From positions 1 to 42,626 of the forward strand of contig JADGQS010000011.1 of NCBI GenBank assembly GCA_017881585.1: 42,626 nucleotides of DNA, given 5' to 3'. The translations under genes and the position numbers were made by a program. Numbering within the stretch: the stretch's first letter is position 1; the number at the start of each line of letters is the position of its first letter. Shown here piece by piece: positions 1 to 42,626 of the stretch. Source of the DNA: Gemmatimonadaceae bacterium. GTDB lineage: Bacteria; Gemmatimonadota; Gemmatimonadetes; Gemmatimonadales; Gemmatimonadaceae. The notes under the pieces were generated by a model. The model had not been told where the DNA came from. It was given only the letters and a program-made list of their open reading frames with translations, and did no database searches.

Positions 1-1108
1 CACGAAGCTCACGCCCTTGATGACCGGAATGTTCTCCCGGTACTCGAACCAGACGTCCTGGAATTCAATGTCGCCGTCCGCCGATTTCAGCGGCGCGCGG
101 TTGGCATCGTCCGCATCTTCCGTCGGCGTTTGCATGATGTCGCGGATGCGGTCCAGTCCTGCGAACGCCTCGCTGATCTGCGTGCCGATCGAGGCCATCT
201 GCACCACGGGGAGCGTCACGAGTCCAACCAGGATGACGTACAGAAAGAGGTCGCCCGTCGTCATGCGGCCCGCGAGGATCTCCTTCCCGCCGACGATGGT
301 CATCAGCACACCGACGGCACCGACGATCACCGTCGAGAACGCCGTCACCGCCGACGTGCCCGTGATCGTGCTCGCGATGTTCCTGAAGAGGCGGTGCGCG
401 CCCCTCGTGAACACGATCTCCTCGCGCTTCTCGGCCGTGTACACCTTCACCACGCGCGCGCCGCCCAGCGCCTGCACAAGCCGCCCCGAGACTTCCGCGT
501 AGACCTTGCTGCGCTCGCGGAAGATCGGCCGCAGCTTGTTGAACGCGTAGGCCATCACGCCGCCGAAGATCGAGAGCAGCACCAGCGTCGCGGTGGTCAA
601 CTTCCAGTTGAGATAGAAGAGATACACGAGCGCGAGCACGGCGGTGACCATGCCTCCCACGAGCTGGATGATGCCCGTGCCGACGAGGTTTCGGACGCCC
701 TCCGCGTCGTTCATCACCCGCTGGACGAGCACTCCGCTCTGCGTCGAGTCGAAGAAGCTCACCGGCAGGCGCATCACGTGCTCCTCCACGCGCCTGCGCA
801 GCTCGGTGATCGCGCGCTGGCCCGCCACGCTGATCACCTGCGAGTTGGCGAACGAAGTGATCGCCTGCACGAGCGTCGCCCCGCCGACCGCGAGCGCGAT
901 CGGGACGAGCAGTTCCGTTCGGTGCTGCCCGATCACCTTGTCGATCAGCCACTTGGTGCTCGTCGGGAGCACGAATCCCGCGAGGCGGCTGATGAGCATC
1001 AGCGCGAACCCCACCACGAGCGAGGAGCGGTGCCGGCGCATCAGCACGCGTGCTTCGGCCCACGCGTTCGCGTAGTTGACTTTCTTCTTCTTGACGGGTT
1101 CGGCCATG
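1..1108 (-). CDS. ABC transporter, permease/ATP-binding (MsbA/LmrA-like exporter), partial at window edge
   Basis: Minus-strand translation from ATG at ~1108: MAEPVKKKKVNYANAWAEARVLMRRHRSS..FVLPTSTKWLIDKVIG..VISVAGQRAITELRRRVEEHVMRLPVSFFDSTQSGVLVQRVMNDAEGVRNLVGTG..; type-1 exporter TM domain; continues off the left edge. The listed ORF 65..1273 is a wrong frame. Confidence 0.85.
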
Positions 1109-1109
1109 G

Positions 1110-1922
1110 TCAGGCTGCGGGAGACAGGGGGCGGGAACGGACGCCGGCGCGTCCAGCCGACGCGAGGATCGTTCCCGGATCGTTCGTGATGATGCCGTTG
1201 ACGGCGCCGGCCCAGTAGAGACCAGCCTGCGCCGGGTCGTCCACCGTCCAGACGTGCGTGGTCGCGCCCGCACGGCGTGCCATTCGCGCGAACCGCATCA
1301 CGGGAATCGGTATGCCATTGAACCGGGGCGGGATCGCGAGCGCCTGATACGGCAGGCGCGACGGGCCTCCCGGAACGAATGCACGGGCGTAGAGCCGGAT
1401 CAGCTCGCGGCGCGAGGCGCTGTGCGCGATCGGCGTGCCGCGAAATGGCATGATTGCCTCCTCGTCGAACGACCCGATGAGACAGCGTCCCGCGGCCCCC
1501 GCCTCCGTGAGCAGCCGCAGCACCTCGGCCGAGGCATCACGGGTCTTGATCTCCACGATCATGTGCGCGCCGGGAAACGCCGAGAGCACGAGCTCGAGCG
1601 TGGGGATCGTGAGCCCGCACCCGCGGAACGGAAAAGTGCGGCCGCCGTCGCGCGTGAACCGGTAGCCGGCATCGAGCCGCTGGAGCTCCTCGAGCGTCAG
1701 CGCGCTCACCGCGCCGGTGCCGTCGGTGGTGCGATCGAGCGTCGGATCGTGGATGACCACGGCCGTTCCATCGCGCGAGACACGCACGTCGAATTCCAGC
1801 GCGTCGGCGCCCAGCGCCATCCCCTGCTGGAACGATTCCAGCGTGTTTTCAGGGAAGAAGGCGGAGTTGCCGCGGTGTGCGATCACCAGCTTCGCGGCGG
1901 GGTCGAGCAGGGCGTTCATCAC
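1110..1922 (-). CDS. glycerophosphodiester phosphodiesterase
   Basis: VIAHRGNSAFFPENTLESFQQGMALGADALEFDVRVSRDGTAVVIHDPTLDRTTDGTG: GDPD signature. Confidence 0.93.
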   Translation of the reverse strand: MMNALLDPAAKLVIAHRGNSAFFPENTLESFQQGMALGADALEFDVRVSRDGTAVVIHDPTLDRTTDGTGAVSALTLEELQRLDAGYRFTRDGGRTFPFRGCGLTIPTLELVLSAFPGAHMIVEIKTRDASAEVLRLLTEAGAAGRCLIGSFDEEAIMPFRGTPIAHSASRRELIRLYARAFVPGGPSRLPYQALAIPPRFNGIPIPVMRFARMARRAGATTHVWTVDDPAQAGLYWAGAVNGIITNDPGTILASAGRAGVRSRPLSPAA

Positions 1923-1928
1923 TGAAAG

Positions 1929-2142
1929 CTAGCAGACGGCAGACGGCGGACGGCAGTCGGGACGGCAGTCGGGACGGCAGTCGGGACGGCAGTCGGGACG
2001 GCAGTCGGGACGGCAGTCGGGACGGCAGTCGGGACGGCAGAAGGCGGGCAGCGGATCAAGTCCGCCACCCGCCTTCTGTCGTCCAGTTTCTAGCCTCTAG
2101 CCTCTAGCCTCTAGCATCCAGCATCTGCCCTCTGCCGTCTGT
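1929..2142. repeat. heptamer-type repeat array with inverted arms; includes 7 perfect copies of 12-bp tcgggacggcag (1957-2040)
   Basis: Direct reading: 12-mers = acggcag+tcggg (7+5); inverted pair cagaaggcgggcagcgga / tccgccacccgccttctg around ~2061; right arm gcctcta gcctcta gcctcta gcatcca gcatctg ccctctg ccgtctg. Confidence 0.9.
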
Positions 2143-4970
2143 TAGAAGGTGTACCTCACCCGCGTCGCGATGAGGCGGCCGATCTCCGGCACGCCCACGA
2201 AGGTCGCGACGCGCGTGTCGAGGAGATCCGACACGTTGAGCGACCAGGTCACGTTCGTCGCGAACGGCAGGCGCCAAGCAGCGCCGACGTCGATCAACGT
2301 GTTGGCCGGCAGTGGCGCGTAAGCAACGGCGCCAACCGGGTCCGTGTTCGGGTTGAACGAGTTGAACAGTCCCGAGTTCACCGGGAACGCGTCCGCGTAA
2401 CGCACGGTCGAGTTGAAAGACCAGCCGCTGGCATCGTTCGTGTAGGTCGCCGTGCCCGAAGCGCGGTGCTTCGGTGAGTTCGACATCAGTGCATTGGTCG
2501 CGCCGCCGATCTGCGGGAAGACGTTCTGTCCGATGTGCGAGTACTGGCCTGCGAGCATCCACCGGTCGTTGACCTGGTAGTCGATAGCGACATCCGCGCC
2601 GCGCACGTCGATTTCTCCCAAGCCATTCGTGTACGACGCGATGATCGACTGGTCGGGAGCGAGCTTGGTGTTGGTGAAGGCGAGTGCGCCCTGGGGCAGC
2701 GCCGCCATGACCGGAATCAGCGCCGGAAGTGCCTGCGCGACGACCCCCTGCGCCTGGGCCAGCGAATACCCGCCGGCCATGAGTCCCTGCACGAGCGCTG
2801 TGCCGAGATACGAGGTGAGCTTGGCCGGATCCATGAACACGAGCGGATTGATCTGGCCGATCGGGACGCCGACATCGCCGCGCAGCTGATACCAGAGGTC
2901 GACTGCGACGCGGAGCCGCTGGCCGATGATGCCCTTGTATCCGACCTCCCACGTCGTGTTGAACGCGGCGTGGAGGGGCTCGATGTCGGCCACGCTGCTG
3001 ACCGGAACGGCGATCGCCCCGATGCGCAGGACCGAGCCCACCTGGGCGTCGGTCGGGCGCAGCGACGTCAGGATCGGATTCAGCGACGTCAGCAGGCCGA
3101 TGAACCCGGCCTTCTGCGCCGCGCCGCCGAACGTCGACGCCGGAAGTGCGTTCGCGACGCTGAGGAACTGCGACATGAATCCGGGGAAGGCGTTCGCCGA
3201 CGTCGACGAGACGCTGGCCGTCGGTCCGCCCGCGACCCACGGCGAGTGCATGCATAGGCCGCTGTTGACGGTCGCGTCGCAGGTGCGGGCGAACTGCCAG
3301 CCGGCCTTCGACGGGTTGCCGATGGCGCGCAGCGCGAAGCCCGGCGCCTGGTTCGGGTTCACGATCTGGTCGAGCATGTACGAGAAGCTGGCCGGCGAGC
3401 TGAACGCGCGGCTGAACGTGAAGCGGAAGTTGTTGTTCTCGTCCGCCTTGTACACGAAGGCCACGCGCGGCGAGAACTGCGACCCGGCGAGCCGGTCCGT
3501 CTGGTCACCGCGGATTGCCGACATGAAGTCGAGCTTCGGCGTCAGCGGAATGGTGGCCTGAAGGTAGACGCCCTGCTCCGTAATGTCGGTCGACCCCTCG
3601 TTGCGCCCGAAGATCGTCGAATCCGAGTAGGGGTGGGTCTTGATGTAGTCGACGCCAGCCACCAGCGCGGCCTTGCCCAGCTGGAACGCCTGCTGGAGCT
3701 GCGCGACGGTGACGGTCGACTGGTCGACCACCGGAAGGCCCGTGCGCAGGTAGAACGTGCCGGAGGTGTCTCTCGGGTTGCTGCTGCCCGAGTTGTTCGC
3801 GTTGTAGAACACCTGCGCGAAGAACTTCTTGTACCGAAAGCGGTCCTGCAGGCTCAGGTAGGACCAGTTCTTGGCCTGCACCGCACCGAACGCGGTCGTG
3901 ATGTCGATGCCGCTCAGGATCTTCGAGTAGCCGGCGTTGATGATGTTGTCGAAGTCTGCGTTCGGCTTGTAGTCGAGGCGGAACTCGCCGGAGTACTTCT
4001 TGTCCGCGAAGTCACGTTGCAGTGTTTGTCCGGAACGGGGGCTGCCCGCGATGGTCGGGTACACTGCCGGCTCGTTCGGATCGTTGTACTTCCAGTCGGT
4101 CGCCGTGAAATACGAGCCCGAGAACTTGTATCCCCACTTGTTGTCGCCGAATACGCCGGCCGTGCGGAACGAACCCTGCAGCATCGCGTTGCCGCCGCCG
4201 TCCACCGAGATCGTGGTGCCCTTCGAGGTGAACGGCGACTTGGTGATGATATGCAGCACGCCGTCAGCGGCGTTGGGGCCGTAGAGTGCCGCAGCCGGGC
4301 CGTTCACGACCTCGATGCGCTCGATGTCGTCGCTCGTGCCGGTGAACAGCGCGGGCACGTTCACGCGCAGCGACGGAACGCCGGAAAAGCGGTAGTCCTG
4401 CAGCACCAGCATCGAGCCGGAGAAGGCGTTGTTGAAGCCGCGCGAAACGATGTTGGACTGCATCATGCCGCCCGTCGAGACCGACAGGCCGGGCGTGGAC
4501 TTCAGATAGTCGGCTATGGTGACCGCGGGAACGTTCGTGATCTGCTCCGAGTTCACCACGGAAATCGACGCGGGCGCGTCGAGGATCTTCTCCGGCGTGG
4601 CGCCGCGCGTAACGGTCGTGACCACTTCATTGAGTCTCGTGGTGATCTCCGTCATCGCGATGTCGAGGGTGACGGACCCGGAGACGGTCACGCCGTCGGC
4701 ACGCTTGGCCGAGAAGCCGATCCGCGTGGCGGTGACGGCGTACGTGCCGGCCGCGAGGCCGGTGATCCGGTAAGTGCCGTTGTCGCCGGACACCACCGTG
4801 GCCGCCGTTCGCAATCCGGACACCGCCGTGATGCGCGCACCAACGACCGGCGCCCCTCCTTCCGCATTGCTGACCTTCCCCGCAATACTGCCCGTCTGAG
4901 CCTCGGCGCTTCCCGCGAACGCGCAGAGCGCAGCGAGTACGGAAAGCCGGCTGACGAAACGTCGAACCAT
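2142..4970 (-). CDS. TonB-dependent receptor with N-terminal carboxypeptidase-regulatory-like domain
   Basis: MVRRFVSRLSVLAALCAFAGSAEAQTGSIAGKVSNAEGGAPVVGARITAV..; plug motif APASISVVNSEQITNVPAVTIADYLKSTPGLSV; C-terminal VRYTF. Confidence 0.92.
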   Translation of the reverse strand: MVRRFVSRLSVLAALCAFAGSAEAQTGSIAGKVSNAEGGAPVVGARITAVSGLRTAATVVSGDNGTYRITGLAAGTYAVTATRIGFSAKRADGVTVSGSVTLDIAMTEITTRLNEVVTTVTRGATPEKILDAPASISVVNSEQITNVPAVTIADYLKSTPGLSVSTGGMMQSNIVSRGFNNAFSGSMLVLQDYRFSGVPSLRVNVPALFTGTSDDIERIEVVNGPAAALYGPNAADGVLHIITKSPFTSKGTTISVDGGGNAMLQGSFRTAGVFGDNKWGYKFSGSYFTATDWKYNDPNEPAVYPTIAGSPRSGQTLQRDFADKKYSGEFRLDYKPNADFDNIINAGYSKILSGIDITTAFGAVQAKNWSYLSLQDRFRYKKFFAQVFYNANNSGSSNPRDTSGTFYLRTGLPVVDQSTVTVAQLQQAFQLGKAALVAGVDYIKTHPYSDSTIFGRNEGSTDITEQGVYLQATIPLTPKLDFMSAIRGDQTDRLAGSQFSPRVAFVYKADENNNFRFTFSRAFSSPASFSYMLDQIVNPNQAPGFALRAIGNPSKAGWQFARTCDATVNSGLCMHSPWVAGGPTASVSSTSANAFPGFMSQFLSVANALPASTFGGAAQKAGFIGLLTSLNPILTSLRPTDAQVGSVLRIGAIAVPVSSVADIEPLHAAFNTTWEVGYKGIIGQRLRVAVDLWYQLRGDVGVPIGQINPLVFMDPAKLTSYLGTALVQGLMAGGYSLAQAQGVVAQALPALIPVMAALPQGALAFTNTKLAPDQSIIASYTNGLGEIDVRGADVAIDYQVNDRWMLAGQYSHIGQNVFPQIGGATNALMSNSPKHRASGTATYTNDASGWSFNSTVRYADAFPVNSGLFNSFNPNTDPVGAVAYAPLPANTLIDVGAAWRLPFATNVTWSLNVSDLLDTRVATFVGVPEIGRLIATRVRYTF

Positions 4971-5147
4971 GAGACACCTCGTGTTGCTGGGAGTGATCGG
5001 CCGGGTATGCGGATCGGCCGTCCATCGCAGAGGTTTAACTGAATGACGGGACAAACTTTAGGCATTGTCGCCAATTAGGCAAGACACCTCGGATTACAGG
5101 GTGCGGAGCGCAACAAAATCCGGCATCCTTGATCCACCTCATCTCTC

Positions 5148-6287
5148 ATGACTTATCCCGTGATCCGCAGTCCTCTTCCGCACCCTGCATCGGGCCGAAA
5201 CCCGCATCACGCATCCGTTCTCGCCGCTCTCATTCTCATTTCTGGAGTCGCGAGCGCCCAACCATCCACGCGCAAGGACGTCCGGTTCTGCGCCGGCGGT
5301 GACGTATCCCTCGGCACCAATTTGGACACCTCGTGGGCCATCAATCGATTCGACGGCAACACTCGCGTCCGCGCCCTCCCCGATCCGCGCGAACTTCTCG
5401 CTCCCCTCTCGCCGCTCGTTTCCGACGCCGGTCTCCTCTTGCTGAACGTCGAGGGCGCCATCGGCGATGGCCCCGCGCCAAGGAAGTGCGCCCGGGGATC
5501 GACGCTTTGCTATGCGCTGCGCCAGCAGCCGGCCGTGGCCGCGGCGTTGCGCCACGTCAACGACTCGGGTGTGGTCGTCGGCAACCTCGCGAACAATCAC
5601 GCGCACGACGCAGGCGACGCGGGTCTCCTCGAAACGCGCCGGTGGCTCGCCCAGGCCGGAGTGCTGGCCACCGGAGCCGACACACTTGCGACTCCCGTGC
5701 CCGTTGGTGACGGCGATACGGTCGCCGTGCTCGGCTTCAGCCCGTGGAGCATCGCCGGCGTCACCGACCTCGACGCGGTCCGGCGCCATGTCACGCGGGC
5801 CGCGGAGCGCTACGGCCGGGTCATCGTCACGATGCACATCGGTGCCGAGGGCGCGACCGCGCGTCACACGCCGGACCGGATCGAGCACTTCGCCGGCGAG
5901 AACCGGGGCAACAGCGTCGCCTTCGCGCGGGCAGCGGTCGAGGGCGGCGCAAGCCTCGTGATCGGAAGCGGACCCCACGTGCTGCGCGCCATCGAGTGGA
6001 ACGGGCACTCGCTCATCGCACACTCGCTCGGCAACCTGGTCACGTACGGGCCGTTCAATCACTCGGGCTACAACGACCACGGCGCGCTCCTGTGCGCGAC
6101 ACTGACGCCCGACGGCTCAGTCCGCGACGCCGTGCTGCGCTCGACGACGCAGCGCGCCCCGGGCTACGTGCAGGCGGACCCCGCGAATCTCGGGGCCCGT
6201 GACGTGGCGGAGTTGTCGAGGCAGGACTTTCCGGCGACCGGTGCGGAGATCTCGCCCAGCGGGGAGATCAAGCCGCGTCCCAGGTGA
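5148..6287 (+). CDS. CapA family protein (poly-gamma-glutamate capsule synthesis-like metallophosphatase)
   Basis: VRFCAGGDVSLGTN..LLNVEGAIGDG..GVVVGNLANNHAHDAGDAGLLETRRWL. Confidence 0.88.
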   Translation: MTYPVIRSPLPHPASGRNPHHASVLAALILISGVASAQPSTRKDVRFCAGGDVSLGTNLDTSWAINRFDGNTRVRALPDPRELLAPLSPLVSDAGLLLLNVEGAIGDGPAPRKCARGSTLCYALRQQPAVAAALRHVNDSGVVVGNLANNHAHDAGDAGLLETRRWLAQAGVLATGADTLATPVPVGDGDTVAVLGFSPWSIAGVTDLDAVRRHVTRAAERYGRVIVTMHIGAEGATARHTPDRIEHFAGENRGNSVAFARAAVEGGASLVIGSGPHVLRAIEWNGHSLIAHSLGNLVTYGPFNHSGYNDHGALLCATLTPDGSVRDAVLRSTTQRAPGYVQADPANLGARDVAELSRQDFPATGAEISPSGEIKPRPR

Positions 6288-6300
6288 AACCTGACGAACG

Positions 6301-6906
6301 CTAGCGGACGGGCTGAAGCGGCTCGGGCTCGTTCTCGATCGCTGCCGAGTCGAGCGCGACGATGCGGCGAACGCCCTTCCACTGCAGGCCGCCGGCGGGA
6401 CGGTACTTCACCACTTCCGTCTCCACGACGTGATGCGAGCTGCTCGACGCATGGATCATCTTTCCGTCGCCGATGTAGATGCCGACGTGCGAGATGCGCT
6501 TGCCCGCCTTGCCGAACACGAGCAGGTCACCCGGCTGCATGGCGGCCGTGTCCTTCGTGATCGGGTCGCCCATCTTTGCGAGCTCGGCGGCGCGGTGCGG
6601 CAGTTCGACGCCGAGCTTCGCGAAGACGTACTTCACGATGCCGCTGCAATCGAGCCCCTTGGCCGGATTCAGCCCCGCCCACTTGTACCTCACGCCGAGC
6701 AGGCTGCGCGTGTGCTTGATGATCGAGTCACGCTGCAACGAACTGAGGCGGGCGAACGGTCCGGCCGGGTTCGCCTCGCGCTCCGTGACAGCCTGCACCG
6801 CGCCCTTTTTCGGGGTTTTGAGCGACGCCTTCTGCTGCGCCGCCGCGGGAACCGCGACGGCGAAGAGGATGGCGCCGGCCAACAGGGTGAGGCGTGAGTG
6901 AATCAT
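6301..6906 (-). CDS. NlpC/P60 (C40) family peptidase, secreted
   Basis: Signal peptide; YKWAGLNPAKGLDCSGIVKYVFAKLGVELPHRAAELAKMGDPI..GDLLVFGKAGKRISHVGIYIGDGKMIHAS. Confidence 0.93.
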   Translation of the reverse strand: MIHSRLTLLAGAILFAVAVPAAAQQKASLKTPKKGAVQAVTEREANPAGPFARLSSLQRDSIIKHTRSLLGVRYKWAGLNPAKGLDCSGIVKYVFAKLGVELPHRAAELAKMGDPITKDTAAMQPGDLLVFGKAGKRISHVGIYIGDGKMIHASSSSHHVVETEVVKYRPAGGLQWKGVRRIVALDSAAIENEPEPLQPVR

Positions 6907-6972
6907 CAGGTCCTGGTATTGGGTAGACGACCGCTAAAGGTAGTACGTCAAACGTGCTATGGTAACCCGTGC

Positions 6973-7611
6973 CTACCGGATTCCCAGCCCCTTGTGTGTT
7001 TGGACAGAAAGACGCCACCGGGGGTTTCTCAGGCAGTATTCGAGCGCGAGTGCGGAGTTCCGTGCGATGTCCGGGCCGTCCATCGGCTGCAGGAAGAAAT
7101 GACCGAAGTCGAGCTGCTCGAAGTGATCCGGGTCACCACCAGCTTGCGGAAACACGAGCTTGAGCTCGTCACCGGCAGTGAGCACGAGCGGAGCGCCCAC
7201 CTTCGGACTCACGCAGATCCAGTCGATGCCTCGAGGCGCGGGTTGTGTGCCGTTCGTCTCGACTGCGACGGCGAATCCCCGTTCGTGCAGCGCGTCGGTG
7301 GCGTCGGTGTCGAGCTGGAGCAGCGGCTCGCCGCCGGTGCAGACGACAAAGCGGCGGCTCCCTCCCTCGCGGCCCGTTGGCCACCGCGACGCGACGGCAT
7401 CGGCGAGCTCATCCGCCGCGGCGAACTTGCCGCCGTCAGCGCCGATGCCGAGGAAATCCGTGTCGCAGAACTTGCAGACGGCATCTGCGCGATCTTCCTC
7501 TTTCCCGGTCCACAGGTTGCATCCCGCGAATCGCAGGAACACCGCCGGGCGTCCCGTGTGAAAGCCCTCGCCCTGCAGCGTGTAGAAGATCTCCTTCGCC
7601 GCGTAGCTCAC
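6973..7611 (-). CDS. queE: 7-carboxy-7-deazaguanine synthase (radical SAM)
   Basis: [52 protein letters not shown] start overlaps queC stop. Confidence 0.92.
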
Positions 7612-7660
7612 CGGACTCCCCTCACCACCGGACTCCCCTCACCCGTCGCTCCTCGCTGAT
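7606..7660. repeat. repeat at queE/queC junction: perfect 17-bp tandem duplication accggactcccctcacc (7610-7626, 7627-7643) plus cccctcacccgtcgctc word
   Basis: Read directly; the word cccctcacccgtcgctc recurs at 36470-36547. Confidence 0.85.
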
Positions 7661-8354
7661 ATCGAATCGGATCGGGCACGCCCGCCTCTGAAAACCCCTT
7701 GAGACGGAGCTGGCACGCGTCGCAGCGTCCGCACGCGGTGCCGTCCGGAGCGGGATCGTAGCAGCTCGTCGTCATCGAGTAGTCCACGCCGAGCGAGAGT
7801 CCGAGCGCGACGATCTCCCGCTTGCTCATGTCGATGAGCGGCGTGCGCACGGCGATGCGCGCGGCGCCCTCGACGCCCGCCTTCGTCGCGAGGTTCGCCA
7901 TGGATTCGAACGCGCGAATGAACTCGGGCCTGCAGTCGGGATATCCGCTGTAGTCGAGCGCGTTCACGCCGATGAATATCTCGTTCGCACCGAGCACCTC
8001 GGCCCACGCGAGCGCGAACGACAGGAAAATCGTGTTCCGCGCCGGCACATAGGTGACGGGAATTCCACGGCCGAGTTCGGCCGCGCTGCGGTCCTTCGGC
8101 ACCGCGATGTCGCTCGTGAGCGCCGATCCGCCGAACAAGCGCAGGTCGATGTCCACGACGACATGCCGTGCCACGCCGTATCGCGCAGCGACGGCCCGGG
8201 CGCGCTCGATCTCGAGTCCATGTCGCTGGCCGTAGCGGAAGGTGAGCGCGTTCACCGCGTACCCTTCCGTCGTGGCGAGGGCAAGCAGGGTAGTGGAGTC
8301 GAGTCCGCCGCTGAGGAGCAGGACGGCCGGCTTGCCGTCGGCGCGCAGGTTCAT
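7608..8354 (-). CDS. queC: 7-cyano-7-deazaguanine synthase
   Basis: [36 protein letters not shown]..; C-terminal zinc site [21 protein letters not shown]-terminal tail encoded by repeat DNA. Confidence 0.94.
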
Positions 8355-10057
8355 GTCTTCGTGCGCAGTCCCGACACGATTTCCTTCAGCCGGCTCGCGC
8401 CGGTGAGCAGTGACGCCGACGCCGAGCTCATCTCCTCGCACGCGGCGCTCTGCTCCTCGGTGCTCGCGCTGACTTCCTGCGCCGCCGCCGCGTGTCCCTC
8501 GGCCGTGCGCGCGGCCTGCGAGATGCCGGCGCTCGCGCCGAGCACGGCGTTCACGTTCTCGTCGGCGGCGACCGTCACGTCGCCTGCCGCGACGAGCGTG
8601 TCCTTCGCGGCGGTGGTGATCTCGGAAAGCGCGGCGTCGATGTCGCGCGAGAGCTGCTGGATCTCACGGACGCTCGAGGATCCGGCCTGCATGGCCTGCG
8701 TCGTGCTGCCCACACGGGCGGTGACGACGGCGGTGAGCTGCACCACGTCGTCGGCCGCCGTTTGCGCCTGCTCGGCGAGCTTGCGCACCTCATCGGCGAC
8801 GACGGCGAATCCGCGCCCCGCGGAACCCGCGCGCGCCGCCTCGATCGCCGCGTTGAGCGCGAGCAGGTTCGTCTGCTCGGCGATGCGGCTCACGATCGCG
8901 ACGAACCGGTTGATGCGCTCGGCGACGCCCGTCAGTTCGCGCACCTCGCCGGCGGCGCGCTCCACGCTCGTGCGCACCTCGGCGAGCATGCCCAGCGAGC
9001 GATCGATCTCCGCGCGCTTCTCGCGCGCCGAGCGCTCGATTCCCTCGGCGAGATCCTTCACCTGGCTCGCGCCCGTGCGCACGCTGTCGGCGCTCGTGCG
9101 CATCACGTGGAACGAATCGTCGACGGTGCGCAGCGCCGACACCTGCAGTTCGGCGCCCTCGGTGACGTCCGACATCGCCGTGGCCGTCTGACCGGCCGCG
9201 TGCGAGATCTGCTCGGCCGCCGAGGCGAGCTGGTGCGCCGACGTCGAGACGTCTTCCGCCGTCGAGGCGGCGACGTCCACGAGCCTCGTGAGCGAATCGG
9301 CGGTGGAATTCATCGCGATCGCGAGCTCGCGAAACTCGCCGGGCATCTCCGTCTTGGTGCGCACGTCGAGTCTGCCGTTGCTCAAGGCGCGCGCGTGAGA
9401 AACGAGCGCCGCCAGCGGAATGGCGATCGAGCGCACCGTGCTCATCACGATGCCGATGCCGAGCAGGATCGCGCCGGCGATGAACGCGACGAGGAGCAGC
9501 GAGCGGCGGTCGGCTTCCGCGCGCAGGTCCTGCGAGGTGTGCTCCATCTGCCGCGCGCGCCGCTGGCCAAGCTGCTGCACGCTCGCGAGAAGTGCCGATT
9601 CGGACACGTGCGCCAGCCCCTCGGCCGCGGACGCCTCCTTGTCGCGCTTGAGATCCTTGAGCCGGTGCGCGACCGCGAGCTCGTTCTCGAGCCCGGAGAG
9701 CCGCACGTCGATGGCGGCGACGAGCGCGATGTCGTCCGCGGTCATCCCCGCGCTCTCGTTGAGGTCCTTCTGCGCGCGGTGCGCCGCCCAGCCGTATGAA
9801 CGAAACGCGTTCTGGCTCGCGATGTCGGACGTCTCGAGGTAGCGGCCCCCTGCCGAGAGTTCCTGCGCGACGTTCGACGTGATGTCCGCGGTGAGCCGCG
9901 CCTCGCGTCGCGTGGCGGCGAGCGTCGATTCGATGCGCTGCGAGAGCGAGGTCAGCGACAACCGTCCCACGATTCCCGCGACCGCGAGCAGAACGATGAC
10001 CGCGCCGAATCCCGCGAGCAGACGCGAGCGGATAGTGCCGAGCGAAAGCGAGTTCAC
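8351..10057 (-). CDS. methyl-accepting chemotaxis protein
   Basis: HAMP plus signalling hairpin [37 protein letters not shown]; stop overlaps queC start by 4 bp. Confidence 0.95.
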
Positions 10058-10064
10058 GGGCGGT

Positions 10065-11174
10065 TCACTTCGGAGCGCCCTCGACGATGAGCGCGCCGTC
10101 CTTTCGAACGCGTGTCATCGTGATACTCTTGCCCGCCGGGTCACCGGTGGGAAGAAATCGAATCGGGCCGGTCACACCGGCGAAGGGCAGGGAGAGACCG
10201 GCCAGCCAGTCGCGGATCTTCTCGCGGTCGGGCCCCACGGCGCCCAGGGCCGCCGCGATGATCTTCGTCGCATCGTAGCCGAGCGCTGCGTTGCCGTCCG
10301 GCTCCGCCCCCTTGTACGCAGCCTTGTACGCTGAGACGAACTTCTGCGCCTCGGGGCGCGGATCGGTCGGAGCAAACGGCGCCCCGACGTACGCACCTTC
10401 GGAAACGTCCGGGTGCTCGGTGATCGGCGTCCATCCGTCGCCGCCCATGAAGTCGGCCTTGAGTCCCTGCCGCTTTGCCTCGGCGAGCAGCGGCAGGGCG
10501 GAGCCGGACGTGCCGGCGACGAAGACGATGTCGGGTTGCTTGAGCCGGAAATACGAGATGAAGACTTCGTGGTTCGCCGCGTCCGCGCGGATCGGATCGA
10601 TGTCGATGATTTCGCCGCTGAAATTCCTGCGGAACGCGTCGGCGAGCCCGCGGCCGTAGTTGTCGTTCTCGTAGAGGATCGCGGCGCGCTTGTGTCCGGT
10701 GCGCACCGCGAACCTGGCCATGTCGGCGCCGTTGGCCGAGTCGCTCGAGATGACCCGGAAGGCCCACTTCGAAATGCCGGTGAGATCGGGAGAGCTCGCG
10801 GAGGTCGCGACGGCAGCGAGATGGCCGTCGTATACCTGCACCGCCGCGACCATTGCGCCCGAGGTGACGTGTCCGACGACGGCAGAGACCGTCCTGTCGT
10901 CGACGAACTTCTGCGCGATCTGCGCGGCGGTCGCGCCGTCTGCCCTGTCGTCCGCTTCCTTGACCTGGAGCTTGTGCCCGTTCACGCCGCCCGCGTCGTT
11001 GATCTCCTTCAGCGCGAGCTCGATCCCCAGTCGCGTGTTTCGTCCGTGACTCAACTGCCACGGCCCCGCCGCCGCGATCGTGTACGGCGCGCCGCCGCCG
11101 CCGCCGCCGCCCGGCGAGCAGGCCGAGGCCAGAAGCAGTAGAATATGCGGGATTCGTGCGCGCGTCCGAGCCAT
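10065..11174 (-). CDS. ABC transporter substrate-binding lipoprotein (branched-chain amino acid type)
   Basis: Lipobox LLLASAC then [59 protein letters not shown]. Confidence 0.9.
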
Positions 11175-11262
11175 GTTTGAATGTGCACAGCGGACGCACT
11201 TCGCGGAACCGATTGCGCCATGTTGGTCGACTTTCACTCGTCCCCAGGACCCACCAGGAGCC

Positions 11263-11760
11263 ATGGACGAACGCGAACTGCACCTGATCCTGAACCACAT
11301 TCCCGTGATTCTTTCCGCGGTGGCGTTTTTTTCGTCACTGCTCGCGATCGCGACAAAATCGCGCGCGGCGTGGCTCTACGCGGCCGCGTCACTCACCATT
11401 GCGGGGCTGTTCAGCTACCCGACATTCATCACCGGTCACGGCGCGCACGAGGCGATCGAGGATTTCTGGTACGTCAAGGCGGACTCGTGGCACGAGCATC
11501 AGGAGGCTGCGGGGTTTGCGAACATCGCGCTTCTCGTTGGCGGTGCCTTCGCCGCGTTCACGTGGTGGAAACTCACGCGCTCGAAGGACGCGGTGATCGC
11601 GAGGTGGATGCAGCTGGTGCTGATCCTCGCGAGCGCGTTGGGCGCATCAACGGTTGGGCGCGCGGCGTGGCTGGGAGGGAAGGTGATACGGGAGCAGGAG
11701 GCGCTGAAGGTGCCGCCGAAGGGGTGGGTCGCTCCGCCGAAATCCGAGCACGAACACTAG
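11263..11760 (+). CDS. multi-pass membrane protein (DUF2231-like)
   Basis: MDERELHLILNHIPVILSAVAFFSSLLAIA..GLFSYPTFITGHGAHEAIEDF; 4 TM segments. Confidence 0.7.
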   Translation: MDERELHLILNHIPVILSAVAFFSSLLAIATKSRAAWLYAAASLTIAGLFSYPTFITGHGAHEAIEDFWYVKADSWHEHQEAAGFANIALLVGGAFAAFTWWKLTRSKDAVIARWMQLVLILASALGASTVGRAAWLGGKVIREQEALKVPPKGWVAPPKSEHEH

Positions 11761-11761
11761 A

Positions 11762-11937
11762 TGTGAGATGGGAGTTCTGAGAGAAGTGGCGAGAGACGCG
11801 ACCTGCTCAGAAGTGGCGAGAGCTCCCCACTGCCCACTCGCCACTCGGTTCTCCCCACTTCCCACTCACCCTTGCCACTTCCCCCTGGTCTCGCCACTCG
11901 CCACTGAACTCGCCACTGAACTCGCCACTCAAGTCTG
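11762..11937. repeat. heptamer-type repeat array (cgccact-like units), inverted left arm (gaagtggcgagag)
   Basis: tccccac tgcccac tcgccac tcggttc tccccac ttcccac ... tcgccac tcgccac tgaac tcgccac tgaac tcgccac. Confidence 0.85.
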
Positions 11938-12987
11938 GAGCGCCGCCGGTTGCTGCTGCGTGAGACAGTGCAGCGTGCCGAGCCCCCATACCAGATCGAC
12001 CGAATGGATTCCGACGATCTCCCGCCCCGGGAATAGCGCGGCGAGAGTGTCCAGCGCGACCCGGTCGTTCGCATCATTGAACGTCGGCACGATCACCACT
12101 CCATTCGCGACGTAGAAATTCGCATAGCTCGCCGGCAGCCGCTGCCCTTCCATCATCACCGCGCGTGGATATGGAAGCGTTACCACGCGCAGCTCCTCAC
12201 CCGTCGCCCCCCGCGCACCCTTGAGCCGCTTCAGATTGTCGAGCGATCGACGGTGATTTTCGTCGGCGGGGTCTTCTTCGTGTGCGAGCACCATCGTGCC
12301 GGGCGCGACGAAGCGCGCGATATCGTCCACGTGGCCGTGGGTGTCGTCTCCCACACAGCCTTCACCGAGCCAGATCGTCTTCGAGATGCCGAGCGCATCG
12401 GCGAACACGCGCTCGTACTCCGGGCGGCCGAGTCCGGGGTTTCGCACCTGCGCATCGGACAGCAGCCACTCCTCCGTCACGAGCATCGTGCCGAGCCCGT
12501 CGGTCTCGATGCCGCCGCCCTCGAGGATCACCCGGCCCTTTCCGTCAGGTCGTCGCGGCTCGCGCAGCGCGAGTCCCGTGTGCCGCGACACCGCCGCGCC
12601 GACGTTCTCGTCGTGCGCGTAGTTGTCGTACTTCGCCCACGCGTTGAATCCCCAGCGCACCAGCTCCACCGCGCCCGCGCCGTTCAGCACCGCGGTCGGC
12701 GCGGAGTCGCGGAGCCACACACGATCGGTCGGGCAGAGATGCAGGCGATAGCGGGCCGAATCCACGCCGTGCGCATCGAGGCAGTGCTTGGCATTGTCGC
12801 GAACCGCCCCGGTATTACACAGGACTTCGACGCGCTCGTGCCGGTGCAGCGTGCGCACGATCTCCGCGTACACCCACGGAATCGGCTCGAACTTCCCCGG
12901 CCAGTCGGGCTCGTGGTGCGGCCACGCAATCCACGTCGCGTCGTGCCGTTCCCATTCGGCGGGCCAGCGCAATCCCGTCGCTGTCAT
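11929..12987 (-). CDS. aguA: agmatine deiminase
   Basis: RWPAEWERHDATWIAWPHHEPDWPGKFEPIPWVYAEIVR..DRVWLRDSAPTAV..EGGGIETDGLGTML..EGCVGDDTHGHVDDIARFV. Confidence 0.92.
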   Translation of the reverse strand: MTATGLRWPAEWERHDATWIAWPHHEPDWPGKFEPIPWVYAEIVRTLHRHERVEVLCNTGAVRDNAKHCLDAHGVDSARYRLHLCPTDRVWLRDSAPTAVLNGAGAVELVRWGFNAWAKYDNYAHDENVGAAVSRHTGLALREPRRPDGKGRVILEGGGIETDGLGTMLVTEEWLLSDAQVRNPGLGRPEYERVFADALGISKTIWLGEGCVGDDTHGHVDDIARFVAPGTMVLAHEEDPADENHRRSLDNLKRLKGARGATGEELRVVTLPYPRAVMMEGQRLPASYANFYVANGVVIVPTFNDANDRVALDTLAALFPGREIVGIHSVDLVWGLGTLHCLTQQQPAALQT

Positions 12988-13895
12988 CCCATCCAGCGGT
13001 TCAGGATCGGCCCGTACGCGTCGATCCGCCGGTCGCGCAGGAACGGCCAATTGCGCCGCGTCGACTCGATCAGCGAGAGATCGCACGATGCGACGATGAT
13101 CGCCGGATCGGTGCCGGCCTCGGCGATCATCCGTCCGAACGGATCGCACACGAACGAGTGCCCGAAGAACTCGAGTCCCTGCGTGAGCGGCTCCGGTTCG
13201 AAGCCCGCGCGGTTCGTCGCGGCCACGAACACGCCGTTGGCGATCGCATGCGCGCGCTGCGCCGTGCGCCATGCCTCCAGTTGCGCGTCGCCCCATTCCG
13301 CCTTTTCTGCGGGATGCCAGCCGATCGCCGTCGGATAGAACAGGATCTCCGCGCCGAGCAGCGACGTGATGCGCGCTGCCTCCGGATACCACTGGTCCCA
13401 GCAGATGAGCACGCCGATGGTTCCATAGCGCGTCTTCCAGACCTTGAATCCGCTCGCCGACTGCGGCCCATCCGATTCCGCATCGCCGGGCGCGAAATAG
13501 TACTTCTCCTCGAACATCGGATCGTGCGGGATGTGCATCTTGCGGTAGACACCGAGCAGGGAGCCGTCGGCGTCGATCACGGCGGCGGAGTTGCGGTAGA
13601 TGCCCGGCCCCTGGCGCTCGTACATCGGCACGATCAACACGACCTGCAGTTCCGCAGCGAGCGCGCGCAGCACTTCGGTGGTGGCGCCGGGAATCGGCTC
13701 GGCGAAGTTGAAGTACTCCTGCTTGAGCGACTTGCAGAAGTACGGCGCGTTGAAGAGTTCCTTGAGGCAGATGATCTGCGCGCCGCGGCCGGCGGCATCG
13801 CGGATGCGCGCGATGGTCGCCGTGAGGGTCTGCGTCTGGTCGCCGGTGACGGCGTCCTGGATGAGCCCGATCGTGACGTGCGTTCTGGGAGTCAT
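12984..13895 (-). CDS. aguB: N-carbamoylputrescine amidase (carbon-nitrogen hydrolase)
   Basis: VTIGLIQDAV..IICLKELFNAPYFCKSLKQEYFNFAEPIPG..RKMHIPHDPMFEEKYYFAPGD..GVLICWDQWYPEAAR; 4-bp overlap with aguA. Confidence 0.92.
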   Translation of the reverse strand: MTPRTHVTIGLIQDAVTGDQTQTLTATIARIRDAAGRGAQIICLKELFNAPYFCKSLKQEYFNFAEPIPGATTEVLRALAAELQVVLIVPMYERQGPGIYRNSAAVIDADGSLLGVYRKMHIPHDPMFEEKYYFAPGDAESDGPQSASGFKVWKTRYGTIGVLICWDQWYPEAARITSLLGAEILFYPTAIGWHPAEKAEWGDAQLEAWRTAQRAHAIANGVFVAATNRAGFEPEPLTQGLEFFGHSFVCDPFGRMIAEAGTDPAIIVASCDLSLIESTRRNWPFLRDRRIDAYGPILNRWMG

Positions 13896-13921
13896 GACGC
13901 GCGAAATCTAGATGAAAAGTG

Positions 13922-13946
13922 AGGCCGGTGCGCTATGCACCGGCCT
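13922..13946 (-). terminator. putative rho-independent terminator hairpin after the peroxiredoxin pair
   Basis: aggccggtgc-gctat-gcaccggcct, perfect 10-bp stem; on minus strand followed by cacttttcatc. Confidence 0.5.
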
Positions 13947-13951
13947 GACTT

Positions 13952-13994
13952 TGTCGTTCTTCGGTCCCTCCGTCTTCGGTCTTCTCTCCTCTAC
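13952..13994. repeat. heptamer-type repeat (cttcggt words) at 3' end of peroxiredoxin gene
   Basis: cgttctt cggtccc tccgtctt cggtctt ctctcct. Confidence 0.6.
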
Positions 13995-14563
13995 GGCTTC
14001 CCGGCGTTCCCCTTCATCGCGGTGGCGACCGCGCTCCCGAGCTCGGTGTACGAGTCCCCCACGAGTTCCTTGAACTCGTCCATCACGTGCGCGATCCTCC
14101 CGTCAGGACCGACGACGAACAGGACGCGCCTGGCCGCGTTGAACAGCGGGTACTTCACGTCGTACAGCTTCACTACCTTTGCGTCGGGATCGCTCGCGAA
14201 GTACACCGGGAATCGCGAGTCGCGCGCCCAGTTGAATTGCACGGTGTCGTCATCGGTGCTGATGCCGATCACCGCGACGCCCTTGCCGTTGTTGAAGATC
14301 GTGGCGTACTGATCACGGTACGCCTCCATTTGAACCGTTCAGCCTTTTGTCCGCGCCTTTGGAAAGAAGGCGAGCACGACGGTCTGGCCGCGGAAATCGG
14401 CGAGGTGGATCGGCTTCGGGAGGAGGCCGTCCTTGGTGGAGCCCTTCAGCGTGAAGTCGGGAGCCATCTCACCGACTTTTGGGCTCTGCGCGCGCAGACG
14501 CCCGGCCGCCACCGCGACGAGCGCGGTGACGGCGAGGGCGACGGCTGCGGCGCGCGAAATCAC
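13991..14563 (-). CDS. putative selenocysteine-containing peroxiredoxin (AhpC/TSA, PrxQ/BCP-like); in-frame TGA (14341-14339) read as Sec at codon 75
   Basis: ORFs 14563..14339 and 14329..13991 are in the same frame, separated only by TGA ACG GTT CAA ATG. KARTKG-[TGA]-TVQMEAYRDQ aligns with KARTKG-C-TAQMTTYRDQ of the adjacent paralog. SECIS-like hairpin follows. Confidence 0.78.
14303..14324 (-). promoter_or_regulatory. candidate bacterial SECIS hairpin
   Basis: Minus strand GGCGTAC-CGTGATCA-GTACGCC, 7-bp perfect stem, 8-nt loop with G at loop position 2; loop begins 21 nt after the TGA. Confidence 0.65.
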
Positions 14564-15135
14564 TTTGCACCCGAGGCTTTCTTGACGGCGCTGCCGAGAT
14601 CGGTGTAGGCGTCGTCGACCATCGGATTGAACGGCTTCGCGGTGTAGGCGATGCGTCCGTCCGGACCGACGACGTACAACAGACGGTTCTCGACCGGTCG
14701 CCCCTCGACGTACGCGCCGTAAAGCTTGCCGGCATCACCCTTCATGTCGCTCGCGAACATCATCGGCAGATTCGCCTCTTTCGCCCATGCGGCCGTGGTC
14801 GTATCGGCGTCCATGCTGATCCCGATCACCGTGATGCCCTTGCCCCCGTTGAAGAGGGTGGCCCACTGGTCGCGATACGTGGTCATCTGCGCCGTGCAGC
14901 CCTTGGTGCGGGCCTTCGGAAAGAAGGCCACGACGACGGTCTGACCCTTCAGCTTGGACAGCGTGATGGGTGCCTTCATAACCCCATCGATGGTGGCGCC
15001 GGGGAGGGTGAAATCCGGCGCCATCTCGCCAACCTTCGGCCCGACTTCCGGCTGTGTCGCCGGCACTTGGGCATGGGCCATGGTGACGGACGTAACGAGC
15101 GCGGACGCGAGAACTGTCGCGTTTCGATGCAGCAT
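14560..15135 (-). CDS. peroxiredoxin (Cys form, PrxQ/BCP-like), secreted
   Basis: VGPKVGEMAPDFTLPGATIDG..VVVAFFPKARTKGCTAQMTTYRDQWATLFNGGKGITVIGISMD. Confidence 0.9.
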   Translation of the reverse strand: MLHRNATVLASALVTSVTMAHAQVPATQPEVGPKVGEMAPDFTLPGATIDGVMKAPITLSKLKGQTVVVAFFPKARTKGCTAQMTTYRDQWATLFNGGKGITVIGISMDADTTTAAWAKEANLPMMFASDMKGDAGKLYGAYVEGRPVENRLLYVVGPDGRIAYTAKPFNPMVDDAYTDLGSAVKKASGAK

Positions 15136-15237
15136 GGAACTACCTCGGTTTGGTGGTGAACGACTCTACAGAAATTTGCGCGTCGCCGTCGTGCACACAA
15201 CCTTAAATATACCTTTGAAACCCGACGGAGCGTCACA

Positions 15238-15678
15238 ATGGCATCCGACATCGATCAAATACTCGAGAAGCTCGCGAAGGACGTCGAAGCTGCGGTGCAC
15301 TCACTCTATCGCGGCGAGATGCGGCAGAACACGGCCGAGGCGTCCACCGGACACCTCGTGCAGGACGCTCGCACGAAGGTCGCGGAAGCCCTGGCCGCCG
15401 CCGCCGCGGCGGTTTCCGGCGAGCCCGTCCAGCGTCCGATGCCCGTCGCGATGTCACCGCGGCCCAGCGTCTCCGCGCCGGCGCTCGCCGGCGCACAGTT
15501 CGGCTGGACAAAGGAAGACTCGGACGCCGTGATGAAGTGCATCAACGCCTGGCTCCCGATAAGCGGCCCGCAGTCGACCGCCCCGGACACGCGGTGCATC
15601 GCGCCTGGGAAGATGCTGATTCCCACATGGGGCGAGCGCGAGCGGGCGCGAGAGGCGGTGAAGGCGATTACGCAGTAA
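15238..15678 (+). CDS. hypothetical protein
   Basis: ATG ORF of 146 aa in an intergenic slot, MASDIDQILEKLAKDVEAAVHSLYRGEMRQNTAEAS.. Confidence 0.6.
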   Translation: MASDIDQILEKLAKDVEAAVHSLYRGEMRQNTAEASTGHLVQDARTKVAEALAAAAAAVSGEPVQRPMPVAMSPRPSVSAPALAGAQFGWTKEDSDAVMKCINAWLPISGPQSTAPDTRCIAPGKMLIPTWGERERAREAVKAITQ

Positions 15679-15687
15679 CGACTCCGG

Positions 15688-15712
15688 TCATCCGCCGTCT
15701 GCCGTCCGAGAC
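15688..15712. repeat. short heptamer-type repeat (tcatccg ccgtctg ccgtccg) at acnA 3' side
   Basis: Direct reading; same words as at 17853-17899 and 32243-32284. Confidence 0.6.
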
Positions 15713-15718
15713 GGAACG

Positions 15719-18502
15719 CTACTTCGCGAGGTTCCGCAGCACGTAGGGCAGGATCCCGCCGTGCTTGAAGTAGTTCAGCTCTTCGGGCGTGTCGATCCTG
15801 CTGCGCGCGGTGAACGATTTCACCGTGCCGTCCGCGCCAACGGCCTTCACGGTCAGCACCGCGCGCGGTGCCATCGCGTCGCTCAATCCGTCGATCGTGA
15901 TCGTCTCGAATCCGGTGAGGCCGAGCGACGTTCGCGTGGCGTCGTCGGTGAACTCGAGCGGAAGCACGCCCATGCCCACGAGGTTCGAACGATGGATGCG
16001 CTCGAAGCTCTCCGCGATCACCGCGCGCACGCCGAGCAGCATCGTGCCCTTCGCCGCCCAGTCGCGCGACGAGCCCGTGCCGTATTCCTTGCCGGCGATG
16101 ACCACGAGCGCCGTCCCGCTCTTGCGAAACGATTCGGATGCTTCGAAGAACGACGTCGGATCCGCGTTCGGTGCCGTGCGCGTCCACCACCCTTCCATGC
16201 CCGGCGTGAGCTCGTTCTTCAGCCGGATGTTCGAGAATGTGCCGCGCATCATGACTTCATGGTTGCCGCGGCGCGCGCCGTACGAGTTGAAATCCTTCCT
16301 GGTCACGCCCTGTGCGATCAGCCACTGGCCCGCCGGGCTCTTCTCCGCGATCGATCCGGCCGGTGATATATGGTCCGTCGTGATCGAGTCGCCGAACATG
16401 CCGAGCACTCGCGCGTTCGTCACTGGCTGCACGCCCGGCGGCGTCATCGTCATCCCCTCGAAGTACGGCGGGTGCTTCACGTAGGTGGACGTGTCGCTCC
16501 ACGCGAAGCGGTCGCCCTCGGCCACGCTGATCGCGCGCCACTGGTCGCCGCCGTCGAACACGTTCGCGTACTGCTTCTCGAACTGTTCGCGGAGCACGCT
16601 CGTCAGAACGGTGTCCGCGACTTCCTTCGGGCTCGGCCAGATGTCGCGCAGGAAGACGGGGCCGTCGGTGCCGACGCCGAGCGGCTCCGTGTCGAGGTCG
16701 ATGTCCATCCGCCCCGCGATCGCGTACGCGACGACCAGCGGCGGCGACATCAGGTAGTTGAATCGCGTCTGCGGGTTCACGCGGCCCTCGAAGTTGCGGT
16801 TCCCCGAGAGCACCGCGGCAACGACGAGCTTGCCGCGGTCGATCGCCTCGGAGATCGTCTGCGGGAGCGGGCCCGAGTTGCCGATGCACGTTGTGCAGCC
16901 GTATCCGACGAGATCGAATCCGAGCGCGTCGAGCGCCGGCTGCACGCCGGCCTTCGCGTAGTAGTCGGTCACGACCTTCGAGCCCGGCGCCAGCGACGTC
17001 TTCACCCACGGGCGCGTGCGCAATCCTTTCGCGACGGCCTTCTTCGCCAGGAGACCGGCGGCGAGCATGACGCTCGGGTTGCTCGTGTTCGTGCAGCTCG
17101 TGATCGCGGCGATCACGATCGCGCCGTGTTTCAGAGTGAACTTCTCGCCGTTGTGTTCGCACGGAATGCCGGGTTCTTCCGTGTGCACGGGCGCCTCGCC
17201 TTCCATCACGGCGACGGCCTTGTCCGTCGGAGCGGCTGCCGCGGTTCCTGCCATCTGCGCCGCGAACGCCTCGGCATACATCTTCTTCGACGCCGACAGC
17301 GGGATGCGATCTTGCGGGCGTTTCGGCCCTGCGAGGCTCGGCACGACCGTCGCCAGGTCGAGTTCGAGCGTGTCGGAGAAGACCGGGTCGGGCGTCGCGT
17401 CCGTGCGGAAGAGCCCCTGCGCCTTGGTGTACGCCTCGACGAGCTTCACCTGGTGCTCGCTGCGTCCGGAGAGGCGCAGGTACTTGAGCGTCTCGTCGTC
17501 GCAGGGGAAGAAGCCCATCGTCGCGCCGTACTCGGGGCTCATGTTCGCGATCGTCGCGCGATCGGCGAGCGCGAGCGACGAGAGGCCGCTTCCGTAGTAC
17601 TCGACGAATTTTCCGACGACTTTCTTCTTGCGAAGCATCTCGGTGCACGTGAGCACGAGATCGGTTGCGGTCGCGCCGGCGGGCAGTTTTCCGTGAAACT
17701 TGAATCCGACGACCTCCGGGATGAGCATCGAAACCGGCTGTCCGAGCATCGCCGCTTCTGCTTCGATGCCGCCCACGCCCCACCCGAGCACGGCGAGGCC
17801 GTTGATCATCGTGGTGTGCGAGTCCGTCCCGACCAATGAATCGCAGTACGCCGCCTTCTGCCGTCTGCCGTCTGCCGTCTGCCGTCCGCTCTCGTCGCTC
17901 TCTGGCGATTCTTCGCCAACGAATACGACCTGGCCGAGGTATTCCAGATTCACCTGATGGCAGATGCCGGTGCCCGGCGGCACCACGCGGAAATTCTCGA
18001 ACGCCTTCTGTCCCCAGCGCAGGAACTGGTAGCGCTCGAGATTCCGCTCGTACTCGAGGTTGGTGTTGATGAGCAGCGCTGCGTCCGTCCCGTATTCGTC
18101 GACCTGCACAGAGTGATCGATCACGAGGTCCACGGGCTGCAGCGGATTGATCTTCGACGGCTTGCCACCGAGTTTCGCGAGCGCGTCGCGCATCGCGGCG
18201 AGATCCACCACGCACGGCACGCCGGTGAAGTCCTGCAGCAGCACTCTCGCGGTGCGGAACGCGATCTCCTTGTCGACGCGCGCGCGGACGTTCCAGGTCG
18301 CCATCGCGAGCACGTCCGCGGCCTTCACGAACGCGCCGTCTTCGTTTCGCAGGAGATTCTCGAGGAGGATCTTCAGCGAGAACGGGAGCGAGGCGACCGT
18401 GTTGCCCGGGACGGCGTTGAGCGCGTCGAGGCGGTAGACGACGTACGATTCGCCGTCGACGGGGAGCGACGCGCGGGACTTGAAGCTGTTTCTGGTTGTC
18501 AT
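15719..18502 (-). CDS. acnA: aconitate hydratase A
   Basis: DSLVGTDSHTTMINGLAVLGWGVGGIEAEAAMLGQPVSMLIPEVVGFKFHGKL; AITSCTNTSNPSVM; GSSRDWAAKGTMLLGVRAVIAESFERIHRSNLVGMGVLPLEF. Confidence 0.97.
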   Translation of the reverse strand: MTTRNSFKSRASLPVDGESYVVYRLDALNAVPGNTVASLPFSLKILLENLLRNEDGAFVKAADVLAMATWNVRARVDKEIAFRTARVLLQDFTGVPCVVDLAAMRDALAKLGGKPSKINPLQPVDLVIDHSVQVDEYGTDAALLINTNLEYERNLERYQFLRWGQKAFENFRVVPPGTGICHQVNLEYLGQVVFVGEESPESDESGRQTADGRRQKAAYCDSLVGTDSHTTMINGLAVLGWGVGGIEAEAAMLGQPVSMLIPEVVGFKFHGKLPAGATATDLVLTCTEMLRKKKVVGKFVEYYGSGLSSLALADRATIANMSPEYGATMGFFPCDDETLKYLRLSGRSEHQVKLVEAYTKAQGLFRTDATPDPVFSDTLELDLATVVPSLAGPKRPQDRIPLSASKKMYAEAFAAQMAGTAAAAPTDKAVAVMEGEAPVHTEEPGIPCEHNGEKFTLKHGAIVIAAITSCTNTSNPSVMLAAGLLAKKAVAKGLRTRPWVKTSLAPGSKVVTDYYAKAGVQPALDALGFDLVGYGCTTCIGNSGPLPQTISEAIDRGKLVVAAVLSGNRNFEGRVNPQTRFNYLMSPPLVVAYAIAGRMDIDLDTEPLGVGTDGPVFLRDIWPSPKEVADTVLTSVLREQFEKQYANVFDGGDQWRAISVAEGDRFAWSDTSTYVKHPPYFEGMTMTPPGVQPVTNARVLGMFGDSITTDHISPAGSIAEKSPAGQWLIAQGVTRKDFNSYGARRGNHEVMMRGTFSNIRLKNELTPGMEGWWTRTAPNADPTSFFEASESFRKSGTALVVIAGKEYGTGSSRDWAAKGTMLLGVRAVIAESFERIHRSNLVGMGVLPLEFTDDATRTSLGLTGFETITIDGLSDAMAPRAVLTVKAVGADGTVKSFTARSRIDTPEELNYFKHGGILPYVLRNLAK
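17853..17899. repeat. heptamer repeat inserted in frame inside acnA
   Basis: ccttctg ccgtctg ccgtctg ccgtctg ccgtccg ctctcgt; encodes ..SGRQTADGRRQKAAY.. in AcnA. Confidence 0.88.
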
Positions 18503-18529
18503 GGCTCAGGTTCCTGAGGGTATTTCGCG

Positions 18530-18560
18530 TTGTTCGGTCTTCGGTCTTCGGTCTTCTTAT
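18530..18560. repeat. heptamer repeat (ggtcttc x3) between acnA and patatin gene
   Basis: gttgttc ggtcttc ggtcttc ggtcttc ttattcc. Confidence 0.85.
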
Positions 18561-19690
18561 TCCGGCTCGATCTTTCGTTCCATCGTCAGCGTACGGACGT
18601 TCCCTTCGACCACCGTCACCTGAATCGCGTCGGTGGGGCACTGGTGGATGAAATCGCCGTCCGCGCGCGACCACTCGAGCGGCGATTCGAGCACACGCGC
18701 TTTGTCCTCGGCGTCCATCGCCATGAGATCCGGCGCGAGCGTGACGCAAAGCGTGCAGCCGATGCATTTCTCGCGGATGACCGTGAGTTCGATCGTGCGC
18801 CGCGGATAGACGCCGCCGGCGGACGACAGCGCCTCGCCGGCGCGGTCGAGCGCGTCGTGCGCAGCCGCGTACCCCGCGTCGATCATCTTTCGGGTGGAGG
18901 CGAAGCTGAACCAGTTATAGTGCCACACCGGTGGACGCACGAGCAGCAGCGGTGGGCCGGCCCACGTCGCGAGCTGCGAGACCTGCAGCGACTTCATCAT
19001 GGTCTGCGCGGCGCGCATGTAGATCGCCGCGAACCCCTTGTCCTTGATGCGGCGCGCGGTGGCCATGCTCGAACTGCCCACGTCGACGCCGATCACGGCG
19101 TCCATGCCCTGCACGGCGATCGCGTTCGGCAGGTTGTCCATCACGCCGCCGTCCACGCAGGTGCGGCCGGCGATCACGCGTGGCGGAAAGAAGCCCGGCA
19201 GGGCGCACGACGCGTACACGGCGTCGGCCACCAGGACGTCCTGCAGTCCAGGCAATCCCCAAATGACCTGGGCGCCGCGCTCGAGGTCAACGGTGCTCAC
19301 GAGCAGCGGAACCTTCAAAGAGCGAAACGTCACCGGCGGCACGATGTCGCGCACCACCGCGTCGAGCGGGCCGGCGAGGTACAGCGACGGCGAGAGCATC
19401 CGCTTCGTGACCATGTGCAGGCGGTCGATGCGGAAGAGATCCCGCTTCGTGAGCGCGAGCGCGCGGCGCTCCATCTCGTCCACCGGCATCCCGCTCGCAT
19501 GCGCCGCCGCGATCAGCGAGCCGATGCTGGTGCCAGCCACCAGCGCGGGACGGATTCCCCGCTCCTCGAAGGCGCGCAGCACCCCGATGTGCGCGAACCC
19601 CTTCAGTCCACCGCCTCCGAGGACGAGCGCCAGGCGCTCGGGGAAGGCCGTCTTGACGTGTGTGGCGGGCGGGGTGGCTGCGGGAGACAT
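18557..19690 (-). CDS. patatin-like phospholipase with C-terminal ferredoxin-like 4Fe-4S domain
   Basis: LVLGGGGLKGFAHIGVLRAFEERGIRPALVAGTSIGSLIAAA; DGGVMDN; C-terminal EKCIGCTLCVTLAPDLMAMD..FIHQCPTDAIQV. Confidence 0.88.
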   Translation of the reverse strand: MSPAATPPATHVKTAFPERLALVLGGGGLKGFAHIGVLRAFEERGIRPALVAGTSIGSLIAAAHASGMPVDEMERRALALTKRDLFRIDRLHMVTKRMLSPSLYLAGPLDAVVRDIVPPVTFRSLKVPLLVSTVDLERGAQVIWGLPGLQDVLVADAVYASCALPGFFPPRVIAGRTCVDGGVMDNLPNAIAVQGMDAVIGVDVGSSSMATARRIKDKGFAAIYMRAAQTMMKSLQVSQLATWAGPPLLLVRPPVWHYNWFSFASTRKMIDAGYAAAHDALDRAGEALSSAGGVYPRRTIELTVIREKCIGCTLCVTLAPDLMAMDAEDKARVLESPLEWSRADGDFIHQCPTDAIQVTVVEGNVRTLTMERKIEPE

Positions 19691-19726
19691 CAGAACTGCA
19701 GTCTAGCCGATTACAGCACCCGCGAA

Positions 19727-19809
19727 CAGCGGGTAATCGGTCGTTGGTTCTTGGTTCTTGGCGATGCCAAGAACCAAGAACCAACGACCAACGACTGATT
19801 ACCCGCTGT
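19727..19809. repeat. long inverted repeat of heptamers (hairpin)
   Basis: acagcgggtaatc ggtcgtt ggttctt ggttctt ggc-gat-gcc aagaacc aagaacc aacgacc aacgact gattacccgctgt. Confidence 0.93.
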
Positions 19810-19813
19810 CTAT

Positions 19814-20224
19814 CTACTGCAGGTAGCGGTACAGCCCAATGATGCCGATGACGCCGCCGCCTACCATGATGATCGTTCCGGATGTTCCGCCGACGATGGC
19901 GCCGACGATCAGCACGGCGCCCCCCACGATCATCAACGCAACGTTGCTACCCACTTTTTCGCGACGCGGTGGCGCGAACGGCACGGGGCCGCTCGGTGAC
20001 AGCTGGCGGACACCCACGCTCGCCTTGTCGGCGAGCGGAGCGAGCGACGTCGTCTGCTCGGCGGCTGGTGCGGCGACCGGCGCCTGCGTCGCCGCCGGCG
20101 CGGCAATGGCGGGAGCCTGCGGATCGCTGACGGTGGCGTTCTGCGCGGCGCCCTGCGCGGCGAGCGTGCCGGCGGCGGCGAACAGCACGGCGACAGCGGT
20201 GATGAAGCGGCGTGAAATAGTCAT
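19814..20224 (-). CDS. hypothetical secreted/membrane protein
   Basis: MTISRRFITAVAVLFAAAGTLAAQG.. signal peptide; C-terminal Gly/Val/Ile-rich TM VALMIVGGAVLIVGAIVGGTSGTIIMVGGGVIGIIGLYRYLQ. Confidence 0.7.
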   Translation of the reverse strand: MTISRRFITAVAVLFAAAGTLAAQGAAQNATVSDPQAPAIAAPAATQAPVAAPAAEQTTSLAPLADKASVGVRQLSPSGPVPFAPPRREKVGSNVALMIVGGAVLIVGAIVGGTSGTIIMVGGGVIGIIGLYRYLQ

Positions 20225-20322
20225 CTGGATTCTCCTGGTTGTCGTGTCCGAACCCTCTGTTCTATACAACCAACGTACCGGCACGATACCTTGTCGTCTC
20301 TCGCCAGAATGGACTAGTCCGA

Positions 20323-21516
20323 TTGAGTGACGATCCCCTCCTCGCCTTCCGCGGGGAGTTCCCGATACTCGAGCACGCCACGTACCTCGTGTCGAACTCG
20401 CTCGGCGCGATGCCGCGCTCGGTCCCGGCACGGCTCGCGGAGTATGCTGAGCAGTGGGCGTCGCTTGGCGTGCGCGCCTGGGCCAAGGGGTGGTGGGAAA
20501 TGCCGCTCGCCCTCGGCGACGAAATCGCGCCGCTCATCGGCGCCGCGCCGGGCACCGTCGCGATGGTGCCGACTGTCACATTCGCGCAGGCGGTGGTCCT
20601 CTCCTCCCTGACATTTTCGCCGCACCGCGACACGATCGTGATGAGCGCGCTCGATTTTCCGAGCGTGCGCTACATGTACGACGAGCTCGCGCCGAAGCTC
20701 GGCGCGCGCGTGGTCGTCGTGCCGAGCGACGACGGCATCTCGATCGACGAGCAGCGGCTCTGCGCCGCGATCGATGAACGCACGGCGCTGGTGGCCATTT
20801 CGCACGTGCTCTTCAAGTCCGCGTACATCGTGGATGCCGCGCGCATTGCCGCGCACGCCCACCGCATGGGCGCGCTCGTCTCGCTCGACGCGTACCACTC
20901 CGTGGGCGTGGTACCGGTGGACGTGCAGGCGATCGGCGCGGACTTCCTCACCGGCGGAGTGCTGAAGTGGCTGTGCGGCGGACCGGGCGGATGCTTCCTC
21001 TACGCGTCGCCGGACATGTCGGCGCATCACGCGCCCGCGCTCACGGGATGGCAGGCGCACGCGCATCCGTTCGCGTTCGAGGGCGACATGGAGTACGCCG
21101 CCGGCGCGGCGCGCTGGCTCGGCGGCACGCCCGTGATCCCGGCGCTCTACGCCAACGCCGAGGGCCCGCGGATCGTGAAGCGCGCCGGGATCGCCGCCAT
21201 TCGCGCGAAGTCGATGCGGCAGACCGCGCGTCTCGTGGAGCTCGCCGGCGTTCACGGCTATCCTGTGAGCGCGCCCCGTGACCCTTCGCGGCGCGGCGGC
21301 ACCGTGGCGTTCGACGTGCCGCACGGCGCGGAGGTGGCGCAGGCATTGCTCGCGCGCGACGTGATCATCGATTACCGCCCTGGCGCGGGCATTCGCGTCG
21401 CGCCGCACTTCTATACGACGGACGACGAAGTCGAGCGCGCCGTCGCCGAGACCGCGGCCATCCTCGAATCCGGTGCCTGGAAGCAGTTCGAAGGTTCACG
21501 GCCGACGGTGACGTAG
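20323..21516 (+). CDS. class V aminotransferase-fold PLP enzyme (kynureninase/cysteine desulfurase-like)
   Basis: YLVSNSLGAMPRSVPARL..VSLDAYHSVGVVPVDVQAIGADFLTGGVLKWLCGGPGGCFLYAS; likely TTG start. Confidence 0.85.
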   Translation: MSDDPLLAFRGEFPILEHATYLVSNSLGAMPRSVPARLAEYAEQWASLGVRAWAKGWWEMPLALGDEIAPLIGAAPGTVAMVPTVTFAQAVVLSSLTFSPHRDTIVMSALDFPSVRYMYDELAPKLGARVVVVPSDDGISIDEQRLCAAIDERTALVAISHVLFKSAYIVDAARIAAHAHRMGALVSLDAYHSVGVVPVDVQAIGADFLTGGVLKWLCGGPGGCFLYASPDMSAHHAPALTGWQAHAHPFAFEGDMEYAAGAARWLGGTPVIPALYANAEGPRIVKRAGIAAIRAKSMRQTARLVELAGVHGYPVSAPRDPSRRGGTVAFDVPHGAEVAQALLARDVIIDYRPGAGIRVAPHFYTTDDEVERAVAETAAILESGAWKQFEGSRPTVT

Positions 21517-21582
21517 CGCGGATCGCGGTTGCACCTGCATCTTTCGAAGGCTACTTTCGCCTCGACTCCCACCACCATCCGA

Positions 21583-21810
21583 ATGCCGACCTCTCCGCAG
21601 AAGCTCCGCAAGCAATACGTCAACACCGAGTATCCCAACGTCGTGCTTCGCTTCGAGGACGGTCACGAGATCGTCGTGAAGCGCGGTGTCGGCAAGACGT
21701 TCGACATCTTCGCCGGCGAGACCGTGCGCGTGCTCGCGGTGTACGACCCCGACGCACGTGAGCGCGAACTGGTGATGACGAAGAAGGCGGAGGAGTTCGA
21801 CAACGCCTAG
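21583..21810 (+). CDS. small hypothetical protein
   Basis: MPTSPQKLRKQYVNTEYPNVVLRFEDGHEIVVKRGVGKTFDIFAGETVRVLAVYDPDARERELVMTKKAEEFDNA. Confidence 0.65.
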   Translation: MPTSPQKLRKQYVNTEYPNVVLRFEDGHEIVVKRGVGKTFDIFAGETVRVLAVYDPDARERELVMTKKAEEFDNA

Positions 21811-21814
21811 CGGG

Positions 21815-22732
21815 TTGCTGAAGGCCGTCCATCTCCATCCCGAGGTCGCCGCGGCCCTGCGTGACGGGCGCGCGGTGGTGGCGCTCGAAAGCTCGGTCCT
21901 CGCCCAGGGACTGCCCGAACCATCGAATCGCGAAGCCGACCGTCGCATGCGCGCCGCGATTCGCGCCCGCGGCGCCGTTCCGGCCATCACGGCCGTCGTT
22001 CGTGGCGTCCCGGCGGCAGGGCTCGATGATGCCGACCTCGAGCGGTTTCTCGCGCGCTCCGGAATTGCGAAGGTTTCCGCGCGCGACATTCCGTGGTCGA
22101 TGGTGCGCGGCTCCGATGGCGCCACCACGGTCGCGGCGGCGCTCTGTCTCTGCGGCCGGGCCGGCCTTCCGGTGCTCGCTACCGGCGGCATCGGCGGCGT
22201 GCATCGTGTGTCTCCCGGTGTGGCCTTCGACGAATCGGCCGACCTGCTCGAACTCTCGCGGTCGAGCGTCGTCACCGTCTGTGCCGGCGCGAAATCCATT
22301 CTCGACCTGCGCGCCACGGTCGAACGCCTCGAGACGCTCGGTGTAACGGTCGTCGGGTTCCGCACGGACGAGTTTCCCGGGTTCTTCACGGCTCACACGG
22401 GTCTGCCCGTGAGTGCCGTCGCCGACTCGGCTGGCGACATCGCGGCCGCCTTTCTCGCCAATCGCGCGCTCGGCCGGCCCGGCGCGCTGCTGGTGGTGCA
22501 GCCTCCGCCCGCGGCAATGGCTCTCGACACCCGCCTCGTGGAAGAGGCGGTCTCGCAGGCGCTCGCGGCGGCCTCGTCGGCCGGAATCTCCGGTGCCCGC
22601 CTGACCCCATTCCTGCTCACCGAGGTGGAGCGCGCGACCGGCGGCCGCTCGCTGGCCGCCAATATCGCCATGCTCGAAGCCAATGCCGCCCTGGCCGCCG
22701 AAATTGCCGTGGCGTTGACGGATTCCCGCTGA
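21815..22732 (+). CDS. psuG: pseudouridine-5'-phosphate glycosidase
   Basis: VVALESSVLAQGLPEPSNREADRRMRAAIRARGAVPAITAVVRG..KVSARDIPW..GATTVAAALCLCGRAGLPVLATGGIGGVHR. Confidence 0.92.
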   Translation: MLKAVHLHPEVAAALRDGRAVVALESSVLAQGLPEPSNREADRRMRAAIRARGAVPAITAVVRGVPAAGLDDADLERFLARSGIAKVSARDIPWSMVRGSDGATTVAAALCLCGRAGLPVLATGGIGGVHRVSPGVAFDESADLLELSRSSVVTVCAGAKSILDLRATVERLETLGVTVVGFRTDEFPGFFTAHTGLPVSAVADSAGDIAAAFLANRALGRPGALLVVQPPPAAMALDTRLVEEAVSQALAAASSAGISGARLTPFLLTEVERATGGRSLAANIAMLEANAALAAEIAVALTDSR

Positions 22733-22774
22733 TATCGTTCCGGAAACGTCCCCGAGCTGGAGGTCACCCGAGCG

Positions 22775-23884
22775 ATGCCCTCTCCGTTCCTGAGTTCCGA
22801 GGAGTACGACGAACGCGCTCACCAGCTCTACAACGAGGGCAACTACGACGACGCTCTCGCCACGCTGCGTGAAGGGCTCGGCCTGTATCCCAACGCGACG
22901 GAACTGCACGTCGGCGTCGGCTATGCGAGGGTCGCCAGGGACGAATTCGCGTGGGCGCGCCGCAGCTTCGAGGAAGCGCTCGTCCTCGACCCCGATCACG
23001 AAGACGCGCTCGCGGGCCTTGGCGAGACGCTCCTGAAATTCGGCCAGACGTCCGGTGCGCTGAAGTCTTTTCACCGGATCCTCGAGCTCGGCTATCAGGA
23101 CGACATCGAGCTCATGCTCCAGGTCGGCCGCGCGCTCTTCCGCGACGGCCTCATGGACGAGGCAAAAGAGTACTTCGACACGGCCGTCCAGCAGGTGCCC
23201 GACAACGCCGAGGCGGTGGCGATGGTCGGCTACACCGAGCACCGGCTTGGCCGCGACGACGCCGCGATCGCGACGCTGCGCCGCGCGCTGCAGCTCGATC
23301 CCGAGTACGTCGAAGCGCGCATCTATCTCGGCAACGTTCTGTACGACCGCGGCGAATACGAGGCGACGCTCTATCACCTCGACCGCACGAGCCCCGACGA
23401 CCACTGGGACGAACTCGGCATCTGGCGCCTCATCGAGCTGAAGAAGAGCACGTACCGGCTCGCCGACGACGATCCGGTGCTGCGGCCGTGGGACGACCGC
23501 CTCAACGAACTCGCGGGCGAGCCCGATACCATCGACGAGATGCTCGGCGAAATCGAGCAGGCGGTGAACGGCGACGCCGAGCAGGAGGCCAAGGGTCAGC
23601 TCGAACTCTTCGGTGCGCTGCTGGCGGACCTGAGCGAGCAGAAGCAGGCCGAGGCGGCACACCAGGTGACCGGCCGCGACGGACGAAGCTACGAAGGGAC
23701 GTGGGACGAAATCGTCGCCCAGATGCGGGACGCCTGCGCGCAGCCGGCGAAGTCGGTACAGGACTTCATGCAGAGCGAAGCCCGCCGGGGCCTCTCGCTC
23801 ACGGGTATACTCATCTCCACCGCCGACGCGGAAAGCTTCGTGCGCGGGAGTGCGGACGCCGGCCTGCTGCGCATTCTGCTCTGA
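22775..23884 (+). CDS. tetratricopeptide repeat protein
   Basis: Repeated TPR motifs: YNEGNYDDALATLREGLGLYPNATELHVGVG.., AVAMVGYTEHRLGRDDAAIATLRRALQLDPEYVEARIYLGNVLYDRGEYEATLYHL. Confidence 0.88.
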   Translation: MPSPFLSSEEYDERAHQLYNEGNYDDALATLREGLGLYPNATELHVGVGYARVARDEFAWARRSFEEALVLDPDHEDALAGLGETLLKFGQTSGALKSFHRILELGYQDDIELMLQVGRALFRDGLMDEAKEYFDTAVQQVPDNAEAVAMVGYTEHRLGRDDAAIATLRRALQLDPEYVEARIYLGNVLYDRGEYEATLYHLDRTSPDDHWDELGIWRLIELKKSTYRLADDDPVLRPWDDRLNELAGEPDTIDEMLGEIEQAVNGDAEQEAKGQLELFGALLADLSEQKQAEAAHQVTGRDGRSYEGTWDEIVAQMRDACAQPAKSVQDFMQSEARRGLSLTGILISTADAESFVRGSADAGLLRILL

Positions 23885-23940
23885 TCCGCTTCATCGACAA
23901 CTGATTTCACCCTCGACCCGAGGACGGGGCCCTGATCGCA

Positions 23941-24843
23941 TTGCGTGGCGTGTCCAAGACGTACCGTTCGCTGCTGGGGCGCGAGGTGCGTGCGGTGGAG
24001 GACGTGACGCTCGACGTCGCGCCGGGTGAGGTGCTCGGCATCGCCGGCCCGAACGGGGCGGGCAAGAGCACGATCATCTCGCTGCTGCTCGGATTCCTCC
24101 GGCCGACGAGCGGCACGCTCTCGATCGACGGCATGGAGCCGCGTGCCTTCGTCGAGAAGTTCGGCGTCGCGTACGTGCCCGAACTGATGGCGCTTCCCAC
24201 GCACTGGACCACGGAGGGCGCGCTGCGGCGGCTCGCGGTGCTCGCGGGTGTGCCCGGGGAACGGCTCACGGCCGAAGTGGACCGCGTGATCGAGGCGCTC
24301 GCGATCGGCGAACATCGCAAGAAACGCCTCAAGACGCTTTCGAAGGGAAACTTCCAGCGCGTGGGCCTCGCGCAGGCGCTGCTGATGGAAACGCGCGTGG
24401 TGATCTTCGACGAGCCCACGCACGGGCTCGATCCGGTATGGACGCTGAAGTTCCGCGAAATCGTCGCATCGCTGAAGCGCGCCGATCGCGCGATCATCAT
24501 CGCGTCGCACAATCTCGACGAGCTCGAGCGGCTCACGGATCGCGTGGCGATCATCGACCGCGGCCGCATCCAGCGCGTGGTGACGATGAGCGGCGCGTCG
24601 GTGACCGCGCTCATGGCGTATCGTGTCCGCGTCGTGGCGGGCGGCGATGCGCTCGTCGCGTGTTTTCCAGGCTCGGTGCTCGGCGCGAACGGCGATCTCG
24701 AGATTCCTCCCGTCGATGTGCCGACGCTCAACGCCGGGCTGGCGGCGGCCATCGGAACGGGCGCGCTGATCTCGGCGGTGATCCCGCGCGAAAGCGCGCT
24801 CGAACAGGCGTTCCACGCGTCGGTCGGGGCGGGACCGCAGTGA
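23941..24843 (+). CDS. ABC transporter ATP-binding protein
   Basis: Walker A GPNGAGKSTI; LSKGNFQRVGLAQALLMETRVVIFDEPTHGLDP. Confidence 0.93.
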   Translation: MRGVSKTYRSLLGREVRAVEDVTLDVAPGEVLGIAGPNGAGKSTIISLLLGFLRPTSGTLSIDGMEPRAFVEKFGVAYVPELMALPTHWTTEGALRRLAVLAGVPGERLTAEVDRVIEALAIGEHRKKRLKTLSKGNFQRVGLAQALLMETRVVIFDEPTHGLDPVWTLKFREIVASLKRADRAIIIASHNLDELERLTDRVAIIDRGRIQRVVTMSGASVTALMAYRVRVVAGGDALVACFPGSVLGANGDLEIPPVDVPTLNAGLAAAIGTGALISAVIPRESALEQAFHASVGAGPQ

Positions 24844-25598
24844 ACACGCGCCTGCTGCGGTACGCGCGGTTTCAGGTGCCTGATTTCCTGCTGCAGCGCC
24901 TCGCATTGCCGCTGGTCCTGCTCACGTTCGCGGCCGGGCTGCCGACGTACCTGATGACCAAGAACACGACCCCCGGCTTCATGCAGTCGCCGCAGGGGAT
25001 CCTTCTCGCGAAGCAGATGTTCGCGCAGGCGATCACGCTCTACCTGCCGCTCGGCGCGTTCGTCGGCGCCGTCGGCGTGATTTCGGCGGACCGCCAGCAG
25101 GGCTACTTCCGGTTCCTGTTCTCGAAGCCGGTAAACGTCCTCGCGTACTACGCGCAGACGTACCTGCTGCACGCGATGGTGTTCGTCGCGGTGTTCGGCC
25201 TGATCGTCTGGGGATTCAGCTCGTACACGATTCACTTCTCCGTGCACCGCTCGATGGAGGCCGCGGCGCTCACGTTCGTCCTGATCGGCGGGCTCGGACT
25301 GCTCCTGGGAGCGCTCACGAGGTACGATGGCGCCGGGCTCATCGCGTTCTACGTCCTGGCGCTGATCCTGCAGCAGCTGGTGGCTGCGCCGAACGGGCTG
25401 AAGAACGGCGGACTCCCCGGGTGGCTGGTGGTCATCGCGAAGGGGCTGCCTCCGGTCATGAAGCTCGACGTGCTGCGCAACCATCTGTACGCCGGCGAGG
25501 CGCTCGACGTGGCGCAGCTCTGGCACGTACTCGGTTACGGAAGCGGCGCCGCGCTCCTCGGGTTCGTGCTGCTGCGCCGGCTCCCGCTCGCCCGATGA
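24840..25598 (+). CDS. ABC transporter permease (first)
   Basis: Multi-TM MNTRLLRYARFQVPDFLLQRLALPLVLLTFAAGLPTYLM..YFRFLFSKPVNVLAYYAQTYLLHAMVF; GTG start. Confidence 0.8.
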   Translation: MNTRLLRYARFQVPDFLLQRLALPLVLLTFAAGLPTYLMTKNTTPGFMQSPQGILLAKQMFAQAITLYLPLGAFVGAVGVISADRQQGYFRFLFSKPVNVLAYYAQTYLLHAMVFVAVFGLIVWGFSSYTIHFSVHRSMEAAALTFVLIGGLGLLLGALTRYDGAGLIAFYVLALILQQLVAAPNGLKNGGLPGWLVVIAKGLPPVMKLDVLRNHLYAGEALDVAQLWHVLGYGSGAALLGFVLLRRLPLAR

Positions 25599-26365
25599 GT
25601 GCGGCTCGAAGCTTGTTCCTGACGCCGTCGCGGCTCGTCGTGCACACGCGATACGTGCTGCAGGATTACCTGCTGCTGCGCGCCGCGCTGCCGGTGGCGC
25701 TCATATCGTTCTTCGCCTGGATGATCGCGCGTCAGACGCTGAGGTTCGCCGGGCCCAAGCAGTGGGCCGATCCCCGCTTTCTCGCAGGGATACATTCGGC
25801 GTACGGAAGCTTCTCCGCGGTCTTGCTGTACTTCACCATGTTCCTCGCCGTGATCGCGGTCATGACGGTTGATCGCACCACGGGCTACTACCGGTTCTTC
25901 TTCTCGAAGCCGGTCAACGTCGTCTCGTACTACCTGCACACGTTCTGCGTGCACGGCGCGGCGGTCTGCGTTCTCCTCGCTCTCCTCGCGCTCGCGTGGG
26001 GAACGTGGCTGCCGCATGAATCGCTGCATCGCGCGTCGTATGTGGGCATGATCGCGTTTGCGCTCATCGGGGGTCTCGGCTTCGGCTTCGGAGCCCTCAC
26101 GAATGCCGACGCGGCGCTCACGCCGCTCTCCTTCATATTCGCGATCTCGGCGCAATTCACCCTGGTCGACTACACGGCGCCGCCGCGGTGGCTCGTGATT
26201 GCGGCGAAGGTCCTTCCACCCGCCGCCGACTTCGAGAAGACGCGCCACCTGCTGAGCGACGCGCATCCGTTCTTGGGCGCCCCGCTCGGGCACGTGCTCG
26301 CGTACGGCGCCGGAGGATGGATTCTCGGCCTGATATTCCTCCGCCGGCGCCCGCTCGCGCGATGA
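25595..26365 (+). CDS. ABC transporter permease (second, paralogous)
   Basis: MSAARSLFLTPSRLVVHTRYVLQDYLLLRAALPVALISFFAW..GYYRFFFSKPVNVVSYYLHTFCVHG. Confidence 0.82.
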   Translation: MSAARSLFLTPSRLVVHTRYVLQDYLLLRAALPVALISFFAWMIARQTLRFAGPKQWADPRFLAGIHSAYGSFSAVLLYFTMFLAVIAVMTVDRTTGYYRFFFSKPVNVVSYYLHTFCVHGAAVCVLLALLALAWGTWLPHESLHRASYVGMIAFALIGGLGFGFGALTNADAALTPLSFIFAISAQFTLVDYTAPPRWLVIAAKVLPPAADFEKTRHLLSDAHPFLGAPLGHVLAYGAGGWILGLIFLRRRPLAR

Positions 26366-29016
26366 CCAGGTTGGTTCAGGTACCGTACGCGGGGTTGCTC
26401 GACTCCGTGCTCCCGCCGGAATCGGTGGTACGCACGACGCTCGCCAACGGGCTGCGCCTGCTCGTGCGGCGCGACACGAGCGCGCCGGTCGTCGCGATCG
26501 TCACCTACGTCGGAGCCGGCTATTTCGACGAGACCGACGACGAGATCGGCATCGCGCACGTGCTCGAGCACATGTACTTCAAGGGCACGCCCACCCGCGG
26601 CCCGGGTGAGATAGCGCGCGACACGAAGGCGAGCGGCGGCTATCTCAATGCCGGCACGATCTATGACCACACGTACTACTACACGGTGCTGCCATCGAGC
26701 GGGTTCGCGGCAGGGCTGGCGATCCAGGCCGACGCGTACGCGAACTCGCTGATCGACGGCGGCGAACTGTCCCGCGAACTCGAAGTCATCATCGAAGAGG
26801 CCAAGCGCAAGACCGACAGCGCCGGCGCGCTTGCCACCGAAACACTTTTCGAGCTGCTGCACGACAGGCATCGCATCCGGCGCTGGCGCATCGGTCACGA
26901 GGCGGGGCTGCGCACCTTCACGCGCGAGATGGTCGACGGGTTCTACCGCCGGTTCTATCGTCCCTCGAACACCGTCGTCGCGATCGTCGGCGACGTCGAT
27001 CCGGCAGAGGCGCGCGCGCTCGTCGAGCGGCACTATGGCTCGATTCCGGGCGGGACCGTCCATCGCGTGCCGGGTCCCGCGGAACCGCCGCACGTCGATC
27101 CGTCGTTCCGCTACTCCGAGTTTGCGGGCGACATCCAGCAGGCGGAGCTCGTCTTCGGCTGGCGCAGCCCGGCACTGCTGCACGACGACACGCCGCCGCT
27201 CGACCTGCTCGCGGCCGTGCTCGGGTCCGGCCGCGCCTCGCGCCTGTACCGCGCGGTGCGCGAGCGTCGTCTCGCGTCGTCGATCGTGGCGTACGACTAC
27301 ACTCCCGGCGAGATCGGCGTGTTCGTCGTGCACGCGACCGCGCGGCCCGAGCGCGGACGAAGTGCCGCGCACGCCGCGTGGGATCAGATCCGGCGCGCGC
27401 GCGACGGCGAAATCACCTCTGCCGAGGTCGAGCGCGCCCGGCGCGTGCTCGAGGCCCAGTGGCTCCGCCGGTTCGAGTCCATGGGAGGGCAGGCGAACCA
27501 CCTCGCGAGCTGGGAGCTCGCCGGCAACTGGATGCTCGGCGGCGCGTACCTCAATCGCCTGCTGACGTCCGATGCCGACCGCCTGACGGACGTGGCGCGC
27601 CGCTGGCTCGCGCCGGAGCGCGCCGGGCTCGTCGCGTATCGTCCCTCGGGCGCGCCGCCGTTCGCGACGAACGCGGCAGAGATGCGCGACGCCCTGGAAG
27701 GCGAGCGCCTCGAGCCTCTTTCTCCGCTCACGCACCCGGTCCCGCCGACGCCCGTCCATGGTTCGCGGGCGTGGGTCTTCGAGCGCGAGGAGGCCGAGGT
27801 GCGCGTGTTCCGCATGTCCGGGGGCGTTCCCGTGCTGGTGCACCGCCGTCCCGGCGCGCTCGTGCACCTGGGATGGTTCGTGCGCGGCGGCGCGGTGCAC
27901 GAGGCCGCGAACGCGACCGGTCTGACATCGCTCATGACGCGTGTGTCGCTCAAGGGAACGGAGCGCCGCAGCGCGCAGCGCATCGCCGAGGACGCGGAGT
28001 TTCTGGGTGGCGTGCTGTCGACCGCTGCCGCCGCCGACGGATTCCAGTGGACGATCTCGGTGCCGAGGCGCCGTCTCGACGAGGCCGCCGAGCTGCTCGC
28101 CGACGTCGTGCAGCGCCCGTCGTTCAGCGAGGAAGGGCTCGAATCCGAGCGCGCCGTCGCGCTCGCGAGCCTCGCGGCGTTGCGTGACGACATGTATCGC
28201 TGGCCGCTCCGCCTCGCGACGCAAGCGGCGTGGGGTTCGCATCCATACGGCCGGTCGGTGCTCGGCACGGAGGAATCGCTCGCGGCGATGGATTCCGCTG
28301 CGCTGCGCCGCTGGCACGCAAAGGTGGCCGTCGAGGCGCCGGGCGTTCTGGTGTGCGTCGGCGACGTCGGGCCGGACGAGGGCGCATCGCTCGCGACGCG
28401 CTTCTTCAGCGGACTGCGCGCCGCCGACGGTGAAGCCGTGCCGGCACCCGCTTGGCCGACCGGCGTCCTGCAGAACGAAGACCGGCGCGACAAGGCGCAG
28501 AGCGCGCTCGCCATGCTGTTCGAGGGTCCGGCTCGCGATGACGACGCGCGCTTCACCGCCGGCATGATCGCGGGCGTCGCGAGCGGGCTCGGCGGGCGTT
28601 TCTTCGATGAGCTGCGCGATCGCCAGTCGCTCGCGTACACAGTCATGGCGGCACCGCTCGTGCGTCACCGCGCGGGGGCGTTCAGCGCCTACATCGCCAT
28701 GTCGCCCGAAAAGGAAGAGGCGGCCCGCAGCGGCCTGCTCCGCGAGTTCGCCCGCCTGCGCGAGTCGCCCGTCACGGAGCGCGAACTCACGCAGGCCAAG
28801 ACGTACGCGCTCGGCACATGGGCGATCCGTCGGGAGAGCGCGGCGGCCGTGATGGGCGACATCGCCGACGCGTGGCTGTTCGGCCGGTCGCTCTCCGAAC
28901 TTACGGAGTATGAGTCTCGAGTTCGCGCGGTGTCAGCGGCGCAGATGCTCCAGCTGGCGCGTGCTTATTTCGATCCGGAGCGACGCGTGGAAGGAATCGT
29001 GCGCGCGATTCGGTGA
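26362..29016 (+). CDS. M16 family zinc metallopeptidase, two M16 modules in one chain
   Basis: Zinc motif HVLEHMYFKGTPTRGPGEI; ELEVIIEEAKRK; second half inactive-type module. Confidence 0.93.
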   Translation: MTRLVQVPYAGLLDSVLPPESVVRTTLANGLRLLVRRDTSAPVVAIVTYVGAGYFDETDDEIGIAHVLEHMYFKGTPTRGPGEIARDTKASGGYLNAGTIYDHTYYYTVLPSSGFAAGLAIQADAYANSLIDGGELSRELEVIIEEAKRKTDSAGALATETLFELLHDRHRIRRWRIGHEAGLRTFTREMVDGFYRRFYRPSNTVVAIVGDVDPAEARALVERHYGSIPGGTVHRVPGPAEPPHVDPSFRYSEFAGDIQQAELVFGWRSPALLHDDTPPLDLLAAVLGSGRASRLYRAVRERRLASSIVAYDYTPGEIGVFVVHATARPERGRSAAHAAWDQIRRARDGEITSAEVERARRVLEAQWLRRFESMGGQANHLASWELAGNWMLGGAYLNRLLTSDADRLTDVARRWLAPERAGLVAYRPSGAPPFATNAAEMRDALEGERLEPLSPLTHPVPPTPVHGSRAWVFEREEAEVRVFRMSGGVPVLVHRRPGALVHLGWFVRGGAVHEAANATGLTSLMTRVSLKGTERRSAQRIAEDAEFLGGVLSTAAAADGFQWTISVPRRRLDEAAELLADVVQRPSFSEEGLESERAVALASLAALRDDMYRWPLRLATQAAWGSHPYGRSVLGTEESLAAMDSAALRRWHAKVAVEAPGVLVCVGDVGPDEGASLATRFFSGLRAADGEAVPAPAWPTGVLQNEDRRDKAQSALAMLFEGPARDDDARFTAGMIAGVASGLGGRFFDELRDRQSLAYTVMAAPLVRHRAGAFSAYIAMSPEKEEAARSGLLREFARLRESPVTERELTQAKTYALGTWAIRRESAAAVMGDIADAWLFGRSLSELTEYESRVRAVSAAQMLQLARAYFDPERRVEGIVRAIR

Positions 29017-29080
29017 TGAGAATCGAGTTCCGAGACGGTTGCGGGATGCGGGATTTCCAGCAATTGCAGGGTGCAGGTGA

Positions 29081-29167
29081 GGAATGCTCCCGAATTGCAG
29101 GTTGCAGGTGAGGAATGCGGGATGCGGGGTAAGATGAGAGTGGCGAGTTTGGATACGGGATGCGGGG
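29081..29167. repeat. left inverted repeat
   Basis: ggaatgctcccgaattgcaggttgcaggtgaggaatgcgggatgcggggtaagatgagag..tacgggatgcgggg matches the reverse complement of 29691-29780. Confidence 0.9.
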
Positions 29168-29210
29168 AAAGGCTTGTGTTTTGAGGCCATCAGGGTTGCA
29201 TCGTTGACGC

Positions 29211-29675
29211 ATGACCAACTCTTCGGTGCAAGCTTTCAGCGAGTGGGAGAAGGGCGCGGACAAATCGCGCGTCGGTGATCCGCTTTGGAGTGTGCAAGCC
29301 TATCGACTCAGTCTCTTTGCGATCGAGAGCCATACCTTCGATCGGCGCATCAACGCACAGTTCGGTATGGCTGCCGCCCTCGACCAACTCACGCGGGCAA
29401 TCGGATCCATCTCCGCGAACCTCGCGGAGGGCTACTCTCGTTCGTCGGTAGCGGATCGCACGCGATTCTACGGGTACGCCCTCGGATCGACTCGCGAGGC
29501 CATCGCGTGGTACGACACGCTGCAGTTTGAGTTGGGTGACGTCGCCGCAGAGCGTCAGTGCACGCTGATTCAGATTCGCCGACTGCTCCTGACCATGCTC
29601 AAGAGGACGCGCCCGGACGGTCCCGCGCACTCGATGCGCGACTTTCCGAAGCGAACGCCCGACTCTGACAGCTGA
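29211..29675 (+). CDS. four helix bundle protein (S23/IVP-like, TIGR02436-type)
   Basis: WSVQAYRLSLFAIESHTFDRRINAQFGMAAALDQLTRAIGSISANLAEGYSRSSVADRTRFYGYALGSTREAIAWYDTLQFELG; S-I-x-A-N-[LI]-A-E-G motif. Confidence 0.85.
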   Translation: MTNSSVQAFSEWEKGADKSRVGDPLWSVQAYRLSLFAIESHTFDRRINAQFGMAAALDQLTRAIGSISANLAEGYSRSSVADRTRFYGYALGSTREAIAWYDTLQFELGDVAAERQCTLIQIRRLLLTMLKRTRPDGPAHSMRDFPKRTPDSDS

Positions 29676-29690
29676 ACGCCGCGTCTCGCT

Positions 29691-29780
29691 TCTTCCCGCA
29701 TCCCGCATCCGATCTCACTTCTCATCACTTACCCCAGTACCCGCATTCCTCACCTGCAACCTGCAATTTCGGGAGATTCC
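29691..29780. repeat. right inverted repeat
   Basis: cttcccgcatcccgcatccgatctcacttctcatcacttaccccagtacccgcattcctcacctgcaacctgcaatttcgggagattcc. Confidence 0.9.
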
Positions 29781-29788
29781 GAATCCCC

Positions 29789-30514
29789 CTAACGACTCTT
29801 CGCTGGTAGGTACCCTAGCGCGCGATTCAGCCAGCGGCACATGGGCACCAGCCGCGCGAAATCTTTCATCGCCTTGTCCGCAAGCTTCGGCGAGAGCATG
29901 TCGGCATCGCTGTACATGCGGTGCATCGTGAACGAATTGAATCGCAGCCAGCGTTCCGCCGGATGTCCCTCCTCGAACCCGCGCGGCAGCCGCTTGAGCA
30001 GGACTCCATCCTCGTCGTCCACGAGGCCGCCGAATCGCTTCAACACCGCGGGCGCCGTGACCGCGCGCTTCCATCCGGCGAGATCCTCACTGAAGTGCTC
30101 GCGAACCTTCGCGAGCGAGGGACGCGGCGGCATCCAGAGCCCCGCCGCGACCAGCGACGCGTTCGGTTCGAGGTGAACGTAGAATCCCGCGCCGCCGTCG
30201 ATCTCCCTGGCCACGCCGCGGCCCGGCGCGCGATGATAGATCCAGAGCGCCACGTGCGCCTTGTACGGCGACTTGTCGTTCGAGAAGCGCACGTCGCGGT
30301 AGATCCTGAACATCGAGCGCTTCGGGTCGCCGACGAACTCCGGCGCGAGACCGGCAAAGCGCACGTCGAGTTCCTCGATGAGCGCCTTCATCGGATCGGA
30401 GACCTCGCGCACGAACTCCTCGCGCCGCGCCTCGAACCACTCGCGGCGGTTGTTCTTCTTCAGTCCGCGCAGGTACGCGAGCGCCTCGGGTCTGAATCCG
30501 CGGAACGATTGCAT
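29789..30514 (-). CDS. DUF2461 family protein
   Basis: FRPEALAYLRGLKKNNRREWFEARREEFVREVSDPMKALIEEL..PKRSMFRIYRDVRFSNDKSPYKAHVALWIYHR..GAGFYVHLEPNASLVAAGLWMP. Confidence 0.93.
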   Translation of the reverse strand: MQSFRGFRPEALAYLRGLKKNNRREWFEARREEFVREVSDPMKALIEELDVRFAGLAPEFVGDPKRSMFRIYRDVRFSNDKSPYKAHVALWIYHRAPGRGVAREIDGGAGFYVHLEPNASLVAAGLWMPPRPSLAKVREHFSEDLAGWKRAVTAPAVLKRFGGLVDDEDGVLLKRLPRGFEEGHPAERWLRFNSFTMHRMYSDADMLSPKLADKAMKDFARLVPMCRWLNRALGYLPAKSR

Positions 30515-30533
30515 CGTGATCGGGAGGGATTAG

Positions 30534-30556
30534 CGTTTTCTTCGGTCTTCGGTCTC
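30534..30556. repeat. short heptamer repeat (ttctt cggtctt cggtctc)
   Basis: Direct reading; same word as at 18530-18560. Confidence 0.65.
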
Positions 30557-30914
30557 AGCCCCGGTCGAACCGTCCGCTCCGCGCTTCGCCCGCGCCGAGC
30601 TTCCGTGTGAATACGTCAACCGCCTTCTGCGGATCGCGTCCGGCGGGCACGAGCAGGTCGAGCAGCAGTGTCTCGCGCGCGGGAATCGTGTGCACGATGA
30701 CGTGGCCGAGGTCGAGCAGCAGGAGCACGGCGAGTCCGTCGCGCGGAAGCTCGCGCACCATCGGCGGTTCGGCGGTGGAGAGGCCCGCGGCGCCCGCCGC
30801 GGAAAGGAGCAATCCCGAGAGTGCGGCGCCGTCCCGGAGGATCGGCGACGTCACGCCGCGAAAATCCGCGGTGCGGTGCACGAGCGGCGGCGGCCCATGC
30901 GCCTCGACGGCCAT
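30555..30914 (-). CDS. hypothetical protein, possibly S-adenosylmethionine decarboxylase (SpeD)-fold
   Basis: ..LSGLLLSAAGAAGLSTAEPP..LPRDGLAVLLLLDLGHVIVHTIPARETLLLDLLVPAGRDPQKAVDVFTRKLG resembles SpeD ESHLTIHTWPE..DIFTCG..PWKAF. Confidence 0.5.
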   Translation of the reverse strand: MAVEAHGPPPLVHRTADFRGVTSPILRDGAALSGLLLSAAGAAGLSTAEPPMVRELPRDGLAVLLLLDLGHVIVHTIPARETLLLDLLVPAGRDPQKAVDVFTRKLGAGEARSGRFDRG

Positions 30915-30918
30915 CGGC

Positions 30919-32250
30919 TCAGCGCGCCGGCGGCGGCGTGGCGCCGGCGGGCCGCCGCGCAGGCTGCTGGAACACGCGCGTGAGCGAGCGCGCCCCGGTC
31001 GGGCCGACGGAACGAACCGCCGCGATGGCGTCGTCGAGTTCCTCGTCCAGCCGGAACGAGGTGCCCTGCACGGGAATGACGCGAACGTACGTCGGCTGCG
31101 CCGTCGAGCGCACGAGCACCTCGTACGACGCCGCGCCCGGAACGGCCGGCCACGTGAGGTCCCAGTCCTGCCCGCCGCTCACGGTGTCCCGGCGCTGCCG
31201 CGCGCTGTCGGGCGGCGCCGGCGCGGCGGCAAGCGCGGCGACCGTGGCGAGGTTGAGCCTGGCGATATTGGCCGCGTATCCGAAGTTCACGAACTTGAAT
31301 TCGTCGGTCGGGAGGTGCTGCCGCTTGTAGTTCTCGAGGCGCTCGGTGAATCGCAGCGCGGGCGCGCCGATCCGCTGGAACGGCCCGTGATCGCCGCCGC
31401 GTCCGAGACGGTCGAGACGGAAGGTCGGCCTGACCTCGAACTTCGGGAGGTAGACCTGGCCGAGGCCCCACACGTACCGCGCCAGTTCGCCGCTCAGGCC
31501 CGGCACGGAATCCACCGCGTAGATGCGCACGCTCGTCGAGTCCGTCTTTCCGTTCTCCGCGACCACATTCCCGATGATGTCGTCGGTCATTCCGGCGACG
31601 ATCGTCAACCCTGCGTCCTTGAGGCGCTGCGCGAGGTGCGCGGATCCGAGCGTACCCTGTTCCTCGGCGGCATAGAGCGCAAAGACGATCGTTGCGTCGA
31701 GCCCCTTCGGATACCGCTTCGACATCACGCGGGCGAGCTCCATCACCGCCGACGTTCCGCTCCCGTCATCGTCCGCGCCGGGAGCGGTGGAGGTCGAATC
31801 GTTGGTGCTGGTCCTGCATACGCACGAGTCGTAGTGCCCGCCCATCACGATCACGCGCGTGGTGTCGCGCCCGGGCAGCCACGCGAGCACGTTCACGACG
31901 TTCATCGTCACGCGCTGCGGATGTCGCGCGTTCACGATCATCGCGGGGTCGTACTCGACGCGCAGGCAGCCGCTGCACTCGCGGCTGTACGCGCGAAGCT
32001 CGCGATAGAGATACCGCCGCGCCGCGCCGATGCCGCGCGATTCGGAGGCCGTGTCGCTCATCGTGTTCCGCGTGCCGAACGAAACGAGCGCGGAGTCGGT
32101 CTGGCGAATGCGCGCCGGCGAGACCTCGGCGAGCGCGGCGGACAGCGCGGCATCGCGCTTGAGGCCGATGCTGACGTCCGGCGCTTTTTGCGCGGATACC
32201 GGCGCGATCGCGGCCCACGCCATGGCGAACGCGAGAACCCTGCCTGTCAT
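30919..32250 (-). CDS. M28 family peptidase, secreted
   Basis: MTGRVLAFAMAWAAIAPVSAQ signal; VIVMGGHYDS..APGADDDGSGTSAVMELARVM..FALYAAEEQGTLGSAHLAQRL. Confidence 0.88.
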   Translation of the reverse strand: MTGRVLAFAMAWAAIAPVSAQKAPDVSIGLKRDAALSAALAEVSPARIRQTDSALVSFGTRNTMSDTASESRGIGAARRYLYRELRAYSRECSGCLRVEYDPAMIVNARHPQRVTMNVVNVLAWLPGRDTTRVIVMGGHYDSCVCRTSTNDSTSTAPGADDDGSGTSAVMELARVMSKRYPKGLDATIVFALYAAEEQGTLGSAHLAQRLKDAGLTIVAGMTDDIIGNVVAENGKTDSTSVRIYAVDSVPGLSGELARYVWGLGQVYLPKFEVRPTFRLDRLGRGGDHGPFQRIGAPALRFTERLENYKRQHLPTDEFKFVNFGYAANIARLNLATVAALAAAPAPPDSARQRRDTVSGGQDWDLTWPAVPGAASYEVLVRSTAQPTYVRVIPVQGTSFRLDEELDDAIAAVRSVGPTGARSLTRVFQQPARRPAGATPPPAR

Positions 32251-32284
32251 CTGCCGTCCGCCGTCTGTCATCTGTCGTCTTCTA
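32243..32284. repeat. heptamer repeat (ctgtcat ctgccgt ccgccgt ctgtcat ctgtcgt)
   Basis: Direct reading; overlaps the M28 gene 5' end. Confidence 0.85.
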
Positions 32285-32746
32285 AAACATGCTCATCGCG
32301 AGGAACGATCGCAGCGAGTCGTTGGTCGAGCGCAGCCGCATGGAGAGCACGTGCACGCAGCTCCAGAGGACCTTGTAGGCGAGCTCGCGATTGAAGTCGA
32401 GCAGGAGCTCGAAGTCCGAGCGCGCGATCGTGAGGACCTTGGTGCCGCCGTTCGAGATGGCGTCGGTCGAGCGCTCGCTGCGGTCGAACACCGACATCTC
32501 GCCGAACAGCGCGCCGGGCTTGAGCACGGCGAGCGCTTCCTCGCCGCTGCCGGGAATCGTGCGGCTGATGCGCACTTCGCCCTCGACGATCAGGAAGAGC
32601 CGGTTCCCCGGCTCGCCCTCCCGGAACACGTATTCGCCCGACACGAACTCCTGGTTGCGGCAGACTTCCGCAACGCGCGCGAGCTCGCCGTCGTCGAGAT
32701 CCTTGAAGATGGCGACCTTCCGCAGCAGGTCGATCACGTTCGCCAT
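32282..32746 (-). CDS. cyclic nucleotide-binding domain protein
   Basis: LLRKVAIFKDLDDGELARVAEVCRNQEFVSGEYVFREGEPGNRLFLIVEGEVRISR..GEMSVFDRSERSTDAI. Confidence 0.9.
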   Translation of the reverse strand: MANVIDLLRKVAIFKDLDDGELARVAEVCRNQEFVSGEYVFREGEPGNRLFLIVEGEVRISRTIPGSGEEALAVLKPGALFGEMSVFDRSERSTDAISNGGTKVLTIARSDFELLLDFNRELAYKVLWSCVHVLSMRLRSTNDSLRSFLAMSMF

Positions 32747-32842
32747 GGGAACCGTTCGGTCGAAGGAATTGGTGCGTCTCGCGAAGCTAGATGGCACCGT
32801 GCGCGCTGGCAAGCACCGGAGGCTCCGTTAGCTTACGGCCAT

Positions 32843-33370
32843 ATGAAGCGCGAAACGCTGGCGACCCTGCCGAACCTGATCTCGCTCTCTCGGCTGGGCC
32901 TCGCCGCCGCCTTCGTGGTGCTCAAGGGGACGAACGCGCGGCTGCTCGTCATCGCCGCGGCGGGCGCGACCGATTTTCTCGACGGTTATCTCGCGCGCCG
33001 GGGCGGCAGCGCCTCGAAGTGGGGCGCGCTCATCGACCCGATCGCCGACCGGTTCTTCGTCTTCGCCGCCGTCTGCGCGCTGCTGTTCGACGACATGATC
33101 GGCACCTGGCAGTACGCGATCCTGATTTCGCGCGACTTCATGACGGCAATCGGGTTTCTCACCGCGCGCGTCATTCCATGGCTGCGCAGTGTGCGCTTCA
33201 AGTCGCGCATGAGCGGCAAGGTGGTGACGGTGTTCCAGCTCGCCACACTCGTGCTGGTCTTCGTCATGCCGGATCTCGTGAACCCCGCGCTTTGGTTCGT
33301 GGGAATTGCGTCGCTCTATTCGATCGGAGACTACACGCTCGCGCTCTGGCATGCACGCTCACGCGCGTAG
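32843..33370 (+). CDS. CDP-alcohol phosphatidyltransferase family protein
   Basis: TLPNLISLSRLGLAAAFVVL..AAGATDFLDGYLARRGGSASKWGALIDPIADRFFV (DGx2ARx8Gx3Dx3D). Confidence 0.93.
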   Translation: MKRETLATLPNLISLSRLGLAAAFVVLKGTNARLLVIAAAGATDFLDGYLARRGGSASKWGALIDPIADRFFVFAAVCALLFDDMIGTWQYAILISRDFMTAIGFLTARVIPWLRSVRFKSRMSGKVVTVFQLATLVLVFVMPDLVNPALWFVGIASLYSIGDYTLALWHARSRA

Positions 33371-33869
33371 CGACGGCATTCGCCGGGCCATGCGTCTGAC
33401 GGTGTGCACTGCGGCATTCCTTGCGGCACCGGCTCCCGCGCTCGCGCAGCCGGATGCGTTCAAGACGGCCGTGCAGTTCGAGGCGCGCCTCGATGCACTC
33501 GGCGGCCCGCCCGCCGGAGCACAGGTGGGCGTCGGCCTGAATGTCGCCGCGGGCTACTACCTCAGGATCGGCGCGGACGCGGCGGCCGGCGCGTCGTCAC
33601 GCGACGGCGCCGCGGTCGCGAGCGGACGCGTCGACGTCGTGACGCGATACCTGCTGGATCCTTTCCATGAGTTCCGGTGGGGTCCGTACGCGGGCGGGGG
33701 AGTCACCGCGCAGTGGGACCGGCGCGCGAACTGGCGGGGGAACCTGTTGCTGCTCGTCGGCGTCGAGGGGCCCGCCCGTGCGGGTTGGCGCACGTCGGTG
33801 GAACTCGGGCTGGGCGGAGGCGCGCGGCTCGGTGTGGTGCTCCGCCGCGCGCGCTCGAACGGTCGCTAG
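33351..33869 (+). CDS. hypothetical secreted (porin-like?) protein
   Basis: Signal peptide MRLTVCTAAFLAAPAPALAQ; alternating beta-type sequence. Confidence 0.65.
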   Translation: MHAHARSDGIRRAMRLTVCTAAFLAAPAPALAQPDAFKTAVQFEARLDALGGPPAGAQVGVGLNVAAGYYLRIGADAAAGASSRDGAAVASGRVDVVTRYLLDPFHEFRWGPYAGGGVTAQWDRRANWRGNLLLLVGVEGPARAGWRTSVELGLGGGARLGVVLRRARSNGR

Positions 33870-33898
33870 CGCCGACGTGGCGCGTAGCCTCCAGCCAG

Positions 33899-34165
33899 CT
33901 AAGCGCTGACTGCCTGCTGCGCCGTCTTCGCCGGCTGCGCGAACCGCTCACCCAGCGTCCGCAGGTCCGCGAGTTCCACCGCTGAGAGCTCGTGGTAGCG
34001 CTCCGCCATGTAGGCGAGCGTCTCGTCGAACCATTCCTTCTGGTGATCGGGGTGCGAGCCAGCGACCTCGCATCGCATGATATGCTGGAACAGTTCGTCG
34101 CGCGCCTGGTCGAACGGCTTGGGTTTAACCGCGACTCGGCGGGGCTTCGTCTTCTTAATATTCAT
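33899..34165 (-). CDS. hypothetical protein (88 aa)
   Basis: MNIKKTKPRRVAVKPKPFDQARDELFQHIMRCEVAGSHPDHQKEWFDETLAYMAERYHELSAVELADLRTLGERF. Confidence 0.65.
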   Translation of the reverse strand: MNIKKTKPRRVAVKPKPFDQARDELFQHIMRCEVAGSHPDHQKEWFDETLAYMAERYHELSAVELADLRTLGERFAQPAKTAQQAVSA

Positions 34166-34231
34166 TTATTCGCGTTTGAGGGTGAAGCACGTCACTGAAA
34201 GCTAAACGGTCGATGCGGCGGTTCCTATGGG

Positions 34232-34293
34232 TCACCGGTGCCTCACCGGTGCCTCACCGGTGCCTCACCGGTGCCTCACCGGTGCCTCACCGG
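34232..34293. repeat. 5 perfect tandem 11-bp units tgcctcaccgg (34239-34293), forming overlapping CACCGGTG palindromes
   Basis: Direct reading. Confidence 0.93.
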
Positions 34294-34297
34294 TGGG

Positions 34298-35233
34298 TCA
34301 ACCGGCCTGCGTCTCGGGGCCGATCCACTCTCGCAGCAGCGCCGCGAGCGCGGCCGGTGCATCCTCGGGCACGAGCCTCGCCACTCCGGCCATCCGGCGG
34401 TGCTCCGCGCGCGGAAGCCGCGAGGCAAGCATCGCCGGGACGTCCGGCGCTACCCACGAATCGGCGTCGCCTCGCACCACCAGCACGGGCGCGGCGATCT
34501 TCTCCCACGATACGTCCGCCAGCGCCTGATCGTTGATCGCGCGCTCGACCCGCATCAGGTGCCGCACGCCATCGCGGCCGACGAACGGCGCGGCGTATCG
34601 CCCCACCAGCGCCGGCGGCATCGCCTCGGGGCGAGCCACGCTCTTCTCCAGTATCGGCCCGAGCAGCGTCGCCGCGCCGAGCATACCGCGCGAGGCGTCG
34701 AGGAGGTGGCGCGCGGCGAGCCGCTTGAGCTCGCCGAAGTCGTCGCCCCGGAGCGCGGATGGGTCGCTGGGATTGACGAGCACCATCGAGCGCACGCGCG
34801 CCGGGCGGCGCGCCGCCAGCGCAAGCGCCACGGCGCAGCCGAGATCCACCGCGACGACGTCGGCCCGGGCCACGCGCAGCACCGTGAGCGCGCGATCGAG
34901 ATAGTCGGCCTGCGCGCCGACCCCGTAATCCGCCTCGAGCGACCGGTCCGACTCGCCCCACCCGAACAGGTCCGCCGCGAACGCCGTGACGCGGCCGAGC
35001 GGCAGGGCAGGCGCGACGTTGCGCCAGAGAAATCCCGAAGTGCCGAACCCGTGCAGGAGCACCACGGGCCGGTCTCCGAATCCGTATCGCTCGACGTGAA
35101 CCGCGCCCGGTCCGATCGGAATCCGCACGCGTGCAACCTGTCCTCGTGTGCAGTGTACCGCTAGTTTCCAGCGAACGAGAAACTCCCAGAAACGCGCCGG
35201 CGAAAGCCCACCCCGTACGCGGCGCACGATCAT
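34298..35233 (-). CDS. alpha/beta hydrolase
   Basis: RPVVLLHGFGTSGFLWRNVAPALPLGRVTAFAADLFGWGESDRS..AAPVLVVRGDADSWVAPD; start uncertain. Confidence 0.88.
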   Translation of the reverse strand: MIVRRVRGGLSPARFWEFLVRWKLAVHCTRGQVARVRIPIGPGAVHVERYGFGDRPVVLLHGFGTSGFLWRNVAPALPLGRVTAFAADLFGWGESDRSLEADYGVGAQADYLDRALTVLRVARADVVAVDLGCAVALALAARRPARVRSMVLVNPSDPSALRGDDFGELKRLAARHLLDASRGMLGAATLLGPILEKSVARPEAMPPALVGRYAAPFVGRDGVRHLMRVERAINDQALADVSWEKIAAPVLVVRGDADSWVAPDVPAMLASRLPRAEHRRMAGVARLVPEDAPAALAALLREWIGPETQAG

Positions 35234-35247
35234 CGAGAGGAACGCCC

Positions 35248-35997
35248 ATGGCGAAAAAGCCCGTTAAGAAGGTCAACAACAGACAGTTCGCCGGCGCGCT
35301 CGTCGCCGTGGCGCTCGTCGGCGTCGCCGCGCTGGGTTACGTGCTCACGCATCGCGGCCCGACGGTGATCATCGTCGACCCGAAGATCCCGGCCGGCGCC
35401 GCCGAAGGCCACCTCATGGGCAACCCGAACGCGCCGGTGCAGGTGCTCGAGTTCGGCGACTTCGAGTGCCCCGGCTGCGGCACCTTCGCGACGCTCACCG
35501 AGCCCGACGTTCGCTCGCGGCTCATCAACACCGGCGTCGTGGGCTTCCGCTTCTACGATTTTCCGCTCACGCAGCACAAGAACACGTTCACCGCGCACCT
35601 CGCCGCGGCGTGTGCCGACGATCAGCAGAAGTTCTGGGAGATGCACGATCGCATCTACGCGGGCCAGGACGAGTGGAGCGACCTGGTCTCGCCCAGCATG
35701 ACGAACCCCCTGTCGATCTTCAGGCGATACGCGAAAGAACTCGGCCTCGACGTGAAGTCGTGGGAGAGCTGCGTCACCACGCAGAAGTACACGGCGAAGA
35801 TCATGGGCAACCAGGCCGAGGGCGTGCGCCGCAACGTGCAGACGACCCCCACGCTCATCATCGGCAACAAGCAGGTGAACGGCGTGACGTACGATCAGTT
35901 CAAACAGCTCGTCGACGACGCCCTCGCCGACATCAAGAAGTCGACGCCAGATTCCGCCAGGAAGCCCGCCGCGGGAAAGAAGGGCGCGGCGAAGTGA
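35248..35997 (+). CDS. DsbA-family thioredoxin-fold protein, membrane anchored
   Basis: GNPNAPVQVLEFGDFECPGCGTFATLTEPDVRSRL..; CPGC active site; N-terminal TM. Confidence 0.9.
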   Translation: MAKKPVKKVNNRQFAGALVAVALVGVAALGYVLTHRGPTVIIVDPKIPAGAAEGHLMGNPNAPVQVLEFGDFECPGCGTFATLTEPDVRSRLINTGVVGFRFYDFPLTQHKNTFTAHLAAACADDQQKFWEMHDRIYAGQDEWSDLVSPSMTNPLSIFRRYAKELGLDVKSWESCVTTQKYTAKIMGNQAEGVRRNVQTTPTLIIGNKQVNGVTYDQFKQLVDDALADIKKSTPDSARKPAAGKKGAAK

Positions 35998-36449
35998 CGC
36001 GCCGCATGACCATCGCCGTGCTGTCGCTGGTCGGCGTTTTTCTCGCGACGTACCTCACGCTCTACAAGCTCGGGTACGTCGAGGCGCTGGCCTGCGGCAC
36101 AGGCAGCTGCGAGGTCGTGCAGGCGAGCCGATGGTCGAGGCTCTGGGGTCAGCCGGTCGCGCTCTGGGGCGCGGGTTTCTACTTCGCGATGTTTGCGCTG
36201 TCGCTCGCGGGCTCGGTCGGCCGGCTCGCCGGGTCGAGGCTGGTCGGCATCGGCCTGGCGCTGATGAGCGCATGCGGCGTGCTGTTCTCAGGATGGCTGA
36301 CGTTCGTGGAGATCGCCTGGCTGCACGCGATCTGCCGCTACTGCGTGGCCAGCGCGGGGATCGTGGTCGTGCTGTTCATCCTGAGTGTCGTTGACTTGAA
36401 GAGCGATGAGCGGCGGGTGAGGGGCGATCTGGAAAAGAGCGACGAGTGA
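35994..36449 (+). CDS. vitamin K epoxide reductase (VKOR) family protein
   Basis: YLTLYKLGYVEALACGTGSCEVVQASRWSRLWGQPVALWGAGFY..HAICRYCVASA (CxxC); overlaps the DsbA-like gene. Confidence 0.87.
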   Translation: MTRRMTIAVLSLVGVFLATYLTLYKLGYVEALACGTGSCEVVQASRWSRLWGQPVALWGAGFYFAMFALSLAGSVGRLAGSRLVGIGLALMSACGVLFSGWLTFVEIAWLHAICRYCVASAGIVVVLFILSVVDLKSDERRVRGDLEKSDE

Positions 36450-36547
36450 GCGGCGAGGAGACGGTCACCTCGCCCCTCACCCGTCGCTCTTCACCAAGTC
36501 GCCCCTCACCCGTCGCTCTTCACCAAGTCGCCCCTCACCCGTCGCTC
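36398..36547. repeat. inverted/direct heptamer-type repeat locus: 29-bp unit tcgcccctcacccgtcgctcttcaccaag (2 full + 1 partial) and inverted copy inside VKOR 3' end
   Basis: 36470-36498, 36499-36527, 36528-36547; inverted copy gaagagcgatgagcggcgggtgaggggcga at 36398-36427. Confidence 0.93.
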
Positions 36548-36557
36548 GTCCCTGTTT

Positions 36558-36923
36558 TCAAGCTCTCCGCGGCAGCTTCGACCGATCCGACGCATCCGCC
36601 AGCCTGAGCCGCGGACGCATTTCGTCCGGTACCGGCTCCGTCACGCGCTTCGCCGGGAGCAGGTCCTGCCCCAGCACCACGAGCACGCGCGTGACGATGA
36701 TGCTCGCGAGTGGCTCCGGAACGCCCATCACCCGGATGTAGGAGTCGATCGCCCGGTCGAACGGCAGCTCCTCCGCGAGCGCGTCGACGAACGTGAGCGC
36801 ACTCTCGACGTGCGCGCGAACGATCGCCTCCTCCGCGCGCGCCTGCGCGAGCCGCATCCGGCGCTCGGTGGCCGGTTGCAGCTTTCTGGAGAAGAGGGAC
36901 TCGGGAAGGAAGTTGTTGAACAT
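36558..36923 (-). CDS. hypothetical protein
   Basis: MFNNFLPESLFSRKLQPATERRMRLAQARAEEAIVRAHVESALTFVDALAEELPFDRAIDSYIRVMGVPEPLAS.. Confidence 0.7.
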   Translation of the reverse strand: MFNNFLPESLFSRKLQPATERRMRLAQARAEEAIVRAHVESALTFVDALAEELPFDRAIDSYIRVMGVPEPLASIIVTRVLVVLGQDLLPAKRVTEPVPDEMRPRLRLADASDRSKLPRRA

Positions 36924-36956
36924 GGCTTAAATCTGACGAGCAAGGGCTGCCGTTCG

Positions 36957-37940
36957 TCAGCCCTTGCTCGCGAGTTTGACGGCGAGGCCAAGGGCGATGA
37001 TGGTCGCGGCTCCGGCGATCGCCCACGGCACCCAGGCCGGAATACGCCACGTGCCGCCGCCGGGCATCACGACCCGCGTGCCCTCCATGGGCGTGACGGC
37101 CGCCATCCGCGCGATTTCCATCGCGCTCGCAGGCCGGTCGGCGGGGCGCTTCTCGAGACAGCGCATGACGACCGCGGCGAGTTCGTTCGGCGTGTCGTGC
37201 CGCCTCCGGCTGATGGGCTCCGGCTTCTGCGTCGCGTGCGCCGCCATCACCTGCTGCGGCGAGCGCCCCGAGAACGGAGGATGGCCGCACAGCATTTCGT
37301 ACGTCACGACGCCGAGCGCGTAGATGTCCGCGCGGTGGTCGAGATCGGGATCGCCCGCCGCCTGCTCCGGCGCGATGTACATGGGCGTGCCAAGGCTCAT
37401 CCCGCGCTGCGTGATGCGTCCGGCCGCCTCGTCGTTCGTGGCCGACGCGCTCACCGCCTTCGCGATTCCGAAGTCGAGCACCACGGCCTGCCCGTGGAAG
37501 AAGAGCACATTTTCCGGCTTCATGTCCCGGTGCACCACTCCTTGTTCGTGCGCATACCCGAGCGCGCTCGCCACTTCCTCGAGGATGCGCGACACGTCCG
37601 TGATGTTCATCTGTCGTTCGCGGCTCATGCGGTCGCGAAGCGATTCGCCGTCCACGAAGGGCATCGTATAGTAGAGCGACCCGCCCGCCTGACCCGCATG
37701 GAGCAGCGGCACGATGTGAGGATGCTGCAGCCGCGCGGCGAGCATGATCTCCCGTTTGAAGCGCTCCGAGCTCAGCGTGGCCGCGAGTTCCGGCGCGAGG
37801 ACCTTGATGACGACCTTGCGGCCCAGGGCATTCTCGTTCGCGAGGAACACGCGCGACATGCCGCCGCGCGGAAGTTCGCGTTCGATCGTGTACGCCGCAC
37901 CGAGCGCCCCCTGCAGTTCCTGCTCCAGGAGTGGCTGCAT
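36957..37940 (-). CDS. serine/threonine protein kinase with C-terminal TM segment
   Basis: GGMSRVFLANENALGRKVVIKVL..VVHRDMKPENVLFFHGQAVVLDFGIAKA..GTPMYIAPEQAAGDPDLDHRADIYALGVVTYEML. Confidence 0.95.
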   Translation of the reverse strand: MQPLLEQELQGALGAAYTIERELPRGGMSRVFLANENALGRKVVIKVLAPELAATLSSERFKREIMLAARLQHPHIVPLLHAGQAGGSLYYTMPFVDGESLRDRMSRERQMNITDVSRILEEVASALGYAHEQGVVHRDMKPENVLFFHGQAVVLDFGIAKAVSASATNDEAAGRITQRGMSLGTPMYIAPEQAAGDPDLDHRADIYALGVVTYEMLCGHPPFSGRSPQQVMAAHATQKPEPISRRRHDTPNELAAVVMRCLEKRPADRPASAMEIARMAAVTPMEGTRVVMPGGGTWRIPAWVPWAIAGAATIIALGLAVKLASKG

Positions 37941-37963
37941 CGTCGTCCGCCGTCAGAGGTGTA

Positions 37964-39928
<1,965 letters not shown>

Positions 39929-39931
39929 AAC

Positions 39932-40036
39932 CAGACGGCGGAGGGCAGAGGACAGATGGCAGCAAACACGTTTCCATAAGATGGCACGCGCGGCGCCGCA
40001 TGATGAGTGGGTGCTGCGGTCTGCCGTCTGCCTTGT
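39932..40036. repeat. inverted heptamer-type repeat upstream of acs
   Basis: Left cagacgg cggaggg cagagga cagatgg cagcaaa; right gcggtct gccgtct gccttgt gttgtct. Confidence 0.75.
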
Positions 40037-40197
40037 GTTGTCTTGTGATAGTTCCGTCACACGTTGAAATACTGCGAAAAAGTGACACTGACCGCAGAGT
40101 GCACTTCGAGTCGCGCAAACCAGCGGCATTTTTCTTCGTCACACTGTGATAGTCGCATAAGTCGATGCATATCAATCAGTTACGAGGCTCGCCGGTT

Positions 40198-40212
40198 TGG
40201 CACGGTTCTCGC
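40198..40212 (+). promoter_or_regulatory. possible sigma-54-type promoter upstream of STAS gene
   Basis: TGGCACGGTTCTCGCTT: GG-N10-GC spacing with TGGCACG -24 element. Confidence 0.35.
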
Positions 40213-40421
40213 TTATCTCTGGGGCAGGATCACAGGTCGCTTCACCACGAAAAGGGCACACCCATCGCGAGGTGGGGCCGCAAAGCCAGGAATCTCGAAA
40301 GTTCTTCACGAGATCGTCCGGTTGCCAAAGGAAGAAAGAGCGGAGCGATGCACGCTCCGATCGGCGAACCGAATTCCAGGCAGCGCGGTGTGCTCTCGCC
40401 CCAAGCGGAGGAAGGCATACC

Positions 40422-40730
40422 ATGTCGAGTGCGGAGAACTACAGCGAAGTCCTCATTGCACCGGAGCATCTCGATGCTGGATCGCGACTGGACTTCCGGC
40501 GAGCGGCACTCGAACATCTCGAGCGCGCCGCGCAGCGCAACGAGACGTGGATGGTAATCGACCTGCAGCACACGATCGCCATCGACGCCAGTGGCCTCGG
40601 TGTGCTGGTGCTGGTGCAGAAGCGGGCGCGAGAGCGGATGATGGCGACGAAGCTGTTGCACGCTCCAGCGTCCGTGAAGCAGATGATTGCCCTGACGAAG
40701 CTCGAGTACCTGTTCGAACTCGAGCACTGA
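40422..40730 (+). CDS. STAS-domain protein (anti-anti-sigma factor-like)
   Basis: WMVIDLQHTIAIDASGLGVLVLVQKRARERMMATKLLHAPASVKQMIALTKLEYLFEL; RBS ggaggaaggcatacc-ATG. Confidence 0.85.
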   Translation: MSSAENYSEVLIAPEHLDAGSRLDFRRAALEHLERAAQRNETWMVIDLQHTIAIDASGLGVLVLVQKRARERMMATKLLHAPASVKQMIALTKLEYLFELEH

Positions 40731-40773
40731 CCCCCGCGCGTTCGACGGAGCCGCCGGCGATGTGAAAAACTCG

Positions 40774-41394
40774 CTAGCGGCTCCCCTCGACCAGCCGCCG
40801 GCGCCACGCCGCGAGCGCCGATTCTCCGGGCAGGCGCGTCTTGATGCGTACCGCTCCCATCACGGCGGATCCCGTCACGCGAATCACCGGCGCGTCCGGC
40901 GGCGCGAGTCCCTCGCTGTGCGCATCGTCGAACTCGCTCATGAGCGCAAAGCCGTCGCACTCCACGCGCAGGCCCGGCGGAACGATCAGTTCCACTTCGC
41001 CCATCACGACGTTGAGCTCGAAATGCGTCTCGCCGTGGAGCATGAGTGCGTCGCGCAGGTCGAACTTCGCGTTTCCCATCACGCACGTGACCTTGTTGTG
41101 CCGGGCCGGCGTCCACTGGCCCGTCTTCCTCACCGTGGACATCACGACGAGGTGCCGTTTCTCCGCCGGGTCCGGTCGTCCGCCGGGCGCGAGGGCGTAG
41201 AGTGGCGCCGGCGGCAGGACGTCCGGCGGCAGCGCCGGCAGTCCGGCCACTAGCGCCCGCAGCTCGGCGCTCGTCCCGGCCTTGTACGCATGGTCGAACC
41301 GGAGTTCCAACTCCTGCGTGCTGAGATTGTCGTTCGCGAAATGCAAGCAGAGTGTCTGGATCACCCCCTCGCGGTCGATCTCGATCTCGGACAT
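40774..41394 (-). CDS. DUF1707/LiaF C-terminal-like protein
   Basis: DNLSTQELELRFDHAYKAGTSAELRALVAGLP..; KVTCVMGNAKFDLRDALMLHGETHFELNVVMGEVELIVPPGLRVECDGFALMSEF. Confidence 0.75.
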   Translation of the reverse strand: MSEIEIDREGVIQTLCLHFANDNLSTQELELRFDHAYKAGTSAELRALVAGLPALPPDVLPPAPLYALAPGGRPDPAEKRHLVVMSTVRKTGQWTPARHNKVTCVMGNAKFDLRDALMLHGETHFELNVVMGEVELIVPPGLRVECDGFALMSEFDDAHSEGLAPPDAPVIRVTGSAVMGAVRIKTRLPGESALAAWRRRLVEGSR

Positions 41395-42626
41395 CACGAG
41401 GCTCGCCGGAGTACCAACGCGGCATTGATGCCCCCGAACCCGAACGAGTTGGACATCACGTGTTCCACGCGGGCCGCGCGTCCCGCGCGCGGTACGAAGT
41501 CGAGATCGCACTCCGGATCAGGCGTGTCCAGGTTCACCGTCGGCGGAATCCATTCATCGCCGAGTGACAGCGAGCAGATGGCCGCCTCGAACGCACCGCT
41601 CGCGCCGAGCGCGTGGCCGTAGTAGCCCTTCGTGCCGCTCACCGGGATGCGGCGCGCGTGCTCGCCGAAGACCTGCTTGATGGCGAGCGTCTCGCTCAGG
41701 TCGTTCAGCGGCGTCGAGCTGCCGTGGGCGTTGATGTATCCGATCTCCGCGGGCGAGAGGTGCGCGTCGTCCAGCGCGAGCCGCATCGCGCGCGCCGCCT
41801 GCGCTCCGGTGGGAAGCGGAGCGGTCATGTGATGCGCGTCGTTCGTCGTGCCGTAGCCGCAGAGTTCGGCGTAGATCTTCGCGCCGCGCGCCTCCGCGCG
41901 GCCCCACTCCTCGAGCGTGAGCACCACCGATCCCTCACCCATCACGAACCCGTCGCGGTCCCTGTCGAATGGCCGGGATGCCCGCTCCGGCTCGTCGTTG
42001 CGCGTGCTCATCGCGCGGATCAACGCGAACGCGCCGAAGCACAGTGGGGAGAGCGGCGCTTCGGCGCCGCCCGCGAGAATCACATCCGCGTAGCCATGGC
42101 GGATCTGACGGAACGCCTCGCCGATCGCCATCGTGCCGCTCGCGCAGCTCATCGCGTTCGTGGAGTTCGGCCCGCTCACGCCGAACTCGATCGCGATGTT
42201 GCAGCTTGCCGCGCCGCCGAACACCGCGAGCGCGAGCGTCGCGTCCACCGCGCGCAGCCCCGCTGAGAGAAAACGTCCGAGCTGCTCCTCGGCGTAGCCG
42301 ATGCCGCCAAGCGCCGTGCCCATCATCGCGCCGATGCGCTCGCGATCCTCGCGTTCGAGGCGTATTCCCGAGTCCTCGAGCGACATGCGGGCCGCCGCGA
42401 CCGAGAACTGTCCGAACCGGTCGAGACGCTTCACGCGCTTCGCCTCGATGTGATCGTTCGGCCGGAAGTCGTCCACCTCCGCGGCGTTGTGCGAGCGAAA
42501 GATCGACGGGTCGAACCGCGTCATCGATCGCACGGCCGAGCGCTCGGCGCGAATGCCCTTCCAGAAGTTCACGCGGCCCGTGCCGACCGGCGTGATCGCA
42601 CCGATGCCGGTGATCGCGACGCGACG
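41394..42626 (-). CDS. fabF: beta-ketoacyl-ACP synthase II (partial, runs off right edge)
   Basis: RRVAITGIGAITPVGTG..NAMSCASGTMAIGEAFRQIRHG..YINAHGSSTPLNDLSET..GTKGYYGHALGASGAFEAA. Confidence 0.93.
   Translation of the reverse strand, partial: RRVAITGIGAITPVGTGRVNFWKGIRAERSAVRSMTRFDPSIFRSHNAAEVDDFRPNDHIEAKRVKRLDRFGQFSVAAARMSLEDSGIRLEREDRERIGAMMGTALGGIGYAEEQLGRFLSAGLRAVDATLALAVFGGAASCNIAIEFGVSGPNSTNAMSCASGTMAIGEAFRQIRHGYADVILAGGAEAPLSPLCFGAFALIRAMSTRNDEPERASRPFDRDRDGFVMGEGSVVLTLEEWGRAEARGAKIYAELCGYGTTNDAHHMTAPLPTGAQAARAMRLALDDAHLSPAEIGYINAHGSSTPLNDLSETLAIKQVFGEHARRIPVSGTKGYYGHALGASGAFEAAICSLSLGDEWIPPTVNLDTPDPECDLDFVPRAGRAARVEHVMSNSFGFGGINAALVLRRAS

Follow-up and report, generated by a model that had tools for sequence, protein, structure and literature searches.

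The window analyzed here is a 42,626-nt stretch of Gemmatimonadaceae DNA belonging to a 3.09-Mb MAG (240 contigs, 90% complete). On its minus strand, positions 13991-14563 form a reading frame of 190 residues that starts at a GTG codon (14563-14561), stops at a TAG codon (13993-13991) and is interrupted only once, by a TGA at 14341-14339, which is what a preliminary description of this DNA had claimed and what translation with TGA read as selenocysteine (Sec, U) reproduces. The context of the interruption is FFPKARTKG-[TGA]-TVQMEAYRDQ, in which the TGA, residue U75, supplies the final position of the peroxidatic motif P68-x-x-x-T72-x-x-U75 of a peroxiredoxin (Prx). The P68 and T72 codons lie at 14360-14362 and 14348-14350, respectively, and T72 occupies a nearly invariant column of the alignment of homologs (108/110 Sec forms; see below). 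R146 (14126-14128) occupies an invariant column and is presumably the catalytic Arg, by analogy with peroxiredoxins in general. P68, T72, U75 and R146 together make up the PxxxT(S)xxC/U motif with its accompanying Arg.

Directly upstream on the same strand lies a Cys paralog of 191 amino acids (14560-15135; 53% identity), which, as described earlier, has Cys at the matching position, encoded by TGC. Its TGA stop codon (14562-14560) and the GTG start codon of the Sec gene (14563-14561) share the sequence GTGA at 14560-14563. The proposed Sec/Cys tandem with a 4-nt overlap stood, such a GTGA or ATGA overlap being found in nine Cys-Sec genomes of the genus (g1), with two more genomes keeping the overlap although both copies are Cys forms; the ATGA ascribed to the window did not stand, since the window has GTGA and ATGA is present in two relatives. 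Retention of the 4-nt overlap is consistent with translational coupling of the Sec gene to its upstream paralog, which probably operates in g1. The tandem pair is essentially confined to this one genus and is not a feature of the family.

The pair is followed by a candidate intrinsic terminator (13922-13946, minus strand; 10-pair stem, T-rich tail), found in a scan in which the count of such elements did not exceed chance expectation. Directly downstream of the Sec gene, positions 11929-13895 carry genes for a Porphyromonas-type arginine/agmatine deiminase and a carbon-nitrogen hydrolase, apparently an agmatine-to-putrescine pair, and the hydrolase neighbor is also found in relatives. The conserved neighborhood was rejected as a pointer to a partner reductase, since its recognizable genes, for aconitase and carbon-nitrogen hydrolase, reflect shared synteny and are not redox partners. 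Elsewhere in the window (18557-19690), a patatin-like phospholipase and, at its C terminus, a 4Fe-4S ferredoxin domain are joined in a single chain.

Both profile and fold place the Sec protein in the AhpC/TSA peroxiredoxin superfamily. It matches the Pfam families AhpC-TSA (PF00578) with 97.9 bits (cut-off 26) and Redoxin with 62.2 bits, and its AlphaFold2 model, computed from a 75-sequence alignment with Sec replaced by Cys, shows a Prx fold with a mean pLDDT of 93.4, in which U75 lies close to the beginning of a helix at residues 73-84. The solved structures nearest to this model are BCP, Prx1 and Bcp4 (Foldseek E ~1e-14 for BCP and Prx1). The N terminus is hydrophobic, ends in ..RLRAQ/S and is modeled as a helix at residues 4-22; residues ~1-26 (14486-14563) are a predicted signal peptide that would be cleaved off, and the protein is probably exported. 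No Cys occurs elsewhere in the window protein or in 109 of 110 Sec relatives, which makes it most likely that the enzyme runs a 1-Sec cycle and draws on an external reductant.

One line of support for the selenoprotein reading comes from the homologs. Six-frame searching located the protein in 249 of 288 genomes of the order; about 130 loci were fetched, and the aligned codon was TGA in 110 distinct genes and TGC or TGT in 35 Cys homologs. Hence an in-frame UGA aligned with the Cys of homologs is conserved across species, as is characteristic of bacterial selenoproteins, and it falls at the peroxidatic position where the preliminary description had located it. A second collection of relatives, drawn from named Gemmatimonadota MAGs, yielded 77 TGA and 12 Cys codons and included a TGA gene in one Longimicrobiales MAG; many of its genomes are probably identical to those of the first set under public names, so that the two sets are not additive, and because the scan was partly seeded with the peptide QMEAYRDQ its amino acid sequences are biased while its silent sites are not. 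Recurrence of the codon in 110 distinct genes excludes a sequencing error. The intact Cys paralog directly upstream could instead indicate a nonsense pseudogene, in which TGC became TGA after duplication and the upstream copy does the work, but many of the 110 genes have no upstream Cys copy and all the same keep an intact frame after the TGA. Close relatives (81-91% protein identity) likewise retain both the TGA and the downstream frame, in place of the TGC and decaying sequence that the preliminary description had envisaged for a pseudogene, and such a gene is refuted by conservation of the two across families f1-f3 and beyond. With the covariation of the adjacent hairpin and the presence of the Sec machinery (both below) also against it, decay after duplication retains hardly any probability. 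What looks like a stop codon within 13991-14563 is thus almost certainly the code for an active-site selenocysteine, and the gene product an intact antioxidant enzyme.

Downstream of the UGA lies a predicted SECIS hairpin (14303-14324, minus strand), which consists of a 7-bp stem, GGCGUAC/GUACGCC, and an 8-nt loop, CGUGAUCA (14310-14317), that begins 21 nt after the UGA and has G at position 2, in every respect as first described. These values and a folding energy of -10.3 kcal/mol all lie within the limits given for bacterial SECIS elements, i.e., a distance of 16-37 nt from the UGA, a stem of 4-16 bp, a loop of 3-9 nt with G among its first two positions and an MFE <= -7.5 kcal/mol (PMC13188914). 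Folding of the single sequence stands out only to a moderate degree (z=-3.2 for a 22-mer picked by eye, z=-1.37 for 51 nt), and it is the comparative evidence, not this folding, that gives the hairpin its significance. All seven stem pairs are formed in 109/110 Sec genes compared with 1/35 Cys genes, and RNAalifold predicts exactly the 7-bp stem in the Sec genes and nothing comparable in the Cys genes. The codons GCG TAC CGT GAT CAG TAC GC are almost invariant in Sec genes, third positions included, whereas the same codons vary in Cys genes. The outer stem pair, which links the third bases of an E/N/D/H codon and an Ala codon, is G-C in 79 Sec genes, C-G in 16, U-A in 13, A-U in 1 and unpaired in 1; as these types vary in a compensatory manner, pairing is maintained across amino acid changes. 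Single compensatory changes also occur at two inner pairs (loci L028 and L054). Among 26 distinct sequences, 99.5% of cells pair, as against 7.7-47.8% when the pairing is slid, and the covariation score is 0.219 compared with 0.059 after shuffling (0/500). Relatives at the level of the class often have A-A in place of the outer pair, and their core is 6 bp. At the protein level, nearly all Sec forms read AYRDQYA, whereas Cys forms read SYRDRYA, TYRDQWA, SYRDKYA and the like; the RNA hairpin thus appears to dictate this stretch of protein. A search of Rfam with the hairpin region returned no match, and when the genome of the window was searched with a model of the element for further genes with the same hairpin, Prx alone scored well. 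The next match (contig C3, E=0.53) was rejected, having no in-frame TGA upstream. In one genome (G133, L049), tandem peroxiredoxin copies both carry TGA and the hairpin and form a Sec/Sec rather than a Cys/Sec pair.

Insertion of Sec further requires a decoding apparatus, and all four of its genes are present in the genome, where lack of selA, selB and tRNA-Sec had been named by the preliminary description as a ground for abandoning the selenoprotein reading: selA on contig C79 (549 bits), selB on C171 (331.5 bits, C-terminal part included), selD on C161 (381 bits) and, at the 3' end of selD, tRNA-Sec (selC; 77.4 bits; called SeC with anticodon TCA by ARAGORN). The selD open frame extends to 4387 and thereby runs into the beginning of the tRNA-Sec gene, which occupies 4344-4440 (L238:3338-4440). 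With this, each observation named beforehand as speaking against a selenoprotein was looked for and did not materialize, and the candidate reading is supported. The same genome holds a second selenoprotein gene, encoding formate dehydrogenase alpha (fdhA; L261, G000:C151:28057-29925), with TGA at SCNRT[U]HAPSV, which we take to be the canonical Sec site as in E. coli FdhF, and with an E. coli-like GGUCU-loop hairpin downstream of the TGA. This gene serves as an internal control, because of which the case for Sec insertion in the organism does not depend on the peroxiredoxin alone. An fdhA with an internal TGA also occurs in five other genomes (G128, G132, G137, G049 and G282), the site itself having been read only for L259-L261. 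The UGA might instead be read through by a near-cognate tRNA-Trp or be reassigned genome-wide, a proposal considered here from codon use at the peroxiredoxin site and in fdhA, with nothing specific found in its favor. UGA acts as a normal stop nearby, where it ends the upstream paralog, the peroxiredoxin codon exchanges with Cys codons only, and tRNA-Sec and selB are present and co-occur with the gene, all of which makes such a reading very improbable.

Across the order, the distribution of the element follows that of selB. A covariance model of the SECIS element hit 170 of the 288 genomes at E<1e-10; 149 genomes have both the element and selB, 21 the element only, 38 selB only and 80 neither (Fisher p=1.7e-22, to be read as the strength of an association among related, non-independent genomes). 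Several of the 21 genomes with a SECIS gene and no selB hit are incomplete MAGs, in which absence of selB is weak evidence; G219, G286 and G009, however, are 98-99% complete and count against decoding by SelB. Eight genomes gave weaker model hits (2e-10 to 7.5e-6), of which seven are Cys forms and one (G074) is a true TGA gene, none with a selB hit. In genus g31 the five Cys genomes (G236, G239, G242, G248 and G251) are precisely the five without selB. G128 and G129 have the Cys form yet keep selB, and G128 also retains the fdhA with internal TGA. In G092, the gene (L244) is a Cys form with no selB hit in the genome and a partly decayed SECIS element, GAA GCG TAC CGG GAG CAG TAT GCC, which likely reflects a recent Sec-to-Cys change. 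On the protein tree, the Sec/Cys label takes eight changes and a single all-Cys clade is rejected (p-AU 0.008); therefore, Sec and Cys have probably been exchanged more than once, with two independent contrasts on well-supported branches, too few for a p-value.

The exchange is accompanied by a difference in the motif itself. Pro is present in all 35 Cys copies, whereas the 110 Sec copies have Pro (46), Tyr (31), Phe (28), Ile (4) or Val (1) at this position, and in the second collection Pro occurs in 12/12 Cys compared with 26/77 Sec genes. Genus g5, which has no selB, carries a Cys form with Pro, although it is nested within a clade of Sec forms that lack Pro (SH-aLRT 100). These patterns, drawn from few independent contrasts, suggest the hypothesis that Sec relaxes the need for an otherwise near-universal catalytic Pro. 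They also bear on whether the protein, with Sec inserted, is a peroxidase or, at least in Pro-less members, a thiol/selenol oxidoreductase or sensor built on a Prx fold. PxxxTxxU is broken in 64/110 Sec forms, a resolving Cys is lacking and the window protein reaches the cut-off of none of the NCBIfam peroxiredoxin models that it matches; this second function is nonetheless rather unlikely for a protein that retains P68, T72, U75 and R146 and whose closest solved structures are BCP/Prx peroxidases.

All computational criteria that were applied identify the window protein as a selenoprotein of the peroxiredoxin superfamily. Sec peroxiredoxins are a known selenoprotein class, listed in a 2026 review as "Peroxiredoxin (Prx), PF00578, TxxU" (PMC13188914), to which the selenocysteine peroxiredoxin PrxU of Eubacterium acidaminophilum belongs (PMC13188914, PMC9312934). 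The window protein shares with PrxU the AhpC/TSA fold and Sec at the peroxidatic position of PxxxTxxU, but it reaches only 46.7 bits on the NCBIfam model NF040737 (peroxi_PrxU; cut-off 270), and its family differs in having an apparent signal peptide, a single redox residue, Gemmatimonadota as hosts and, in most members, no Pro. Its best relatives in sequence and fold are PrxQ/BCP proteins (NCBIfam PRK09437; PDB 2ywn, 3drn and 3hjp), from which it is set apart by Sec, by apparent export, by having no resolving Cys five positions beyond the peroxidatic one and by a score of 72.2 bits on NF006960 (PRK09437; cut-off 140). It is thus neither PrxU nor BCP as NCBIfam defines them. With selenoproteins of the E. 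coli fdhF/FdhA type, whose SECIS has a GGUCU loop and one of which is the fdhA of the same genome, it would share UGA decoding by SelB; the two hairpins differ, the Prx element having a straight 7-bp stem and its own loop 21 nt from the UGA and the fdhA element GGUCU ~18 nt from the UGA, and SelB presumably recognizes both. Gemmatimonadota are not mentioned in the selenoprotein reviews and surveys searched, the literature searched gave no account of a phylum-wide Sec-peroxiredoxin subfamily, and a text search, with most subscription papers and bioRxiv outside its scope, found no relevant paper on Gemmatimonadota selenoproteins.

Taken together, we put at roughly 96% the probability that the gene specifies a functional 1-Sec peroxiredoxin destined for export and that its UGA is read by SelB with Sec-tRNA(Sec) by means of the hairpin. 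The codon conservation, the SECIS covariation, the Sec machinery, the co-occurrence with selB and the predicted fold are results of the analysis, which this reading explains best; the peroxidase chemistry, the export, the reductant and the coupling are inferred. SelB and Sec-tRNA(Sec), directed by the hairpin at 14324-14303, would decode the UGA at 14341-14339 as selenocysteine. The selenol, alongside T72 and, probably, R146 in the pocket of the PxxxTxxU motif, would reduce peroxide and become a selenenic acid, which, given that the protein has no other Cys, would be reduced by an external thiol or a partner protein.

Whether the family as a whole amounts to more is evenly poised: it may constitute a phylum-wide group of exported 1-Sec peroxiredoxins, so far undescribed, in which Sec relaxed the need for Pro (PxxxTxxC to [YFIV]xxxTxxU) and the SECIS hairpin fixes AYRDQYA, and in which loss of SelB brings back Cys and Pro, as in g5. 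If so, the family would be an experiment of nature that shows what an enzyme gains from Sec. The Sec/Cys swaps that occur naturally, together with the coupled SelB losses and the link between Sec and loss of Pro, offer a direct test of why evolution keeps selenium in some enzymes. The near-invariant Prx element does not resemble that of fdhA in this genome and makes a good test case for the recognition of different hairpins by SelB. Finally, Gemmatimonadota are widespread in soil, lakes and groundwater, and automatic annotation likely breaks the gene at its TGA, so that a very common antioxidant enzyme of this phylum is easily missed.

Follow-up and report, generated by a model that had tools for sequence, protein, structure and literature searches.

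Inverted heptamer arms around S23 four-helix-bundle genes: a mobile hairpin element probably promoted by its own protein

The window analysed here (the whole stretch of 42,626 nucleotides of contig JADGQS010000011.1, from a Gemmatimonadaceae bacterium) contains what is probably a mobile hairpin element, whose lone protein, a four-helix bundle of the S23 family, promotes the copying of its cognate hairpin; the driver role of the protein is inferred. What we observed is that S23 genes are associated with inverted arms, that these arms are G-rich reading inward, that arms and gene insert as a unit, that a single member of each hairpin family bears the gene, and that the two arms of a unit match one another even where they have diverged between species. 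A requirement for S23 in the movement has not been shown by experiment, and the protein could be a passenger.

The first-pass annotation of this DNA had placed a four-helix-bundle gene flanked by inverted repeats at 29036-29800. The arms, an extra copy of the left arm and the gene were all found at the positions claimed. The limits were nearly right, the arms actually extending to 29032 and 29798, and the assignment to the S23 family was borne out by the PF05635 and TIGR02436 profiles, for a protein of 154 aa and not 155 aa. The unit and its neighbours are as follows (strand in brackets):

29032 to 29087 (+): outer left arm (GTTGCGGGATGCGGG..AATTGCAGGGTGCAGG), pairing with 29743-29798 (pair I2, 56 nt, 82% complementary)
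29081 to 29173 (+): main left arm (pair I1) of TTGCAGG and TGCGGGA tandem heptamers, G-rich inward, 88% identical to its partner with gaps
29211 to 29675 (+): gene for a four-helix-bundle protein of the S23 or 23S-rRNA-intervening-sequence type, 154 aa (PF05635, TIGR02436; AlphaFold2 model, pLDDT 88)
29688 to 29798 (-): right arm, reverse complement of the left arms, C-rich on the + strand (pairs I1, I2, I5 and I6)
26188 to 29016 (+): M16 peptidase gene (PF05193/PF00675), upstream neighbour and left border of the insertion site, the same neighbour as in relatives
29789 to 30514 (-): DUF2461/TIGR02453 gene (PF09365, E=4.5e-61), downstream convergent neighbour and right border of the insertion site, used in the synteny test

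The repeat search of the window that gave pair I2 also gave pair I1 (29081-29173 with 29688-29780; 93 nt, 76% complementary without gaps) and a further pairing of 29036-29053 with 29694-29711 (94%). With gaps allowed, the 88% identity of the arms runs across 86 nt. The extra left-arm copy (29062-29087 against 29093-29118) is 96% identical over 26 nt. Both arms contain the tandem heptamers TTGCAGG and TGCGGGA (29040-29054, 29095-29109, 29694-29710 and 29752-29766), and the three copies of TTGCAGGTTGCAGG in the window, allowing at most 2 mismatches, all fall within the S23 unit (mean of 0.12 in shuffles).

The S23 protein scores above the curated cut-offs of PF05635 (E=1.2e-11, 45.2 bits against 33.8) and TIGR02436 (E=4e-13, 49.5 bits against 24), and its gene is the single ORF of the unit (29032-29798). 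The unit occupies the gap of the two convergent genes nearly from stop codon to stop codon, outside any rRNA gene, and its complementary ends bound the S23 ORF as in a 23S rRNA intervening sequence. ORF and profile searches of the unit revealed no transposase within it, a trans-acting DDE enzyme being outside their scope. The best solved matches of the AlphaFold2 model are 2gsc (XCC0516), to which it aligns with a TMt of 0.81-0.89, and 2rld; it also weakly matches the Avd protein of diversity-generating retroelements (8ub7, prob 0.93; 4dwl, prob 0.82). Most S23 proteins of the family are basic (median pI 10.0; 8.9 for the window protein) and no recognised nuclease, recombinase or polymerase motif was found in S23.

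In most relatives the S23 unit is absent from the gap between the M16 and DUF2461 genes, which usually spans only tens of bases and contains neither a gene nor repeats. The gap holds an orthologous S23 unit with related words in genome G016, a different short hairpin in G001 (the closest relative of the window's genome, G000) and a direct repeat in G008. About 22 bp of the M16 gene end are duplicated in G001 beside the small hairpin that replaces the S23 unit (L063). The two arms inside one genome are 88-89% identical, and the same arm compared between the orthologues of G000 and G016 only 75-77%, so the arms at this site change together. Such closer matching within than between copies is clear for these orthologous units, slight among the hairpins of the L006 family described below and unclear among Nostoc copies.

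All seven PF05635 genes in the window's genome (3.09 Mb in 240 contigs) are flanked by inverted repeats, each with its own words. Among them are AGATGCT, GTGGGAGT, GAGGGGTGAGGGG and GAGGGGC/GTGGGGA, while one locus has a non-tandem 24-bp repeat. S23 genes are present in 149 of 180 genomes of the genus and family, and 49/55 family loci have a reverse-complement match between their flanks that exceeds the 95th percentile of a control made of mismatched flank pairs. The 99th percentile of that control is inflated because a few of its pairs are truly homologous, and the controls that we rely on are shuffles and neighbouring genes. Plasmid-borne S23 genes, mostly cyanobacterial, have heptamer inverted repeats at 15 of 16 loci, with words that include TAGGGAG, AGGTGAC, AGGAGTC, AGGGTGT, GGGAAAA and AGAGGAC.

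For a cross-phylum sample, a Xanthomonas S23 protein was searched against 85,462 species genomes. The 80 named loci found in this way represent at least 20 phyla, and 74 of them were testable. Arms above all shuffles were found at 53/74; the same inverted-repeat test was passed by 1/125 neighbouring ORFs and 2/240 random placements (Fisher p=9e-30). The arms read G-rich inward in 52 of the 53 armed loci (p=1e-14), with a period of 7 in most and of 8 or 9 in some. About a quarter of the S23 genes tested had no detectable arms (e.g., L094, L117 and L135). No conserved terminal motif was seen across S23 units, the inverted-repeat sequence differing from family to family. The association proposed by the first-pass annotation would have been refuted by homologous genes without such flanks, always at one syntenic site, or by heptamer arrays independent of the gene family. 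Flankless S23 genes are instead a minority, the sites are mostly non-syntenic, and within the same loci few strong inverted repeats of heptamers lie away from S23.

Some units have a more settled appearance. GGGAATC flanks the S23 gene in three Xanthomonas species, where the gene lies between accB and accC (as read from the sequence), and the same position is found in Luteimonas and Dokdonella; these old and syntenic units look like cases of retention. In several cyanobacterial units (e.g., L088, 1462-1500) the last letters of the G-rich left arm, immediately ahead of the S23 start codon, are AGGAG, and the right arm extends into the 3' end of the gene; the arms of these units therefore also serve as ribosome-binding site and C-terminus.

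S23 genes and gene-free hairpins are related in a RAYT/REPIN-like manner, with one master gene for each hairpin family. Searching the window's genome with the arms of three S23 units gave 40-53 arm matches each, which form 20, 15 and 14 inward-facing pairs and no outward-facing ones. A single pair in each family, that of the S23 unit itself, encloses a loop of 525-539 nt, and the remaining loops, of 14-138 nt, are gene-free. The window arm matches 15 inward-paired hairpins of its genome, with the gene solely in the window hairpin. The L006 family is represented by 50-58 matches in each of G000 and G001, 16 other genus members have none outside the flanks, and its arms in G001 flank an S23 gene on contig C50. 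The loops of three gene-free L006-family hairpins are unlike the S23 interior; satellites are thus arms with an unrelated loop, and their origin as internal deletions was rejected. The suggestion that the window unit is the complete form of MITE-like derivatives held in that its family has one gene-bearing member, as have those of two other S23 units. It needs qualifying for the other repeats of the window itself, which belong mostly to families of other S23 units, as in the first two of these features:

11823 to 11900 (-): arm of a gene-free hairpin of the family whose master is S23 unit L006 on contig C138 (91% identity to the L006 arm)
36502 to 36545 (-): arm of the family whose master is S23 unit L005 on contig C182 (78% identity to the L005 arm)
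1932 to 2141 (no strand): gene-free inverted arrays of tandem heptamers (GCAGACGG.. / ..CCGTCTG), G-rich inward
19744 to 19795 (no strand): gene-free hairpin of tandem heptamers (TTGGTTC.. / ..CCAAGAACCAA)

Other repeats of the window are a 12-mer tandem array, GACGGCAGTCGG x8.7 (1935-2040), a near-perfect (GCCGTCT)n heptamer array in frame inside the aconitase coding sequence (17853-17886), an 11-mer tandem array, TCACCGGTGCC x5.8 (34232-34295), and a 29-mer tandem repeat made from words of the L005 S23 family (36470-36547).

Hairpin families replace one another at one intergenic site (G000:C4:15395-15655; the same site as L317, L318 and L319), where gene-free hairpins of three families are found in three species (G000, G001 and G008) and none in G016. 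The genome-wide hairpin counts rest on the arm searches for three S23 families plus samples. In these samples, in which related genomes are pooled, S23-rich genomes had 21 heptamer arrays and 34 inverted repeats in 622 kb, against 10 and 26 in 1226 kb, and 7 was the only array period raised. All 14 inverted repeats in the sample from the window's genome were G-rich inward.

That the S23 unit is mobile, as the first-pass annotation had proposed, is supported by exact empty sites for units elsewhere, together with the absence of the window unit from the same gap in most relatives. At about 98% identity, a clean empty site reads AAAAAGTAATTAAC where the filled one reads AAAAAGTAAT-(element)-GTAATTAAC, a gain of 428 bp. 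This site is the gap before a TrbI/VirB10 operon gene in conjugative Nostocales plasmids, which is empty in Tolypothrix PCC 7601 and Nostoc PCC 7120 (AAAAAGTAATTAACAAAT) and filled in Trichormus ATCC 29413 (AAAAAGTAAT-(element)-GTAATTAACAAAT), where the 428-bp insertion includes a 5-bp direct repeat, GTAAT, and carries S23 as its sole gene. No heptamers are present at the empty site of Tolypothrix and PCC 7120, so arms and gene arrived together. A decayed remnant occupies the same plasmid site in Nostoc C052.

Further filled and empty pairs were found at two sites (2 and 5) in a Nostoc plasmid cluster, between Aulosira and Tolypothrix, and in the cas10-cmr3 gap of the cmr operon, where Picosynechococcus PCC 7003 has an S23 unit and PCC 7002 has none. 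S23 genes termed CRISPR-associated can thus be insertions in cas operons. The S23 units of L083, L087 and L090 occupy either a cas6-cas4 or a cas10-cmr3 gap, and the cas6-cas4 gap of a Dolichospermum (L101) holds a different inverted-repeat element (GTAGGTTGGGTTGACGC..) where Anabaena 90 has an S23 unit. One element family, arms included, recurs at about 82% identity in at least three unrelated contexts whose flanks do not align. An unambiguous short direct repeat is seen only at site 1, the clean TrbI/VirB10 one, sites 2-5 being diverged or overlapping heptamer words. The insertion point lies in the loop of a hairpin of at least 5 bp at 3/6 empty sites (background of about 0.09 at random positions); we take this excess as a lead, not a result.

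S23 ORFs were already known in the intervening sequences of 23S rRNA (Coxiella and Leptospira, PMC4990558; PMC11270868). The intervening sequence of Coxiella, of 428-444 nt, has been called selfish, and it replaces the tip of an rRNA hairpin (PMC4990558). Azospirillum lipoferum carries an S23 element inside its 23S rRNA gene (RF02541). Compared with the 99.6% identical 23S rRNA of A. ramasamyi, a 17-nt hairpin (GCGATCTTTTAGATCGC) is replaced exactly by heptamer arms and S23. This unit is literally an intervening sequence with heptamer arms, so that intervening sequences of the classical type (PMC4990558) and intergenic elements are one kind of object. They share the gene family, the complementary ends that form a stem, the ORF in the loop and a similar size. 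The differences are that the window unit and nearly all others lie outside rRNA, that their arms are tandem heptamers and that gene-free satellites occur genome-wide. On a stricter view, the S23 hairpin element could be classed with the intervening sequences.

As we read it, the element consists of two inverted arms, built from short and often 7-nt words, and a loop that holds a single S23 gene. It inserts whole, be it into an intergenic gap, between the genes of an operon or into an rRNA hairpin, and yields gene-free hairpins that share its arms, tens per genome. The S23 protein, mostly basic and with a pentameric relative (XCC0516), is inferred to bind its cognate folded hairpin, without binding data as yet, and may promote its copying and insertion with the help of host DNA enzymes, mostly by a DNA route (DNA versus RNA has not been shown). 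Sites already able to fold into a hairpin are perhaps preferred for insertion. The words might be altered, with the arms kept paired, by slippage from heptamer to heptamer and by template switching within the hairpin, and the G-rich 5' arm presumably also provides the ribosome-binding site of the S23 gene.

The main rival to S23 as driver is that a host or trans-acting enzyme recognising G-rich-inward hairpins moves them, S23 being cargo that protects the hairpin RNA or is translated from it. We consider this unlikely, if far from negligible. The lack of a catalytic motif in S23 would agree with a passenger, as would the ratio of gene-free to gene-bearing hairpins, about 15-20 to 1, and the fact that the Xanthomonas repeats are not IS-associated (Rehm et al., 2015; PMC4692102). 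However, each hairpin family has exactly one S23 gene, with arms specific to it, the L006 family is found in the two genus members that carry its cognate S23 and is missing from the others, and S23 is the common factor across phyla. In the genus, the Y1 transposase domain (Y1_Tnp, PF01797) is absent from all 18 genomes (which also rules out a RAYT identity for window-type units) and a reverse transcriptase domain from 17 of them. The latter also bears on a retroelement-like route, in which S23 would assist a reverse transcriptase, in the manner of Avd, to copy the hairpin RNA to new places. The structural matches of the window model to XCC0516 and, weakly, to Avd, the S23-Avd homology noted before (PMC10053308) and a short duplication compatible with target-primed insertion would all suit such a route, to which we nevertheless attach very little credence. 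The element has no reverse transcriptase gene, and the RVT_1 domain is missing from G000 and from 16/17 other genus genomes, including the nearly complete G016 with its 11 S23 genes. A reverse transcriptase acting in trans is thereby ruled out for this genus.

It could also be that hairpins come first, polymerase slippage making the heptamer hairpins and S23 genes entering their loops as they enter rRNA helices. Heptamer repeats are common in bacteria and have been attributed to slippage (PMC4692102, PMC4679880), the Azospirillum unit did replace an rRNA hairpin, half of the empty sites have their insertion point in a hairpin loop, and one genus site has hosted three hairpin families in three species. 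We give this only little weight against the clean empty site without heptamers, at which arms and gene came together, and against the arms moving along with the gene between contexts. Scarcely any weight is left for an ordinary host gene flanked on both sides by a regulatory stem-loop or a bidirectional terminator. The window unit does lie between convergent genes and hairpins at gene ends can terminate transcription, but the clean presence and absence, the unrelated contexts, the satellites and the neighbouring genes without such arms all speak against it, and the empty sites refute it as a sufficient account.

Coming back to the S23-promoted element, it resembles several known systems without coinciding with any. 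With REPIN/RAYT (PMC3116915) it has in common that each family of short gene-free hairpins shares its arms with one master that bears a gene; the S23 master is a four-helix bundle and not a Y1 HUH transposase, and there is no GTAG-tagged REP. As in IS elements and MITEs, there are terminal inverted repeats, one ORF, non-autonomous derivatives and, at one site, a short target repeat; unlike them, the S23 unit has no transposase and its termini are not conserved between different families. To our knowledge, a 423-bp unit is smaller than known IS elements, and we know of no system that pairs a non-transposase master with locus-specific heptamer arms. The likeness to diversity-generating retroelements is limited to the related four-helix pentamer fold of Avd (by model comparison; PMC10053308), as the S23 unit has neither a reverse transcriptase nor a template and variable repeat pair. 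S23 has been described as an Avd relative (PMC10053308) and as a guest of cas loci (PMC3936711, PMC10910872).

Heptameric simple repeats have been reported in Xanthomonas (GGGAATC), Nostoc (GGGGATT) and Calothrix (heptanucleotides) (PMC4692102) and in Beggiatoaceae (TAACTGA; PMC4679880). For Xanthomonas, Rehm et al. (2015; PMC4692102) counted about 185 copies of GGGAATC per genome, 70 pairs of them convergent, without a known connection to mobile elements. Such repeats share with the S23 arms the 7-nt words, the intergenic position and inverted pairs that are convergent as in Xanthomonas, where GGGAATC flanks S23 (Beggiatoaceae were outside our sample). They differ in having been reported without a gene or mobile-element link, their origin being ascribed to slippage. 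We found no link between S23 and heptamers in the literature, subscription papers being outside the search.

S23, previously known mainly from ribosomal RNA oddities, is now tied to elements with inverted, often heptameric, arms across a sample of at least 20 phyla. Whether S23 proteins drive, throughout the tree, a hitherto unrecognised class of mobile elements, in which folded hairpins are copied with neither a classical transposase nor a reverse transcriptase, with the rRNA intervening sequence as a special case and much of the heptamer excess as debris, is a wider proposal on which we find ourselves evenly divided. If true, a very widespread protein family of unknown function would acquire a role, and an origin would be found for many heptamer repeats, a question since the 1990s that has so far been answered by slippage. 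It would pose the mechanistic question of how a helical bundle of about 120-150 aa, without known catalytic motif, accompanies DNA insertion. S23 genes catalogued as CRISPR-associated (PMC3936711, PMC10910872) should be treated with caution since they may be insertions in cas operons, and the rRNA intervening sequence, once a curiosity, would become one instance of a general element.
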